NCBI RefSeq assembly: GCF_008298035.1
Contig: NZ_CP042910.1
Coordinates: forward strand, 5,595,001-5,659,000
DNA length: 64,000 bases
From: Gimesia maris
GTDB taxonomy: Bacteria; Planctomycetota; Planctomycetia; Planctomycetales; Planctomycetaceae
Reading direction: 5' to 3'
Under the pieces are notes generated by a model, which was not told the DNA's origin, made no database searches, and saw only the letters and a list, made by a program, of their open reading frames with translations. The stretch's first letter is position 1. Each line of letters starts with the position of its first letter. Of the stretch, positions 1-64,000 are shown one piece after another. Made by a program: the position numbers and the translations under genes.

Positions 1-777
1 GTCCTGTCAACAAGAGTTGCGGTAAACGAGGTGTTGCTGTTGTTTCTGTCTCCTGGCAGCTGACAGCGCCTTGGAAAACATGCACTTCCGCACCGCCGGT
101 TTCGTCAACAAAGAATCCGAACCGCGTGCCGAGGTCCACAACATTCATGCGAGGAGATTGTATTTCGAAGCCAATTGCCCGCTGAGGGACGTCAGCTGTC
201 ATCGTTCCCTGTGACAAATACAACTCATTTGAGTTCAACAAATGAAACCGGGCAGGACCTGCGACCAGCACATCAACACCAGAATTCATTTTCAAGCGCA
301 GGATACCCTGATTTAAATTATACTCCCGACGTGTCTGCAAATGCTCATCAACTTTGCAGAGCACATCCAGAGACTTTAACTCTCCTCCCGTGATCTCTTT
401 AAAAGTCGCCGCATTGTAGATCAAAGAAGTTTCATTTTCTGACCTCGAAGACGTAACCCTTTCTGAGATCGAGTGAGGCAGCCCCAATACATATCCCAGC
501 GTGACGGCCACCACGAGCATGAGCGCAATCGAAAAATATCGGCGAAGCAGAGATTTCTTGCGATCAGGTGTCTCCCCAACCAGCTTATGTATCCAGACTC
601 GGGACTTCTGAACTTCGACCCATTCACGAATGACCTTTTCTTCACAGGAGATCTCGATCAGCAAACGCGCCAGATCCTCTTCTGTACAAATTCGATATTC
701 GAGTGCCTTGACTTCGTCTACTTCTAAATCAGAAGCAAGGTAGGTTTCGAGCAGATCTCGATCATCAGACTGAATCA
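1..777 (-). CDS. FecR-like membrane-anchored sigma-factor partner (partial)
   Basis: The gene runs off the left edge; 259 codons are visible from ATG 777. The first ~75 residues are an acidic cytoplasmic segment, residues ~81-100 form one membrane helix (YFSIALMLVVAVTLGYVLGL), and residues ~150-240 look like a FecR domain, with VVDLGTRFGFFV and EVHVFQGAV as the typical core motifs. FecR proteins sense a signal outside the cytoplasmic membrane and control a partner ECF sigma factor. Its start overlaps the end of the upstream sigma-factor gene by 13 bases, so the two are probably translationally coupled. In planctomycetes such proteins often continue into a LamG/concanavalin-like domain; the visible part cannot show this. 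Confidence 0.85.
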
Positions 778-1331
778 TATGACACCTCCGATGATCTGTC
801 TGGCGATACCTCTGACGTCACCTGTTTCTCCACACAGTTTCGAAGTAAGGTCTTGATTCGTTTCAGACGAGAATAAATAGAATGCAAACTCTTCCCATAG
901 CGGGAAGCAATGTCAGAGATATCTTCACTGGATCCGTCATACCTGGTCAGAATTAATTCCCGACTGAACCCCGGCAGTTTGTCGAGGCATTTCATCAGTA
1001 TTTCACGAAAATTTAATCGTGAATGATTTTCTTCCACCTGGTCAACGGCGTCTGCCAACGCAGCGACGACATGCGGGTTAAACGGTTTCTCTTTTTTCTG
1101 ATTTTTCAGATGCGCCAGCACCTGATGAAAGGCAATTTCACGTACCCAGGGAAAAAAGGAATCCCGATTCTTAAGCTGATCAAAGGACTCAATGGCGATC
1201 ACGCAAACATCATGCAGAATATCTTCCGCTTCGGTATGGTTTCTCACACAGGAAAAGATATACCCGTACAGGGCAGTCCTGTGCTGCAAGAGCAATCGTG
1301 TTCGAACCGAAAGGTAATTATCAATATTCAT
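765..1331 (-). CDS. ECF-type RNA polymerase sigma factor
   Basis: 188 residues, normal for an ECF sigma factor. Residues ~12-80 match region 2 (RNHTEAEDILHDVCVIAIES, then FFPWVREIAFHQVLAHLK, the promoter -10 recognition helix). Residues ~125-175 match region 4 (helix-turn-helix around EDISDIASRYGKSLHSIYSR). Region 1.1 and region 3 are absent, as usual for the class. It directs RNA polymerase to a small regulon, and the overlapping FecR-like gene downstream is the likely regulator. No strong Shine-Dalgarno sequence precedes ATG 1331, so the start is moderately certain. Confidence 0.92.
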   Translation of the reverse strand: MNIDNYLSVRTRLLLQHRTALYGYIFSCVRNHTEAEDILHDVCVIAIESFDQLKNRDSFFPWVREIAFHQVLAHLKNQKKEKPFNPHVVAALADAVDQVEENHSRLNFREILMKCLDKLPGFSRELILTRYDGSSEDISDIASRYGKSLHSIYSRLKRIKTLLRNCVEKQVTSEVSPDRSSEVSYDSV

Positions 1332-1921
1332 TTCACTGATTCATCTAACAAAGTTACTGGTAGATCTCTGCGTATTATTAATGAGAAAGAAGCCACTCGA
1401 ATTAGGCAGAATATCTTTCAAATTTTCGAAATTGTTTCGCTTTAATCCCAAGACGCATCATAGAGCTAACTCCAGGTTCCAATTTAGTTTATGAATTTTC
1501 CATGAAGGTCAGCGGCTGCGGTTCTAAGCATCTCAGGCTGAGCTGACGATACGAACCCGTTTGCAGTCAATCGCATCGACTGTTACATGTGGCTACAGAC
1601 TTCGTTGTGCCAGTTGTATGTCACGATAAATTACAGGCGGGAAATTGCATTAGCCAACTTTGTACACCTTGGAGAAAAACACGGCTCCACAACTGTGTTC
1701 TTATTGATTCCTGATTAAAATAAACCTGATGCAGATTCAACGTAAACTCGATGAATTTCCTGATTCAATAGATCCTGTGAATCAATGGAGACGGGTGACT
1801 GCAATGACTGCTACAGATAGACCAACAGTGGTTCTCTGTAGCACTCACGACCACAGGCACAAACCAACAGTGGCACACATTCGTGTGTTCAAGATTCGAA
1901 AACCGTAGCTTAAAACGATGT
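1332..1921. other. gene-free stretch
   Basis: No convincing gene on either strand. It separates the sigma-factor gene (start at 1331) from the 3' end of the glycosyltransferase gene. Near its right end there is an 11-base direct repeat (ACCAACAGTGG at 1821-1831 and 1863-1873), and just beyond it a small hairpin with stem ACACA/TGTGT and loop TTCG on the plus strand. I see no T-run that would make a clear terminator for the glycosyltransferase. Confidence 0.5.
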
Positions 1922-3097
1922 TTAATACAGGTTCTTCTTCAACACATCGAGCGGATAAATGGTGTCGCGCCAGCGGACGCCGCCGTTTTTGAGAGTAATC
2001 CAGGCGGAACGCCAGATGGCAAATGCAAGTGCCAGCGACGAGAAGAACAGCAGCGGCGTCACGCGAAGACCGGATGAGAACAGAACCGCAATCGTGGCAT
2101 AGCAGAGATGCAGCAGGCCGATGGTAATCAGAAAGCCGATCGTCTGTGATAGCGGGTACAGAAACGGGACGATAAACGGGGCGATAAAAAACAGGAGAAA
2201 CACCAGCGTTGCCAGAGAGACCCATAACACAGAATAATGAAACGACGCGAACGAGTTTTTCTCGACGCCGGTAATCACACCCCACGCAGAAGGCTGCCAG
2301 CGGACCTTGAGCTGTTCAATCCCCAGGTAAAAATCCTGCCTGTAATAATAGTTTTTGATCAGCTTGCCGAGCTTGATGTCGTCAAGCACATCCAGTTTGA
2401 TAGCAGCGTGGCCACCAACCTGTTGATACACTTCGGTCCGGACCAGATTGAAGGCGCCGATGCCGATGTATGCGAAGTGCCAGCGGGTCGGAACCAGCCA
2501 GAGAAACATGCCGCCGGTCAGCAGGAAACCGAAAAATGTAATGAAGGCCATCTCCAGCAGCCCGCCGCGTGCCAGTTGAGGCAGCAGACAGAGATGATCC
2601 AGTTTCTGATGCAGGAAGACACGCGTCGCTTCTGAAATGGCCTGGGGATCGAAAATGATATCGCCGTCGGTAAACAGCAACAGTTCGCCGGTTGCCTGTT
2701 TGGCGGCCTGATGCATGGCGTGTGATTTCCCCAGCCAGTCGGCAGGCAGATCTGTGATGTGCACGATCTGCATGTTGACGCGGTCCTGCTCTCTGGCGCG
2801 CTGTGCAACCTGTTCCATGATCTCACCCGTGTCGTCTGTCGAGCGATCATTGACGGCGATGATTTCCAGCCGGGGATAGTCGGAGGCGAGTAATGATTTG
2901 AGTGTCAACTTGATGGTTTCCGCTTCGTCTTTGGCGGGCACGATGACGGAGATCAGGGGCCACTTTTCTGGAATTTCCGTCGCGGGCAGACAGCGGGTAA
3001 TGCGTTTGCGGATCATCATCAGTAACGAAGGAACCAGCAGGATCGTCCAGAAGACAACGGTGGCGTAGCCCCAGTAAGTGATGATCGATGCCTGCAT
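1922..3097 (-). CDS. family 2 glycosyltransferase, membrane-bound
   Basis: 391 residues. An N-terminal membrane helix (~8-28) is followed by a GT-A catalytic domain (~48-250) with ISVIVPAKDEAETI, the nucleotide-binding NDRSTDD, and a DxD-type metal site in LLFTDGDIIF (~143-149). The C-terminal ~90 residues are three to four hydrophobic helices. The layout resembles HpnB-like or ceramide/cellulose-type processive transferases at the cytoplasmic membrane; donor and acceptor cannot be read from the sequence. It lies 18 bases downstream of the L-2-hydroxyglutarate oxidase gene on the same strand, so the two are probably co-transcribed without an obvious functional link. Confidence 0.85.
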   Translation of the reverse strand: MQASIITYWGYATVVFWTILLVPSLLMMIRKRITRCLPATEIPEKWPLISVIVPAKDEAETIKLTLKSLLASDYPRLEIIAVNDRSTDDTGEIMEQVAQRAREQDRVNMQIVHITDLPADWLGKSHAMHQAAKQATGELLLFTDGDIIFDPQAISEATRVFLHQKLDHLCLLPQLARGGLLEMAFITFFGFLLTGGMFLWLVPTRWHFAYIGIGAFNLVRTEVYQQVGGHAAIKLDVLDDIKLGKLIKNYYYRQDFYLGIEQLKVRWQPSAWGVITGVEKNSFASFHYSVLWVSLATLVFLLFFIAPFIVPFLYPLSQTIGFLITIGLLHLCYATIAVLFSSGLRVTPLLFFSSLALAFAIWRSAWITLKNGGVRWRDTIYPLDVLKKNLY

Positions 3098-3115
3098 CGT
3101 GTGGTCTTCTCTCCG

Positions 3116-4315
3116 TTATTGAATCCGTCGGGCCAGCAGATCCGTGATCATTGATCCGATCCGTAAAGAGGATGTCGCAGCCGGCGAAGGTGCATTTAAA
3201 ACATTAATCATGCGATCGGATTCATCAATCAGAAAGTCATCTACCAGAGTTCCATCCGGCCCGAGCGCCTGGGCACGCACGCCCGCGGGGGCCGCTTCGA
3301 GGTCGTCTGCTTTGATTTCGGGAATCAGTCGCTGCAGTTCACGCACGAATGCCGGTTTGCTGAACGACCGCCACATCTCTTTCAAGCCGGTCTTCCAGTA
3401 TTTGAATGCCATCTTGCGAAACCCGGGATACGTTGCCGCTTCGAACAGATCCCCGATATTGATACTGGTTCTCGTATAGCCTTCCCGCGCAAAGGCCCAG
3501 ACGGCATTGGGGCCGCATTCGACGCCGCCGTGAATCATTCTGGTGAAATGCACGCCGAGAAAAGGGAACTCGGGATTGGGAACCGGATAGATCAGCGCTT
3601 TGCAGAGATGTTCTGCCTCCGGTTTGAGCACATAATATTCGCCGCGAAACGGGACGATTTTGGATTCCGGTTTCGAACCGCCCATCCGGGCCACGCGATC
3701 GCTGAACAGTCCGCCACAGTTAATGACCTGCTTTGCGGTAAAGTCCCCCTGTTTAGTTTTGACGGTGATTGAGTCGGCGTGATGCTGGATGCCCGTGACT
3801 TCGGCGCCGGTCAGGATCTGATTGTCTTTTTCCTGAATGCGTTCGGCCAGCCGTGCGGAAACCTGTTTGTAATCGACGATGCCGGTTTCCGGAACATGGA
3901 TACCTCGGATGCCGGCGACGTGTGGTTCGAGTTCGTTGACGCGTTCCTCGCCAATCATTTCACAGGTGACGCCATTCTGTTGTCCCCGTTCAAAAATGCG
4001 ATCCAGGGCGGAAAACTCCCGCTTGTCGATCGCCACAATGACTTTGCCGCATTGATCCCAGGGAATTTCTTCGGCATCACAGAACGCTTCCATCGCACGT
4101 TTGCCTTCGCGACAGTTGATGGCCCGGAGTGAACCCGGTTTGTAATAGATTCCGGAATGCAGCACACCCGAATTGTGACCGGTCTGATGCTGGGCAACCT
4201 GACTTTCTTTTTCGAGGATCAGAATTGATTTGTCCGGAAACCGCTGACTGATCTGCCAGCCGGTTGCCAGACCGATGATTCCCCCACCAATTATTGCAAC
4301 ATCTACTGTTTTCAT
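3116..4315 (-). CDS. lhgO: L-2-hydroxyglutarate oxidase
   Basis: 399 residues, full length for LhgO. FAD-dependent oxidation of L-2-hydroxyglutarate to 2-oxoglutarate, feeding electrons to the membrane quinone pool. Evidence: N-terminal dinucleotide fold [17 protein letters not shown] (~6-22), the ILEKE strand end binding FAD ribose, the family signature [20 protein letters not shown] (~42-61), and a C-terminal FAD-closing segment near [14 protein letters not shown]. The DAO family also includes glycerol-3-phosphate and glycine oxidases, but the HNSGVLHSG(I)YY signature favours LhgO. Transcribed divergently from the M20 dipeptidase. Confidence 0.92.
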
Positions 4316-4325
4316 GGATGACTTC

Positions 4326-4361
4326 TATACTCAAATGATCCACGGGGACTTATACTCAAAT
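4326..4361. repeat. 11-base direct repeat in a divergent promoter region
   Basis: TATACTCAAAT occurs at 4326-4336 and again at 4351-4361, 25 bases apart, in the 123-base gap between the divergently transcribed lhgO and M20 peptidase genes. The spacing is near two and a half helical turns. It could be a pair of regulator sites or chance; no regulator gene is adjacent. Confidence 0.4.
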
Positions 4362-4438
4362 TTCAGAACATCATTCGTGGAGTCTCTCTCACCTTCAATG
4401 ATATCATAACTTAGCAGGATCAAGGTTACAGGAAAACA

Positions 4439-5812
4439 ATGGTTGAGCAAGTTCGCAGTTATTTAGAGCAACATCAGGATCAGGCTGTCAGTGAACTGAT
4501 CGAATTCTTGAAAATCCCCAGTGTGAGTGCCGACTCGACATTGAAATCGGAAACGAGGCGCGGAGCCGAGTTTGTACTGAAACAGCTGGAAGCCGCTGGC
4601 ATCGAAAGCCGCCTGGTGGAAACCGCCGGACATCCGATTGTTTACGGCTCCTGGAAAAAAGCAGCCGGAAAACCGACCGTACTGGTATACGGCCATTACG
4701 ATGTGCAACCCCCCGATCCTCTGGATCAATGGACAACGCCCCCCTTTGAACCAGACATCCGCGACGGACACATTTATGCCCGCGGGGCGACCGATGACAA
4801 AGGGCAGATGTATACACACATCAAATCAGTTGAAGCCTGGATGAAAACGCACGGCGAGCTGCCGGTCAACGTGGTCTTTGTGATTGAAGGCGAAGAAGAA
4901 GTCGGCAGCGACAACCTGGACCGTTTTCTGGCCGAGAACAAGGATCTGGTAGCCAGCGATATCGCGGTCATCAGCGATACCAGTCAGTATGGTCCGGGGC
5001 TGCCCGCGATTACCTACGGACTGCGAGGCATTCTGGCCTGCGAAGTGATTGTCCGCGGACCCCGCCAGGATCTGCACAGTGGCGTGTTTGGTGGTGCGGT
5101 GACCAACCCGGGCAATGGTCTGGCGAAAATGATCGCCGCACTGCACGATGATCAGGGGCGAGTGCAAATCCCCGGCTTTTATGACGGCGTGCTGGAACTG
5201 ACACAGGAAGAGCGCGAGCAGTTTGCAGCATTGCCTTTTGATGAAGCCACCTTTATGAGCAATCTGGGTGTGAATGCAGTCGCCGGCGAAGCGGGCTTTA
5301 CGACGCTGGAACGCCGCTGGGCACGACCAACGTGTGATGTGAACGGCATGATCTCGGGTTACACGGGCGAAGGCCCCAAAACGATTGTCCCCGCTCAGGC
5401 GCGCGTGAAGATCACGTGCCGCCTGGTTCCCGATCAGGATCCCAAAGCATTGACGAAAGCGCTGGAGCAGTTTCTACGCGATCAGCTGCCGCCAGGACTG
5501 ACGATGGAATTCATCGACTTCCACGGCTGTCGCGGCCTGGTCTTTGATTTCAATAGTCCTTATATGACAGCCGCCCGTTCGGCCATTGAACAGGCATTCG
5601 GAACGGCCCCCGTGATGATCCGCGAAGGTGGCTCCATTCCAGTCGTCGAAACGTTTCAGTCGCTGGTCGGCGTCGAAACGCTGCTGCTGGGCTGGGGACA
5701 GAATACGGATAACCTTCATAGCCCCAACGAACGCTTCTCGCTGGAATCGTTTCGCCAGGGAACACTGGCCAGCGCCCTGCTCTGGCAGGAACTGTCTGAG
5801 ATTCAGGCGTGA
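4439..5812 (+). CDS. M20 family dipeptidase / metallopeptidase
   Basis: 457 residues, typical of the CNDP/DapE-like M20 dipeptidases that cleave small peptides in the cytoplasm using two metal ions. The metal-site motifs are visible in order: VYGHYDVQP (H86, D88), [10 protein letters not shown] (D119), [10 protein letters not shown] (catalytic E ~152 and metal E ~153), and a C-terminal [11 protein letters not shown] His. The region ~190-330 is the dimerisation lid. ATG 4439 follows an AGG-containing stretch (TTACAGGAAAACA). Stands alone; the downstream gap holds no same-strand gene. Confidence 0.92.
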
Positions 5813-6126
5813 GTTTTTATTACCACGAAATTCACTAACCTGTATGACTCATGGATAAATAATATTTGTCATGGGTGGTCCCGAATGCAATTCGGGATTG
5901 CTGAAAGCAACAGGAAACTGTCAGGGTATTTGATCGATTTTAAATATCACATCAACCTTTATCGATCACTCAAAATCACGATCCATATTCATTGTTCTGG
6001 TTCTCTGTCAGATTCCTGCTCGCTGCGCTCGGCCCGAATTTTATTCGAGCCCCCCCAATACGTGTGAGTGAAAATTGAGTGAGGAATACGAATCGAAAAA
6101 AGTGGACTTGCCTCATTGGGGTGTTC
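5813..6126. repeat. gene-free stretch with two related hairpins
   Basis: No gene. Two hairpins share the same stem: CCCGAAT/ATTCGGG with a 3-base loop at 5880-5896, and GCCCGAAT/ATTCGAGC with loop TTT at 6032-6050, the second preceded by the GC-rich CGCTGCGCTCGG. Both lie between the stop of the M20 peptidase (plus) and the stop of the nitroreductase (minus), so they may act as terminators, though no clear T-run follows. The shared stem suggests an intergenic repeat unit. Confidence 0.45.
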
Positions 6127-6795
6127 TCAAAGGTTCACTTCGCGTATCCACTGATCGCTGCGGTCGTTTCGCAGACTGCCCGGTTTGCGCTCTCTGGTAT
6201 CGTCTCGCATCTCCGGATACTCAATGAAGACGGCTGCCAGTAATTTTTCCTGTGCGGGAATGCCCAGATACTGGAACATCTCCGGTCCCTTCAGTTTTCC
6301 GCCACTCGACCAGTAGTTTCCCATATCGTGCGCGGTCAGCATCAGTAACAGATTCTGGACCATGGCCGAAGCGGCCGCCAGGTGTTCTTCGTCTCGAGCC
6401 AGTAACGTTTCCCGTTCGACTTTTGAATCCTGCTGTACTTCTGAAGCAGAGACCTCAGGCAGCCAGGTCACCAGGACCAGTGCACTGCAGGCGGCTGCCA
6501 GCCGGGGCTCTTTGGAGGTGACGTTCAATTCATCACGCATATAAATCGCAGCCTGTTTTGCCTGCTCATCCCATAAAACATGGGCACGCCACGGTTCTGC
6601 TAAATTATCGACTTTGCGTGGATAGTGAAACGGAGCCCAGCCCGCGGTCTTGATCGCCTGCAGTACGATCTCGCGATTGCGTTCTGCAATATCAGCGGGA
6701 ACAGGCTGATGTGCTTCAATATCACACAGAACTTTTTCTGTTTTGCGATCCTGGATGATGGTTTCTACTGTCTCGGGTGTCGATTTGTCGGGCAT
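6127..6795 (-). CDS. nitroreductase-family FMN protein
   Basis: 222 residues from the ATG at 6795 (MPDKSTPETVETI). I chose this start because GAAGGACC lies just upstream; an in-frame ATG at 6819 would add eight residues. The fold of the nitroreductase family is suggested by the N-terminal helix with IIQDRKTEKVL, AGWAPFHYPRKVDNLAEPWR (substrate/FMN loop), AAASAMVQNLLLMLTAHDMGNYWSSGG (the central helix and Gly-rich FMN loop), and the C-terminal EYPEMRDDTRERK. Substrate unknown; such enzymes reduce nitro-aromatics, quinones or act as dehydrogenases using NAD(P)H. Confidence 0.8.
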   Translation of the reverse strand: MPDKSTPETVETIIQDRKTEKVLCDIEAHQPVPADIAERNREIVLQAIKTAGWAPFHYPRKVDNLAEPWRAHVLWDEQAKQAAIYMRDELNVTSKEPRLAAACSALVLVTWLPEVSASEVQQDSKVERETLLARDEEHLAAASAMVQNLLLMLTAHDMGNYWSSGGKLKGPEMFQYLGIPAQEKLLAAVFIEYPEMRDDTRERKPGSLRNDRSDQWIREVNL

Positions 6796-6928
6796 CGTTG
6801 GTCCTTCAAGTCTCTTCACATGGCAAAGCGGGCGATTGTTATCTCAATTTGATGATCACTGTGAGTTGAGAGTGTAAGTGACTGAATTTTCAGAGACAAG
6901 TACCGCGTATTTTTTTTGTGGATTGATG

Positions 6929-7462
6929 TCACTTCTCTTTCTGCTGCAGCAAGCTGAGAACTTCAGAATAATTTCTCAGGTAATAGAGAGTGGCACCATT
7001 GGGATTGAGTGCGTTCCGATTGTTGGCTTCCACTTGAAGAACTGCGCTTTTCGCGTCCTGATATTCCTCGACGTTCAACCAGAAGAAGTCTTCCTGACAG
7101 TTGACCTTCAAATACACGTGGGACTGTAAGGACGGATGATTTTGAGAATATTGACCGGGCGTGGCGACCTGCAACGCTGTCAGGATATCGTTGATTGCCG
7201 TTTGGTCTGTGATCGTTGCCAGGCGTGTTAAGCGTTCATATTCACTGGCTGTAAATGCAGAGTATCCTGGAGGAGGCACAACCACTTCGATGGAAGTAAC
7301 AGAGTCTGCTGTGATTTCCCCGGATTTGATCGCCTGAACAAAATCGGGCCCAGCGGTGGTCCCTCTGATCGCTTGCAGGTAAACAATCCAGGCAAGCCCA
7401 AATGCGGCGAAACTCAACGCTGCGATATTCAACAACCGGTTCTGCGCAGGACTCAACACCAT
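6929..7462 (-). CDS. membrane-anchored protein of unknown function
   Basis: 177 residues, not recognised. A single hydrophobic segment near the N-terminus (~9-30, LLNIAALSFAAFGLAWIVYL) would anchor it, leaving a ~145-residue soluble domain probably outside the cytoplasmic membrane. The soluble part has no Cys pair or His-rich motif; a PPPGY motif lies near residue 65. A TATAAT hexamer at 7523-7528 on this strand, ~60 bases upstream, may be its -10 element. Confidence 0.6.
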   Translation of the reverse strand: MVLSPAQNRLLNIAALSFAAFGLAWIVYLQAIRGTTAGPDFVQAIKSGEITADSVTSIEVVVPPPGYSAFTASEYERLTRLATITDQTAINDILTALQVATPGQYSQNHPSLQSHVYLKVNCQEDFFWLNVEEYQDAKSAVLQVEANNRNALNPNGATLYYLRNYSEVLSLLQQKEK

Positions 7463-7522
7463 GAGTTACGCCCTATTGCCATTACAGAAGAATCCCATTC
7501 ATTGATCGAGTCGGGGATCGTT

Positions 7523-7528
7523 ATTATA
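7523..7528 (-). promoter_or_regulatory. candidate -10 element for the unknown membrane protein
   Basis: TATAAT on the minus strand, ~60 bases upstream of ATG 7462, in the short gap after the DUF1501 gene. The -35 position has no good match, so this is a weak call. Confidence 0.3.
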
Positions 7529-7544
7529 CAGTCAACGGTTCCGC

Positions 7545-8888
7545 TCAGATGAGTTCGGGCATGACTTTGTACTTATTGGTATCGACCAGATAACGGGGAC
7601 GTCCCTGCAGGTCATCGACGGTCGCAGTTTCAACATTGATACCCAGGTTGTGATAGAGGGTCGCAAAAACTTCCTGGAAATGAACCGGGCGGTCTTCTGC
7701 ATATTCCCCCAGTCGATTGGTGGAACCGATAATCTGGCCGGTCTTCATGCCGCCACCAGCAACCACAGCAGTGGAGACGCGCGGCCAGTGATCGCGACCG
7801 GAGTTGGCGTTGATTTTGGGGGTTCTTCCGAATTCGCCCCAGACGACGACGGTGACATCGTCCAGCATATCACGATTTTCCAGATCTTCAATCAACGCCG
7901 TGACGCCCTGATCAAGCATCGGCATGTCTTCGCGACCGCGTTTAAAGTTGCCGCCATGCCAGTCCCAGCGACTGAAGGCCAGCGTCACACAGCGGGCCCC
8001 GGCTTCAATCAGACGACGGGCGGTCAGAAAATCATCGAGCAGTTTCGGACCGCCATCGGCGCGAAGTTTGGACGTTCCCCGCCCATAGCGATCGCGGAGT
8101 GACTGATCTTCCTTGGAAAGATCTAACGCGTCAGCGAGTTTACTGGAAGTGAGAATGCCAAACGCCTGTTGGTTGAAGGAGTCGAGCCCTTCCATCATGC
8201 CGGACGCATCGACTTTACTGCGGAACTGATCGAGCGAACTGAGTACTTTTTTACGGTTATCGAGTCGATCGAGGGTGATCCCATTCAGGGTCATATCAGC
8301 CATGCCTTCACCGTTCGGACGGAAGGGAGCGTGAGCCAGACCGAGAAAACCGGGATCTCCGGCGCGCGCCCATTCCATATGGCCCATCTTGGGAGAGAGA
8401 CCAAGGAACGGAGGAATTGACGGATCGACGGGACCGTACTTTTTGGATAGGACCGAACCTAAGCTGGGCCAGCCTCCCAGAGGCTGGTTTCCAAAGCGTT
8501 GACCGGTGAGACACTGAAAGGCATCGTGTCGGCCATCCGAACCAACCATGGAACGGATGAACGCGAACTTGTCAGCCATCTGCGCCATGCGCGGAAACTG
8601 ATCCCCGATTTCCACACCGGGGACGTTGGTCTGTATTGCATTGAATTCGCCACGAATTTCGCTGGGTGCATCAACTTTGATATCCCACATATCCTGATGG
8701 GGAGGACCTCCCGGCAGGAAGATCATGATGATGCCTTTGTGTGTTTTTCGCTGATTCGACGAATTCTCTGCCTGCAGAATTTGCGGAAGCGACATACCAC
8801 CTAAAGCGAGACCGCCAATCTGGAGAAAGTTGCGGCGTGTAATCTGATCACAAAACTTGCTTTTTTGAGAACCCAGGATCTTGAGCAT
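7545..8888 (-). CDS. DUF1501 family protein with Tat-type signal
   Basis: 447 residues from ATG 8888, which has GGAG ten bases upstream; an upstream TTG (8972) would add 28 residues before the signal and is less likely. The N-terminus carries a twin-arginine motif ([15 protein letters not shown]), so export in folded form is expected. DUF1501 proteins are alkaline-phosphatase/sulfatase-like folds very common in planctomycetes. Visible family features are [13 protein letters not shown] near residue 60, [19 protein letters not shown] and [14 protein letters not shown]. Usually paired with a DUF1549/DUF1553 cytochrome-like gene; none is adjacent here. Activity unknown. Confidence 0.88.
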
Positions 8889-9024
8889 CGTGTCAGGTCT
8901 CCAAATTCGAAAAGGTGGGAGGGCAAAGGCAGGTAAGACTGACTGATTCAAACCGTCATTGTTTGACTTCAAGCAGCCCTGTTAAAAATATCGGCGAGCC
9001 CTTATCTATAAGTATAGACGATTT

Positions 9025-9768
9025 TTACTGGAAATCCAGCGCAGATTGCAAGACATGAACGATTCGTTCAGTATTATTCTGATAATCGGAGAGGTCTAAA
9101 CGCGGAATCAGGGGCAAATCTTCGAATTTTGTAGTGGATGCCGGAGTGCCCAGCCAGGCTATCAACGTCGGTTCCGGTGTAATTGAGGTGGCTGAACCCT
9201 GAGTTTCCCAGTTGGAAAACTGCACTTTAGGATATTTTTCCTGCAGATTTTCAATTAATAAAGCGGCTTCTCTGGGGGGGAGCCCCGCCAGAACAAATTG
9301 AAATGGCTTTATCAGCAGTCGCTGACGTAATTCCTGAATCGTGATCTGTTTCTCCGGATGAATGACATCTGCGGCAATTTCTGACAGGGGATCAAGCACA
9401 AACCGTCGGTACCAGCAGGCCGGGTGAGGAACCACCAGGTTTTGCGAGCGAATGATTAACTGGTCGTAGAGCAGCAGATCCAGATCGAGGGGACGAGCAC
9501 CCCAGCGGACTTCTCTGACGCGTCCCATGTCTGCTTCCAGTTGTTGTAACTCCAGTAACAGCGATTCGGGGGAGAGTGATACGGAAAGGTGGGCGGCACC
9601 ATTCAGAAAAGGATCCGTTGTCTGATCACCCACTGGTGCAGTTTCAATCCAGTGACTGGTTTTGATGACAGAAATGTCTGGATGCTGATCGAGGCGTTCC
9701 AATGCCAGAGAGAACGTTTCGTGGACAGGGCCCTGATTTCCACCGAGCGCAATATAGCAGTCAGGCAT
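9025..9768 (-). CDS. folK: HPPK (FolK) with extra C-terminal domain
   Basis: 247 residues. The first ~160 are 6-hydroxymethyl-7,8-dihydropterin pyrophosphokinase: YIALGGNQG at the N-terminus, ETAPVGDQTTDPFLNGA, and the signature VRWGARPLDLDLLLYD (~90-105) followed by VVPHPACWYRRFVLDPLSEI. It transfers pyrophosphate from ATP to the pterin in folate synthesis. Typical FolK ends near residue 160; residues ~163-247 form an additional domain with an alpha/beta-like pattern (FVLAGLPPREAALLIENL, then EPTLIAWLG). It has no P-loop, so it is not the deoxynucleoside-kinase fusion known elsewhere. No other folate gene is adjacent. Confidence 0.9.
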   Translation of the reverse strand: MPDCYIALGGNQGPVHETFSLALERLDQHPDISVIKTSHWIETAPVGDQTTDPFLNGAAHLSVSLSPESLLLELQQLEADMGRVREVRWGARPLDLDLLLYDQLIIRSQNLVVPHPACWYRRFVLDPLSEIAADVIHPEKQITIQELRQRLLIKPFQFVLAGLPPREAALLIENLQEKYPKVQFSNWETQGSATSITPEPTLIAWLGTPASTTKFEDLPLIPRLDLSDYQNNTERIVHVLQSALDFQ

Positions 9769-9911
9769 AGCGGTTCCGGGAGTTTTAAATCAAAAAAAGA
9801 TGAACGATCCCTGCAGTTTAATAGAATGGTGAAGAAGTGCAATTCTGCAGGACGCAGACAGGAATCCGGAAGGTTCGAGACTGAATTGAATGCTGGTTTA
9901 AAAACAGACGG

Positions 9912-10085
9912 TTATATGCCGTGATTTTGCATTTCCGTCGTCGCATTTTCAAACAGGTCATTCGTGCGGGTCCCGATCGCGGCGATAGCGGCAATACAGA
10001 CCATCACAATGGCAGCCAGCATGACAGCATACTCGACAGCGGTAGGACCATCTTCTTCGATGAGAAATCTTTTAAGATACTGCAT
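9912..10085 (-). CDS. Flp-type (type IVb) pilin
   Basis: 57-residue reading frame from ATG 10085. The sequence begins MQYLKRFLIEEDGPTAVEYA and continues into a hydrophobic helix (MLAAIVMVCIAAIAAIG), then a short polar tail. The G-PTAVEYAVMLA motif is the prepilin cleavage and assembly signature of Flp pilins, processed after the Gly by a TadV-type peptidase (inferred). Such pilins form tight-adherence fibres. No tad/cpa secretion genes are in the window, so assembly genes must lie elsewhere. An 18-base palindrome sits ~30 bases upstream of the start. Confidence 0.92.
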   Translation of the reverse strand: MQYLKRFLIEEDGPTAVEYAVMLAAIVMVCIAAIAAIGTRTNDLFENATTEMQNHGI

Positions 10086-10114
10086 GACTAGAATCCTGTC
10101 AGATGTGTGGTAAC

Positions 10115-10132
10115 CTGAAAGGTACCTTTCAG
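10115..10132. promoter_or_regulatory. 18-base perfect palindrome upstream of the flp pilin
   Basis: CTGAAAGGTACCTTTCAG reads the same on both strands and lies 30 bases before the pilin ATG (10085, minus strand). It could be an operator for a dimeric regulator or an mRNA hairpin in the pilin leader. Confidence 0.55.
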
Positions 10133-10240
10133 ATTAACGGACCGACAACTGATGAGGTTCACTATCCATAAGCAGGGTCCGATTTATTAAAGCGTACCTT
10201 ACGTTTGACGACTGCTCCGGAAAAAACTCTATCTCCGGGA

Positions 10241-10264
10241 TAAAAAAACGCTGAATCGGCGTTT
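10241..10264 (-). terminator. hairpin with minus-strand T-run, no matching gene
   Basis: AAACGC at 10246-10251 pairs with GCGTTT at 10259-10264; on the minus strand the stem is followed by a run of seven T. This is terminator-like for a minus-strand transcript, yet the DNA to the right (10265-10466) has no minus-strand gene. It either ends a short untranslated RNA or is chance. Confidence 0.4.
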
Positions 10265-10466
10265 CTGTGAGGATTTCCCTGCCTGAATCAGAGGTTATAT
10301 GACTTGCGGGTCTGTTCAGACTGGCATATTTGCTGTCTCCCTGTCACAATATGTGGCACAAAGAACTCCCGACTGTCTTTCATCAGACAGAGACTGGAGT
10401 TAGGTTTATGCGAAATGTATCGCTTATTCCCTTTTTATGAACTTTATTGGACAGGATACAATTGTT

Positions 10467-10685
10467 ATGGCCAAAGAAGAGGCCATTGAAGTCGAAGGTA
10501 CAGTGACCGAGGCACTGGCAAATACTCAGTTTCGAGTCGAACTGGAAAACGGACACCAGGTTCTGGCGCATGTAGCCGGCAAGATGCGAAAACACTTTAT
10601 TCGTATCGTCCCGGGTGACAAAGTCGTGGTCGAGGTCTCCCCTTATGACCTGAATCGTGGACGTATTGTCTATCGAGAACGATAG
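10467..10685 (+). CDS. infA: translation initiation factor IF-1
   Basis: 72 residues from ATG 10467 ([13 protein letters not shown]), exactly the usual IF-1 length; an in-frame ATG 30 bases upstream would add an unconserved extension. OB-fold motifs are all present: [36 protein letters not shown], and the C-terminal [21 protein letters not shown]-1 binds the 30S A-site with IF-2 and IF-3 during initiation. GGACAGGA about 11 bases upstream serves as ribosome-binding site. It is followed by rnhA and recG on the same strand. Confidence 0.98.
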
Positions 10686-10833
10686 TCGCGACAGCGCGAC
10701 CCGCTTCTTTCCCAGAATTCACGAGGGGTGATTTTACGCTCATTTGCAGCGCCCCCCCTGTATTTGTTGTTCGTACCGGGACTCATATTTGAGTCATCGT
10801 TTATTTTTTGCCAGGCGTGCGTTTACCATTATT

Positions 10834-11328
10834 ATGACTGATGATGCAGCAGATCAGGACGCTCTCCCGTTTGTGCAGATCTTTACCGATGGTGCCTGCA
10901 GGGGAAATCCGGGACCGGGAGGCTGGGGAGTGATCCTCAGACATCCTGCTACCGGCACGGAAAAAGAGTTCTCCGGAGGCGAGGCAGTCACGACCAATAA
11001 TCAGATGGAGTTGCAGGCGGTGATTTCGGGCCTGGAACTGTTGAAACGGACTTCCCGTGTGGAGGTGATTACGGACAGTGTCTACGTCGCCAAAGGCTCT
11101 AAAGAATGGATGCCGAACTGGAAAAAAAACAACTGGCGCCGGCGGGAAGGTAAAAGCTGGAAGCCTGTGAAGAATGAAGAGCTCTGGCGGAAACTGGATG
11201 TACTGCTGGAACGCCACGAAGTCCGCTTTACCCAGATCAAAGGGCACAGTGGTCATCCTGAAAATGAACGCTGTGATGAACTGGCAGTGGAGTTTGCACT
11301 CAAGTTACAGAGTGAGTCTGAATATTAG
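10834..11328 (+). CDS. rnhA: ribonuclease HI
   Basis: 164 residues from ATG 10834 ([13 protein letters not shown]); an upstream in-frame ATG at 10744 would add an unconserved Cys-rich tail. Cleaves RNA in RNA-DNA hybrids. All four acidic catalytic residues are visible: [17 protein letters not shown] (first Asp), [11 protein letters not shown] (Glu), [11 protein letters not shown] (second Asp) and the final Asp in ENERCDELA, after the KGHSGH loop. The basic [14 protein letters not shown] handle is also present. Lies between infA and recG. Confidence 0.97.
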
Positions 11329-11394
11329 CCTGACAACAGGTAACTCATCACTCCCCTGATTCCTATAACTCGGCTCGAACGGTTGTAGAATACA

Positions 11395-13470
11395 ATGACC
11401 GCATCTCCCCTGGAAACTCCTGTTCAATTCCTTAATGGAGTCGGTCCGGATCGCGGTGAATTGCTGGGAAAACTTGGAATTCAAACCGTAGAGGATCTGT
11501 TGTGGCATCTGCCTCGCAGTGTGCTGGACCTGACCGATGTCCGCCCGGTTAATGAACTGGAAGAAGACCAACCCGCATCCGTCTGTGGCAAGGTCGTGGA
11601 CCTCGATGCCCGCACAATCTCACGCGGCCGGACGATTACTGCAATTCTGCTGGATTGTGGCACCGGGTTCCTGAAGGGAACCTGGTTCAACCAGCCCTGG
11701 GTCATTAAACGGTTTTTCCAGGGACAGTTGCTGATGTTTTCCGGCAAACCCAAACGCCGCTCCGGAAAATGGGAAATTTCTCATCCCCAGTTCCAGGTCC
11801 TGGAAGAAGACCTGGATGATCCACAGGGACTGATCTTACCCCGGTACAGCCTGACCGAAGGTATCAAGATGTATCAGATGCGGCGTTTCGTGCGCGCTGC
11901 GGTTGAGGAATATGCCCAACTGATCCCCGACTATCTGCCGGAAAGTTTTCGTGAGGCGCATTCGCTGATTCCGCTGAGTCAGGCTGTGATCCAGATGCAC
12001 AAACCCCGGACCATGGAGGAATACCATGCCGGTGTGCATCGTGTGATCTACGATGATCTTCTGGAATTTCAACTGGCACTGGCGCTGCGCAGACGACTCT
12101 GGACCTGTGTCGATAATGCACCGCTGGTAAAAGTCACTGCGAAAGTCGATGCCCGGATCCGACGACTGTTTCCATATGATTTTACCGAAGGTCAAAACCA
12201 GGCGATTGAAGAAATTAAAACCGATCTGGCTTCAGGGCGAGCCATGCATCGCATGCTGCAGGCAGATGTGGGCGCCGGCAAAACCGCCATCGCGATTTAT
12301 GCAATGCTGGCCATGATTGCCGGGGGAAATCAGGCGGTTCTGATGGCCCCGACAGAGCTGCTGGCGGTACAGCACTGGGAAACAATCAACAAGATTTTAA
12401 AACACAGTCGGGTGAAACACTGCCTTCTGACCGGCAGCCTGTCTCCCTCTGAACGCAAAGCGACACTGGAACAGATCGCTTCCGGAGAACAACAACTGAT
12501 CGTAGGCACGCAGGCGGTCGTCCAGAAGGATGTCCGATATCATAACCTGGGACTGGTGATTATCGATGAGCAGCATAAGTTCGGTGTGATGCAACGGGCT
12601 CATTTCTCCAGCGATCAGAATACCCCGCATATGCTGGTGATGACGGCGACGCCGATCCCCCGCAGTCTGTGTCTGACGCAGTTTGGTGAACTGGATATCT
12701 CAGTGAATACAGAACTGCCTCCCGGTCGGCAACCGGTAATGACGAGCCGCGTCTCGACAACGCCTCAACGAAAAAAGGCCTGGGATTTTTTAAGGACCCA
12801 GATCGCGGCAGGCAGACAGGCTTATATTGTCTGCCCGCGCATTGACTCCGAAGACGAACAGAATATTCGGTCCAGTGCCGAGGAAGTGTATCGCAAACTG
12901 CAGAAGAGTGAGCTGTCGACGGCTTCGATCGGGCTGGTACACGGCCAGATGGATCGCGAAGAACGGGCCGAGATCATGAGGCAGTTTCACCAGGGAACAA
13001 TTCAGGTGCTGGTCTCCACAACCGTCGTCGAAGTGGGCGTGGATGTTCCCAATGCGACGCTGATGGTCATTCTGCAGGCGGATCGTTTTGGACTGTCACA
13101 GTTGCATCAGTTAAGGGGTCGTGTGAGTCGCGGCCTTCACCGGGGAAACTGTTTTCTGTTTTCTTATACGGAGAGCGAAGACGCATTAAATCGACTGTCA
13201 GTGATGGAGCAGACCACCGATGGCTTTGAAATAGCCGAGGCGGATTTCCAGGCACGTGGTCCGGGGGATATCTTCGGAACCCGTCAACATGGTGAGCTGC
13301 CGCTGCGGGTCGCGGATCTGAAACGGGACGCAGCCATTTTACAGGAAACGCATGAGGTTGCCTTACGACTTGTCGAACGAGGTGAGTTTGACCAGCCCCG
13401 GTTCGCCCCTCTCAAGATTCGCGTGCTGGAGCGATTCGGACAACTGATGGATCTGGGTCAGAGCGGTTGA
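11395..13470 (+). CDS. recG: ATP-dependent DNA helicase RecG
   Basis: 691 residues, full length. Reverses stalled replication forks and branch-migrates Holliday junctions. Layout: N-terminal wedge/OB domain (~1-160, starting LETPVQFLNGVGPDRGELLG), then the SF2 helicase core with Walker A DVGAGKT (~291-297), a DEQH box followed by KFGVMQR, motif III MTATPIPRSL, and motif VI QLRGRVSRG, and a C-terminal TRG-like segment (EADFQARGPGDIFGTRQHG). Starts 66 bases after rnhA and ends 18 bases from the convergent permease gene; no hairpin fits between them. Confidence 0.97.
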   Translation: MTASPLETPVQFLNGVGPDRGELLGKLGIQTVEDLLWHLPRSVLDLTDVRPVNELEEDQPASVCGKVVDLDARTISRGRTITAILLDCGTGFLKGTWFNQPWVIKRFFQGQLLMFSGKPKRRSGKWEISHPQFQVLEEDLDDPQGLILPRYSLTEGIKMYQMRRFVRAAVEEYAQLIPDYLPESFREAHSLIPLSQAVIQMHKPRTMEEYHAGVHRVIYDDLLEFQLALALRRRLWTCVDNAPLVKVTAKVDARIRRLFPYDFTEGQNQAIEEIKTDLASGRAMHRMLQADVGAGKTAIAIYAMLAMIAGGNQAVLMAPTELLAVQHWETINKILKHSRVKHCLLTGSLSPSERKATLEQIASGEQQLIVGTQAVVQKDVRYHNLGLVIIDEQHKFGVMQRAHFSSDQNTPHMLVMTATPIPRSLCLTQFGELDISVNTELPPGRQPVMTSRVSTTPQRKKAWDFLRTQIAAGRQAYIVCPRIDSEDEQNIRSSAEEVYRKLQKSELSTASIGLVHGQMDREERAEIMRQFHQGTIQVLVSTTVVEVGVDVPNATLMVILQADRFGLSQLHQLRGRVSRGLHRGNCFLFSYTESEDALNRLSVMEQTTDGFEIAEADFQARGPGDIFGTRQHGELPLRVADLKRDAAILQETHEVALRLVERGEFDQPRFAPLKIRVLERFGQLMDLGQSG

Positions 13471-13488
13471 TTCTGTCCCGCTTAATAC

Positions 13489-14655
13489 TCAGGTCTGAAC
13501 CCGGTTCGTGAACCAGGCGGCAAGTGTTCCGTTCGTTATTACGGGAAACCAGGCTGCCTGATCTGGTGAAATCAGCTTTGTGGACCCCATATAAAGGAAA
13601 CACTGCGAAATTCCGAACAGGCCTCCCATCACACAGGCACAGATCGCGATATTCAGGATCAGACTGCGACTTTCTTTGCGCAGTACAAATGGAATTGAAA
13701 TCAGTACGGCAATCAGGTTCATGATCGGACGCGTGAGTCGGGAATGCAGGTCCAGTTTCTGTTTACGAATCGATAAATCACTGAAAGAAGGATTATTGAT
13801 GCGGGCAATCAGATCCGAAGTCGAGATCAATGAACTGAAATTGCGATTACAGAGTTGATCACAGCCCACATCCGTCACAATAAATATCTCATTCGGCTCA
13901 GGACCGGGCTGGATTATTTCTCTGGCAAATTCAGCAATCTCCAGCTCCTGATAACTCGGGGTAGCCTGCTTCAGCAACCAGCCTCCCGGTCTGGTTTGGG
14001 TCGGGGTCTGATAGATCGCGGTGTCAGACTTGACGGTGACGAAATCATGAACCATCGGTTTAGACAGAACAAACTCTGCATTTTTCATTTTCTGTTCAGT
14101 CAGGAATACTTCCTGACCGTTGATCATAATCCGTGTGCTGAAATCATAAACGGGCTCGACAAACTGAGCAGAGCTTGCCATGTCTCCACGTTCCGCCTGA
14201 AGCTTATCCGCAATGGAAGGAATGATGACTTCCTGGTTCAGACACATCACACAGTTAACAATAATCGTTGCCATAGCCAGTGGTATGGCCAGGCGGTATG
14301 TAGGAATGCCGGCTGAGAGAACGGGATTCAGTTCTCCGTGACGCACCATCAGGGAAAAGACAACGACTCCAGCCAGTACGGAAAGAATCGGGCTGATCAT
14401 GTCAAAAAAGAGCGAAGATTGATAGAAGTAGAATTCAAGCATAATCCAGAGCAGGCTGGTCGATGCGTTCTGATCGACCTCAAGACCGTTAAGGTCATTC
14501 GATGAGACTTTTTCTGCTCCTGCCTGAAAGCCATCGATGTTCGTAAATCCGTCAAAAACTACGTACAGGCCGTAGGTTGCGATGAATCCGATCACGAATA
14601 CATGGAAGTATCGTTTGAGCAAATAGCGGTCGAAGGTCGTAAACACGTTTCCCAA
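13489..14655 (-). CDS. LptF/LptG-type permease (YjgP/YjgQ family)
   Basis: 388 residues. The architecture fits the membrane subunits of the lipopolysaccharide-export ABC transporter: N-terminal FDRYLLKRYFHVFVIGFIATYG (first helix), two more helices around LFFDMISPILSVLAGVVVF with the MVRHGELNPVLSAGIPTYRL cytoplasmic coupling loop, a ~150-residue periplasmic beta-jellyroll (~140-290), and three C-terminal helices beginning RLTRPIMNLIAVLISIPFVLR. It would move lipopolysaccharide from the inner membrane toward an LptC/A bridge. No lptB or second permease is adjacent, so I leave F versus G open. Confidence 0.88.
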   Translation of the reverse strand: MGNVFTTFDRYLLKRYFHVFVIGFIATYGLYVVFDGFTNIDGFQAGAEKVSSNDLNGLEVDQNASTSLLWIMLEFYFYQSSLFFDMISPILSVLAGVVVFSLMVRHGELNPVLSAGIPTYRLAIPLAMATIIVNCVMCLNQEVIIPSIADKLQAERGDMASSAQFVEPVYDFSTRIMINGQEVFLTEQKMKNAEFVLSKPMVHDFVTVKSDTAIYQTPTQTRPGGWLLKQATPSYQELEIAEFAREIIQPGPEPNEIFIVTDVGCDQLCNRNFSSLISTSDLIARINNPSFSDLSIRKQKLDLHSRLTRPIMNLIAVLISIPFVLRKESRSLILNIAICACVMGGLFGISQCFLYMGSTKLISPDQAAWFPVITNGTLAAWFTNRVQT

Positions 14656-15077
14656 TCGTTGACTGTCACTGAGCTAAGAAACTGGTTTCAGGGGCGCGTA
14701 TTACATCGCAATCGGGGAACCGGGTCAATATCAGGAAACAGCCCTGGAATCCGAATGTACATTCGCTACGGCCGTTTGGTTTTAAACGTCCAGTACGTAA
14801 AACGGGCTCCTGGTCAGGAAATTCAGAAAATCCGAAGAAAAGACGCCATCTTAAGTTACTGGAAAATTTTGACTTATGTATTAATTTCTTATTTTGAAAG
14901 TTTCCAACTCTCGACATTTAATTCACGTAGTGAATAATACCTGTGTGTAGCTTTGATGCAAAACTGAAAATATCTGGTCATGTTTCCAAATTCTTTAGCC
15001 AAATTAAAAGCTATGTTTTGGGAGAATCGACTTTTGAAGTTGCTCACCGAATATGATCTTTATGAGGGGACGAGAGA
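14656..15077. other. divergent intergenic region with an inverted repeat
   Basis: 422 bases between the permease (minus) and the zinc-finger gene (plus), no gene seen. It contains the palindrome GAATGTACATTC near 14751 and the inverted repeat ATTCAC-GTA-GTGAAT at 14921-14935, embedded in an AT-rich stretch. Both could be operators; no -10/-35 pair is convincing. Confidence 0.45.
14921..14935. promoter_or_regulatory. inverted repeat, possible operator
   Basis: Two 6-base arms ATTCAC and GTGAAT with a 3-base centre, ~140 bases upstream of the DksA/TraR-type gene, in AT-rich DNA. Confidence 0.35.
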
Positions 15078-15530
15078 GTGGTACGAAAAGACGCAATAAT
15101 CAGGTTGCACAAGCAACTGCTGAATAGACGTGATGAACTGAAGAAGCTGGTGAGTGACAGTTCAGAAGGTTCGTCGGGCAGCCAGTCGTCCGTTGAGGAC
15201 AGTGGTGATGCTGCGATTCGCGAACGCCGCCAGGATCTGGAATCCCATCTGGCCGAGATTGAATACAAGGAGCTGATGCAAATCCGCCGAGCGATCTCGC
15301 TGATTCAGGAAGGCCGTTACGGTCACTGCGAAAGCTGCAATAAAAATATACCGATTGCACGGCTTAAAGCAGTTCCTTATGCGATGTTTTGTGTCAGTTG
15401 TGCAGAACAGCGCGAATCAATGGGATTATCCACTCATGATGTTCATGGCGATTGGGAGAACGCATACGAATTCGAAGGACGGCTTAACGATCAGGAAGTC
15501 AGAATTCACGATTTGGATCTCGAAAAATAG
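15078..15530 (+). CDS. TraR/DksA-family zinc-finger regulator
   Basis: 150 residues from GTG 15078, preceded by GAGGGG. Residues ~5-75 form the coiled coil; its tip has DSGDAA (D41, D44, A46), matching the DxxDxA motif that DksA inserts into the RNA polymerase secondary channel. The C4 zinc finger is complete: C84 and C87 (GHCESC) with C105 and C108 (MFCVSC). The C-terminal ~40 residues are acidic and unlike DksA. Expected to modulate initiation, perhaps with ppGpp; the target promoters are unknown. Stands alone. Confidence 0.88.
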   Translation: MVRKDAIIRLHKQLLNRRDELKKLVSDSSEGSSGSQSSVEDSGDAAIRERRQDLESHLAEIEYKELMQIRRAISLIQEGRYGHCESCNKNIPIARLKAVPYAMFCVSCAEQRESMGLSTHDVHGDWENAYEFEGRLNDQEVRIHDLDLEK

Positions 15531-15665
15531 TATCCCCTTCCGATAATAATGCCAGAGGGTTCTAACAGACTGATTACTGTTTTCTTCTCCCCCGAATGAG
15601 ACAGCCCCTCATCACTGACATTCATTGGGGAGAGATTCATAATAATCAGTCACCTGATCCCTGGT

Positions 15666-15696
15666 ATTACCAGTGCCGTTGCCGGTCACTGGTAAT
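15666..15696. promoter_or_regulatory. 10-base perfect inverted repeat upstream of the HtrA-like gene
   Basis: ATTACCAGTG at 15666-15675 and CACTGGTAAT at 15687-15696 with an 11-base loop. It lacks a T-run, so a terminator for the preceding gene is unlikely. Lying 99 bases before the protease ATG, it may be an operator or leader hairpin. Confidence 0.45.
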
Positions 15697-15794
15697 CAAA
15701 TCGTCCGGCACTGGCGAAGGATTGCCTCATTTTGCCGTAGCTATAAATAGCTAAATCGCAAAAAGATCCTGGGTCACGCTGAGAGATTTGCATC

Positions 15795-17318
15795 ATGAAG
15801 AATCGATACCCCCTGGTTTTCGTCTTTGGTCTGGTTGTTTCCGTTTCACTGTGGAATACCTGCTTTGATTCCCCGCTGTCATCGAATCAGCTGGAAGCAA
15901 AGGTTCCTTCCCAGTCGAACCCCCGGCAAGCGCATTCCCCACTACTGCCCTCTACTTCTCCCCTGCATGAAGGCAGCCGTCATCTGGCTAAAATCGCCAA
16001 ACTGGCTACCCCGAGTGTCGTTCATATCCAGTGTGAACGTCAGACGCCACGCGGTGCAGTGGAAGAAACCGGTTCGGGTGTGATTGTCAGAGGTGAAGGT
16101 ACCTCCGGTTTATATATTGTGACCAACCGGCATGTGGTGCGAGACTCTGAGGGGACCTCCATTTCCATCTCCCTGCATGATGGTCGTGTGATACATCCCC
16201 AGCAGAAATGGGAAGACAAAGATACCGACCTGGCAATTCTGAAAATCGGGATTACCGATGTGACACCTGCCGACTGGGGCGACAGCGACAAGCTGGACAT
16301 TGGACATATGGTACTGGCGATGGGCAGCCCGTTCGGATTAAGTGAATCGGTCACCCTGGGAATCATCAGTGCCAAAGGCCGGCGTTCCCTTCAGTTGGGC
16401 AGCGGATCGGAAGTTCTCAATCAGAACTTTCTGCAGACCGATGCGGCCATCAATCCTGGTAACAGTGGTGGACCGCTGATTGATCTCGAAGGTAAAATCA
16501 TCGGCATCAATACAGCCATCGCATCAAACAGTGGCGGTAACGACGGGATTGGTTTCAGTATCCCCAGTAAGCTGGTACGTCATGTGTTCAACCAACTGGT
16601 AAAATATGGCCAGGTTTACCGGGCCTATCTGGGTGTGCAACTTGATCCGGAATTCAGTATTGCAACTGCGGGCCGCTTGAAAATGGACCGTGTACGGGGA
16701 GCCCGGGTTGTGAAAGTCATTTCAAATACGCCGGCGTCTCGTGCCAACCTGAAGTACGATGACATCATCCTCAGTTTTGGTGGCATCGATGTCCTCGACC
16801 AGAACCATCTGATCAATCTGGTCAGCCTGACCCCCATCGATAACAGGGTCAGTGTGGTCCTGTTACGTAGCGGCCGAAAGGTCAATGTAATGGTGGAACT
16901 GGCCAATCGTCGTATTCTGGACGAACTCGAACGGAAGCAGAAAGAGACTCAACAGTCACGGCGTCCGGGTACCTCGGCTGCCCCCATGAGCTTCCAGAAA
17001 ATAAAAAACACGACTGCAAATGATGTTTTATCCGGTCTGCAGGTCCATGCGATGAACGCAGACCTGGCTACCCAGTTGGGATTTGAGGCCAATCAGACCG
17101 GGTTACTCATTATGGATGTGGATCAACAGAGTTCACTGTCTAACGTGGTCAAACTGTATGATGTCATTGAGGAAGTCGCCGGAACCCCGGTCAACAGCCT
17201 GAACGATTTTCGACAGGTTCTGGAGCAGACTAAATCTTTGGATAGCCTGGTCCTGAAAATTTCGAACGGCAAACCGGGTCAAACACATCATCAACTTGTC
17301 ATCTGGAAGAGAAATTGA
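15795..17318 (+). CDS. HtrA/DegP-like serine protease with two PDZ domains
   Basis: 507 residues. An N-terminal hydrophobic segment (~5-20) exports or anchors it. The trypsin-like domain (~65-270) has the full triad: H113 in TNRHVV, D145 in DTDLAILK and S224 in NPGNSGGPL. PDZ 1 follows at ~275-372 (YLGVQL, NTPASRANLKYDDIILSFGG) and a second, more diverged PDZ at ~410-500 after a charged linker (ERKQKETQQSRR). Such proteases degrade or refold damaged proteins in the periplasm. A strong bidirectional terminator follows its stop. Confidence 0.95.
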   Translation: MKNRYPLVFVFGLVVSVSLWNTCFDSPLSSNQLEAKVPSQSNPRQAHSPLLPSTSPLHEGSRHLAKIAKLATPSVVHIQCERQTPRGAVEETGSGVIVRGEGTSGLYIVTNRHVVRDSEGTSISISLHDGRVIHPQQKWEDKDTDLAILKIGITDVTPADWGDSDKLDIGHMVLAMGSPFGLSESVTLGIISAKGRRSLQLGSGSEVLNQNFLQTDAAINPGNSGGPLIDLEGKIIGINTAIASNSGGNDGIGFSIPSKLVRHVFNQLVKYGQVYRAYLGVQLDPEFSIATAGRLKMDRVRGARVVKVISNTPASRANLKYDDIILSFGGIDVLDQNHLINLVSLTPIDNRVSVVLLRSGRKVNVMVELANRRILDELERKQKETQQSRRPGTSAAPMSFQKIKNTTANDVLSGLQVHAMNADLATQLGFEANQTGLLIMDVDQQSSLSNVVKLYDVIEEVAGTPVNSLNDFRQVLEQTKSLDSLVLKISNGKPGQTHHQLVIWKRN

Positions 17319-17391
17319 TTCTCTGACAGCGGATTTCATCGGAACCATCTTTGATGGAAGCGGTCTCTCTCAACCTGATTCGCTTCAATAA

Positions 17392-17426
17392 AAAAACCCG
17401 GTCAGCAGATCACTGACCGGGTTTTT
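17392..17426. terminator. bidirectional terminator between the protease and DUF11 genes
   Basis: A 14-base stem (17392-17405 with 17413-17426) has GC core CCCGGTCAG and A/T tracts on both sides, with a 7-base loop. It serves the protease gene on the plus strand and the DUF11 gene on the minus strand, which converge here. Confidence 0.93.
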
Positions 17427-17456
17427 ATTATTTTCAGCAGCCTGAGGCTGTTTCGC

Positions 17457-19580
17457 TTAGTCTTTGTAGAAGCGAGTCAGTTCTTCGAACAGCAGAGGAT
17501 CGCGGATCGAATCGCTGGCGAGTCGAGCCCGGAACCGCTGATTCCCTTCCACAGTACCCCGTACGATTACCTGGTATTGTACCGAATCGCCAGGTGCCAG
17601 ATCTCCCAGAGATTTGAAGACGACCACACCATTTTCAGCAATGTGCTGAGTCGGACCGGTTGCAGTAATCAGTTCCACACCAGGAGGCAGTTCGCAGGAG
17701 ACCGAAACATTCTGTGCTGACTTACTACCATCATTCTTAACAACCACCTTGTAACCGGTTTCTTTACCGATTTCGACAGGATCGTCCAGGTCAGCGATTT
17801 CCAGAACCAGCTGGGCAGTTCCTTCAATTCGTGTCTGAATCTGAGCGTCTGATTTTACGTTGTGTTCAGAAATGGCTCGTACGTGATGCACATAGTTACC
17901 GATGGTTTTGGTTTTTAACTCCAGGTTCACACTGGCAGTTTGACCTGGTTCCATCCGACCAAGAAACCAGCTGATCGTAGAATCTTCCGGATTGAACTGT
18001 CCACCGTGATCGGCATTGACGAATTCAAATCCTTCAGGAATTTTGTGCAAGACGCGAACATTATTCGTAGCAGCAGCACCATCGTTGAGTGTCGTGATGA
18101 CGTACTGAGCACTGCGACCTTTGTAGCGAAGTCCGGGACCATCGATGGCAACCTGAACTTTCGGAGCGATAACATTTACACGAGCCTGTGTCGCCTGAAC
18201 CAGACCACCTTCGGCTTTTGCCTGGACGTTCACGACCTGCTCACCACCCATCACGGCGGCTAAAGCCAGTCGAATGGTTCGCGATTCACCAGGATTGAGT
18301 GATCCCACCTGCATCTGCAGATATTCTGCGGTCACATGTTCCAGTCCCTTGGGAATTTCAGCTTCGAGCACAACATTGTGCAATGTACCAGTCCCCGGGT
18401 TGGAGATGGTGACAGATTGAGAAGCGGGTTCACCGATCATTACATTGGTTGGACCTTTGACGGCAACCTGCAGCATGGGTTCTGCTACCATGAACGATTC
18501 AGCCAGAGCACTGGTTGAGCGAACATTGGCAACAGCAGAAATGGCACCCCGCTGACTGGGAATCATTGAAATCCGGATTACTTTCGTTTCGCCGGCTTTC
18601 AGCGATTCAAATTTCCATTCCAGATGATCACGACTGGAACTGGGAAGAGGTTCCGCATTTGTCAGCCGCACGGAAATCGGAAAGAATGCTTCGACCAGCA
18701 GGTCCTGGGCAGCCTGTTTTCCTTCGTTTTTAATTTCCAGTTCGAATTCACATTCCTGACCTACGTTAATTTCTGTTTTCTTGATCCATTTATGGGTCAG
18801 TTTTGCAGTTGCTTCATCCGAAGCGGCACCCACAGGTTTCACACTGATTTCACTCACACGACGAGTGCTGGGAGACGCACTGATTGTAATTCCGGAAGGT
18901 TGCTCTGTTTTTGGTGCAGCAGCCGCGGATCCAAAAGTCAGATGATGCTTGTTTTCCACAGTCTTTCGATCCGGAATCCGGGGAATGGAAAGGCTGGGAG
19001 TCTGTGGAGCCGATTGACTGAACTCCGTTGGCAGACGGAACTGGTTTTCACGTGAGTTCCCTGCACTGACCTGCTGAATCTTGCCTTGGGCAGATTTCTG
19101 GTTACCCTGCTGAAATTCAGCATGAACAATATTCTGCTTGTCTGACTGTTTTGAATTGAATGTTTCGAAGTGGTACTGTTTTTTTCCACTTTGTGGTTCA
19201 GAATGACCAATCTGCTGGAACTGAGACTGGCTTGGCGCGGGAGTCTCTGTTTTTGCTTTGTTATCCAGTCGGCGATAAGGACGTTCCTGGCCAAACAGTT
19301 CCTTGTAATAATTTGGAACCTGTGAGAGACGTTCTTTGTCAGTCGGCCTGTATTCTGCTGACTGCTCTTTGACAGCTGCATTCTGACGAGGCTGCGAAAT
19401 CGTGATCCGTCCCGTATTATTCTCAGGTGCCTGACCGGAAAAATACTGACTGGAGGACCGGGAAGTGGAAGCCGAATCAAAGGGCGACTTTGATTCGAGT
19501 ATGCGATCATCGGCGGTGGCGATACTCGCACTCATTACCATAGTTGAAAATATCGCGAGCATCTTTTTTCCGCGTCGCAT
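17457..19580 (-). CDS. secreted DUF11-repeat protein
   Basis: 707 residues from ATG 19580, chosen because GGAG lies eight bases upstream and because the signal peptide then starts cleanly (MRRGKKMLAIFSTMVMSASI, cleavage near ATADD). An in-frame ATG at 19646 would add 22 residues. Residues ~25-270 are a low-complexity Gln/Ser/Pro-rich linker. From ~270 onward at least four DUF11/CARDB-like beta-sandwich repeats of ~110 residues follow, each with a pattern such as AQDLLVEAFFP, LHNVVLEAEIPKGLEHV, NNVRVLHKIPEGFEFVNAD and AQNVSVSCELPPGVELI. Probably a cell-surface protein; no anchor is visible. Confidence 0.88.
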   Translation of the reverse strand: MRRGKKMLAIFSTMVMSASIATADDRILESKSPFDSASTSRSSSQYFSGQAPENNTGRITISQPRQNAAVKEQSAEYRPTDKERLSQVPNYYKELFGQERPYRRLDNKAKTETPAPSQSQFQQIGHSEPQSGKKQYHFETFNSKQSDKQNIVHAEFQQGNQKSAQGKIQQVSAGNSRENQFRLPTEFSQSAPQTPSLSIPRIPDRKTVENKHHLTFGSAAAAPKTEQPSGITISASPSTRRVSEISVKPVGAASDEATAKLTHKWIKKTEINVGQECEFELEIKNEGKQAAQDLLVEAFFPISVRLTNAEPLPSSSRDHLEWKFESLKAGETKVIRISMIPSQRGAISAVANVRSTSALAESFMVAEPMLQVAVKGPTNVMIGEPASQSVTISNPGTGTLHNVVLEAEIPKGLEHVTAEYLQMQVGSLNPGESRTIRLALAAVMGGEQVVNVQAKAEGGLVQATQARVNVIAPKVQVAIDGPGLRYKGRSAQYVITTLNDGAAATNNVRVLHKIPEGFEFVNADHGGQFNPEDSTISWFLGRMEPGQTASVNLELKTKTIGNYVHHVRAISEHNVKSDAQIQTRIEGTAQLVLEIADLDDPVEIGKETGYKVVVKNDGSKSAQNVSVSCELPPGVELITATGPTQHIAENGVVVFKSLGDLAPGDSVQYQVIVRGTVEGNQRFRARLASDSIRDPLLFEELTRFYKD

Positions 19581-20083
19581 TTTGTTTCTCCTTACCGATT
19601 GGAATTTACTGCTGGATCGGAACTGATTTGAGGTTTGATTTGACATGAAGAGCTCTGAGAGCGGGAGTGGTCTGATAAATTACAAAGCGGCGTATTAGTT
19701 TTATCCATTTCTCTCTATCGGATCTGAGGATCCAAGGAATTGAATCAGATATGCTGATTTTTTAAAATAAACCGGAATTGCAAGGTATTCCGGTTATGAC
19801 GATTATTCTCCGGGACGGCGTACGGCACAAACCAGAAAGCACCTAATCGCATTCATACAAGTCACTTACAACACCCCACACCTTGTATTCTTCATTCAAT
19901 ACCAGCTCTCAACAGGAAAACTGGAAATCAGGGAGTTCTAAATGTGATCTGCTGTCCGGATCCCGGACAAATCAGGATTTCCACGTTCTGAAGATTGACT
20001 CCGCGAGTGAACCCCTGAAAATGACAGTGTCGCTGACCGTTATCGAACAGCAGATTGATTACCCTGAACCTGTAGACAGGATC
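19581..20083. other. divergent intergenic region between DUF11 and lipB genes
   Basis: 503 bases, including an in-frame extension of the lipB frame (19883-20083) that I do not count as coding because LipB homology begins near 20120. Contains a 9-base perfect inverted repeat at 19770-19795. No convincing -10/-35 pair was found. Confidence 0.45.
19770..19795. promoter_or_regulatory. 9-base inverted repeat (AACCGGAAT/ATTCCGGTT)
   Basis: Perfect arms at 19770-19778 and 19787-19795 with an 8-base loop. It lies ~190 bases upstream of the DUF11 gene start and ~290 upstream of lipB. On the minus strand it is followed by TATTTT, so a weak terminator is possible, though no minus-strand gene precedes it. 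Confidence 0.4.
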
Positions 20084-20830
20084 ATGAATTTACCTGACCC
20101 TGATATGAACCAGACAACTCCCCGCCATACATCAATTAAGGTCTATATGCTGGGCTGTGTCGACTTCGACTCGCTTCTCGCGCTTCAGGAACGGGCTCTG
20201 CAGGAAATCAGACAACAGGATACTGATCAGGCGACTCTGTTTGTGTGTGAGCATCCCCCCATCATTACAGTAGGCCGGGAAGGCAGTCATGCGCAGCTGG
20301 CCGATTCCAGCCAGGAATTCAAGGCCAGCCAACTGGATGTCCGCTGGGTGAACCGGGGGGGAGGGGCCTTATTACATGCCCCCGGACAGTTAGCCGTGTA
20401 TCCCCTGCTCCCTTTAAGACAGATCGGCCTGGGGATGGATGACTTTCAGAACGGTTTAGTACAGTCCCTGTTGCAAATGTCTGCGGAACTGGGAATTGAA
20501 GCCGAGCGGCATCCCGATTCCGCAGATATTTTCGGCCGTTGTGGCCAGTTTGCCTTTCTGGGGGCTGCGATCAAATCCTGGATTTCTTACTATGGTTTGT
20601 ATATTAATGTCTCACCCGATATGAAATTACAGCGGCTGATCGATGCCAATCAGCATGACCATCGTCTGACCTCACTTTCTGCGACACTCACGCGGGAAGC
20701 CAGTATGAGTTCAGTCCGCGAAAGCATCGTCAGGAATCTGGTTCAACAGTTTGGTTACCAACGGACCCATATATTCACACGACACCCCTTACTGCAAAGA
20801 GTGAAGAAAAAAGTTTATGTCCACCCTTAA
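20084..20830 (+). CDS. lipB: LipB-like octanoyltransferase, catalytic dyad apparently missing
   Basis: 248 residues from ATG 20084 (AGGA six bases upstream); the frame is open to ATG 19883, which would add an unconserved tail. Overall LipB fold: VCEHPPIITVGREG, VNRGGGALLHAPGQLAVYPLL, and LGAAIKSWISYYGLYINVSPDM are recognisable. LipB moves octanoyl from ACP to lipoyl domains through a Cys-Lys dyad (E. coli C169, K135). Aligned by eye, the Lys of KIxxLG is Gln here (~155) and the Cys of PCG falls on Ala-Asn (~188); the only nearby Cys is in GRCGQ (~153). It may use another mechanism or be inactive. Overlaps lipA by 14 bases. Confidence 0.82.
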   Translation: MNLPDPDMNQTTPRHTSIKVYMLGCVDFDSLLALQERALQEIRQQDTDQATLFVCEHPPIITVGREGSHAQLADSSQEFKASQLDVRWVNRGGGALLHAPGQLAVYPLLPLRQIGLGMDDFQNGLVQSLLQMSAELGIEAERHPDSADIFGRCGQFAFLGAAIKSWISYYGLYINVSPDMKLQRLIDANQHDHRLTSLSATLTREASMSSVRESIVRNLVQQFGYQRTHIFTRHPLLQRVKKKVYVHP

Positions 20831-21716
20831 TATTCTGACAGACACCACCCCGGAACCCCGACAGCGACTTCCCAAATGGCTGAAGCGGCCTTTGCCCGAA
20901 CCAGGGATGGCATTCACCAGTAATGTGATCGACGACTTGAAACTGGTCACGGTCTGCGAAAGCGCCAAGTGCCCGAACCGAACCGAGTGCTGGTCACACA
21001 AGACCGCGACACTGATGATCCTGGGAAATGTCTGTACGCGGCCTTGCGGATTCTGTTCGATCGCTAAAGGGAAAACAGAAACCGTGCAGTTGGATGAACC
21101 GGAACGAGTGGCAGAAGCGGCAGTGCGACTCGGACTGGAGCATGTTGTGATTACCTCGGTCACCCGTGATGACCTGCCCGACGGGGGAGCAGAGCATTTT
21201 TACAACTGCATCCTGGCAATCCGCGCACGGATGGACGCTGACATCGAAGTTCTCACCCCCGACTTTCGCGGCGATCGCAAAGCTATCCAGCGCGTGATAG
21301 AAGCTCACCCGGATGTCTTCAACCACAATACGGAAACGGTGCCTCGCCTTTATCACCGCGTGCGACGTAACGCCGTTTATCAACGAACACTGGACCTGCT
21401 GCTTCAGGTCAAGGAAACAGATCCGACAATTGTTACCAAAAGTGGAATCATGCTCGGACTGGGCGAAACCCGGGAAGAAGTGCTGGAAGTCTGCGCGGAT
21501 CTGCGGGCCGTCGGATGTGACATGATTACCATCGGCCAGTACCTGCAGCCGACACCTCAGAATCTGCCTGTAGAACGCTTCCTGCCACCTGAAGAATTTG
21601 ACGAAGTCGGAGACCAGGTCCGGGCCATGGGCTTCAAACTGGTCGCCAGCGGTCCTTTTGTACGTTCCAGTTATAATGCCGGCGAGATGGCATCTGTCCT
21701 GGGAAAAGATTCCTGA
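20817..21716 (+). CDS. lipA: lipoyl synthase
   Basis: 299 residues, full length. Radical-SAM enzyme inserting two sulfurs into octanoyl chains. Both iron-sulfur sites are present: the auxiliary cluster Cys set in VCESAKCPNRTEC and the SAM-cluster set in CTRPCGFCSI (CxxxCxxC). The C-terminal RSSYNAGE segment, whose Ser ligates the auxiliary cluster, is also intact. Other conserved parts: TRDDLPDGGAEHF, NHNTETVPRLY, KSGIMLGLGE and QYLQPTPQNLPVERF. The start overlaps lipB by 14 bases and the stop abuts the next gene, so all three are coupled. Confidence 0.97.
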   Translation: MSTLNILTDTTPEPRQRLPKWLKRPLPEPGMAFTSNVIDDLKLVTVCESAKCPNRTECWSHKTATLMILGNVCTRPCGFCSIAKGKTETVQLDEPERVAEAAVRLGLEHVVITSVTRDDLPDGGAEHFYNCILAIRARMDADIEVLTPDFRGDRKAIQRVIEAHPDVFNHNTETVPRLYHRVRRNAVYQRTLDLLLQVKETDPTIVTKSGIMLGLGETREEVLEVCADLRAVGCDMITIGQYLQPTPQNLPVERFLPPEEFDEVGDQVRAMGFKLVASGPFVRSSYNAGEMASVLGKDS

Positions 21717-21992
21717 ATGGCGACACCGATCCTTGTTCCTCCGGTCTACAGTTCTCCTCAGCCGCTCAAAGTCAGTCTGTGGCTGACACATGCAGGGGAA
21801 TCTGTCGCCACCGGTGATCGAGTGGTCGAACTGCTGATTCCCGGCGTTACCTTTGACGTCGAAGCCCCCTGTGCCGGCACGATTATTTCTTGTGAATGTC
21901 AGCCCGGAATGGAAGTCACAACGGGTATGATCCTGGGCTGGATTGAGCCACTGGATTCTGAAACCGAATCGGACTGGAACACGGAAGACTGA
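21717..21992 (+). CDS. lipoyl/biotinyl-like domain protein without acceptor lysine
   Basis: 91 residues starting directly after the lipA stop. The barrel pattern of a biotin/lipoyl attachment domain is clear: HAGESVATGDRVVELL, then VEAPCAGTIISCECQPGMEVTTGMILGWIE. In genuine acceptors the hairpin tip carries D-K-A or M-K-M; aligned on the AP-x-x-G motif, the Lys position is Gly43 here. The only Lys in the protein is K18, outside the tip. So it is unlikely to be modified by lipoate or biotin in the usual way. Its tight coupling to lipA suggests a role around lipoylation, but this is inference. Confidence 0.82.
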   Translation: MATPILVPPVYSSPQPLKVSLWLTHAGESVATGDRVVELLIPGVTFDVEAPCAGTIISCECQPGMEVTTGMILGWIEPLDSETESDWNTED

Positions 21993-22005
21993 TTTCTGAA
22001 AAGAG

Positions 22006-23073
22006 ATGTGGATGAGCACGACAACCGACTCCATTCGAGGCCACCACCCCATTCTGGAAATGCTGGATCGTGCGCTGTCACGCAGCCGCCTGCCTCATGC
22101 GCTCCTGTTCTCAGGCGCAGCTGGTATCGGTAAGAAGCGGGTCGCACTACATCTGGCCCAATGCCTGTTTTGTCTTCAAACTCCCGCGGACGAGTTAAGC
22201 TGCTGTCGGACCTGCGACTCCTGCAAACAGATGGCAGCGGGAACACACCCCGATCTGATTTCGATAGAATGCCCCCCCGACAAAAACATTCTGCCTCTCA
22301 GCCTGATCATTGGCGATGATGATCATCGAGGTCGGGAAGGCGTCTGTTATGAAATGTCGCTGCGTCCCATGGTGGGTGACCGCCGGATTGCCATCATTGA
22401 CGATGCGGACAAAATGAATGCTGAAAGTGCCAATGCACTGCTGAAGACACTGGAAGAACCCTCTGCGAACTATTTAATGATTCTGATTGCGAGTGAACTG
22501 GATGCCATTCTGCCTACGATCCGTTCCCGCTGTCAGCTGATCCGATTCAACCGGTTGACCCAGGAAGACGTTGCCGCTCTGTTAATAGATCAGCAACTCG
22601 TAGAGTCCGAGGACCAGGCAATAGAGATCGCGCGTCTGTCTGCAGGTTCCCTGAATATTGCGAGGCAGCTTCTGGATGAAAATCTTCAGTCTCTGCGGGG
22701 CAATATCACCAGACTGCTCAGTCGACATCCGTTTCAACCGCAGGCATTTTCCGAATCCGTGATTCAGGCTATCGATGACGTGGGAGGCAATACAGCCGCA
22801 CAGAGAAAAACAGCATTGTGGGTCATCAAATTCTGTGCCGATTTCTACCATCAGTCTTTACAGTGCGCCGCCGCTTACCAGGCTGCTCCAACTGCCGGTA
22901 ATGTGGAATCATTTGTTGCCGGTTTGCCTGGTGAAACGGAAGACCGGATTGAAACGATTGGAAATCTGTTGAGCCGGATGCTGCAGACAGAGGAGCAGAT
23001 CAATCAGAATGTAACGCTGCCTTTATGCATCGAGAGCTTAAGCCAGGATCTGCGGGAAATCCAGACGAAATAA
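22006..23073 (+). CDS. holB: DNA polymerase III delta-prime subunit
   Basis: 355 residues from ATG 22006; a second ATG at 22012, with AGAG seven bases upstream, is equally possible. Clamp-loader AAA+ subunit: Walker A FSGAAGIGKKRVA, the zinc-binding cluster SCCRTCDSCKQ, VVGDRRIAIIDDADKMN (Walker B region), ANALLKTLEEP and the SRC motif IRSRCQLIRF. It loads the beta clamp with delta and tau. The holB-ricT order downstream matches that of Bacillus (holB-yaaT). Confidence 0.93.
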   Translation: MWMSTTTDSIRGHHPILEMLDRALSRSRLPHALLFSGAAGIGKKRVALHLAQCLFCLQTPADELSCCRTCDSCKQMAAGTHPDLISIECPPDKNILPLSLIIGDDDHRGREGVCYEMSLRPMVGDRRIAIIDDADKMNAESANALLKTLEEPSANYLMILIASELDAILPTIRSRCQLIRFNRLTQEDVAALLIDQQLVESEDQAIEIARLSAGSLNIARQLLDENLQSLRGNITRLLSRHPFQPQAFSESVIQAIDDVGGNTAAQRKTALWVIKFCADFYHQSLQCAAAYQAAPTAGNVESFVAGLPGETEDRIETIGNLLSRMLQTEEQINQNVTLPLCIESLSQDLREIQTK

Positions 23074-23168
23074 GCTCCGTCTGCAAGCTCGATTCGGGAA
23101 ACAGTGTACGGTTTTCAAATAAATGTGTTTTCCTGCGTTTAATTAGAGATTGCCAGATCGAGTCCGGC

Positions 23169-23174
23169 TATAAT
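23169..23174 (+). promoter_or_regulatory. candidate -10 element for ricT
   Basis: TATAAT about 100 bases upstream of ATG 23273. A poor -35 match (GAGATT) at 17-base spacing makes this a weak call. Confidence 0.35.
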
Positions 23175-23272
23175 AAACTGATCTGAGCAGTCATGCTGAT
23201 TCCTATGCTGTTGCTGACTTATTCTGCACAATGGCTGCTGCATCCAATCTCAACTCGATGAAATCATAATCT

Positions 23273-24124
23273 ATGAATATTGAAGCTTCCGGATATATCG
23301 TACGCTACGGTTCCACCCGACTCATTGGAGAATTTACCAGCAAAGGTCTGCCCGAACTACCACGTAATGCGGCTGTAATCATCAAAAGCGACCGGGGGCA
23401 TGAATGGGGAGAAGTCCTGTCGCCTGCAACAGAACGCGTTAAATCATTTATGAAGGACGCTTCGGTAGCCGGACGAATTATCCGCCTGGTGACCGATGAT
23501 GACTATCGCCAGCGGGACCAGAACCGCCATGAAGAACGCAATGAATTTCTGGGATGCCAGGAACTGGTAAACGAACACAAACTGCAAATGCAGCTGGTTG
23601 ACGTCGAGCACCTGTTCGGTGGTGAGCGGGTCGTCTTCTACTATCTGGCAGAAAAACGCGTTGACTTTCGCGAGCTGGTGAAAGCGCTGGCAAGAAAATA
23701 TCGTTCACGAATCGAAATGCGCCAGATTGGAGTGCGCGATGAAGCGAAGCTGCTGGCGGATTATGGTGATTGCGGGAAAACGGTCTGCTGCGGAACCCAT
23801 CTGACGGAAATGCCTCCCGTCTCCATGAAGATGGCAAAACTGCAGAAAACGTCACTGGATCCCAATAAGCTCTCAGGGCGATGTGGACGCCTGAAATGTT
23901 GCCTGCGTTATGAATACGAAACCTATAAAAGCTATAAGAAGGAACTGCCTCCTGTCGGCTCGACGATTATTACCAGCAAGGGAGAAGCGAAAGTCACGAA
24001 CCAGGAAATCCTTTCCGAGTGTGTACAAGTCATCTACCCTGACATGAAAAGAACGATCGTACACAAAAAAGACATTCTGGAAGTGATCAAAAAGAAACGC
24101 GGGGAAAACCCTGCCAAGCAGTAA
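23273..24124 (+). CDS. ricT: PSP1-domain protein (RicT/YaaT-like)
   Basis: 283 residues. The PSP1 domain (~5-230) has the family's Cys signatures: CGKTVCCGTHL and CGRLKCCLRYEYE, with FYYLAEKRVDFRELVKAL and RIEMRQIGVRDEAKLL before them. In Bacillus, RicT with RicA and RicF carries iron-sulfur clusters and assists RNase Y and sporulation phosphorelay steps; its role in planctomycetes is unknown. A Lys-rich tail (VHKKDILEVIKKKRG) ends the protein. Downstream of holB, as in Bacillus. Confidence 0.9.
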   Translation: MNIEASGYIVRYGSTRLIGEFTSKGLPELPRNAAVIIKSDRGHEWGEVLSPATERVKSFMKDASVAGRIIRLVTDDDYRQRDQNRHEERNEFLGCQELVNEHKLQMQLVDVEHLFGGERVVFYYLAEKRVDFRELVKALARKYRSRIEMRQIGVRDEAKLLADYGDCGKTVCCGTHLTEMPPVSMKMAKLQKTSLDPNKLSGRCGRLKCCLRYEYETYKSYKKELPPVGSTIITSKGEAKVTNQEILSECVQVIYPDMKRTIVHKKDILEVIKKKRGENPAKQ

Positions 24125-24426
24125 CGGCAAATAAATCAGGTATCAGGGGGAGTCTGATTATTAACGAAATCGAGTAACTCGGGATTGATTTTCCAGAATC
24201 CCTGATCGATAATTTCCCATATCTGACGGGTTATACTATAAGAAAGTCTTGACCCGACCAGACTGATTAGAAACACTAGACTGTATCCGGTTTTACTGTA
24301 GCGTCTTCAGATCCATTAAATCGAGTATTCAAAAAGTGACACAGCCGTTGTTATCACGTGCGTCACAAATCAGAAAAATCACAGCGCCGCTGTTATTCAC
24401 GTTTTAGACAGGTAATGGGTGAAAAA
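24125..24426. other. gene-free stretch between ricT and the Minf_1886-type gene
   Basis: 302 bases. Holds dispersed repeat copy 1 and a TATACT-like motif near 24233; otherwise nothing recognisable. Confidence 0.45.
24278..24306 (+). repeat. dispersed 29-base repeat, copy 1
   Basis: Starts AGACTGTATCCGG and continues TTTTACTGTAGCGTCT. Copy 2 lies inverted at 27924-27952 and differs at three of 29 positions. Beyond the core both copies share ATCGAGTAT a little downstream, so the true unit may be longer. It sits in the 302-base gap between ricT and the Minf_1886-type gene. Confidence 0.7.
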
Positions 24427-24843
24427 ATGACATCTGCCACAAATCTTTCCCGCCCCAAGTTGCAATTTCATCCCAATGCCTACGACTTTATTTTTGAAGC
24501 ACTCCAGCAGGCTCAGGAAATCTTCTCACGTCAGGCAACGCAGGAAGACGAACAGGAAGAAGCACATGTCTCCGGACAGGAACTGCTGGAAGGTGTGCGA
24601 GAACTCGCCTTAAAACAATTCGGCTTAATGACACTCACGGTTTTCAAACAATGGGGTGTTCAATCCACCAGAGACTTCGGCAAGATGGTGTTTGAGATGA
24701 TTGAACATGGCCGGATGCGAAAAACAGAGCACGACCGCCTGGAAGACTTTGTTGACATCTATGATTTCGAACAGGTCTTTGATGTTGCGTATGTCATCGA
24801 CACAAGCCAGGTTTTCAATCAGACTCCTGCCAAAAACGTCTGA
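24427..24843 (+). CDS. Minf_1886 family protein
   Basis: 138 residues from ATG 24427 (MTSATNLSRPKL); ATG 24415 would add four residues and an in-frame ATG 24358 would add 23. Matches the small acidic family seen across Planctomycetes, Verrucomicrobia and relatives: FHPNAYDFIFEALQQAQEIF, VSGQELLEGVRELALKQFG, QWGVQSTRDFGKMVFEMIE and a C-terminal DFVDIYDFEQVFD. Function unknown. The pairing with a PSP1-domain gene upstream may reflect a shared pathway, but this is inference. Confidence 0.82.
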   Translation: MTSATNLSRPKLQFHPNAYDFIFEALQQAQEIFSRQATQEDEQEEAHVSGQELLEGVRELALKQFGLMTLTVFKQWGVQSTRDFGKMVFEMIEHGRMRKTEHDRLEDFVDIYDFEQVFDVAYVIDTSQVFNQTPAKNV

Positions 24844-25231
24844 TTCAAAGAGCCAGCGAACCAGCCGATCAGCGCTCAACTCTCCCTGAAATTTCCAGCT
24901 CTATCCACGTTCGCCGCTGCGCACTCAGTCTAGCAAGTTTTGTGTTAAACGAAGTTTGTTAAGTTACTGTTATTGCAATCTTCATCCCAGATGATACACT
25001 CCCCCGATAGAGTTTTTTGAGTTTACCCAGCGTGTTTTCAGGCTGACGTTAGTGTCTCCAGGACAGTTCGAAATGATGAGAATTGTGCAAGCGACGCTCT
25101 CGTTTAATGAGATGCGTTTCGTATTTTTTGAGCATACAAGTTACGTGCTGACTGTTGCCCGGAATCAATTGAGGTTTTGAGGTTTTACATCAAGATTTAC
25201 AACGGCTAATTAATTGGAGTTAACTCTAAGG
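24844..25231. other. gene-free leader region of the pyrophosphatase gene
   Basis: 388 bases. Contains a promoter-like pair at 24973-25000, so the mRNA would have a leader of about 220 bases. No riboswitch class was recognised in it. Confidence 0.45.
24973..25000 (+). promoter_or_regulatory. sigma70-like promoter for the pyrophosphatase gene
   Basis: TTGCAA (24973-24978), a 16-base spacer, then TACACT (24995-25000). It is the best match in the gap, but alternatives nearer the gene cannot be excluded. Confidence 0.42.
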
Positions 25232-27844
25232 ATGAGGTTTAATCCCCGCGCTCGACTCACTCCCGTACGATTTTTCTCAACTCTCATCACCTCTAGTTTC
25301 GCCATTCTTTTATGCTCAGCCCCGCTGATGGCAGCAGAAGCTTCCACGGATCTGGCGATCGAAGCAGAAAACTCAACAGTCGTCATCAGCTGGTGCATTG
25401 CCATCGCAGGTGCCATGTTCGCTCTGTTCACAGCCTTTCGCTTTTTCTGCTGGATGGTCAACCAGAGTGAAGGCGATCCCACGATGCGAAAGATAGCCGA
25501 GCATGTCCGCGAAGGCGCTCGTGCGTATCTGGATCGTCAATTTAAAGTTGTAACCGTCTTTTTTGCCATCGTCTGTGCCCTGCTGGCGTTCATGGCCTTT
25601 GGTTTAAAAACACAGTCGCACTGGGTGCCATTCGCCTTCTTAACCGGAGGCTTCTTTTCTGCGCTGGCAGGCTGGTTCGGAATGCGGACCGCAACACTCG
25701 CCTCTGCCCGCACCGCCCATGCTGCCAAGGAATCATTGAACAGCGGTTTACAGGTCGCTTTTCGCAGTGGTGCGGTAATGGGTCTCGTGGTGGTCGGCCT
25801 GGGCCTGCTGGATATCACGCTCTGGTTTGGCGTCCTGCACTGGGTGGTGAAAATGCCTCTGGCAGAAATCACGGTCACGATGCTCTGCTTCGGAATGGGT
25901 GCCAGCAGCCAGGCACTGTTTGCTCGCGTAGGCGGTGGTATCTTTACCAAAGCGGCCGACGTTGGTGCCGACCTGGTTGGGAAAGTCGAAGCAGGCATTC
26001 CCGAAGACGATCCCCGTAACCCGGCGACAATCGCCGATAACGTGGGAGATAACGTCGGCGATGTCGCAGGTATGGGAGCCGACCTTTACGAATCTTATTG
26101 CGGGTCGATCCTTGCCAGTGGTGCACTGGGTGTAGCCGCCTATCATGGTTACCCTAAAATGCAGATGATGTGTCTGCTGTTGCCGATGTGCCTGGCTGGC
26201 GTGGGAATCTTCCTGTCCGTCACCGGAATTTTTATGGTCCGAACGGAAGAAGGAGCTTCACAGAAGAACCTGCTGAAAGCGCTGGCCAAGGGAATTGACA
26301 CCAGTGCATTCGGCGTGATTGTCGCGGCACTGGCTTTGGTCTGGATCATGCTGGTCATTCCTTCTCAGTCATCTGGAATACCCGCGGATTCTCCACTCCT
26401 GGTGGGTAACAGGCTGTTTGGTGTATTCGGCGCAATTGTCTGCGGACTGGTCTCCGGCTGGCTTATCGGCAAGTGGACCGAATACTCAACCAGTGATGAA
26501 TTTCGCCCGACCCGCTTTATCGCGGACCAGTCCTCCACTGGACCGGCAACGGTGATCATTGCGGGGATTGCAGAAGGTTTTTACAGCGTCTGGGTTCCGA
26601 TTGTCGTGATCGGCGTGGCGATCATCATGGCGTTTGGACTTTGTACCGGATTCGATTTTGCCAATTCACAAATCTTTGCGATGGGCCTCTATGGCGTCGC
26701 GATTGCTGCCGTCGGAATGTTGAGTACTCTGGGTGTGACGTTGGCAACGGATGCTTATGGCCCTATTGCTGACAACGCCGGTGGCAATGCGGAAATGAGC
26801 GGACAGGAACCCTACGTCCGACAGCGAACCGATGCCCTGGACAGCCTGGGAAATACCACTGCTGCCACCGGAAAAGGATTTGCCATCGGTTCTGCCGCTT
26901 TGACCGCGCTGGCCTTGCTGGCCGCGTATGTTGAGGAAGTTCGCGTCGGCTTTGAGCGATGGGTCGAACATTCAGCCATTGTGGAAACCATTTCAGATGA
27001 TATGACTAACGCTTCCGCACTAAAATTAAGCTCGAACTGTATTGCCTTACGGACTCCGGACAGGGATGGCCTGGAAGTGAAACATAACAACCAGGGATTC
27101 CTGCTGTTCCCTGCTTTGAATGTCGCTCAGATTACTCCAGGTCGGGAAAAAATCATGAGCGCAGAAGTCGGTTCGATCATTCGTGATCTGAATATTTCAG
27201 AACTGCTGGAACGGGGAGAATGCGTAGACGTCAAGACGGCAACGGTGCCCGACTTCTCCCGGTTTTATAATTTTTCCATCCTGAACCCGAAGGTACTGGT
27301 CGGGATCTTCTTTGGGGTAATGGTCGCCTTCGTCTTCTGTGCCATGACCATGAAAGCCGTGGGGCGGGCTGCAGGCGCGATGGTGGACGAAGTCCGTCGC
27401 CAGTTCCGGGAAATTACAGGTATCATGGAGAATAAGGCCGAACCGGATTACGCCGCCTGTGTCGAAATCAGTACGGCAGCGGCGCAACGGGAAATGATCC
27501 TGCCTGCGATGCTGGGTCTGCTTTCACCAGTCGTCGTGGGAGTCATCCTGGGTGTTCCCGGGGTCGTCGGACTGCTGGTGGGTGCCTTGACGAGCGGGTT
27601 TGCAGTTGCCATTATGATGGCTAATGCCGGTGGTGCCTGGGATAATGCGAAAAAGTACATTGAAGCAGGCGCTCATGGCGGCAAAGGAACTGATGCGCAC
27701 AAAGCCACAGTAGTCGGCGACACCGTTGGTGACCCCTTTAAGGACACCAGTGGCCCGAGTCTGAACATCCTGATCAAGCTGATGAGTATGGTTTCTGTTG
27801 TCATAGCCGGATTTATTATTCAATACGCACTTGAGTTATTTTAA
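25232..27844 (+). CDS. hppA: membrane-bound ion-translocating pyrophosphatase, K+-dependent type
   Basis: 870 residues from ATG 25232 (GGAG 12 bases upstream); a TTG at 25214 would add six. Hydrolyses pyrophosphate to pump H+ or Na+. The active-site loop [21 protein letters not shown] (starting ~243) and [20 protein letters not shown] are intact, as are [17 protein letters not shown] and [22 protein letters not shown] (~540-549) has Ala where K+-independent enzymes have Lys, so K+ activation is expected. Oddly, ~100 residues (~575-683) are inserted before the usual NPKVLVG helix. A possible signal or extra helix occupies ~12-36. H+ versus Na+ is not decidable by eye. Confidence 0.95.
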
Positions 27845-27923
27845 GTATTTGAAACAGGCTAGAGCGCGTCACATTTAACCATAGCGTCTCCCGATCGATG
27901 ATACTCGATCCAAATAGCCACGG

Positions 27924-27952
27924 AGATGCTACAGTAAAACTGGACACAGTCT
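27924..27952 (-). repeat. dispersed 29-base repeat, copy 2 (inverted)
   Basis: On the minus strand it reads AGACTGTGTCCAG then TTTTACTGTAGCATCT, 26 of 29 bases as in copy 1 (24278-24306). It ends immediately before the AAAGG ribosome-binding site of rsfS, and contains an ATG (27926) in the rsfS frame that is stopped three codons later. Confidence 0.7.
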
Positions 27953-27964
27953 AAAGGTCACAAA

Positions 27965-28366
27965 ATCAACACCGAACCTTCTCAACAATCTGATTCTATT
28001 GAAAGTGCGTCCAGCCTGGAACGTGCCTGCCTGTGTGCAAAAACCTGCGAGGACTTCAAAGGCAAAGACATCGTTGTACTGGATGTCGCTAAAATTACAC
28101 CTTTGTTTGACTACTTCATTATTGCAACCGCCACCAACCAGAGGCAGAGCAACGCGATTGCAGAGGAAATTCGCGTTCTGATGAAACGCGAGAGCACGCG
28201 CCGTCGTAACATTGAGGGTAAAGACAGTGAATGGATTCTGGGAGATTATGGGGACATTGTCCTGCATATTTTCACAGAAGAAGCCCGGGAACAGTATGAC
28301 CTCGAACGCCTCTGGGCTGACGCCAAAAAAGTGGACTGGCAGTCTTTCCGCACGGATTCCCACTGA
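27965..28366 (+). CDS. rsfS: ribosomal silencing factor RsfS, non-canonical start
   Basis: 133 residues if translation starts at ATC 27965. The conserved domain is complete: LERACLCAKTCEDFKGKDIV, VLDVAKITPLFDYFIIATAT, EGKDSEWILGDYGDIVLHIF and REQYDLERLW. RsfS binds ribosomal protein L14 and blocks subunit joining in starvation. The frame is open from 27938, but contains no ATG, GTG or TTG before TTG 28103, which would cut off half of the domain. AAAGG (27953-27957) sits seven bases before ATC 27965, making that the best start; ATT 27998 and CTG 28016 are alternatives. A sequencing error is possible. Next gene is argS. Confidence 0.88.
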   Translation: MNTEPSQQSDSIESASSLERACLCAKTCEDFKGKDIVVLDVAKITPLFDYFIIATATNQRQSNAIAEEIRVLMKRESTRRRNIEGKDSEWILGDYGDIVLHIFTEEAREQYDLERLWADAKKVDWQSFRTDSH

Positions 28367-28449
28367 CAGATCCGCTGTTTCTACCAATCTCAGCTCGCAG
28401 TCGGTATTCTGGGCGTAGAAGAATCTGTGTCCGTATCTTTCCAGTAGCC

Positions 28450-28486
28450 AAGGAGCCCGGCATCTCTGCCCCGGGCGTGTATAATG
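28450..28486 (+). promoter_or_regulatory. hairpin-bridged ribosome-binding site of argS
   Basis: AAGGAG (28450-28455) is 28 bases from ATG 28484, too far for a normal Shine-Dalgarno site. Between them GCCCGG (28455-28460) can pair with CCGGGC (28471-28476), loop 10 bases. With the hairpin formed, about seven bases separate the site from ATG. No other Shine-Dalgarno sequence precedes the start. Confidence 0.5.
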
Positions 28487-30448
28487 AATATTCTCGCAGA
28501 AATCAGAAGTCGATTTGAACCGGTCCTGACTGAATGGACAGATGATCCCTCTTCGGTGATCGAAATGCTGAAAGCATCGCAGGATGCAAAGTTTGGTGAC
28601 TACCAGGCGAATTTCGCCATGCCCCTGGCAGCCAGAATCCCCGATTTGAAACCACGCGACCTGGCAACACAGATCGTGGAAAAAGTCGATCTGTCCGATT
28701 TCTGCGAACCCCTGGAAGTCGCGGGCCCCGGCTTTATTAATATCAAACTCAAGCAGGAATGGTTGAACACTCAGACACAAAATCTGGTGGCAGACGAACG
28801 TCTGGGGGTTGTCCCTGCAGAATCGCCACAAAAGGTGGTCGTTGACTTTTCTGCCCCGAATGTCGCCAAGCCCATGCATGTGGGACATTTAAGAAGTACC
28901 GTGATCGGCGATGCCAATTATCGCGTCCTGAAATTCCTGGGACACGATGTGGTCGGCGACAATCATATCGGCGACTGGGGAACCCAGTTTGGTATGATTA
29001 TTTTCGGGTACAAGCATTTCCTGAACGAAGCCGCTTTTGAGGAAGCCCCGGTTACCGAACTGGCGCGACTGTATCGGCTCGTGAACCAACTCTCAGATTA
29101 CCATGCGACCAAAAAGACTCTGCCTCAGCGGGAAAACGACATTGAGCAACTGGAAGCGAAACTGAAAACGCTCGAAAGTTCCGCCGACCAGACGGATAAA
29201 AAAATCCAGAAGCAAGAGAAGAAGCTGAAGTCTGATATCGCAGAACGAAAATCTGATGTCAGATCAATGCAGGAAAAGCTGACGGAACTGGAACAGAACG
29301 AAGATCTGCACAGCAAAGCCGTCGCATTCCCTGATATCGCGCGACAGGCACGAGATGAAACAGCCAATCTGCATGCCGGAGATGCTGAAAATCTTGCACT
29401 CTGGAATCAGTTCCTACCCGCCTGCCTGGAAGCGATCCAGAACGTCTATGATCGACTCGATATTCACTTTGATATGGCACTGGGGGAAAGTTATTATCAC
29501 CCCATGCTGGCAGACGTCGTCGAAAGCCTGAAACAGAAGGGTCTCGCCAAAGAGAGCCAGGGCGCAATCTGCGTCTTTATCGATGGTTTCAAAGCCCCCT
29601 TCATCGTTCAGAAACAGGATGGTGCATTTACCTATGCGACTACGGACCTCGCCACGATTAAATATCGTGCAGAGGAACTGAAGGCAGACCGTGTGCTCTA
29701 TGTTGTCGACTCGCGACAAAGCGAACATTTTCAACTCCTGTTTGCCACCGTGAACGAATGGGGATTCCAGAACCTGGAACTGCAGCATGTCAGCTTTGGC
29801 TCGGTCCTGGGTAAAGATGGAAAGCCCCTGAAAACCCGCGCGGGAGACAATGTCGGCCTGGAAAGCCTGCTGGACGAATCGATCCAACGGGCTTATGCCA
29901 TCATCGCAGAAAATGACGACGCCAAGCCCGAAGGTTCTGAACTGAGTGAAGAAAGACGCCAGGAGATTGCTGAAATCATCGGCCTGGGTGGCATCAAATA
30001 CGCCGACCTGAAACACAACCGAGACAGCGACTACATGTTTGACTGGGATAAAATGCTGGCGAATCGCGGCGATACCGCAACCTACATGCAGTATGCCTAT
30101 GCCCGCGTGTGCGGCATTTTTCGCAAAGGGGAAATAGACCGCGTAACGCTGCGGGAGAATCAGTCTGCCCTCAAACTACAGGATGAGACAGAACGGGCAC
30201 TGGCGCTACAGATCAACCGCTATTCAGAAACCCTGGAGAGCGTCGCGATTGAAGCACGACCGAACTACCTGACCAACTACCTGTTCGAACTCTCGAACCT
30301 CTTCAGCACGTTTTACAACCAGTGCCCTGTGTTGAAAGCCGAAGAGGAACAAGTCAAATCCAGCCGACTCCTGCTCTGTGATTTAACGGCCCGGGTCATC
30401 GACCACGGCCTGTCCCTTCTGGGAATTCGAACCTGCGAGCGCATGTAA
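28484..30448 (+). CDS. argS: arginyl-tRNA synthetase with coiled-coil insertion
   Basis: 654 residues, about 75-100 longer than typical ArgS. Class I enzyme charging tRNA-Arg. The Add-1 N-terminal domain covers ~1-110. The HIGH motif is HVGH (132-135) within VAKPMHVGHLRST, and NHIGDWGTQFGM follows. As in many ArgS the KMSKS loop is replaced (DGKPLKTRAGDNVGL). A highly charged heptad-rich stretch at ~205-275 (QLEAKLKTLESSADQ, then KIQKQEKKLKSDIAERK) interrupts the catalytic domain and accounts for the extra length. C-terminal anticodon-binding helices end with SLLGIRTCERM. A terminator follows. Confidence 0.96.
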   Translation: MNILAEIRSRFEPVLTEWTDDPSSVIEMLKASQDAKFGDYQANFAMPLAARIPDLKPRDLATQIVEKVDLSDFCEPLEVAGPGFINIKLKQEWLNTQTQNLVADERLGVVPAESPQKVVVDFSAPNVAKPMHVGHLRSTVIGDANYRVLKFLGHDVVGDNHIGDWGTQFGMIIFGYKHFLNEAAFEEAPVTELARLYRLVNQLSDYHATKKTLPQRENDIEQLEAKLKTLESSADQTDKKIQKQEKKLKSDIAERKSDVRSMQEKLTELEQNEDLHSKAVAFPDIARQARDETANLHAGDAENLALWNQFLPACLEAIQNVYDRLDIHFDMALGESYYHPMLADVVESLKQKGLAKESQGAICVFIDGFKAPFIVQKQDGAFTYATTDLATIKYRAEELKADRVLYVVDSRQSEHFQLLFATVNEWGFQNLELQHVSFGSVLGKDGKPLKTRAGDNVGLESLLDESIQRAYAIIAENDDAKPEGSELSEERRQEIAEIIGLGGIKYADLKHNRDSDYMFDWDKMLANRGDTATYMQYAYARVCGIFRKGEIDRVTLRENQSALKLQDETERALALQINRYSETLESVAIEARPNYLTNYLFELSNLFSTFYNQCPVLKAEEEQVKSSRLLLCDLTARVIDHGLSLLGIRTCERM

Positions 30449-30480
30449 ACCCTGCCTGCGGAGAGCTCCGTCAACACGTA

Positions 30481-30513
30481 AAAAAACGCATTCCAAATCG
30501 GAATGCGTTTTTT
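30481..30513. terminator. bidirectional terminator between argS and tRNA-Gln
   Basis: Stem 30481-30494 (A-tract plus CGCATTCC) with 30500-30513 (GGAATGCG plus T-tract), loop AAATC. Serves argS on the plus strand and the converging tRNA-Gln transcript on the minus strand. Confidence 0.93.
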
Positions 30514-30522
30514 TATTGAAGA

Positions 30523-30593
30523 TTACCCGGCAAGGGCTCGAACCTTGACTAACAGAATCAAAATCTGTTGTGCTACCATTACACTACCGGGTA
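30523..30593 (-). tRNA. tRNA-Gln, anticodon TTG
   Basis: 71 bases on the minus strand. Acceptor stem TACCCGG pairs with CCGGGTA; discriminator A; D-arm contains AATGGTAGC; anticodon stem ACAGA/TCTGT carries loop TTTTGAT with anticodon TTG (Gln); T-arm CAAGG/CCTTG carries loop TTCGAGC. The 3' CCA is not encoded. Transcript would end at the adjacent terminator. Confidence 0.95.
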
Positions 30594-30807
30594 ATGTAAA
30601 TGCTGTTTTTCAGACACAGTAGCCCAACTCGGGTTCACTGGTTCCCCAGTGCTGCCCGGCGAACGAAGTGTATTGTATCTCTCAACTTCTGGCAAGAGTT
30701 TCTCAGAGAGAAATTCCGCATCTTTGAAATTCACAGAACGCGGTTTGTGTCTTCGCCTGCTGACACAACCCGCTGTTCCTGAAGATACTGGAACCTCTTG
30801 CGTAGAA

Positions 30808-32133
30808 CTAATCGTTTCGCAGTTTGAGGTTCATCTCAGTCAGTTTTTCCCGAATTTCGTTGAGTGAGGTCACGCCGAAGTTACGGCTGGCCAGTAACTC
30901 ATCGGGGCTGCGACGCAACAGTTCGCCAATAGTTCCGATACCCAGACGGGACATGCATTTTCTTGAACGCACAGAAAGTCCCAGATCGGAAATTGGTTTC
31001 TCTGTGGCAGGGTTGTCTGCCAGTTCGGGAGGCAGAGCAGCGTAGCCGCCATCGGTTCCCAAAGACTCATGCAGGTTCTGACCGATATGCAGGCCAAATG
31101 ACGAAAGCATTTCGCGGATTTCATCGAGAGATGTCTGACCGAAGTTCTTACCAGCCAGCAGGTCATTTTCGCTGACGCGTGTCAGATCACCCAGGGTATG
31201 AATATCCATCGCATGCAGACAGTTGCGGCTGCGGACCGAAAGTTCGAAGTCGGTGACAGGACGATCCAGCAACTGCTTCATGCGGGCTTCGTTGCGGGCC
31301 GTCTCTTCATCGTAATACATGTTGTCAGCAGCTTCGATGTCCTTGAGGTACATCGCTGCCATTTCGTTTGTGGGATCTGCTTCCAGAATGCGGCGGAAAC
31401 AGAAAGCTGCAGCAGGATAGTTTTCCATATCCTCGTACAACAGTCCCAGATTCAGGATTGCTCCCAGGTAGAACGGCGGACTGGAGAGTGACTGCTCATA
31501 CAGGCGAATTGCATCTTCGTCGTTTCCACGAGAAGCGTTTTCACCAGCCAGGCGGAAAATCGCTCGTGAATGGCGAGGATCCATATCCACGGCACGTTCG
31601 AAGTATTCGATCGCGCCGTAAAGGTCACCGCGGTCTGAGCGAATGCATCCCATCTGGAAAGAATATTCAGCACGCCCGGCAGCATCCTTCGAAATCGTTC
31701 CCAATACCGATTCAGCATCATCCAGTTTCCCAACCAGACGCAGAGTTTCTGCTCTTCGCAGAGAACATTCAATGGAGTCATAACCCAGTTTGGCAGCCGC
31801 TTCCAGCTTCTGGTCTGCTTCAGCATATCGCTTCAGAGCAATCAGTGAAACGGCCTGATAAAAACAGGCCGTCGCGTTGTCTTGCACTTTTTCCAGTTGT
31901 GTGACTGCTTCTTTGTGTTTTCCCAGCAGATGCAGGGCGATCCCGGCACGGGCACTCAGTCCGGCTGAAGCCTGGCCTTCTGAAATACTTCGGATCAGCG
32001 CCTGCACTTCGTTGTTCAACTCTGAAACCTGGTCAGAGCAGACAATTTGTGACAATCGCTCTATGTCCGAGTAGCCTACACCTTCAGAGCTTTGCAACAC
32101 ACTTTTTACGTCAATTAATTCGTCGACACTCAC
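30808..32133 (-). CDS. TPR protein with two RNA polymerase alpha-CTD domains
   Basis: 441 residues from GTG 32133, chosen because AAGGA lies seven bases upstream; an in-frame TTG at 32178 would add 15 residues. Residues ~60-270 are TPR repeats (e.g. AEYSFQMGCIRSDRGDLYGA). Two copies of the RNA polymerase alpha C-terminal domain follow, ~287-352 (FELSVRSRNCLHAMDIHTLG, then NFGQTSLDEIREML) and ~379-441 (GLSVRSRKCMSRLGIGTIGE, then NFGVTSLNEIREKL). Arg265 and Gly296 of E. coli alpha are kept in both copies; Asn268 is Lys in the second and Lys298 is Thr in both. It may bind UP-element-like DNA or activators; role unknown. Confidence 0.9.
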   Translation of the reverse strand: MSVDELIDVKSVLQSSEGVGYSDIERLSQIVCSDQVSELNNEVQALIRSISEGQASAGLSARAGIALHLLGKHKEAVTQLEKVQDNATACFYQAVSLIALKRYAEADQKLEAAAKLGYDSIECSLRRAETLRLVGKLDDAESVLGTISKDAAGRAEYSFQMGCIRSDRGDLYGAIEYFERAVDMDPRHSRAIFRLAGENASRGNDEDAIRLYEQSLSSPPFYLGAILNLGLLYEDMENYPAAAFCFRRILEADPTNEMAAMYLKDIEAADNMYYDEETARNEARMKQLLDRPVTDFELSVRSRNCLHAMDIHTLGDLTRVSENDLLAGKNFGQTSLDEIREMLSSFGLHIGQNLHESLGTDGGYAALPPELADNPATEKPISDLGLSVRSRKCMSRLGIGTIGELLRRSPDELLASRNFGVTSLNEIREKLTEMNLKLRND

Positions 32134-32346
32134 ACTATTTTCCTTTATTGCAGCAGGCGCGCAGATGGAAGCAGACAATAGAGTTTATTCATACAAGCTA
32201 TTGCCAAAGTTCATAAACCCGAATCTTACAATCTGTTTAGGGAAACGGCAACCATTAAGGCCTGTTTCGCCTGTTTTCCGGCTGTCATGATGTACCTCAG
32301 CACTTCCAGACGCCAAAAACATATACACAAATACACATCCAGGCAA

Positions 32347-33765
32347 TTACTCAATCAATGCCTGGTATCCGCCATCGCAGGGGCTGCCAGGTAGATGTCG
32401 ATTTTCCCGGACCAGTTTTCGTTCCGGGTGATCCCGTAAAACATCCTGCAGGAGGTCTTCATTTTCTCGTGGATCGAATGAGCAGGTTGAATAAACGAGC
32501 CTGCCGGATGATTTCAAATGCTGGAAGGCCTGCTCTAAAAGATCGCGCTGGATCTGATTCAATTCCTTCAATGAGACTTCATCCAGTCTCCAGCGGGCTT
32601 CGGGGCGTTTTCCGAGTACCCCGGAATTCGAACAGGGTGCATCGACCAGAATTGCATCGAACTGCTTTGTTGACCATATTTCATCGGGTTGATTCACCAG
32701 ATGTGTCTCAATACAGGTCAGTCCCAGTCGCGAGGCATTCTGTTCAATTTTCTCAAGCCGGTCGCAGGAAACATCTGTAGCAATGAGCGTTCCACGGTTA
32801 TACATCAATTCGGCCAGATGGGTCGTTTTTGTTCCGGGAGCCGCACACATATCCCAGACTGTTTCTTCCGGTTGAGGATTCAGCAGATTTCCCGCAGCCA
32901 TGGCCGACTGATCCTGAATTGTAAATTTACCAGCCGAGAATCCCACGAGATTTTCCATCGCTACGGGTTCTTCCAGTCGGATTGCCTGTGGCTCGTCTCC
33001 GGGACTGACTTGAATCCCCTCTGCCTGCAGTTCTTCCAGAAGCTGTTCGCGGCCAGTCTGTAAAGCATTTATACGCAGATACAGATTATTGCGCTGATTA
33101 AACCACTGCGCCATCTGCATGGTCTGCTGCACACTAAAACGAGTCAGCCAGTCTCTAATGACCGGTAGCGGGAAACTGAAGGCTTTCGACAGGTAGCCGG
33201 CCGGATCTGCGATTGGATTTGGAAACAGACCGATTGAAAAACTACGATAGCGGTCTGCGCTGAGCGGAATCGTATTCGACTGCGGTTCAGTCGCGATGTC
33301 ATCTGCTGTCAAACGAGAAATCGATCGCAGTATGGCATTCACCATTTTTTTCCAGCGCACACGCTGCAGCTTTCCCGCCAGTTCTACTGTTTCAGAAACA
33401 GCTGCATGATCGGGAATCTGGTCCAGCATCACGAGCTGGTATGCGCCAATCTGCAGCAGAGTCCAGAGCGGAGCTTCCACTTTTTCGCGAGGCCGCGTTA
33501 ACTGGCTTTCAATAATCGTATCCAGCGTCAGTTGCCTGCGAACCACGCCAATACTGATCTCCATGGCCAGGCGCCAGTCTGCGGAAGACAGGTCGATTCG
33601 TCGTTCCCACTGCTGCATGGAATCAGAGATGAACTGATCAGTGCGACGATATTCTTCCAACAGGAAAAATGCCAGCTGTCGTGCGGAACGAAAATACTGT
33701 GGGATCGGTATTGCATCAGCATCATCGGCTGAGGCATTCTGCTGCCAGACGTTTTTCTTTTTCAC
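32347..33765 (-). CDS. rsmB: 16S rRNA m5C967 methyltransferase RsmB
   Basis: 472 residues from GTG 33765, which overlaps the aroA stop as GTGA; the frame stays open to 33828 inside aroA but that start is unlikely. N-terminal NusB-like RNA-binding domain (~20-160, [19 protein letters not shown]) and a C-terminal RsmB/NOP2 methyltransferase domain: SAM site [35 protein letters not shown] with the helper Cys, and catalytic Cys in [13 protein letters not shown]. Methylates C967 of 16S rRNA in the small subunit. Confidence 0.95.
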
Positions 33766-35048
33766 GATGTCTGACCGCACAAGTGTTCCAGGTCTGAAAA
33801 GAACCGGGGGTAGGTCTTGACGGTACAATCCGGATCAGCAATCACAATCCCGGGAACCTTCAAGCCGACGAGTGCAAAACTCATGGCCATGCGATGATCA
33901 TCGTACGTTTCAATCGTCGCCGGTTGAATCGCGCCGGGATGAATCGTGACCGAATCATCTGTTTCTTCCACCTGGATCCCCATGCGTTTGATTTCCGTGG
34001 CAATTGCATACAGGCGATCGGTTTCTTTGTGCCGAATGTGTCCCACATTGCGAATTGTGGTGGATCCTTCGGCAAACAGCGCTACTGCTGCCAACGTCTG
34101 GGCAGTATCACTGATATCGTTCATATCCACATCAATCCCGTGCAGCGGTTTTCCCTGAACGGTAATGCTGTTGCGTTCCCTTTTGATTTCACAGCCCATA
34201 TCTTCGAGAACCCGAATGAAATTGATGTCGCCCTGCAGCGCATCCTGGTTCAATCCGTCAACGGTAACACGGCCACCGGTAATCGCGGCAGCGGCGAAGA
34301 AATAGCTGGCCGCAGAAGCATCTGGTTCGATGTCATAGGCAACGGGGCGTTGATACGTCTGTGGCTGAATTCTCCAGACTGACTCCTGAATCCGATCAAT
34401 GGTCACACCAAATTGTGCCATGACTCCCAGTGTGATATCCAGATAAGGTCTTGATACCATCTCACCTTGAATTTCGATTGTGATCGGGCTTTGGGCAGCG
34501 GGAGCCACCATCAGCAGCGCACTCAGATACTGGCTGGAAACATTACCTGCGATGGATGTATCTCCGCCCGGCAGTCCGTGCGCCTTCACACAAACTGGTG
34601 GACACCCGGTGTCCTCGGCACATGCGACATCAATTCCCAGCTGATTAAGCGAATTAACCAGATCCTGAATGGGACGCTGCCGCATTCGCGCGTTGCCATC
34701 CAATACGAACTCCCCTTCGCCGGCAGCACACAAGGCAGTTAAAAAGCGAATACTGGTTCCGCTGTTTTCCAGCCAGAGCGTCGCTTCACGACTCGGTATC
34801 TTTCCTCCGCAGCCTTCCACTTCGATGGAACAAGTCGCCGGATCATGATCGACTCTGATCCCCAGGCGGTTCAGACTCTCGATCATCACCTGTGTATCCT
34901 GGCTGTCCAGAACTCCAGTGAGATGAGTCGTGCCTTGTGCCAGTGCAGCGACAATCAATGCGCGATTAGTGATGCTTTTAGAGCCGGGTGGTCTGACAGT
35001 GCCCTGAATGGGACCTGAAACAGGAGTGACTTCGTAAGTTTTGGGCAT
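33762..35048 (-). CDS. aroA: 3-phosphoshikimate 1-carboxyvinyltransferase (EPSP synthase)
   Basis: 428 residues, full length. Joins shikimate-3-phosphate and phosphoenolpyruvate in the chorismate pathway. Conserved parts: [20 protein letters not shown] (substrate Lys and Ser), [54 protein letters not shown] and [16 protein letters not shown]. Its stop overlaps rsmB's GTG start, so the two are translationally coupled. No other aro gene is in the window. Confidence 0.97.
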
Positions 35049-35184
35049 AAGTTAAGAGTAATCAATGATTCCGAGAGCTTCAGTAACGGCTTGAACCGAA
35101 AACAGTTTCATGCCTACAGTGAAGACACAGCATACACAGTTGACTATCAAACCAAAAGTGAGCGGCAATCAGGGATGTTCTTAC

Positions 35185-36102
35185 TCAGTTTTTTTTGATC
35201 GCATCCGGCAGCCCCTCCGCGATGGTGGGAAATGTCAATGAAACCCCCAGTTCTTCACGTAACCTTTTATTACTACAGCGTTTATTCATCCCTGCTGCAC
35301 GCTCAGTGCTGTTGAAACGTGTCGATTTTCTGCTGATTTCCCCCGATCCATCGGAATCAAAGCGAGGCTCCGGTGCATTCAAAAGTCGCGCTAACGTCAG
35401 GTAATACTCCTGCCTGGTAATCGGGCGACTGTCGCTGACCAGATAGCGGTCATCCAGGTGAATGTTCGTATCGCATCTCAGGATTGCCTGGACAATATCT
35501 GCCAGGTGAATCAGATTGAGCCAGGCATCGGGATTTCCAGCTAAAGGTTCACCCGCATTAATCTGTTCCATCCGAGCCAACAACCTGCCTGGTCCATAAA
35601 TGCCTGCCAGCCTGAGAATGACGGCTGTCGCGGCATTCGATTTCGGTACGGAAGTTGACAGAAAGCCGTGCTGTTCAAACAGTTGTTCGGCTTCCAGACA
35701 GATCTGACCGTTCTCCCGCTCCGGTTCACAGACTGAAGTTTCATCGACCCATTCCCCGGCAGTCTGCCCGTATACGCTCGTGCTGGAAAGATAAATCACT
35801 TTTTGACTACGTTGTTTCAGGACTTTCAAAACAGAATCCAGCCCCGTCACGTAAATCTCCCGCCGGGACTTGTCCGCGGTACGATCAAAGCCGACGGCGT
35901 AGAGCACTGTATCCGCTTCCGGCAGTCTTTCCAGTGATTCCGGCTGAGTGATATCTCCCAGTACGGGTTGAATGCCGGACTCCGTAAATTTGCGTGCGTT
36001 GTCTTTGGAGCGAGTCAGTGCAGAGACCTGATCCCCCTGCTTCACCCATTCTCGGGCGACAGTCAATCCGACATAGCCACAACCAATAATCAGTTTCCGC
36101 AT
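35185..36102 (-). CDS. NAD-dependent epimerase/SDR-family protein (YeeZ-like)
   Basis: 305 residues. Rossmann fold with KLIIGCGYVGLTVAREWVKQ at the N-terminus, VIYLSSTSVYGQTAGEWVDE (the catalytic Ser region), then LRLAGIYGPGRLL. The classical YxxxK catalytic Tyr is not obvious, as in the YeeZ/atypical extended SDR group. Substrate unknown, possibly a nucleotide sugar. Nineteen bases separate it from the upstream unknown gene, so they are likely co-transcribed. Confidence 0.85.
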   Translation of the reverse strand: MRKLIIGCGYVGLTVAREWVKQGDQVSALTRSKDNARKFTESGIQPVLGDITQPESLERLPEADTVLYAVGFDRTADKSRREIYVTGLDSVLKVLKQRSQKVIYLSSTSVYGQTAGEWVDETSVCEPERENGQICLEAEQLFEQHGFLSTSVPKSNAATAVILRLAGIYGPGRLLARMEQINAGEPLAGNPDAWLNLIHLADIVQAILRCDTNIHLDDRYLVSDSRPITRQEYYLTLARLLNAPEPRFDSDGSGEISRKSTRFNSTERAAGMNKRCSNKRLREELGVSLTFPTIAEGLPDAIKKN

Positions 36103-36121
36103 TTTTCAACCATTTTCTGTT

Positions 36122-36622
36122 TCAGCGTTTTCCACGAATACGCGGTGCCAGCCGTTCTGAGTGCTGCAGGACCAGCCTGATCTGTTTGTATATGTGATGC
36201 TGTAATTCCAAATCAGAGCAATCTGCTAATGACTGTATCATCTGAATTTTCTGAGGATCGAGCCAGACGAGTTCCAGTTCCTGAAAATGCTGTGTCATTG
36301 CCTGCAGACATGTAGCGAGTTCTGTTTCAGTCAGGTCGTATCTCTGGAGCACAGACTCAGTGGAATTATGCACCCGTGTCAATCGAGCCAGTGTGTTGCC
36401 CTGGGTACGGTAAAGCGTTCCGTTGATAAAAGCACGACGGAGAAAAGCATTCTGATCAAATTGATAAACGGGATCACTGCCGAAGTAGAAGGAAAAATGG
36501 CCGTTTTTCTTTTGTCCCCAGAAGAGCCGCTCATTTACCTGTTCCACCTGAAATTCAGCACGAGGGAATAGTGCCGTCGCTTCCCGCATCAGGTCTTCGC
36601 GGTCCTGTTCATGCAGAGCCAT
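36122..36622 (-). CDS. conserved-looking protein of unknown function
   Basis: 166 residues, not recognised. Soluble, with no signal peptide or membrane helix. N-terminal part has beta-rich segments (ERLFWGQKKNGHFSFYFGSD), the C-terminal part is helical (LTETELATCLQAMTQHFQEL) and ends basic (SERLAPRIRGKR). Its tight spacing to the epimerase and its coding-like composition support a real gene. Confidence 0.65.
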   Translation of the reverse strand: MALHEQDREDLMREATALFPRAEFQVEQVNERLFWGQKKNGHFSFYFGSDPVYQFDQNAFLRRAFINGTLYRTQGNTLARLTRVHNSTESVLQRYDLTETELATCLQAMTQHFQELELVWLDPQKIQMIQSLADCSDLELQHHIYKQIRLVLQHSERLAPRIRGKR

Positions 36623-36674
36623 ACACGTCCTTTTCTGAGTCGAATCCTGCAGGATTTTCTGCGCGGTCTGAAAA

Positions 36675-37622
36675 TCAATCGAACAGATGACTGACCGATT
36701 CGTTCCGATGAATGCGGCGAATGGCTTCCCCCAGCAGCGGTGCGATCGAGATCGTTCTCAAATTGGAAAGTTTGTCCTGATCGGGGATCGGCAGGCTGTT
36801 GGTGACCACGATTTCTTTGATAGGCGCTTCACTCAGCAGCTTGATGGCAGGTCCGCAGAAGACGGCATGTGAGGCTCCTACATAAATTTCTTTAGCGCCC
36901 TGTTCTTTCACCACATTGACTGCACCGACGATCGAACCTCCGGTTGAAATCATGTCATCAAACAGCAAAGCCACTTTGCCCTCAATCGGGCCGCCGATAA
37001 TATTCGCCTGTTGTGTTTCGATCGCATTTTTACGGCGTTTATCAACAATTGCCAGTGTGCCGCCAATATTATTGTTATGCTGCAGAGTACGTTTGATACT
37101 TCCCTCATCCGGACTGACGACGACGAGGTCTTTGTCAGGAATGTTTAATGATCTGAAGTAGCGATCGAGTATCGGTGCCGCATACAAATGGTCGACCGGG
37201 GTATCGAAAAAGCCCTGAATCTGTGCGGCATGCAGATCCATCGCCAGCACACGATCAGCGCCTGCCTCGTTGATCAGATTGGCAACCAGTTTGGACGTAA
37301 TCGGTACACGCCCTGAGTCTTTACGATCCTGCCGGGCGTATCCAAAATACGGAATGACCGCGGTAATGCGTTCTGCACTGGCGCGCCGACAGGCGTCCAT
37401 CAGAATCAACAGTTCCATCAGATTATCATTCACGGGAGGCGAAGTCGGCTGGACGATAAACACGTCACGACCACGGACATTCTGATTGAGCTTCAGACTG
37501 ATTTCGCCGTCAGGGAAATTCGATAATTCGACAGAAGCCAGACGAATTCCCAGATATTCTGCGATTTCTCCGGCCAGCTGGGGATGAGCTCGTCCACTGA
37601 GAAGAGTCAGATGATCATACAT
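36675..37622 (-). CDS. prs: ribose-phosphate pyrophosphokinase
   Basis: 315 residues, full length. Makes PRPP from ribose-5-phosphate and ATP for nucleotide, His and Trp synthesis. Conserved elements: FPDGEISLKLNQNVRGRDVF, PYFGYARQDRKDSGRVPITS, the metal-binding DLHAAQIQGFFD, and PRPP loop FDDMISTGGSIVGA. The SPDEGSIKR segment differs from the usual SPDxGG(V)xRA. Located downstream of the GlmU-type gene, as in the gcaD-prs pair of Bacillus. Confidence 0.95.
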   Translation of the reverse strand: MYDHLTLLSGRAHPQLAGEIAEYLGIRLASVELSNFPDGEISLKLNQNVRGRDVFIVQPTSPPVNDNLMELLILMDACRRASAERITAVIPYFGYARQDRKDSGRVPITSKLVANLINEAGADRVLAMDLHAAQIQGFFDTPVDHLYAAPILDRYFRSLNIPDKDLVVVSPDEGSIKRTLQHNNNIGGTLAIVDKRRKNAIETQQANIIGGPIEGKVALLFDDMISTGGSIVGAVNVVKEQGAKEIYVGASHAVFCGPAIKLLSEAPIKEIVVTNSLPIPDQDKLSNLRTISIAPLLGEAIRRIHRNESVSHLFD

Positions 37623-37682
37623 TTAAAACGATGCCTGCAATAATGCAATACATAGAGTAGCGAGAAAAAAATGAGCGATGCC

Positions 37683-37696
37683 GGACAGGACTGTCC
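37683..37696. promoter_or_regulatory. inverted repeat GGACAG-GA-CTGTCC between glmU-type and prs genes
   Basis: Perfect 6-base arms with a 2-base centre in the 214-base gap upstream of prs (minus). Could be an operator for prs or a hairpin; nothing else is recognisable in the gap. Confidence 0.35.
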
Positions 37697-37836
37697 AGCC
37701 TACATCCCTATTCACGCTTATCGAGTGCGAGAAGTCAAGCATGAGCTTTCGATTTCGTACGAAACTGCTCAAATGCCAACGCGCGAACTTTGTTTACGGG
37801 CTTTGACGAAGGCAAAGACAAGGGAATCCCTGACAA

Positions 37837-38583
37837 TTATCTCGCAGAATCTTGTTGCAGAATCTCTGCCACTTGGGCGAGTTGCTCCTGTGTATTGACG
37901 CCCATCGCTTCCTGAATATCAAAAACGGGAAACGCTTTCACAGTCTGTCCCGCTTTCAGCAGGATTTCAGCACAGTCCGTCAGATAATATTCTGCCTGGC
38001 TGTTATCGGGCTTCAACTGTTGTAACGCGCTGAATAACTGCCGTCCGTCAAACGCGAAACAGCCGGTATTGATTTCTTCAATTGCTGCTTCTTCGGGAGT
38101 GGCATCTTTCTGTTCCACAATGCGTAGAAACTGCCCCTCTGCGTCGCGAACAATGCGTCCCAGACCATGATTGGCTTTGGTAACCGCGGTTCCGACGACA
38201 CAGGCCGCCTGGTGTTCCAGCTGCAGTTCGAGTAGTTTTGAGAGTGAACTGCCTTTTAACAGAGGAGTATCTCCGGCCAGAACCAGCACGGGACCATCGT
38301 GGTCCGCCAGGTTTTCGGCACTCATCATGACCGCATGCCCGGTTCCCTTTTGTTCTGACTGCAGGGCAAATTCGATATCACTGTGTTGGGCGAGCGCCGC
38401 TTTGACTTCATCAGCTTTGTGCCCGACGATCACGACCAGCGTTTCGCAGTTCGCAACTCGGGCGGCATCTAATACGTATTCGATCATCGGACGGCCCAGA
38501 ACCGGATGCAGAACCTTGGGAAGCTCTGATTTCATCCGGGTACTTTTACCGGCGGCAAGAATCACGGCGGCAGGACGACTCAC
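37837..38583 (-). CDS. UDP-N-acetylglucosamine pyrophosphorylase domain (GlmU-like, monofunctional)
   Basis: 248 residues: only the nucleotidyltransferase half of GlmU. The signature VILAAGKSTRMKSELPKVLH (~7-26) binds the nucleotide, with QKGTGHAV, VLAGDTPLL and the later EEINTGCFAFDG typical of GlmU. It would make UDP-GlcNAc from GlcNAc-1-phosphate. The C-terminal left-handed beta-helix acetyltransferase domain of bifunctional GlmU (about 220 residues) is absent, so GlcN-1-P acetylation must be done by another protein. prs follows downstream. Confidence 0.9.
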   Translation of the reverse strand: MSRPAAVILAAGKSTRMKSELPKVLHPVLGRPMIEYVLDAARVANCETLVVIVGHKADEVKAALAQHSDIEFALQSEQKGTGHAVMMSAENLADHDGPVLVLAGDTPLLKGSSLSKLLELQLEHQAACVVGTAVTKANHGLGRIVRDAEGQFLRIVEQKDATPEEAAIEEINTGCFAFDGRQLFSALQQLKPDNSQAEYYLTDCAEILLKAGQTVKAFPVFDIQEAMGVNTQEQLAQVAEILQQDSAR

Positions 38584-38684
38584 GATGGATTTCCTTTAAT
38601 CAGCAATTCAATGGGTGTGCGGCACAATTCAAATCATGACCAATGTCAGTCGACATGTCACTCAGCAATATTTGACAGTCTTGA

Positions 38685-39839
38685 TTAAAACTGCACACCA
38701 AAACGGGCGATGAAACCATCTTTGATGTCAAATCCGCCACCACGTCTGAAGTCAGCTTCACGTTTCAGAATACCCCCTGCTTCGATGAACATTGACATGC
38801 AGCCATTGTCACCCCGCAAACCGAGCATCATGACATAATCTTTGAATTCGACCTGATCGCGGCCATTCACGCCGGCCCGCTCCACTTCGAACGCTTCAAT
38901 ATCATATTCGAAGGTACCGTAAAGCCAGACGCTCTTATCACCGACGTTACCCAGGAAGCGGCTGACGCGCGACTTGGGGAACATGGCTCGCACTTCCCAC
39001 AGATCATTGGGAGTCCAGACGACACCAGCATAAGGAATGACATAATCGCCGACCCGGTCCCAGTATGCGGCACCAGCTGCAAACATCCAGGTATCAGAAG
39101 GGCGGAAGAACAGAACGACACGAGCATCAAACTGCCAGGCATGTGAACTCAAACTCTTGCCAAAGTCGGAAGCCAAAGCAGGCGTGAAGCCTAACTGGAC
39201 ACTCCACAGACCATTGGCGGGTGTTGACATCTGCAGATCACTGCCGAAACGGTATCCCGCCCCTGGTAACGAAACGAACTGGGGACCATCCCAGCCACGG
39301 TAATCAAACTCGGGAGTCGCTGTGAAAATCCAGCCATTCCGGGTGGGAGTCGTATATTGCAAATCAACGTCTGTTTCGAATACAGCAAAGTTTCCGCCCG
39401 GTGCTCCCCCTGGTTGGACATAGGTTCGTGACTTGGGCAGGAAACCGAATTCAAACTTCGAAGACCAGCCAAAGCGATAAGGCTGTGGACCATTGATACC
39501 GGCTGGATAGCTTCCTCCGGGCATACCTTGTGCTGCATAAGGGTCCATACCACCACCCGGTGTCAAAAAGGGATCGTACCCCTGTTGAGGTGCTCCATAC
39601 AGATTCCCCCCACCCATATTGGGGTCATAGGGCTGCGCATTCGGATCGATAAACTGCCCGCCATTTTGAGGCATTGTTGTGCCATACGGGGCCGTTTCTT
39701 CATAGGTTGGTGGCGGACTTTGAGCGCGAATTACAGCCTCAAAGTCTTCTGCGGGCGTATAAATAGTAGTGATTTCATCCGCATTCAGGTTAATGCTGGC
39801 GGAGAAAACAATGGCAAGACAAAGAAGGGAAGCTTTCAA
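38685..39839 (-). CDS. outer-membrane beta-barrel protein (DUF6268-like)
   Basis: 384 residues. Signal peptide MKASLLCLAIVFSASINLNA, then a Pro/Gly/Tyr-rich linker (~40-115, e.g. GGNLYGAPQQGYDPFL) followed by a beta-strand-rich domain (~120-384) with alternating aromatic residues (GWSSKFEFGF, YTTPTRNGWIFTATPEFDYR) and a terminal Phe (ARFGVQF), as expected for BamA-inserted barrels. The DUF6268 assignment is from memory of the family's pattern and is tentative. Substrate, if any, unknown. Confidence 0.75.
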   Translation of the reverse strand: MKASLLCLAIVFSASINLNADEITTIYTPAEDFEAVIRAQSPPPTYEETAPYGTTMPQNGGQFIDPNAQPYDPNMGGGNLYGAPQQGYDPFLTPGGGMDPYAAQGMPGGSYPAGINGPQPYRFGWSSKFEFGFLPKSRTYVQPGGAPGGNFAVFETDVDLQYTTPTRNGWIFTATPEFDYRGWDGPQFVSLPGAGYRFGSDLQMSTPANGLWSVQLGFTPALASDFGKSLSSHAWQFDARVVLFFRPSDTWMFAAGAAYWDRVGDYVIPYAGVVWTPNDLWEVRAMFPKSRVSRFLGNVGDKSVWLYGTFEYDIEAFEVERAGVNGRDQVEFKDYVMMLGLRGDNGCMSMFIEAGGILKREADFRRGGGFDIKDGFIARFGVQF

Positions 39840-40401
39840 TGTTCAACCTGCGAATATAGGATTAATCAGTTTGCGAGCAGAAGTGCTCTGTCTGAATGGG
39901 GAGTCGGCAACACGCTGTGGCACAACTCTTCTGTGTTGGGGTGGTTTAGTGAGGGGATTTTCCAAATGCAGGCGATTAGGTCAACATCAATCTGAAGGCA
40001 TTCAGGATGAAACTTGAGGAAATGTTTGAATTATTCAGAGAATTTCAACAGCTTTTTTTGCGAGTCAGTACGGGAGTTCAGAGAATTCTGAAAGCGACGC
40101 AGAACGCAACACCATCGAGGGAAGAATCTTACGTTAAGGTGCACTGGCGCTGGCACGAGACTTGATGAAGCGATGCCTGCCGACACGAAATCAGTAGTTT
40201 CCCTGCACCCGGAATTCAATCAGACAACGCTGATCGGCCGTCAGAGATGAAGGTCGCCTGCGGGACTATCGAGATTCCAGAGATGAGAAAAGCGAGCAGG
40301 CTGCCGATAGTCTGTCATTGACTCTCTGGCAGTAAAAACACTTCTGGATCACCCAGAACTGTTTCTGTCAGAGTCAAAAATTCAGAAGAGTGAATCGGCT
40401 T
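39840..40401. other. gene-free stretch upstream of the outer-membrane gene
   Basis: 562 bases with no supportable gene. Includes a small hairpin (GAGCA-GAAG-TGCTC near 39872) and TGGCACGAGACTTGA near 40151, which resembles a sigma54 site on the plus strand but lacks its -12 GC. Purpose unclear; it may contain the promoter of the barrel gene on the minus strand. Confidence 0.4.
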
Positions 40402-40641
40402 TTATTTATGATAACCCAGACCGGTGACCACTGAATGCAGTTCTTCGAAGGTGATAAAGCGACGGCGGTGAAGCAATTTGTACTGGTCGATCGCTTGCGC
40501 CAGTTCGTTGACATCCTGGTTTTCTGAATTGTAGGAATTACTGAACTGACGTCGTTCACCAATTCCAGCCGGACGACTGTCGTCCCGATTTTGACGACGA
40601 TCCTCGAATGTGGCAGACTGTTGCTCGGTGACCTGTTTCAT
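40402..40641 (-). CDS. small protein of unknown function
   Basis: 79 residues. A strong ribosome-binding site (AAGGAG, eight bases before ATG 40641) supports it as a real gene. No signal peptide. The N-terminal half is polar and probably disordered (QNRDDSRPAGIGERRQFSNS); the C-terminal half is helical (NELAQAIDQYKLLHRRRFIT). No family recognised. Confidence 0.65.
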   Translation of the reverse strand: MKQVTEQQSATFEDRRQNRDDSRPAGIGERRQFSNSYNSENQDVNELAQAIDQYKLLHRRRFITFEELHSVVTGLGYHK

Positions 40642-41009
40642 GAGATTGCTCCTTGAAGATTGACTTACCAGCTAAACCTTAAGTTACGATTTCTGGTAAT
40701 GTGTGAATATTTGATATCTGCAGCGGTTATTTCTGTCATCTGCTGCTCAAAATATCTACTGTTCTGATTATGGGAATTATAGCAAACGTTCGGCAAAACT
40801 CGTTTTTGCAGGGAAAATGGGGAGTCAATCTCGGCCCGGAATATTCCTGTCAAAAATAGAATCGGCGGTTCTGTACGTCTTCTTTGGCTTACACGGCATT
40901 TCTCGTTATATTACAGGTATTACGATCATAGGTATTCTGCCTGTCATGCAGCACTTGTCAGGAGGGATTCCAATCAACGGTAACAAAGACGGAATTTCAT
41001 TCTCCGAAT
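40642..41009. other. divergent intergenic region upstream of gpsA
   Basis: 368 bases. Holds the promoter-like element for gpsA (40884-40912); AT-rich on the left, where the promoter of the 79-residue gene must lie. Confidence 0.45.
40884..40912 (+). promoter_or_regulatory. sigma70-like promoter for gpsA
   Basis: TTGGCT (40884-40889), 17-base spacer, TATATT (40907-40912), giving a leader of about 90 bases before ATG 41010. Confidence 0.5.
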
Positions 41010-42023
41010 ATGAAAGATCAAAGTTTTATGGATACAAAAGTGGCAATTCTGGGTGGAGGTGGTATGGCAACCGCCTGCGCAACACTACTCAGTGAATCAT
41101 CCGATATTGCAGTTTCGATGTGGGTCCGCAAACCGGAAGTAGCAGCGGATATGCAGAAAAGCCGGGAAAATAAACGGCTGCTGCCTGGGGTCACTCTGGT
41201 AGAATCAATCCAGGTGACTTCTGATGTTGATGAAGCGGTCTCTGATGCGGATTATCTGGTGGTAGCGATCCCGACCGAATTCCTCAGGCAGGCACTAACG
41301 AAACTCGCCCCTCATTTAAAGAACGTCACACCGGTCATCAGTGTGATTAAAGGGATTGAACAGGATACGTTTTTTCGCCCCAGTGAAATCATCGCCGACG
41401 TACTCGGCCCCCGCCCTGTTGTCGCACTGGGTGGTCCCAGCCATGCTGAAGAAATCGCCCGCCGCCTGCCTGCCAGCGTGGTCGCCGCCAGTGGTGATAT
41501 TCAGTTGGCGAAGCAGACCCAGAAGCTGTTCAGTACAGATCGATTTCGAGTCTATACGAACGTGGATATTGTCGGCGTCGAACTGGCAGGCGCTTTGAAA
41601 AACGTGATCGCGATAGCCGCGGGAATCTGTGATGGTGGTAAATACGGCGACAATGCCAAATCCGCAATCATGACACGAGGCCTGGTTGAGATGAATCGTT
41701 TCGGTTCTGCCTATGGAGCAGAGCCATCCACATTTTCCGGGCTGGCTGGTGTCGGAGACCTGATCACAACCTGCATGAGTCCATTCGGGCGTAACCGCAG
41801 CCTGGGCGAACGCCTGGGTCTGGGAGAAACACGCGAAGAAATTACTTCCAGTATGGATGCGGTCGCAGAAGGGGTGAATACTACCCGCAGCGTGTATGAT
41901 CTCGCTGAAGCAAAAGGACTGGACATGCCCATCACCACAGAGATTTTCCGCGTGCTGTTTGAAGGCAAGTCACCGGAAGCGGCAACACAGACACTGATGA
42001 CGCGGCCACAGCGAGAAGAATAA
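41010..42023 (+). CDS. gpsA: glycerol-3-phosphate dehydrogenase [NAD(P)+]
   Basis: 337 residues from ATG 41010; ATG 41028 (MDTKVAILGGGG) is also possible, and neither has a strong Shine-Dalgarno. Reduces dihydroxyacetone phosphate to sn-glycerol-3-phosphate for phospholipid synthesis. NAD site VAILGGGGMATACATLL, then VISVIKGIEQDT, VALGGPSHAEEIARRLP (GPS motif), the catalytic Lys in ELAGALKNVIAIAAGICDG, and LAGVGDLITTCMSPFGRNR. Stands alone under its own promoter. Confidence 0.95.
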   Translation: MKDQSFMDTKVAILGGGGMATACATLLSESSDIAVSMWVRKPEVAADMQKSRENKRLLPGVTLVESIQVTSDVDEAVSDADYLVVAIPTEFLRQALTKLAPHLKNVTPVISVIKGIEQDTFFRPSEIIADVLGPRPVVALGGPSHAEEIARRLPASVVAASGDIQLAKQTQKLFSTDRFRVYTNVDIVGVELAGALKNVIAIAAGICDGGKYGDNAKSAIMTRGLVEMNRFGSAYGAEPSTFSGLAGVGDLITTCMSPFGRNRSLGERLGLGETREEITSSMDAVAEGVNTTRSVYDLAEAKGLDMPITTEIFRVLFEGKSPEAATQTLMTRPQREE

Positions 42024-42101
42024 ATCATCACTGGAAGAGTTCTCGTCGTCGAACCGTTTTAAGCAACTCATTTTTTACTATCAATTCCCTCGGAGTATTT
42101 G

Positions 42102-43394
42102 ATGCGATTTTCAGGACTGACATTCACAGCTTGCCTGTTCATTATTTTGATGTCTGATTATTCTCAGGCAGAAACCTGGCCTCAATTCCGTGGTGCCAGT
42201 GGAAGTGGTGTCTCGCCGGAAAAGAATCTGCCGGAAAAATGGTCTGCTGAACAGGGCATTCTCTGGTCGGTGGCCTTACCGGGTCGTGCCAATTCGTCAC
42301 CAGCCATCACGGAGAACCGCGTGGATGTCACTACAAAGACAGACGATGATGGACTCTGGATCCTGTCATTCGATCGCAAAAGCGGTCAGCAGATTCGCAA
42401 GGTCAAAGTGGGAACCGGTTCCCTGGCGGCCCCTGGTCCCCGCAATCTCTGGGCACATCGACACAACGCTGCCACGCCTTGCCCGATTTCTGATGCTGAG
42501 CATATCTGGGCATACTTCGGGTCAGGCTTACTGGTCTGTCTGGATGTGGAATCGGGGGAAACTGTCTGGAAACGGGATCTGGTGAAAGATTACGGAGCGT
42601 ACGACATCACCTTCGGCATGGGTTCCACTCCCCGCCTGTGGGGTGACTTACTGTTTGTGAGTTGCATGACAAAAGGCCCTTCTTATGTTGTCGCCTTTGA
42701 TAAGCTGACTGGCAAAGAGGTCTGGAAACAGAATCGTAAACTTCCTGCAGAAAAAGATGGTGCCGACGCCTATTCGACTCCTGCGATTTTTCAAAATGGC
42801 GATCGAACGGAACTGCTGGTCTCCGGTTCGGATCATGTGAATGCCTATGATCCCCAGACTGGAAAACAGCTCTGGATTGCAGGTGGACTGGATATTCCCA
42901 GTCCCTTTGGCCGCATCATTGCAGCTCCCGTCGCGAGTTCCAGTACTGTGATTGCGACTTCCGGAAATCCGGGGGGCGGTGGTCTGGGATTTATCAAAGC
43001 CTTTCAGAATGGGAAAGCCGGTGATATCACTCAATCAGGACTGCTCTGGAAATTTGATGTTGCAACTCCCGATTCATCTACACCACTCGTACTGGATGAC
43101 AAACTGTATATGATCAGCCAGAACGGCGTTGCTACCTGCCTGGATCTGAAGACAGGAGAGCCCGTCTGGAAGAAACGAATGAAAGGACAGTATTTTTCAT
43201 CCCTGGTTGCCGGCGATGGAAAAGTCTACTTCCTGAGCATCGAAGGCTTGTGCACCGTCGTTAATGCGGCGAGTGGAGAGTTGATTGCGGAAAATCAACT
43301 GCAGGGGACTTTTTATTCTACGCCCGCCATCAGTGATGGTGTCATCTACCTGCGTTCGTTTGACCGCCTGTATGCGATCTCGGGTAAACCTTAA
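42102..43394 (+). CDS. PQQ-type beta-propeller protein, exported
   Basis: 430 residues from ATG 42102, with GGAG nine bases upstream (TTG 42099 would add one residue). Signal peptide FSGLTFTACLFIILMSDYSQ with cleavage near QAE. The rest is a series of ~45-residue PQQ-like blades: each has a pattern such as LLVCLDVESGETVWKRDLV, VVAFDKLTGKEVWKQNR, VNAYDPQTGKQLWIAGG and TCLDLKTGEPVWKKRMKGQ. Such proteins resemble BamB or alcohol-dehydrogenase propellers; the PQQ-ligand residues of dehydrogenases are not evident. Common in planctomycetes. Ends at a bidirectional terminator. Confidence 0.88.
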   Translation: MRFSGLTFTACLFIILMSDYSQAETWPQFRGASGSGVSPEKNLPEKWSAEQGILWSVALPGRANSSPAITENRVDVTTKTDDDGLWILSFDRKSGQQIRKVKVGTGSLAAPGPRNLWAHRHNAATPCPISDAEHIWAYFGSGLLVCLDVESGETVWKRDLVKDYGAYDITFGMGSTPRLWGDLLFVSCMTKGPSYVVAFDKLTGKEVWKQNRKLPAEKDGADAYSTPAIFQNGDRTELLVSGSDHVNAYDPQTGKQLWIAGGLDIPSPFGRIIAAPVASSSTVIATSGNPGGGGLGFIKAFQNGKAGDITQSGLLWKFDVATPDSSTPLVLDDKLYMISQNGVATCLDLKTGEPVWKKRMKGQYFSSLVAGDGKVYFLSIEGLCTVVNAASGELIAENQLQGTFYSTPAISDGVIYLRSFDRLYAISGKP

Positions 43395-43397
43395 GCC

Positions 43398-43439
43398 AAA
43401 AAACGCCTATCAGTACCATTGCTGCGAGGCGTTTTTTTT
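43398..43439. terminator. bidirectional terminator between the propeller and DUF1501 genes
   Basis: AAAAAACGCCT (43398-43408) pairs with AGGCGTTTTTT (43427-43437), with an 18-base loop and T-runs in both directions. Confidence 0.85.
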
Positions 43440-43466
43440 CGTTCTGATTTGAGCCAGGCAGTGTGA

Positions 43467-44918
43467 TCAAACGCGGCCTGCCAGTTCCGGAATGGCGTTC
43501 CCGTGCATGACAATCGGTGTCGGACGACCTGAGAAATCGGGTAAAAACGTATTGGCGTAATCAATGCCCAGATGTGAATAGATGGTCGCCAGGAAATCAT
43601 GGGGTCCTACGGCACGTTCCACAGGGCCTTCCCCTTTTCCATCTGTCGCACCGATGATCTGCCCGGTCTGAATATTTCCCCCCGCAAACAGCATCGAATT
43701 CGCGTTCGGCCAGTGATCGCGGCCCGGCTGAGTCGTTCCCGCGCTGCCGCTGCCAATTCCGCCCCCCGTACTTTTCGAGTAGGAAATGCGAGGCGTACGA
43801 CCAAATTCGCCTGCCACAACAACCAGTACCCGTTTATTCAGACCCCGCTGGTAGATGTCTTCAATCAAAGCCGTCACTGCCTGGTCATAGAACGGCATCC
43901 GATATTTGATCGCATCAAACACGTGGTGATTGACGGCATGATCATCCCAGTTTTGTACCCGACCACATAGTTTTCCGGAAAGTTCGGTCGTAATGATTTC
44001 CACTCCCGCTTCCACCAGTCGCCGCGCCATCAGACATTGCTGCCCCCATTGATGCATGCCGTACCGCTCACGAATATGTTGTGGCTCGCGGGTTAAATCA
44101 AAAGCATCGGCAGCCTGTTTGCTGGTCAGCAGATTCGTCGCCTGGGCTTCGAACTGATTCATCGCTTCCATGGAGCCATCCAGATCCAGATCGCGACGAT
44201 ACTGATCGAACTGCTGACGCAGTGAAATTCGCTGCGCCAGTCGTGCTGTCTGTTTAGCATCCGTCAGACCAATATTGGGAACCTTGAAATCAGGCGCACT
44301 GGGGTCTCCACTAATCTGGAAAGGACCGGCCCCCGGTCCCAGGTAGGTGGGGCCGGCAATCTGAAAGCTGTCGTAATTCGTGATGGCATTGATACCCACA
44401 TAATTGGGTAGAGCATTGTTTGAATCGCGACGGAGAAAATTGGCAACCGACATGAAGTCGGGCAGTTTGGGTTTGCGCTTATCAATGCGATCCGGATCGC
44501 CTCCCAGCACCTGCAGTGAACCGGCGGGGTGGCCACCTCCGGTATGGGTGATTGAACGCAGAATGGTATATTTATCCGAGATCTGTGCATGCCGGGGGAG
44601 CAACTCGCTGATGAGCAGACCTTCTGTGTTCGTCGCGATCGGCGAAAAGGGGCCACGATAATCAGAAGCAGCATCAGGTTTGGGATCGTAGGTATCCAGA
44701 TGACTGACGCCACCACGGCACCAGACCAGAATAACTGCCGTCCGTTCTTTTTTGGGCGTGGCTGGAGTCTTTTTCTGCGATTCCGCGGCCGCCTGCAGTT
44801 GATATAATCCGGGCAGAGACAGACTGCTGAAGCCCCCCAGGCCGATTCGCATGAATTCGCGCCGGGATGCTCCTGTCGGCCCCTGATTGGACTGCTTTCT
44901 GTTCAATTGCTGTTTCAT
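43467..44918 (-). CDS. DUF1501 family protein with Tat-type signal (second copy)
   Basis: 483 residues. N-terminal twin-arginine motif SRREFMRIGLGGFSSLSLPG within the first 40 residues. Family pattern: VILVWCRGGVSHLDTYDPKP, RSITHTGGGHPAGSLQVLGG, and VVVAGEFGRTPRISYSKSTG, then RDHWPNANSMLFAGG. The same core is seen in the copy at 7545-8888, but the two differ widely outside it. No DUF1549/DUF1553 partner is adjacent. A good promoter lies ~70 bases upstream. Confidence 0.88.
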   Translation of the reverse strand: MKQQLNRKQSNQGPTGASRREFMRIGLGGFSSLSLPGLYQLQAAAESQKKTPATPKKERTAVILVWCRGGVSHLDTYDPKPDAASDYRGPFSPIATNTEGLLISELLPRHAQISDKYTILRSITHTGGGHPAGSLQVLGGDPDRIDKRKPKLPDFMSVANFLRRDSNNALPNYVGINAITNYDSFQIAGPTYLGPGAGPFQISGDPSAPDFKVPNIGLTDAKQTARLAQRISLRQQFDQYRRDLDLDGSMEAMNQFEAQATNLLTSKQAADAFDLTREPQHIRERYGMHQWGQQCLMARRLVEAGVEIITTELSGKLCGRVQNWDDHAVNHHVFDAIKYRMPFYDQAVTALIEDIYQRGLNKRVLVVVAGEFGRTPRISYSKSTGGGIGSGSAGTTQPGRDHWPNANSMLFAGGNIQTGQIIGATDGKGEGPVERAVGPHDFLATIYSHLGIDYANTFLPDFSGRPTPIVMHGNAIPELAGRV

Positions 44919-44988
44919 CTCGATGCCTGAATGGTGTCCGAAATTGATTTTGGACTGAGCGCGTAATTTTCTATCGTAGTTTATCGGG

Positions 44989-45018
44989 ATTATACCATGC
45001 GGTTCGCTACTCTGTCTA
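44989..45018 (-). promoter_or_regulatory. sigma70-like promoter for the second DUF1501 gene
   Basis: On the minus strand TAGACA (45013-45018), 18-base spacer, TATAAT (44989-44994), about 70 bases upstream of ATG 44918. The same TAGACA-N18 arrangement occurs upstream of the TPR gene at 48562. Confidence 0.55.
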
Positions 45019-45054
45019 ATCGAACCCGTAAAACAGCTGAAAGATACTGCGCAA

Positions 45055-45093
45055 TAAAAAAGCCTCTGGAAAGTTTCTTTTTCTCAGAGGCTT
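45055..45093 (-). terminator. terminator of the small lipoprotein gene
   Basis: AAGCCTCTG (45060-45068) pairs with CAGAGGCTT (45085-45093); on the minus strand a run of six T follows. Confidence 0.85.
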
Positions 45094-45110
45094 AGTAAAA
45101 ACGTGGTTTT

Positions 45111-45437
45111 TCAGAGCTTCCCGGCCATTTCTTTGGCAATTTTTTTCGTTTCAGCAGGGGACTTGGAAGCTTCCAGCTTGTCCAGATCGGATAACAGTTT
45201 ATCCGCTTTCGCTGCATCTGACTGCTTCAGACCTTCCAGCGTCTCTCGGAATCCCATGGCGGCACTTCCCATTTCTCCGGTCTCGGCAATAGACTCAAGG
45301 GCAGCCTTCATATCCGCGGTGGACGTGATATTGTTTGTGTTAACCGCATCGGTTTCGCTGGAGGGTTGGTTAGTTCCATTACCACAGCCCACAAAAAACA
45401 TCGTAAAGAGCAATAGAATTGTCGACGTCATCCTCAT
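45111..45437 (-). CDS. small putative lipoprotein
   Basis: 108 residues, function not recognised. A lipoprotein signal MTSTILLLFTMFFVGC gives a lipid-attached Cys at ~18. The mature part is a Ser/Thr/Asn-rich linker followed by a helical, Lys/Glu/Ala-rich domain (SDAAKADKLLSDLDKLEASK). AAGGA lies about nine bases upstream of ATG 45437. Has its own terminator; expression probably monocistronic. Confidence 0.75.
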   Translation of the reverse strand: MRMTSTILLLFTMFFVGCGNGTNQPSSETDAVNTNNITSTADMKAALESIAETGEMGSAAMGFRETLEGLKQSDAAKADKLLSDLDKLEASKSPAETKKIAKEMAGKL

Positions 45438-45583
45438 CAGTTCGGTTCCTTTTTGAGCAATTTCAGGTCATTGATGTATGGGATAGTTGTACCAGTTTTC
45501 CATCCTGATTACCCGTTATCGCGGCAGGTTAATGCTGTTTCCTCATCAGGAAACGGGGAAAGATTGAAACTGGCAATGATTAA

Positions 45584-45625
45584 ATTAAAAAAGAGCGAAA
45601 CTCATGGTAACGAGAATCGCTCTTT
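45584..45625 (-). terminator. terminator of the DUF1559 gene
   Basis: Stem AAAGAGCGA (45590-45598) with TCGCTCTTT (45617-45625), extended by a second short pairing, followed on the minus strand by a run of six T. Confidence 0.85.
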
Positions 45626-45652
45626 CAGTTGATTACAACTCAAGCGAAAGAT

Positions 45653-46660
45653 TTACCATTCACCAATCACTTCTTCACCAGCGGTTGAACCGAGGTGTTG
45701 CCAGAGTGTGATATCAATGTTATCACTGGCAAATCGGACGGCACCGTCTCCCATTAGAACATGGGCACCACCAGTGTGCCGACTACGGGCAGACCAGACT
45801 CCGGCAGAATCGTACCAGCCACAACCACTACAAGGATGGGCATCCGGGTTTGGTGAGTTTGGTGGGTTCAGGGTATTGAAGACAGTTTGACTCCCTACTC
45901 CGTTCATCCATTCGCGTCCCACATGACTGTGAGTGTTGGTCGTCCCTGCCAGAGCCTGAGCCCCGTAGGCATCAAGGGCTGCTTTAGAAGTAAACGTGTT
46001 CGACCAGCCTGAAGGAAATGCCTGTGCCCGGACCAGGTCCGTCTTCACATTAAATTTACTGCCATCATTATCGCCAATTGTTCTTTCACCAGCGGCGATC
46101 GTGTTTGATGTTCCATCAAGCACATCGCTGATCCGGGTAGGTTTACGATAATTAAACATGCCAATCTGCTGCGACCATCCCAGGTTCCACCAGACTGAAG
46201 GACCGGCACTGACATAGTAATTGTTACCAGCATCAGCCCCCGCCCACTTCAAATCGGAAGGACACAGGAATGCAGGAACCGTGTTGTTGCCAACAGCATC
46301 ATTACTGGATGAAGCCGAATCATTATACATCTGATTCCAGTTGATCTGGTTGTAAAGGTTCGCCTGATCCATATAAGGAAGCATCAAAGCATGAGCGCTC
46401 ATTCCACGCCAGGAATAAGCTCCCGCACTGGAATCATAAACAGAAGGCGCATTGGCAATAGGAAACATGCCGTGTGCATCATGATAGTTGTGCATCGCCA
46501 GACCAAATTGTTTCAGGTTGTTCTTACACGTTGAGCGGCGAGCGGCTTCGCGTGCCTGTTGAACGGCAGGTAATAATAACGCGATCAGAATCGCAATAAT
46601 GGCAATCACCACCAGCAATTCAATCAATGTGAATCCCCTGCGACTTAATAAGCGCTTCAT
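45653..46660 (-). CDS. DUF1559 prepilin-like protein
   Basis: 335 residues from ATG 46660, preceded by GGGGAG seven bases upstream; an in-frame codon at 46702 would add 14 residues. The N-terminus is a classical type IV prepilin signal, [20 protein letters not shown], cleaved after Gly. DUF1559 follows, with [20 protein letters not shown], and near the C-terminus [16 protein letters not shown], the H-x9-DG-type motif. These proteins form a large expanded family in planctomycetes; whether they build pili is unknown. Its own terminator follows the stop. Confidence 0.93.
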
Positions 46661-46841
46661 CAGATTCTCCCCAGATAAATAAGTAATAAATACATGATAC
46701 ACCGCTCATTCTTCACCAATTAGACAGGAAGCGGTACTTACTCTCGAAAAATTAACGCTTTATAAATCGTACCTTAAAATTGCTGTTTGTAGCAACGACC
46801 ATTCCGTTGTTTTGAGCGTTTTTTACCTAGTAGATTGTTAA

Positions 46842-48521
46842 CTATTCTACATAATTATACAAAAGACCATTCGCCAGAGGTTTATCGCAGACATCCCTCT
46901 TACCAGATGGCCAGTACACGGTAAATGCCTCCATTTTAGCATCAGACGGAAGAGCACAATGAACTAGATAGCGGTTTTGTGAGAGGTAGCTGCCACCACC
47001 TGTCACATAACGGGAAATGTCACCCTGACTGGTATGAAACACTAATCGGGCACCGATCCCATCACGATTTGATTTTGTGCCAATCAGCCTGACCTGTATT
47101 GACTTTGAGTCAGTCTCGGTCTGATTATCCAGGATGGTGGCTCGCTCGTTACAGTTGGCAAATACCAGATCCAGGTCACCATCCTGGTCGAGATCTCCTG
47201 TCGCCAGACCGCGACCGTGATGCAACATTCCGAGGTAACTCTTTTCATCAAAAGTAAGCCGCTGGAATCGTCCGCCGCGATTCTCCAGCAACAACGGGAG
47301 TTGGCGTACCGTCGTATGTTTGGGATAACGAATCACATGACCATTCGAAACGATGATGTCTTCATCCCCATCCGAATCATAATCACCAAACTTCGTACCG
47401 AAGCCTACAAACAGTTTGCCAATCGTACCGACTCCTGTCTCTCGACTGGCATAGAGGAACTGACCACTGCCGATATTTTTATACAATGCAAATCGGTCTG
47501 CCTCATAATTGGCAACCCATAGATCAGGTTGGCCATCTCCATTGTAGTCGCCGATGTCCACCCCCATGCTTCCATTCGCCACAGCTTCATCATCGACGGC
47601 AACACCACGTACCAGAGCAGCTTCCTGAAAGTTCCCCTGTCCCTGATTGAGATACAGAAAGTTATCAGTCGTGTCATTTCCTACGTAGATATCCAGGTCG
47701 AGATCCTCATCGAGATCTCCCAGCACGACCCCCAGACCTTTCCCGGCACTAACCAATCCGGCTTCTTTCGTTGCATCATGAAAGGTACCATCCCCGTTAC
47801 TGAAGAACACGCGGTCATCGAGGCCTTTAAATCTCCGGGGCGGACAGACATCCTGTGGTTTCGCTGCATCCCCACACAGCGGATCATTCTTGAAAGACCA
47901 GTCCACATAATGTGTGAGATACAAGTCGAGTGCACCATCGCCATTTAAATCGCCCCAGCCGGCAGAAGTGCTCCAGCTCGGATCAATCAGACCAGACTGT
48001 TCAGAGACTTCTTCGAACGTCCCGTCCCCCAGGTTATGCCAGACGAGAATCCCACCATAGCCGGTGATCACCACATCCGGAAACCCGTCATTATCGTAGT
48101 CTGCAACACTGCAACCGTGCGAATAATATCGCGCTGCCGCAATCCCGCTGTTCAGGCTCTGATTTACAAACTGGTCCGAAGAAACCTGACTGAAGAGCGC
48201 CGTCGGCAGACCTGACAGCTGATTTTCCGAGGAAAACAAACCTCCGCCGGGAAACAGCAGGTCATCCAGGCCATTCAGGTCATAGTCACAGATCGCCACT
48301 CCTCCGCCAATGGACTCCAGGATAGTATATTTATTGGCAGCTTCACCATTCTGATAGACAAATTCAATCCCGAGTTCTTCCGTACGATCGACGAATCGCA
48401 TGTGTGACGGACTGTCATCTTCTGTCTGATTGACCGACGACGGGGGCTGTACCGGGGATTGAGAACCACAGCCTGCAGATAAACAAAGCCATACAAAGCA
48501 GAAACAAAATCGTAAACTCAT
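46842..48521 (-). CDS. CRTAC1/ASPIC-UnbV family lipoprotein with FG-GAP repeats
   Basis: 559 residues. Lipoprotein signal FCFVWLCLSAGC. Repeated calcium-binding loops of the FG-GAP/VCBS kind run through ~60-440: CDYDLNGLDDLLFPGGG, VADYDNDGFPDVVITG, WGDLNGDGALDLYLTHYVD, IGDYNGDGQPDLWVANYEA and FGDYDSDGDEDIIVSNG. The ASPIC/UnbV domain is at the C-terminus (QVRLIGTKSNRDGIGARLVF, then YWPSGKRDV). Located in the outer envelope; ligand unknown. Starts 40 bases after the upstream TPR gene, so they form an operon. Confidence 0.92.
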   Translation of the reverse strand: MSLRFCFCFVWLCLSAGCGSQSPVQPPSSVNQTEDDSPSHMRFVDRTEELGIEFVYQNGEAANKYTILESIGGGVAICDYDLNGLDDLLFPGGGLFSSENQLSGLPTALFSQVSSDQFVNQSLNSGIAAARYYSHGCSVADYDNDGFPDVVITGYGGILVWHNLGDGTFEEVSEQSGLIDPSWSTSAGWGDLNGDGALDLYLTHYVDWSFKNDPLCGDAAKPQDVCPPRRFKGLDDRVFFSNGDGTFHDATKEAGLVSAGKGLGVVLGDLDEDLDLDIYVGNDTTDNFLYLNQGQGNFQEAALVRGVAVDDEAVANGSMGVDIGDYNGDGQPDLWVANYEADRFALYKNIGSGQFLYASRETGVGTIGKLFVGFGTKFGDYDSDGDEDIIVSNGHVIRYPKHTTVRQLPLLLENRGGRFQRLTFDEKSYLGMLHHGRGLATGDLDQDGDLDLVFANCNERATILDNQTETDSKSIQVRLIGTKSNRDGIGARLVFHTSQGDISRYVTGGGSYLSQNRYLVHCALPSDAKMEAFTVYWPSGKRDVCDKPLANGLLYNYVE

Positions 48522-48561
48522 GTCACCTCAATCACAAATTTGAGAAAACGCTCAGGAGTTC

Positions 48562-49887
48562 TTATTCTTCCGAAACCTGATTCTGTTTCTCATTTTCAAG
48601 TTGCTCATAATATTTTTTTAATGCCTGAGTGGCCCTCTGATTATCCGCATCATAGTACAAGGCGTTTTTCAGCCAGACGATTCCCTGGTTTTCTGAGATA
48701 TGTTCCAGAAAGATCTCTCCAATCTCCGCGCGCAACTCTGCGTTTGTCAGATCTTTCTGCAAGAGGTCAAAACATTCATCCAGGCGTGTAATTGCGGCTT
48801 GAGACTTCTGGATGACCTGGAGCTGTACTTCTGCTTTTTTCAGTTCACCCAGTCCCCGATAGGCATCCGCTAATGACAGACGTGCTTTTCTGTCTTTAGG
48901 GTTTAGTGATACAGCTGTTTCCAGGTTCGTGATCGCCTGCTGATAATTTCCTGCAGAGAGTTCCAGTTGCCCCCGTTGCAATGCAACTGCATTCCTGGCG
49001 GCGTACGCGGGATCGCCGACTTCACGAAAATCTTTCATAATCTGATTTTCAGGCATCTGCTGAACCTGATTCAGGATTTTTCGGGCTGCTGCCACATCCT
49101 GTTGCATGCTCAGACAGCGAGCCATTCCCAACAGTGCGGCAGCATGCTGATGTTGCTGCTGCAGACAACGTTGATAAATTTCCAGAGCGGCATCAACCTG
49201 ATTTTGTGACAGTTTGATGCGCGCGAGGTTATAGGCAGAAGGGATATGTTCCGGACTCAACTTCAACGCCGCATTGAATTCAGTTTCTGCCTGGTTCCAG
49301 TTTCCCTGATGTTCCAGGATTCGTCCCTGGTAATAATGGGGAAGTGGATCCTCAGGAAAATCTGCCTGCCAGACTTCGATCACGCGTTGTGCATCTGCAA
49401 ATCGATAATTCAGAATACAGCTGTTAACAAAGGTTTCGCAGATATCAGCCGCATTTCCCCTGGGGTCAATTAACATATCAGCCAGATGCTGTTCCAGATT
49501 CTTCAGGTCTCCAACCTGCGCCTCCACCAGCCATTGTTCACGCTGCAGTTCTTCTGTCTGTCCGGAAAGTTGAAATAATTTTTTCAGCGTTTCCACGGCG
49601 TCTTCAACCTGATTTGTGCGTCGCTGGGCACGTGCCAGAGTCAGGAGGGTTTCTGCGTTCTGCCGATCTAACTCATATGCCTGCTGAATCCAGCTCAATG
49701 CTTCAGTCGTATGGTGTGACTGCAGATTCCTCGAAGCCTGCCACTGACAGATTTCAATCCAGACTGATTTCCACAAGATCAAGCCTGCGATCAGGAATCC
49801 TGCGCAGAGTATTCCCGGAAGAATCCATGAAATGCGTTTGCCGGAACCATGCTGATTTCCAGACTCGTCTTCCCGATGTGATACCAT
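48562..49887 (-). CDS. membrane-anchored TPR protein
   Basis: 441 residues. One membrane helix near the N-terminus (~18-41, ISWILPGILCAGFLIAGLIL) places the rest in the periplasm or equivalent. The body (~45-420) holds about nine TPR motifs (ETLLTLARAQRRTNQVEDAV, LPHYYQGRILEHQGNWNQAE, IPSAYNLARIKLSQNQVDAA). The tail is polar (EQLENEKQNQVSEE). It is the first gene of a two-gene operon with the CRTAC1 lipoprotein; a surface scaffold role is an inference. Palindromes downstream of its promoter suggest regulation. Confidence 0.85.
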   Translation of the reverse strand: MVSHREDESGNQHGSGKRISWILPGILCAGFLIAGLILWKSVWIEICQWQASRNLQSHHTTEALSWIQQAYELDRQNAETLLTLARAQRRTNQVEDAVETLKKLFQLSGQTEELQREQWLVEAQVGDLKNLEQHLADMLIDPRGNAADICETFVNSCILNYRFADAQRVIEVWQADFPEDPLPHYYQGRILEHQGNWNQAETEFNAALKLSPEHIPSAYNLARIKLSQNQVDAALEIYQRCLQQQHQHAAALLGMARCLSMQQDVAAARKILNQVQQMPENQIMKDFREVGDPAYAARNAVALQRGQLELSAGNYQQAITNLETAVSLNPKDRKARLSLADAYRGLGELKKAEVQLQVIQKSQAAITRLDECFDLLQKDLTNAELRAEIGEIFLEHISENQGIVWLKNALYYDADNQRATQALKKYYEQLENEKQNQVSEE

Positions 49888-50189
49888 GAACGCTAACTAC
49901 GAACTAAAATCTGGTGAAACGGTAACCTCTCGATGAGACCTGAGAACATGAGCCTGTCACAGCTGGCATAACCCGGCTTTTAATCAGTATGTTTTTTTCA
50001 TCGAGCGCAATAAAACAGTTAACGACAACTCTGAATTAATCATCAGAAATTGTTCTGTACAGAAATGCTGTCAAGACAGTATAGCAAGGTTGATTCCCTT
50101 CTGTCTAACACGGTTTCGCCGTCTGAAATGGGTTGTCTGTAATCGTACAGCTACAATCCGTAAGCGGCACAATATTTAGCAGGCAGCGT
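49888..50189. other. leader region of the TPR/CRTAC1 operon
   Basis: 302 bases without a gene. Holds the promoter and two palindromes described separately; the leader to ATG 49887 would be about 180 bases. Confidence 0.45.
50053..50107 (-). promoter_or_regulatory. promoter with two operator-like repeats for the TPR/CRTAC1 operon
   Basis: On the minus strand TAGACA (50102-50107), 18-base spacer, TATACT (50078-50083). Immediately downstream, the inverted repeat CTGTC-TT-GACAG (50068-50079) overlaps the end of the -10 element and a perfect palindrome TTCTGTACAGAA (50053-50064) follows. Both share CTGT/ACAG arms. Binding here would block initiation. Confidence 0.5.
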
Positions 50190-52199
50190 TTACTGTTGTC
50201 GACGAGGGGTATTTCGGCCGGGTTGGTTTTTCGTCCCTGTAAGTCGTCGCAGCTTCTGTCTGACACTGTTGATGGCAACTGGAGAGGGTGAATCCGGATC
50301 GTATTCTGCCAGTGGTTGCCTGGTCAGTTGTCGCAGGAAATGAATCGAACATTGACGGGTAAACAGAGGCTGCCTCGCATCGAGACCCGCTGAAAGCTCG
50401 GCCACTAAACCCGAACCGCCAGGAATTTCACCCCGCGCGACCTGAAACCAGGTTTGAATGGCAGGAGAAGCAGTATTCACACCTGTATTTTGAGCAATCT
50501 GTTTCCAGACGGCTGTTAAGCTCGCTTTGTCCCTGGTCGTTAACAGCCAATCAATGGCAGCGGTACGCTGTAGCTCAGAACGGGAGACTGTCGCTTGTGG
50601 AACCGCTGTCTGAGGATCAAGGTTGATTCCCAGGTTGACTCCAGACTGCTGCTCAAGCCTGGAACGATCTGGCGAAGCCTGCAACAGCGCAGCCAGCAGA
50701 TCATCACACTGATTTAACTCCGCAACAAAAGTAGAATTCAGCGGAAACGATTTCGCAGGACCTGTGCGCCAGCGATGATTTCCAGAAAGTTTTAAAGGAA
50801 CACTGACTCGCTCTGCTTTCAGGATCAGCTTCTGCTCCGTCTTAAGAGTCAATGCTTCGCGCGACGCCGTATCGCTAAATTGCAACGCCCCGGAAAAGAC
50901 CATCAGTTCACTCAGGCCAGTCTCCTGTTGCATGAAAGCAACTTCAGTATCATCCTGCTGAATCTCCAGCAGCCAGATTTTTGACTGTGTATGGTAATAA
51001 ATGACAGAACCGGCGTGAAGTTGAGATAAGGCAATTTGACCGGACCGTAAACTCAGATCCAATTCAGCCTGCAGTCCCGGAACTGTCTGCTGATTCCTTT
51101 TTATCATCAGTTCGACTTCAGTATCGGCGTCCAGTACAAAGTCTGACAGAAGCCCTGTCTCTCCCAGTGATAACTTTGCCTGCAACCAGCTCAAGGGGAG
51201 TGTACGTATTCGAATCCTGGATCCAGTATTCAGATCGAGGTCCTGTCCCGTAGACAGAATTCCCTGCCAGTCAGAACGGGCCTCGTTCCGAATACCGGCG
51301 ACTCCCAATAGTTGCGACCAGTACAGCGACAGCGAATCTGCGTGCTCCAGATTTTCCAATACAGGTTTCTGGGCCACAAGCGGGGGGGTGGGTAGAGTGT
51401 CGTCGACATCAGGAAATACAATGGGGCGTCGTTCGCGATGCTGTTCTGGAGGAATCACGGCCAGTTCAGGATCTGAATCCGGTTGATTTTGTTCCAGAGG
51501 GTCGGGAGACACAGGCGTCTGCTTTTGCTCGGGAATGACAGCGATTGTTTTTTTCTGGACTGTCCTGGCTTCGCGATTCCATAAGAAATAAGCAGGCAGA
51601 ACCGTGATGAGCAACACCACTGCAATCCCATATAGCGTTTTCCGCTTATTAATATCAGTATGTGAAGACGCTCCAGGAGATCTCGCCAAACGGACTCGCT
51701 CTGCAGGCAACTGTGAAACGACTGAATTTGCATGATCTTCGATGGAACCAGGATCGCTGCCAGCCGAACAGGCCCCCTTATGCTGTTGCAATTCCCGGTG
51801 GACGAACTCTGACATTCTCTGTGTTGTCTGCAGTACCTGTTGCGAATATTTTTCAGAGAGGTCTGCTGCAGATTTGTCAAACCGGGCAGCCTGATAAGCA
51901 GCGATAACCTCACGAATCAATGCATCCGCTTGCCAGCAGGTTGATTCAAACGCCTTATGCTCTGTGGGAGTCATCCGTTCTTCTACGTAGGCGGCAATCT
52001 TTTCCGCATTGCGTCCGGCATGATCGCTTGCGTCATCCAGTGTCAGTTTCTGATCAGTAATTTGAGAAAGTCGTTTCCAGCGTCTGAGTAAATTTGAATC
52101 CGCCGCCAGTCGTTCGCGCACGGCCACTCCCGCTGCCGGGGAGAGTTGCCCTTCCCGCAGTTTGATCAAAGTCAGAAGTGAAGGCGTACCCGTTTTCAT
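50190..52199 (-). CDS. membrane-anchored FecR-like partner of the sigma factor
   Basis: 669 residues; ATG overlaps the stop of the sigma gene (ATGA). The cytoplasmic N-terminal ~195 residues include two helical repeats of the anti-sigma kind (LREGQLSPAAGVAVRERLAA, then RMTPTEHKAFESTCWQADAL). One membrane helix follows (YGIAVVLLITVLPAYFLW, ~198-215). The external part has a Pro/Gln linker, a FecR-like beta domain (~300-500) and a C-terminal helical segment (~500-660). It is larger than ordinary anti-sigma factors. The class assignment is inferred from topology and operon position; no family was clearly recognised. Confidence 0.7.
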   Translation of the reverse strand: MKTGTPSLLTLIKLREGQLSPAAGVAVRERLAADSNLLRRWKRLSQITDQKLTLDDASDHAGRNAEKIAAYVEERMTPTEHKAFESTCWQADALIREVIAAYQAARFDKSAADLSEKYSQQVLQTTQRMSEFVHRELQQHKGACSAGSDPGSIEDHANSVVSQLPAERVRLARSPGASSHTDINKRKTLYGIAVVLLITVLPAYFLWNREARTVQKKTIAVIPEQKQTPVSPDPLEQNQPDSDPELAVIPPEQHRERRPIVFPDVDDTLPTPPLVAQKPVLENLEHADSLSLYWSQLLGVAGIRNEARSDWQGILSTGQDLDLNTGSRIRIRTLPLSWLQAKLSLGETGLLSDFVLDADTEVELMIKRNQQTVPGLQAELDLSLRSGQIALSQLHAGSVIYYHTQSKIWLLEIQQDDTEVAFMQQETGLSELMVFSGALQFSDTASREALTLKTEQKLILKAERVSVPLKLSGNHRWRTGPAKSFPLNSTFVAELNQCDDLLAALLQASPDRSRLEQQSGVNLGINLDPQTAVPQATVSRSELQRTAAIDWLLTTRDKASLTAVWKQIAQNTGVNTASPAIQTWFQVARGEIPGGSGLVAELSAGLDARQPLFTRQCSIHFLRQLTRQPLAEYDPDSPSPVAINSVRQKLRRLTGTKNQPGRNTPRRQQ

Positions 52200-52945
52200 G
52201 ATTCCCGTTTTCCAGACTGCATGATTTTCTTCAACCGTTGTTGTGCGCGATGTAATTTAGGGCCGACGGCATTCTCCGAAATACACAGTTGCCTGCCGAT
52301 TTCTGCATAGCTCAGTTTCTGATCAAAATACAATTCCAGGGCACGACGATCCCCGTCTTTCAGTTGAGCCATACAATCCTGCAGATGCTTGTGTTCTCTT
52401 GCTGGATCATCAAGAGCGTTTTCCGGCAGTGTATCCGGAACGGTGGCAATATCAAATTGACTGTCATTCGGACAGATCTTCTCACTGGCCTTCCGCTGAC
52501 GACGCAGCACATCCAATGTAGTCCGGCGGACAATGACGGCCAGCCAGGTAGAGAGTTTACTGCGACCTTTGAACTGTCTCAGACTGCTGAGATCACCCTG
52601 AAACAACACCGCCATCACTTCTGCGCCACATTCTTCAACCAGATCCGGTCGAGGCGAATTTCCACATTCGCGACACGCTGCTAGAATTCGACTGACAATC
52701 AGTTTGTTATAGCGGCTGAGAAATTCATCCCATGATCGCTGATCCCGTTGCAGGAGCCTCTGGATGAATTCACGCTCGTTATATTCCACGGTCTCGCTGT
52801 TTCTGCCGGAAGTTGAATGAGCTTTGCCTGTCTTTTGAGTCTGCTCTTTTCTTTGATCTCTGTCGACTTGATGTACCTGTGGCGCACGTTTTGTCGGCGC
52901 ATCACTGGGTGGATCATCAAGTAGAGAAAAATCGGGAACATTCAT
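52196..52945 (-). CDS. ECF-type RNA polymerase sigma factor
   Basis: 249 residues from ATG 52945 (MNVPDFSLLDDPP). An in-frame codon at 53092 would add 49 unlikely residues; no good Shine-Dalgarno favours either. The first ~80 residues are polar and charged (VHQVDRDQRKEQTQKTGKAH). Region 2 then follows: RDQRSWDEFLSRYNKLIVSR, GDLSSLRQFKGRSKLSTWLA and VIVRRTTLDVLRRQRK. Region 4 is at the end: LELYFDQKLSYAEIGRQLCI, then SENAVGPKLHRAQQRLKKIM. Overlaps the membrane partner by four bases and lies 165 bases downstream of a Cys-rich secreted protein. Confidence 0.88.
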   Translation of the reverse strand: MNVPDFSLLDDPPSDAPTKRAPQVHQVDRDQRKEQTQKTGKAHSTSGRNSETVEYNEREFIQRLLQRDQRSWDEFLSRYNKLIVSRILAACRECGNSPRPDLVEECGAEVMAVLFQGDLSSLRQFKGRSKLSTWLAVIVRRTTLDVLRRQRKASEKICPNDSQFDIATVPDTLPENALDDPAREHKHLQDCMAQLKDGDRRALELYFDQKLSYAEIGRQLCISENAVGPKLHRAQQRLKKIMQSGKRES

Positions 52946-53109
52946 GCTGATTGTTTCATCATGGTAATTCCAGCAAAGAAAGAGACTCTCTGTTTCAAAA
53001 GTGAAATCCGAAGTGCGATTGAGAATCCCTGACGTGAAATAAAATCTGTCAGCTGCATGATTCATCTTATGCAGCTGACAGACCGGACACAAGAATTTGT
53101 TTTCAGGCC

Positions 53110-53544
53110 TTAACTGTCAAACGCATTCTGAATGGTGTTTTTCTCGCGTTGCAGGATCAAACGAATGTCGGAAATCGCATCCTCACAGACCTGATTCACC
53201 CGCCGCGCCAACTGTGTCGCCCCCAGGTTGACGAGCTCATCGATGCATGCATTACACAGACGTTTTATATACTTTGCACATTTCTCTGCGCGTTCAGTCG
53301 CAGAGTCAATGCAGTCCGCCGCCACCCGTCGCGCCGCCTGTTCCTGTCCATCAGCCAGCAATCGTCGAATCTGCTGCAGGCACTCAGCGGTTTCATCCGC
53401 AGCCGCACTTTCACAACGATCGATTGTCTGATCAACCTTCGCTACACAGCGGGCTGCCAGATCTTCCGGTGCGGTGTGCGCAAATACGGTTTCCGTGACG
53501 AGTATCAGTCCCAGAACTGTCGCTAAAGATAATATTGATTTCAT
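53110..53544 (-). CDS. small secreted Cys-rich helical protein
   Basis: 144 residues, function unknown. Signal peptide LSLATVLGLILVTETVFA with cleavage near AHT. The mature part is helical and contains eight Cys: ARCVAK, DRCES, AECLQQ, ADCID, EKCAKY, LCNACID and VCEDA. Even numbers of Cys and the periplasmic location suggest disulfides. GAGGGAGA upstream of ATG 53544 is a good ribosome-binding site. It precedes the sigma-factor gene on the same strand, so they may share a transcript. Confidence 0.72.
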   Translation of the reverse strand: MKSILSLATVLGLILVTETVFAHTAPEDLAARCVAKVDQTIDRCESAAADETAECLQQIRRLLADGQEQAARRVAADCIDSATERAEKCAKYIKRLCNACIDELVNLGATQLARRVNQVCEDAISDIRLILQREKNTIQNAFDS

Positions 53545-53754
53545 CAGTGTTCTCTCCCTCAGGTTAAGCCAGACTGAGCCGGGCCCACAAACGGTCAGCG
53601 TGTGAAAACAGGACCAGAGTTGATCTTGTTGATTTACGGATACTTTGCGGTACTCAAACAGGCCTGATCGTGTTTACCGTCTGAAACATTAGTGGAGGGA
53701 ATCATTCTATCCGTGCAGGTAAAAGAGAAAGATTGCTGAATTTTCTGGAGAACC

Positions 53755-53791
53755 AATAAAAAACGCCATCCCCGCAATGGGAACGGCGTTT
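53755..53791 (-). terminator. terminator of the metal-efflux operon
   Basis: AAACGCC (53761-53767) pairs with GGCGTTT (53785-53791), with further pairing of CCCC and GGG inside; a T-run follows on the minus strand. Confidence 0.85.
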
Positions 53792-53819
53792 CAGTAAATA
53801 AGATTACGCGGTATCTGCT

Positions 53820-54377
53820 TTAGTGAGCGTGTTTTTCGTCATGTCCATGATCGTGGTCGTGATCATGAGCATCAATTTCACCGGAAAACGATTTGCCGTC
53901 GATCTCCAGAACCAGACGGGCTGTTGTATCTTTCTTATCCAGCAGTTCACCCAGAGTTTTTTCCAGCGTGGAAAATTTGGATGACTTACCTTCCGGGTCC
54001 CCCTGTTCAGGGGTTGCGGTCAGCGTAAACTGCTGCCCTTTCCCGTCATGCTTGACATTGACTAAAACACTTTCTGCTGCAATGGGCACGCTGGCTTTGG
54101 CAGCACCGTCGAGAATATAAATGGTAATCGCACCACTTTTTTCATCATGCACAAGCTCCGCATGATAGGCTTCTTTACCCAGTTCAATTAATGAACCATG
54201 GTGCGGTCCTTCACTGGGGTGATCGTGGCCGTGATCATGTTCTTCCATGGTCACATCTTCCGGAGCCGCCTCGTCAAACGATTTTGTCCCCTGTTCTGTA
54301 CCGGAATCACAACCTGCAAAGGTCAATCCCAATACACAGAGTCCTACCGCAAAAATATCTGTCAATCTGTCCTTCAT
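53820..54377 (-). CDS. His-rich lipoprotein of the metal-efflux operon
   Basis: 185 residues. Lipoprotein signal VGLCVLGLTFAGC. Two His-rich clusters flank the mature domain: EEHDHGHDHPSEGPHH (~45-60) and AHDHDHDHGHDEKHAH at the very C-terminus. The middle (~65-165) is beta-rich (AYHAELVHDEKSGAITIYIL, SVLVNVKHDGKGQQFTLTAT). Probably binds metal ions in the periplasm. Last gene of the operon, 78 bases after the RND pump, then the terminator. Confidence 0.82.
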   Translation of the reverse strand: MKDRLTDIFAVGLCVLGLTFAGCDSGTEQGTKSFDEAAPEDVTMEEHDHGHDHPSEGPHHGSLIELGKEAYHAELVHDEKSGAITIYILDGAAKASVPIAAESVLVNVKHDGKGQQFTLTATPEQGDPEGKSSKFSTLEKTLGELLDKKDTTARLVLEIDGKSFSGEIDAHDHDHDHGHDEKHAH

Positions 54378-54455
54378 CGTTTCAATCCTTTTGAATAAAT
54401 CAAATACATGCTGTTACATGCAACTCGTTTTAATGACGTTTTCATTTTCTCCCGT

Positions 54456-57400
54456 TCACGCGATGGGAGTTGTCTGTTCTTCCCGCTCTTCAATCAATGG
54501 TACCTCTTCATTCGTGTCCGCCACAATCCGCGCACCAGCTTTACGACCACAGCTCCAGAACAAAGCCGGGCGAATGAAAAATTCCAGAATCGTACTGCTT
54601 AACAAACCGCCGATAATTACAGTGGCGACGGGATACAGAATTTCTTTACCGGCTTCCCCCTGCGACATTGCCAGAGGTACCAGTCCGATTCCTGAAGTCA
54701 ACGCGGTCATCAATACCGGTGCCAGGCGTTCCTGACCCGCCCTGACGATCATTTCCCGCGTCCAGCCTTCTCCTTCGTACTTCACCAGATGCAGATAGTG
54801 GTTCAACAATAAAATCCCATTCCGCGAGGCGATGCCTCCCAGCGAGATGAAACCAACCATCGCGGCAATCGTCAGTGTCTGCCCGGTCACGACCAGAGCG
54901 ATCACCGAACCAATAAATGCCATCGGCAGGGCAGCCATTACCTGTAGAGAAAAGTTGGGGGAACGGAACATCGTGAACAGGACCAGGAAAACTCCCAGCA
55001 TTGATACCAGAAACAGCGCGGAAATCATGCGAGATGCCGATTGCTGGCTTTCAAACTGACCACTATATTCCACAAAATAGCCCGCGGGCAGCGATTCAAT
55101 GACAGGTTTCTGCTTCGCCTGTATTTCATTCACCACATCAACCAGTCCCCGTCCTGTGACATTACACTGTACGATGATTCGTTTCTGTACCTTTTCCCGA
55201 TTGATGGTGTTCGGCCCTGTTGAATCAGTAATGTCGGCGACAGATGAGAGGGGCGTAGTCCCACCGCCGGGGAGATCAATTGCCAGTCGTTTTAGTGCCT
55301 GCCGATCTTCACGGTATTTTTCATCCATCCGAATCAATAGATCAAAAGTACGCTGCCCCTGCAGTACCTGTGAGACCACCATTCCGTTCATGGCGGTTTC
55401 GACATACTCATTCACATACGCGGGAGTTAAACCATAGAGTTTTAATTTATCCCGGTTCAACTTGATCTGCAGTTGTTTAATTTCAACCTGTGGTTCAACC
55501 AGTACATCGGTGACGCCGGGCACACTCTGCATCGCCGCTTCCATCTTCCTGGCAGTATTGCGCAAGACGATCAGATTTTCGCCGTAGATTTTAATTCCGA
55601 CCTGCGCTTTCACTCCAGAAATCATATGGGAAATCAGATGGGCCAACGGCTGTTCCACCGAAATCACAATCCCCGGAATCGCTTCCATCGAAGTCCGGAT
55701 GTCGTCGAGCACCTGTTCGCGACTGCGACCCGAATCCGGATCGAATGAAATGATATACTCAGAAACATTCACCCCTTCGGCGTGTTCATCCAGTTCCGCC
55801 CGACCGGTTCTGCGGGAGAAGGCCTCGACTCCATTGATGTTCTTCAGCCGATCCATCACGGTTTCTGAAATCTCATTCGATTTTTTCAGTGAAGTTCCCG
55901 GCGGCAGCACCACATTTAACTGGGCCACTCCTTCATTGAAAGGAGGCAGAAAATCCCGATCCAGTTGTAACAGGAACAGGCCGGCGACTAACACACTACT
56001 GATTCCTGCAATCAGCATCGGACCAGAAAAGCGAATACTGAAACTGATTACATACCCGGCAATCCATTTCAGAAACCGCAAGAGCGGTCCATCCTGATCA
56101 CCGTGCGGTTCAGTTGCCGATCTTTTCTCGGGATCAACTGGTGTGCCGAATTTTTTCCCCAGTAACCAGTAAGAGAGGACCGGCGTCAGAGTCAGTGAAA
56201 CCAGCAGCGAAGACAGAATGGAAACAATATAGGCGACTCCCAGCGGGGCAAACAGGCGACCTTCCATACCTGATAACGCAAACAGAGGCAGAAAAACCAG
56301 CACCACAATCGCGGTTCCAAAAACAATCGAATTCCTGATTTCACAGCTCGCCTGGAACACGACCAGCAGCGTGTGTTTGGGATTTTTGGCATAGCGGTTT
56401 TCCTGCAGGCGGCGGAAAATATTTTCGACATCCACAATCGCATCGTCTACGAGTTCACCAATAGCAACAGCCAGGCCGCCTAAGGTCATCGTATTGATCG
56501 ACAACCCAAATACGGCAAATACGATTGCCGTAATCGCAATGGAGAGTGGAATCGCAGTCAACGTGATGAACGTTGTACGGAAATTCATCAGGAACAGAAA
56601 CAGAATAATGACCACCAGAATGCCGCCATCTACCAGCGCGTCGATCACGTTTTCAATGGAACGATCAATGAAAGATTTCTGAGAGTAGAGTTCCGGTTGA
56701 ATGCGGATATCTTCAGGGAGGGAAGGCTCTAGATCTTTTAACGCCTGGATTACATCGTTGGCCACGCGACGTGTGTCGGCATTGGGTTGCTTGTTGACGG
56801 TGAGGACGACCGCCGAGCCGCCGGCAAAAGTACCGTCTTCCTGTTTGACAAAAGCGGAACTGTCTCCCCGCTTGACCTGGGGACCTTCGATGACTTTGGC
56901 AATCTGCGAGAGTATCACCGGACGTCCTTTGCGGTTAGCCACGACCACTTTTTCCAGATCTTCCAGGGTCTGAATCCGTCCTAATGCTCGCACCAGGAAT
57001 TCATTGGGCCCCTGCTCGTCTAGATAGCCACCTGTCGCATTTTCATTACTCTGCTCACAAGCCAGTCGCACTTCATGCAGTGTAATACCATATTTTAACA
57101 GCAATTGCGGGTCGACCAGTACCTGAAACTGTTTGCGACCTCCGCCCATGGTGAAGACCTGTGATACGCCCGGAATCGTCAGCAGGCGTTGTCGAACGAC
57201 CCAGTCCGCGAGTGTGCGGACTTCGAGCGGCGAGGTTTTATCCCCTTCGCTCCACATGCCGAGCATCATGATCTGCCCCATAATCGAGGAAATCGGTGCG
57301 AGCTGCGGTTTCACTCCGTCGGGAAGTTGCTCGGTGACCAGTTGCAGCCGTTCGTTGACGACCTGCCGATCATTGTAGATATTGGTGCCCCACTCAAATT

Positions 57401-57686
57401 CCACGTAAATAATCGAAATACCAACTCCCGAGGAACTGCGGACCGCCTGTACTCCCGTCGCGCCATTTAAGGTGGTTTCCAGGGGAAAGGTAATCAGAGA
57501 TTCAACTTCTTCCGGAGCCATGCCCGGCGCTTCAGTCATAACCACAACACGGGGACGGTTGAGATTCGGAAAGACATCGATGCCCATATTCAGCGCCTGC
57601 CAGCTCCCGAAGCCGATCAGAAACAGCGAGAACGCGAGCGTGAGATGACGTTGTTTTAGAGCAAATCGAATAATCGCATTTAACAT
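54456..57686 (-). CDS. heavy-metal efflux RND pump (CusA/CzcA family)
   Basis: 1076 residues, full length for HME-RND. Twelve membrane helices in the usual two halves. Signature parts: FPNLNRPRVVVMTEAPGMAP in the N-terminal porter region, the proton-relay helix AIGELVDDAIVDVENIFRRL (TM4), FVFGTAIVV-like TM5/6 region VFGTAIVVLVFLPLFALSGM, and in the second half FISLGGIASRNGILLLNHYL. Exports divalent or monovalent metal ions across the inner membrane driven by protons; the ion is not readable from the sequence. Lies 62 bases after the adaptor gene. Confidence 0.95.
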   Translation of the reverse strand: MLNAIIRFALKQRHLTLAFSLFLIGFGSWQALNMGIDVFPNLNRPRVVVMTEAPGMAPEEVESLITFPLETTLNGATGVQAVRSSSGVGISIIYVEFEWGTNIYNDRQVVNERLQLVTEQLPDGVKPQLAPISSIMGQIMMLGMWSEGDKTSPLEVRTLADWVVRQRLLTIPGVSQVFTMGGGRKQFQVLVDPQLLLKYGITLHEVRLACEQSNENATGGYLDEQGPNEFLVRALGRIQTLEDLEKVVVANRKGRPVILSQIAKVIEGPQVKRGDSSAFVKQEDGTFAGGSAVVLTVNKQPNADTRRVANDVIQALKDLEPSLPEDIRIQPELYSQKSFIDRSIENVIDALVDGGILVVIILFLFLMNFRTTFITLTAIPLSIAITAIVFAVFGLSINTMTLGGLAVAIGELVDDAIVDVENIFRRLQENRYAKNPKHTLLVVFQASCEIRNSIVFGTAIVVLVFLPLFALSGMEGRLFAPLGVAYIVSILSSLLVSLTLTPVLSYWLLGKKFGTPVDPEKRSATEPHGDQDGPLLRFLKWIAGYVISFSIRFSGPMLIAGISSVLVAGLFLLQLDRDFLPPFNEGVAQLNVVLPPGTSLKKSNEISETVMDRLKNINGVEAFSRRTGRAELDEHAEGVNVSEYIISFDPDSGRSREQVLDDIRTSMEAIPGIVISVEQPLAHLISHMISGVKAQVGIKIYGENLIVLRNTARKMEAAMQSVPGVTDVLVEPQVEIKQLQIKLNRDKLKLYGLTPAYVNEYVETAMNGMVVSQVLQGQRTFDLLIRMDEKYREDRQALKRLAIDLPGGGTTPLSSVADITDSTGPNTINREKVQKRIIVQCNVTGRGLVDVVNEIQAKQKPVIESLPAGYFVEYSGQFESQQSASRMISALFLVSMLGVFLVLFTMFRSPNFSLQVMAALPMAFIGSVIALVVTGQTLTIAAMVGFISLGGIASRNGILLLNHYLHLVKYEGEGWTREMIVRAGQERLAPVLMTALTSGIGLVPLAMSQGEAGKEILYPVATVIIGGLLSSTILEFFIRPALFWSCGRKAGARIVADTNEEVPLIEEREEQTTPIA

Positions 57687-57748
57687 GGTAGCAGTTCCGG
57701 GTAGTGACAGAGGACGGAAGCGAGATCAAGGCCAGGATGGGAATACAA

Positions 57749-59233
57749 TCAGTGATTGTGTCCCGCGTGTGGATCAACGGCGCCGCCCGCCTTGTTCTTC
57801 AATGCCATCTGCAGTTGATGTGCTCCTGCAAATGCAATTTTGTCGCCGGGAAAAATGGATCCATCATTTTCGATCACCGCCCAGAGTTGATCCTGATACA
57901 GGACATGCACGGGGCGTCGATCAAAGTGGTCTCCGTTCTCCTGAAAGACAAACTGCTCGGCCCCTTCACTGGCGACCGCTTCCACGGGGAGAACGATCTG
58001 TTTCTTCCAGGTCTCCACCGGAATGAGTAACTGCATTCGCTGTCCGGTCTTGAAACGCCAGGTAATATAGCGGTCTCCATCTTTGCGAATGGTGTCGTGT
58101 TCGATCTGATTTGGCAGATTCACATATACGGAAAAGGTTCTGGTTTCGGTCTCAATCTGATTATCGAGGTAGTCGATCTTCAGATCTTTGATCAGTTTTT
58201 TCGTTTTGTTATTTTCTTCCTGAATCGCTTCGATGGGCCACTGGTTATCCAGACAGCGTGTAATTTCATCTGTCTCCTGTTCAAAGGCCTGGCCTTTGAT
58301 ATACAGGTCACTGTAATCTGCCAGAACGCAGAGTGTATCTCCGGCCTGTACGAAATCGCCTTTATTAACGTCTAACGACTGAACCACCAGCAGAGACCGT
58401 TGCGAAGCGGCCGCCTGATCGAGGGTCCTCGGAGCAGGTGCTGAAATACGTTGAATTTCCATATCAGGAGCAGACACTTCGCCGGACTGGTCATGAACCA
58501 GAGGCGCATAGACCAGATGCTCTTTTATCAGACGCCGCGTCTTTTTGATCTGATCCACTTGAGTAGCAGTAAATCCATGCAACAGAAGTGCCTCACGCTG
58601 TGCTTTCAATATTGCTTCCAGCTTTTCTTTGGCATATTCGCGTTCCAGCAGCACTTTCCCGGCAATGACCCCTTTATTGGTAATCACCTGAATCCGCTCG
58701 ATTTCTTTGAGTTCGACATCGAGTTCACCCAGAGTTTTGAGGTACGCGGTTTGTGCCTGCACCAGGTCTTCATGAGTCAACCGGATTTTAAACAGGGGGC
58801 GACCTGGCTGAACTGCTTCGCCCCCGGTGACATTCACATTCGTGACAATGCCCGTCATGGGAGCGACCACCTTGATGCGAGTCTTGCCGGGACGCTCGAC
58901 CACCATCGCGGGAATCGTAATCGTACGCGTAAAGTCTTTGAGTTGAACCGGCACAATCTTATCCGCGGTCAGGCCAACGTTTTTTCTAGCCTGGGGCGAG
59001 AGTTCCAGGGAACTGGTTTCATCGTGTCCCGCATGGTCGTGATCGTGGTGATCCTCTTCGGATGCAGCGCCAGTTGTTTTCTGGTCAGACTGCTTCTGGT
59101 TGGTTTTGTTCGCATAGTTTTTCAATGCGGGCATCCACTGCTGCTGCGTTCCCCAGAGCAGAAATCCCGTAATCATGAAGACTACGATTGTCAGTAATAT
59201 TTTCCAGTTTTGTTTCAGCTTAGAATGATTCAT
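57749..59233 (-). CDS. RND efflux periplasmic adaptor with His-rich ends
   Basis: 494 residues from ATG 59233, which has GAGG eight bases upstream; the frame is open to 59365 but the signal/membrane segment (KILLTIVVFMITGFLLW) starts at ~10. HlyD-type barrel-sandwich hybrid: TIPAMVVERPGKTRIKVVAP, then GGEAVQPGRPLFKIRLTHED, a long coiled-coil hairpin (~160-230), and VNKGDFVQAGDTLCVLAD. His-rich clusters lie before the domain (EEDHHDHDHAGHDE, ~60) and at the C-terminus (DPHAGHNH). Links the pump to an outer-membrane channel, which is not encoded here. Confidence 0.92.
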   Translation of the reverse strand: MNHSKLKQNWKILLTIVVFMITGFLLWGTQQQWMPALKNYANKTNQKQSDQKTTGAASEEDHHDHDHAGHDETSSLELSPQARKNVGLTADKIVPVQLKDFTRTITIPAMVVERPGKTRIKVVAPMTGIVTNVNVTGGEAVQPGRPLFKIRLTHEDLVQAQTAYLKTLGELDVELKEIERIQVITNKGVIAGKVLLEREYAKEKLEAILKAQREALLLHGFTATQVDQIKKTRRLIKEHLVYAPLVHDQSGEVSAPDMEIQRISAPAPRTLDQAAASQRSLLVVQSLDVNKGDFVQAGDTLCVLADYSDLYIKGQAFEQETDEITRCLDNQWPIEAIQEENNKTKKLIKDLKIDYLDNQIETETRTFSVYVNLPNQIEHDTIRKDGDRYITWRFKTGQRMQLLIPVETWKKQIVLPVEAVASEGAEQFVFQENGDHFDRRPVHVLYQDQLWAVIENDGSIFPGDKIAFAGAHQLQMALKNKAGGAVDPHAGHNH

Positions 59234-59382
59234 CACAGGCCTCGTATCGGGCTGCGCATAATATGCCCGAAGCATGCGCACGGTAAATTGCGAGAGATCC
59301 GATTTGCGGACAGAGATCGCGGCAAGATAATAAAGCCGGCACTCAGCGCAGAATGGGAGAGACAATCAGAAAAGAGCGGTCT

Positions 59383-59838
59383 CTAGATCAACCAGACCGT
59401 GGTCAGGGATTGCGCGCGCACGCCCGGTGACAGAAAGACCGAAGCGGAACTGAAAAACGGCATATGATCGACATACTGTTTTTCACGGGCAGAAAATAAT
59501 TCGTCCCAGAGCGGCATCAGACTGATGAGCTGGGAAGATTCTTCGTGCACCTTGACAGTAGTCGCTGCCAGATAGGAACATCGGCCCTCCTGGCAGGGAT
59601 CCGAATCCTGCTGAACCGGATCCTGCTGATCGGGCTCTTGAGAACAGTGATCTGACTGGGCATGCGAATGCTTGTGCTCGTGCGCCGCGTGGGCTGCTTC
59701 ATGCTGGCAGAGTTTCACTGTCTGACAGGTGTCATGTTCACCGACATGACAGTCGTGCGCATGATGCCAGCCACATCCCAGCACTGTGTGGGACAGCATC
59801 GATATCAGCATCAAAATCACTGTCAGATGTAAATACAT
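59383..59838 (-). CDS. His/Cys-rich secreted protein at the head of the metal-efflux operon
   Basis: 151 residues, function unknown. Hydrophobic N-terminus with a possible lipobox (MLSHTVLGC). Then a His/Cys cluster (GWHHAHDCHVGEHDTC, LCQHEAAHAAHEHKHSHAQS, DHCSQEPDQQ, PCQEGRCSYL) with ~12 His and seven Cys in 60 residues. The C-terminal third is ordinary and without clusters. It could sense or bind the metal. It lies immediately after the operon promoter and 149 bases before the adaptor gene. Confidence 0.72.
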   Translation of the reverse strand: MYLHLTVILMLISMLSHTVLGCGWHHAHDCHVGEHDTCQTVKLCQHEAAHAAHEHKHSHAQSDHCSQEPDQQDPVQQDSDPCQEGRCSYLAATTVKVHEESSQLISLMPLWDELFSAREKQYVDHMPFFSSASVFLSPGVRAQSLTTVWLI

Positions 59839-60195
59839 GAAAAACCTTTGAATCCAATGAACTTCTCTTGAATCATGTCACTTAACCCCAAATGTGTCAA
59901 GCTCTCTCTCCATAAGACGCAAATGGAAGGCCAATCAGCAAACCAAATTCGTAATTTTAGTTAAGTGTTTTCATTTCAGAACTTTAGAGTGACGATTCCA
60001 TGCACGGAATGATAAAATTTCAGCCTCTTGCTGTCGCAGGACTGATCCTGCTGTGATCAATCTGACTCTTAAGTTCTGGTAATCATGAGTTCCGTATAGA
60101 ATTGCGGAAAGTCAGACTTGTAAACAGAACTTAAAAATAAGATGCTGAACGAACAGAATTCTCGAAGCGTTCTCACAAAATAAAGGGAGTGATTT
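59839..60195. other. divergent intergenic region between the metal operon and the dehydrogenase gene
   Basis: 357 bases without a gene. Holds the metal-operon promoter. No metal-regulator gene (MerR, ArsR, CusR type) is adjacent, so control is from elsewhere. Confidence 0.45.
59872..59900 (-). promoter_or_regulatory. sigma70-like promoter of the metal-efflux operon
   Basis: On the minus strand TTGACA (59895-59900), 17-base spacer, CATGAT (59872-59877), about 30 bases upstream of ATG 59838. The -35 is perfect. CACTTAAC on the plus strand at 59879 (in the spacer) and its inverse GTTAAGTG near 59962 could be a regulator pair. Confidence 0.65.
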
Positions 60196-61164
60196 GTGTC
60201 TGCGAAATATCGTGTGTTAATTACGGATCGTGCGTGGCCTGACTGTGAAGTTGAAAAGCGGGAATTGGCGCGTGTTGATGCGGAAGTCATAGAAGCCCCT
60301 CCGGGAGCCGATGAAGCCAAGTTAGTGGAATGTGCCTCGGGCGTCGATGCGATCGCCACCTGCTGGGCCCAGGTCACCCAGGCAGTCATCGACGCGGCAC
60401 CGGACTGCAAAACGATTGCACGGCTGGGGATCGGGCTGGATAATATTGATGTCGCATATGCCACTTCGCTGAAGATCCCGGTTACGAATGTGCCCGATTA
60501 CTGCATTCCCGAAGTGGCCGACCATGCGATTGGCCTGATGCTGGCCAGTTTAAGGAACATCGCCTTTCTCAATCAGCAGATCAAACAGGGTATTTATGAT
60601 CTGTCTGCTGCTCCCGTGCCTCGCCGAGTCGGTTCGTTAACGCTGGGACTGTTTGGATTCGGTCTGACAGGACAGGCAGTCGCCGAACGGGCACGGGCAT
60701 TTGGTATGCAGGTAATTGCCACAAATTCTTCAGGTAACGACTATGGTACCGGCACCCGCATGGTTGCGTTCGAGGAGTTGCTCGAAGAAAGCGACGTCAT
60801 TTCGATCCACGCACCACTGACAGATGCGACAGAATATCAGTTCGACGCGGCAGCTTTTCAGAAAATGAAGTCGACGGCGATCATCGTCAATACCGCTCGT
60901 GGAGCACTGATCGATTTCGATGCGTTGAAAACAGCGGTGAAAAATGAAGACATTTCGGGAGCGGCGCTGGATGTCTTTGACCCGGAACCCCCTGACCTGT
61001 CTGACCCGTTTTTTCAGCATGACCGGATCATTACAACGCCTCATGCTGCGTTTATTTCCCAGGAGTCACTGGACGAACTTCGACAACAGGCAGCTTGTCA
61101 GGTGGCAGATGTACTGGTGGGCAAAAAGCCCAGCAATGTGGTAAATCCTGCAGTATATGAATAA
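60196..61164 (+). CDS. D-isomer 2-hydroxyacid dehydrogenase, CtBP-like
   Basis: 322 residues from GTG 60196, with GGGAG seven to eight bases upstream. NAD-binding domain inserted between two halves of the substrate domain: TLGLFGFGLTGQAVAERARA (GxGxxG), IIVNTARGALIDFDALKTAV with catalytic Arg, ALDVFDPEPPDLSDPF with catalytic Glu, and TPHAAFISQESLDELR with catalytic His. Resembles C-terminal-binding-protein-like dehydrogenases; substrate unknown. Alone, followed by the coiled-coil protein gene. Confidence 0.93.
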   Translation: MSAKYRVLITDRAWPDCEVEKRELARVDAEVIEAPPGADEAKLVECASGVDAIATCWAQVTQAVIDAAPDCKTIARLGIGLDNIDVAYATSLKIPVTNVPDYCIPEVADHAIGLMLASLRNIAFLNQQIKQGIYDLSAAPVPRRVGSLTLGLFGFGLTGQAVAERARAFGMQVIATNSSGNDYGTGTRMVAFEELLEESDVISIHAPLTDATEYQFDAAAFQKMKSTAIIVNTARGALIDFDALKTAVKNEDISGAALDVFDPEPPDLSDPFFQHDRIITTPHAAFISQESLDELRQQAACQVADVLVGKKPSNVVNPAVYE

Positions 61165-61316
61165 TCGCTACCACCGGCAGAAGGATGTCGAAAAAGTGCA
61201 TCACCCAGTCCGGGTATCCCGCTGAGACTGCTTTCACATAAGCTAGGCTAACCGTAGCTGTCCTTTATTTTTAGCTTAAAACCATGTGAAAGGTGAACAG
61301 ACTCAGGTACGAATGG

Positions 61317-62972
61317 ATGGAACCCGGTCAAGACGCTCCTCAACCTGATCCGCAGTCAATGCAGATTGAATCACAGCCAGAACAAGGCTCTGAATCAGAT
61401 CGCCAGGAAGAACGTACGCGCACCGCCGCAGAGGTTGAGAGACAGGAAGCGCAATTGATCGCCCAATGGGATGCGGAAAAGATTCAGCACATGGCAGAGC
61501 TGGAAACCGAACTCCTGGAAAAAGAAGAACTGGTTGAGAAACTCACCGAACAGTTGACGCAGGTGGCAGAACGCCTGGAACGCAGCCAGCATACCAGCCA
61601 CGAACAGAAAGCCGCCGATAATCACCGGATTCAGGAACTGGAATCGATTCGGCAGGAAGAAGAGGCGCTGATCGCCGCTCTCAAGGACCGGTTATCCCAG
61701 GTGGCAGAACAACTGGAACGCAGCCAGCAGAGCCAGCCTGCATGGACAGAATCGGATCAGCAACGACTGCAGGGACTCGAAACGGAGTTGCAGGAAAAAG
61801 AAGCTCTGGTCGCCACTCTGACCGAACGCCTGTCTGAACTCGCGGAACAACTCAAATCCACCCAGCGTGAAAAAGAAGAGCTGAGTGCCGCAGATCAGCA
61901 GCGAATTTTAGAACTGCAGACGGAACTCGAAGAAAAAGAGCAGTTGGTCGTTATCCTGACGGAACGCCTGGAACAGGTCGCCGAACAACTGGACCGCAGA
62001 CACCGCACGGGTGCTGATCGTGGCATGACCATTTCCAATGGAATTCCCCCTGAGGTCATCGAAGAACAACAGAAACTGACACACGATCTGCATTCACTGC
62101 TTGAACAATGGCAGGGCATGGAGACCGAATCAGCCCTGACTCGCATTGAACTGCAGATTGCTGAACTGAAAAAAGTTGTGCAAGATGGTTTCGAAAAGGG
62201 ACCTGCTGCCCCCCAACCTGCCAGCCTGGTTGATTACCTCTCTTCACCGACCATTCCCGGCACCGAAGAATCAGAGGTCCATGAAGAAGAAACCGTCGAA
62301 GAAGAATCTCCGGCCTGCGAACCGGTGGAAACGACTCCCAGTGAACTCAATGCAGATTCGACAGTCAGCGGCTGGGAGGCCATGAAGCAGAAACTGATGT
62401 CAGGAGAGGGAGTGGATGTCTCCACAGACCTCGCCCGAAAAACAGCCCCTAAACCGGAACCGCCCAGGAAACCGGAAAGTTCTGCCGGTTCCCTGTTAAA
62501 TTCCGTACCAGCCGGATCGGCGGGACGCACGCTGGCGAGTTACAAACCTCCGATTCCTGATCCCCCTGTTGAAATCGAGGAAGAGTCAGCATCTCCAGAC
62601 CAACTGGTCGCAGCGATTCGTGAACGCGATCTGTATATCAGCGCATTAATCAAACGTCTACGTGAAGCAGAAACAGCAGTCATCCCCGTTAACTGGGAAC
62701 AGTTAAATAATGCTCCGACGGAACTGCTGGAACAACTGCAGGCATTACATCATGATCTGGAGCACAGCCTGGGTCTGGCCGAGGTCGAGATATCGATTGA
62801 ACGCGCCCGTCTGTCGCGCACCCAGTCGATGCTGCAGAATCGTGAAGAACAGATTCGCAAAAAAGAAAAGCAGCTGGGACTGAACCTGGAACGCAGCGAG
62901 GAAGAAGAAGTCCCTGCTGAAAAGCCTTTGAATGAAGAACAGAAAAAACGCTGGCTTGGCTTTCTAAATTAA
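61317..62972 (+). CDS. coiled-coil protein with four tandem heptad repeats
   Basis: 551 residues from ATG 61317 (MEPGQDAPQP); GTG 61293 would add eight. Highly charged and probably a long coiled coil. Four ~45-residue repeats at ~60-240 share the unit ETELLEKEELVEKLTEQL, then QVAERLERSQ (compare ETELQEKEALVATLTERL and QTELEEKEQLVVILTERL). The middle (~255-430) is acidic and Pro/Ser-rich; the C-terminal ~120 residues are helical again (ARLSRTQSMLQNREEQIRKK) and end in KKRWLGFLN. No signal peptide, so cytoplasmic. Function unknown; a scaffold or cytoskeletal role is only a guess. Confidence 0.8.
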   Translation: MEPGQDAPQPDPQSMQIESQPEQGSESDRQEERTRTAAEVERQEAQLIAQWDAEKIQHMAELETELLEKEELVEKLTEQLTQVAERLERSQHTSHEQKAADNHRIQELESIRQEEEALIAALKDRLSQVAEQLERSQQSQPAWTESDQQRLQGLETELQEKEALVATLTERLSELAEQLKSTQREKEELSAADQQRILELQTELEEKEQLVVILTERLEQVAEQLDRRHRTGADRGMTISNGIPPEVIEEQQKLTHDLHSLLEQWQGMETESALTRIELQIAELKKVVQDGFEKGPAAPQPASLVDYLSSPTIPGTEESEVHEEETVEEESPACEPVETTPSELNADSTVSGWEAMKQKLMSGEGVDVSTDLARKTAPKPEPPRKPESSAGSLLNSVPAGSAGRTLASYKPPIPDPPVEIEEESASPDQLVAAIRERDLYISALIKRLREAETAVIPVNWEQLNNAPTELLEQLQALHHDLEHSLGLAEVEISIERARLSRTQSMLQNREEQIRKKEKQLGLNLERSEEEEVPAEKPLNEEQKKRWLGFLN

Positions 62973-63352
62973 ACTGCGTTTGCCTTCATTAATTATTCAC
63001 AATTCAGACTCCGCTCAGGAACGGCGCGTACAGCGACAGGGAGCCCCCCTTCGCAAAGGTTGGAAACAGCGCACATCAGCCTGCATCTTCTCTTGAAACC
63101 CGTGATTTCCCGCCTCATATTCATCAGGCAACAGACAGTATCGACAGTTCCTCTTGAGTCTCATATCAGATCTCAGCCGGTTACCTCCGTTCTATTAACC
63201 CGGGTCACTCTCTCTCGGTCCTTCTTGATATCTTGACATCGATCAGTCATCATGTTGGCACGGATTCTGCAAGCGGGCCTGCATTCTTCTACTATACCAA
63301 CTTCTTATAATACCCATGATTTCTGCTTCAATGCAGTCAGTCGGAGAGAGTC
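62973..63352. other. gene-free stretch with a sigma54-like site
   Basis: 380 bases, no gene. Holds the sigma54-like promoter at 63256-63271 and no other recognisable signal. Confidence 0.45.
63256..63271 (+). promoter_or_regulatory. sigma54-like promoter
   Basis: TGGCACG, four bases, then CTGCA: the -24 element is perfect and the -12 element differs only in its first base (C for T). Spacing between GG and GC is right. It would start transcription near 63282, about 70 bases before the start of the last gene. A sigma54 enhancer-binding protein is not in the window. Confidence 0.5.
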
Positions 63353-64000
63353 TTGAATCAACCGGTACCAGAACGTAACGCCCCTCTCTGGATCCTGTCA
63401 TTAATGCTGCTGGTCTCTGGCAATTGTGCGTTGATGTTTCAAGTGGTCTGGATTCGTGAGCTCCGACTGGTATTCGGTGCGACGACTGCTTCTTCCGCTG
63501 CCGTGCTGGCTATTTTTATGGCGGGTCTGGGGCTGGGGAACTGGCTGTTCGGGAGCAGGATCGATGCTGCAATTCGTCCCCTGCGGTGCTACGGTCTGCT
63601 GGAATTGGGTATCGCACTGACAGCGGGGATCAGTCCTTTTCTGCTGATGCTTGTACGACAGATGTATGTAAATATGGGAGGTCAGGCTGCGCTGGGTCCG
63701 GAACTGGCAACACTTTCACGCCTGGCAGCTTCTGCGATGATCCTGGCTGTGCCTACCATTTTGATGGGAGGCACCATGCCTGCTGCCGCCCGTGCGGTCT
63801 CAAATGCTGCCGACCCGCATCGTCGCGGTGTTGCGTTGATCTACGGGTTGAACACGATTGGTGCTGTCCTCGGTGCCGGGATTGCTAATTTCATGTTGCT
63901 GGAAGCACTGGGGAATCGGGGCGTACTCTGGTTCGCCTGCGGGATCAATCTGCTGCTGGCAGTCTCTGCCCTGTTGATCTCGAAAAGATTATCAAGCAGC
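63353..64000 (+). CDS. membrane-fused spermidine-synthase-type protein (partial)
   Basis: Runs off the right edge; 216 codons seen. Starts at TTG 63353, with GGAG eight bases upstream. The N-terminus is a series of hydrophobic helices: WILSLMLLVSGNCALMFQVV, VLAIFMAGLGLGNWLFGS, LLELGIALTAGISPFLLMLV, ILAVPTILMGGTMPAAARAV and LIYGLNTIGAVLGAGIANFM. This is the pattern of the MFS-like N-terminal domain fused to spermidine synthase-like methyltransferase domains, common in planctomycetes; the enzyme part would lie beyond the window. The TMPAAARAV loop is the clearest family marker. Confidence 0.85.
   Translation, partial: MNQPVPERNAPLWILSLMLLVSGNCALMFQVVWIRELRLVFGATTASSAAVLAIFMAGLGLGNWLFGSRIDAAIRPLRCYGLLELGIALTAGISPFLLMLVRQMYVNMGGQAALGPELATLSRLAASAMILAVPTILMGGTMPAAARAVSNAADPHRRGVALIYGLNTIGAVLGAGIANFMLLEALGNRGVLWFACGINLLLAVSALLISKRLSSS

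Follow-up and report, generated by a model that had tools for sequence, protein, structure and literature searches.

The window analysed here, a stretch of 64,000 nt from Gimesia maris, carries three consecutive plus-strand genes, of which the middle one, rsfS, appears to begin at an unusual codon. RsfS silences ribosomes by holding the two ribosome halves apart. The upstream gene is hppA (25214-27844; PF03030, 6.2e-262; frame counted from its first TTG), encoding an H+-translocating pyrophosphatase, while the downstream gene is argS (28484-30448; PF00750, 9.5e-106, with companion domains), encoding an arginyl-tRNA synthetase whose first codon is ATG. Adjoining argS, positions 30808-32178 of the minus strand encode TPR repeats together with two RNA polymerase alpha C-terminal domain stretches (PF03118), an odd combination. 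The rsfS frame spans 27938-28366 and comprises 142 open codons after an in-frame TAA (27935-27937), which itself lies within an inserted palindromic repeat. The coding sequence proposed here runs from AUC to TGA (27965-28366, plus strand) and would give a protein of 133 residues, Met plus 132. The translated open frame matches PF02410 at its residues 33-126 (1.9e-31; 108.6 bits against a curated cut-off of 21.6) and TIGR00090 at residues 32-126 (2.5e-31; 107.8 bits against 56.9), so the profile match starts at about 28031-28034; a helix that the relatives share begins slightly upstream, at about 28013. Its relatives in the PDB comprise 16 distinct sequences and include the RsfS structures 6sj5, 6sj6 and 4wcw. 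On these matches the protein can be placed in the RsfS/iojap family, and uL14 binding and a block of subunit joining are predicted for it. No Rfam match at the gathering threshold was found in 27500-28500, that is, no known RNA regulator.

The preliminary description of this DNA had stated that the rsfS frame holds no ATG, GTG or TTG from the stop at 27935 to position 28103, and that AAAGG precedes an ATC at 27965 by seven bases. Both statements are correct: the canonical codons are absent over that interval, and exactly seven bases separate AAAGG (27953-27957) from ATC (27965-27967). The predicted duplex of this Shine-Dalgarno (SD) sequence is weak, at about -3.5 kcal/mol. The first canonical codon, a TTG at 28103-28105, was considered as a start and rejected because it lies inside the conserved RsfS domain, where it would cost the profile match its first 23 or so residues. 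The window gene thus fits the class of near-cognate starts rejected by initiation factor 3 (IF3), as judged by a frame lacking a usable AUG, GUG or UUG and by a conserved, correctly spaced SD sequence.

Conservation within the genus points to the same codon. A normal start at this place in relatives had been named as the result that would contradict initiation at ATC, and none was found there: the codon is ATC in 16 of the 17 genus genomes and ATT in the remaining one (G007), in every case behind AAAGG or AGAGG. The strength of this SD sequence is -3.5 kcal/mol in 14 of the 17, -4.0 in one and -6.5 in two, the latter having AGAGG. No canonical codon lies between the upstream stop and the RsfS domain in 11 of these genomes. 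In five others an ATG lies in frame 14 codons after the AUC; this ATG has no SD sequence (+0.6 kcal/mol), the SD-AUC pair is retained in these genomes, and the ATG was rejected as a start. The last genome has a TTG directly after the upstream stop, likewise lacking an SD sequence. The reading frame is kept from the AUC onward, including in three genomes with a 9-nt deletion, and substitutions at codon positions 1, 2 and 3 number 182, 37 and 300 (pairwise counts over codons 2-14 in the 14 genus genomes of equal length). Upstream of the AUC, the genus alignment shows no such constraint: 1-nt indels occur, an A-run differing by one base, and the palindrome is inserted. On this comparison of sequences, the missing canonical start of rsfS is no mistake in the sequence and no peculiarity of a single genome, and initiation at AUC 27965, as originally proposed, is strongly supported by the genus and by the family-wide enrichment described below.

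The insert that separates hppA from the ribosome-binding site of rsfS is an imperfect palindrome of 94 bp (27861-27954), delimited by alignment and by its further copies. An insert of this kind, about 90 bp long, is found in the window and in one congener (G011), placed between CAGGCTA and AAAGG, while most relatives do not have the palindrome and carry an uninterrupted CAGGCTAAAGG or a similar sequence there. It puts an in-frame stop ahead of the window's rsfS and leaves the SD sequence and the AUC untouched. The distance from the hppA stop to the rsfS AUC is consequently 120 nt in the window, as against 20-29 nt to the AUC or AUU in the five insert-less congeners measured. In the window's genome, a span of 464 kb contains eight copies measuring 79 nt or longer, with TA or CTA on their flanks; copies were recorded at 27861-27954 of the window and at loci L158, L155, L159, L161, L165 and L209, and one further copy lies just upstream of infC, so that copies precede both rsfS and infC. 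None was found in 400 kb of the congener G009. The palindrome looks like a short non-autonomous mobile repeat.

Beyond the genus, rsfS was read in 151 family genomes out of the 158 that possess it, 134 of them outside the window's genus, and in-frame codons 12-45 before a conserved anchor were compared for a preceding SD sequence. The threshold for a strong SD sequence was -5.5 with a narrower window for the 151 genomes; an earlier survey of 102 loci (L097 dropped as a duplicate) had used -6 and a wider window, and AUC and AUU top the SD-preceded codons under both. In the 134 genomes, a strong SD sequence precedes in-frame ATC/ATT in 66 of 167 cases and the remaining codons in 253 of 4075 (p 4e-33, odds ratio 9.9). 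The corresponding count is 25/226 for canonical codons, and 4/101 and 5/117 for ATC/ATT in frames +1 and +2. These p-values treat codons as independent although the genomes are related; taking one genome per genus (29/67 for ATC/ATT vs 132/1648 for other codons, p 5e-14) lessens the effect of kinship but does not remove it. Counted by genome, a strong SD sequence stands before AUC/AUU alone in 52 of the 134, before a canonical codon alone in 14, before codons of both kinds in 7 and before neither in 61, and genomes of the AUC/AUU-alone type occur in 22 of 53 genera. The best site per genome yields 59 sites, 30 ATT and 29 ATC, with a spacing of 6-9 nt in 51 of the 57 that could be measured. A canonical rsfS start is not possible in 19 of the 151 genomes, 11 from the window's genus and 8 from elsewhere in the family (G029, G036, G109, G131, G138, G158, G168 and G187). 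All 19 have ATC or ATT after an SD-like sequence; this is strong in 10 of them, whereas the other 9, all from the window's genus, have a weak one (-3.5). Among the rsfS start signals detected in the family, an SD sequence followed by AUC or AUU is the most frequent, and the near-cognate start, read from these alignments, is widespread there but not universal.

A wider survey covered 90 rsfS genes of the phylum outside the family, namely the best 30 matches and 60 picked from the matches listed; the 60 were mostly one per family and chosen before their starts were seen, except for two from family f48 that were added on purpose. In 17 of the 90, no canonical codon occurs within 45 codons before position 6 of TIGR00090, and 14 of these 17, judged by eye, have ACG, ATA, ATT or ATC behind an SD sequence. 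The likely start by eye is ACG in five genomes of f48 (G336, G307, G238, G275 and G350) and two of f79 (G322 and G363), ATA in G207, G344 and G268, ATT or ATA in G203, and ATC in G315, G306 and G300. It is perhaps CTG in G329, and in the remaining two (G277 and G297) long open frames make its placement ambiguous. ACG behind an SD-like sequence was recorded at rsfS loci L300, L303, L304, L345 and L286 of f48 and L284 and L311 of f79. Conserved ACG starts in seven genomes of these two families are thus possible on this reading by eye.

Codon statistics outside the family are less one-sided. Strong SD sequences precede, in frame across the 90 loci, 10/23 ATA, 15/59 ATC, 16/65 ACG and 4/39 ATT codons, together with 11/35 GTG, 9/56 ATG and 5/37 TTG, as against 346/2590 for any codon. 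ATC and ATT alone are not clearly enriched in these 90 loci (19/98, p 0.06; 3/34 in the first 30 loci), and GTG is enriched too. Pooling ATC, ATT, ATA and ACG gives 45/186 (p 2e-5), with 21/198 and 11/146 in the other frames, for a set of codons that was chosen after the data had been seen. Because ATC and ATT by themselves are not enriched and the pool is post hoc, the case outside the family rests mainly on the 17 genes lacking a canonical codon. What recurs in the phylum is apparently the non-canonical nature of the start, whether AUC, AUU, AUA or ACG, and not one particular codon, and other lineages may well start rsfS at GTG or ATG. Two rsfS loci from other phyla (L047 and L048) have TTG/ATG codons in frame.

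The classic gene starting at a codon rejected by IF3 is infC. The preliminary description had likened rsfS to infC, and the likeness proves closer than it claimed, for infC of the same genus itself has ATC behind an SD sequence. In the 16 of 17 genus loci read (L089 was left out), infC begins ATC-GAA-ACA-ACG behind AAGGAGAA, with small spacer differences; some of these loci also have an in-frame TTG or GTG farther upstream. Across the Planctomycetota covered, the infC loci read (L077-L093, L194-L223 and L432-L458; in one set of 30 loci, 25 were read) often show ATC or ATT and perhaps ACG, with ATG in some (for example G093 and G029). The pairing of the two genes is loose: G029 combines ATG in infC with ATT in rsfS, and the f48 genomes read show ATT in infC and, in five genomes, ACG in rsfS. 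Judged from these readings, the two starts do not strictly co-vary.

Other genes serve as controls. A canonical start is absent from infC in 20 of 30 genomes, from frr in 0 of 29 and from hpf in 0 of 30, in a set picked for non-canonical-looking rsfS or for kinship with such genomes; the rate for rsfS there (25/30) is not that of a sample, because the genomes were chosen for their rsfS starts. Canonical codons were counted up to a limit that differed slightly from gene to gene, lying 6 residues inside the model for frr, 2 for hpf and 0 for infC; each of the 29 frr genes has, in addition, an ATG or GTG 15-18 codons ahead of the limit, and the hpf match of G375 is weak, under the family cut-off. 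In hpf/yfiA, GTG or TTG takes the place of ATG as the canonical codon closest to the domain in 24 of 30 planctomycete genomes (L459-L488). For frr of the family (30 loci), a strong SD sequence precedes 23/44 ATG codons as against 2/39 AUC/AUU codons in frame and 4/36 and 4/26 in the other frames; one locus (L328) is cut by a contig end, and the other 29 have ATG at or near the expected place. Additionally, a syntenic screen of about 400 kb of the window's genome against a congener yielded 199 ortholog pairs, 28 of which were flagged by a loose filter. Among these, rsfS alone had no credible canonical start, the 27 others being judged by eye; one flagged candidate (5821449-5821644, minus strand) is perhaps not a gene. 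On this screen, the lack of a canonical start in rsfS is more than chance. In these start tests rsfS behaves like infC and unlike frr or hpf.

The arrangement resembles several known systems. The infC start is ATT in E. coli and ATC in Streptomyces, according to extracts of PMC5472188, and rsfS shares with infC a near-cognate start behind an SD sequence, a product that is an anti-association factor and, in the window's own genus, the codon AUC. The two differ in that infC is under translational autocontrol, whereas rsfS is another gene; as no part in start-codon selection is known for RsfS, rsfS would be controlled by another factor. A closer parallel in this respect is sigR of Streptomyces, a non-infC gene governed by IF3 through a rare start, GTC, although it encodes a stress sigma factor and the IF3 effect, proven experimentally for sigR in the extracts of PMC5472188, is for rsfS a deduction. 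In S. aureus, extracts of PMC13009471 describe conserved non-canonical starts with SD sequences on cvfC1 (AUU) and ccpN (AUA), which yield less than AUG, and an AUA start on infC; cvfC1 and ccpN were discovered by profiling, whereas the rsfS start was read from sequence comparison. The name rsfS does not occur in the main text of that paper. E. coli pcnB, a different gene from rsfS whose product is poly(A) polymerase, is similar in its codon, being described in a paper title as a second chromosomal AUU start with low expression. The same gene, rsfS, has a weak start (UUG) in E. coli in the extracts of PMC10917681, but UUG is among the three starts accepted by IF3, and AUC, AUU, ACG and AUA are not. 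No report of a non-canonical rsfS start appeared in extracts of the literature matches listed on RsfS/iojap, Planctomycetes and non-canonical starts.

The explanation that we regard as likely is that rsfS translation begins at near-cognate codons of the kind normally rejected by IF3, which would place IF3 and RsfS under one control; both the use of the SD-near-cognate sites and the control by IF3 are what we infer from the comparisons above. AUC 27965 would be read by the ordinary initiator tRNA, and the product would begin Met-Asn-Thr-Glu-Pro-Ser-Gln-Gln. The near-cognate codon would make initiation on rsfS sensitive to IF3, as on infC, and since both genes keep weak start codons, both may be tuned by this factor. 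A shortage of free IF3 relative to 30S subunits would raise the translation of infC and rsfS alike, and RsfS, bound to the 50S subunit, would then reinforce IF3, bound to the 30S subunit, in preventing the subunits from joining prematurely; with ample IF3, RsfS would stay at a low level. This model is consistent with the extracts of PMC5472188, in which IF3 represses starts other than AUG, GUG and UUG and governs infC and sigR in this way, and in which a 3-15-fold effect is cited for mutants with weakened IF3. In extracts of PMC10158994, a survey of codon-anticodon pairs, IF3 tolerates nothing but Watson-Crick pairing at the first and second codon positions, so ACG, a codon that the paper does not mention, should be strongly rejected. 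IF3 and RsfS are both termed anti-association factors, and both are raised in an E. coli rimM mutant, in extracts of PMC13246957. For the wider proposal that across Planctomycetota rsfS and infC together make up a small regulon, based on start codons and sensed by IF3, with selection in many lineages keeping the rsfS start off AUG, GUG and UUG, our judgement is evenly balanced. In such a regulon the rsfS start would drift among AUC, AUU, AUA and lineage-conserved ACG, and the 50S-bound anti-association factor would be produced when the 30S-bound one runs short.

The main rival to control by IF3 accepts AUC as the true start and regards it as a fixed brake on the dosage of RsfS, the level of IF3 having no regulatory role in nature. 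Excess RsfS would stop translation, and the weak rsfS start could concern low dosage only, given the UUG of E. coli rsfS; taken with the GTG or TTG nearest hpf in 24 of 30 genomes, that codon suggests that low-efficiency starts are common in ribosome-inactivating factors. A brake, however, could be had from GUG, UUG or a poor SD sequence, whereas many lineages have no canonical codon and yet keep a good SD sequence, and hpf, likewise a silencer, has a canonical codon in all 30 genomes tested. We consider this account unlikely, if worth serious attention. Distinctly less probable is termination-reinitiation, by which 30S subunits arriving from hppA would use a near-cognate codon near its stop. 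The gap of 20-29 nt in the five insert-less congeners measured suits such coupling, but in the window the 94-bp hairpin widens the gap to 120 nt and adds a stop in the rsfS frame while the SD sequence and AUC stay intact. Initiation at a later near-cognate codon is very improbable: ATT 27998 and CTG 28016 are in frame and 5' of the RsfS domain, but neither has an SD sequence (+1.3 kcal/mol, or -0.7 with a wider window), the codons between them and the AUC evolve in frame, and ATT 27998 is GTC or ATC in some congeners. A sequencing error or pseudogene is scarcely credible, since 17 genomes, nine of them single-contig, share an AUC or AUU behind an SD sequence of the same type, and the domain is intact; the hidden ATG that the preliminary description had allowed for is refuted by these relatives.

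Few bacterial genes with start codons rejected by IF3 have been characterised, according to extracts of PMC5472188. With initiation from AUC, AUU or their kin, rsfS would be a second anti-association factor gene bearing the device of infC, conserved in the genus, common in the family and recurrent in the phylum. If true, the conservation of ACG as the start of a housekeeping gene in bacteria would be new as well. Gene callers restricted to ATG, GTG and TTG cannot position the starts of genes such as rsfS, and the regulation of RsfS becomes directly testable by a single codon change. The presence of the infC start device on rsfS suggests that in these bacteria the joining of ribosomal subunits may be balanced by start-codon discrimination.
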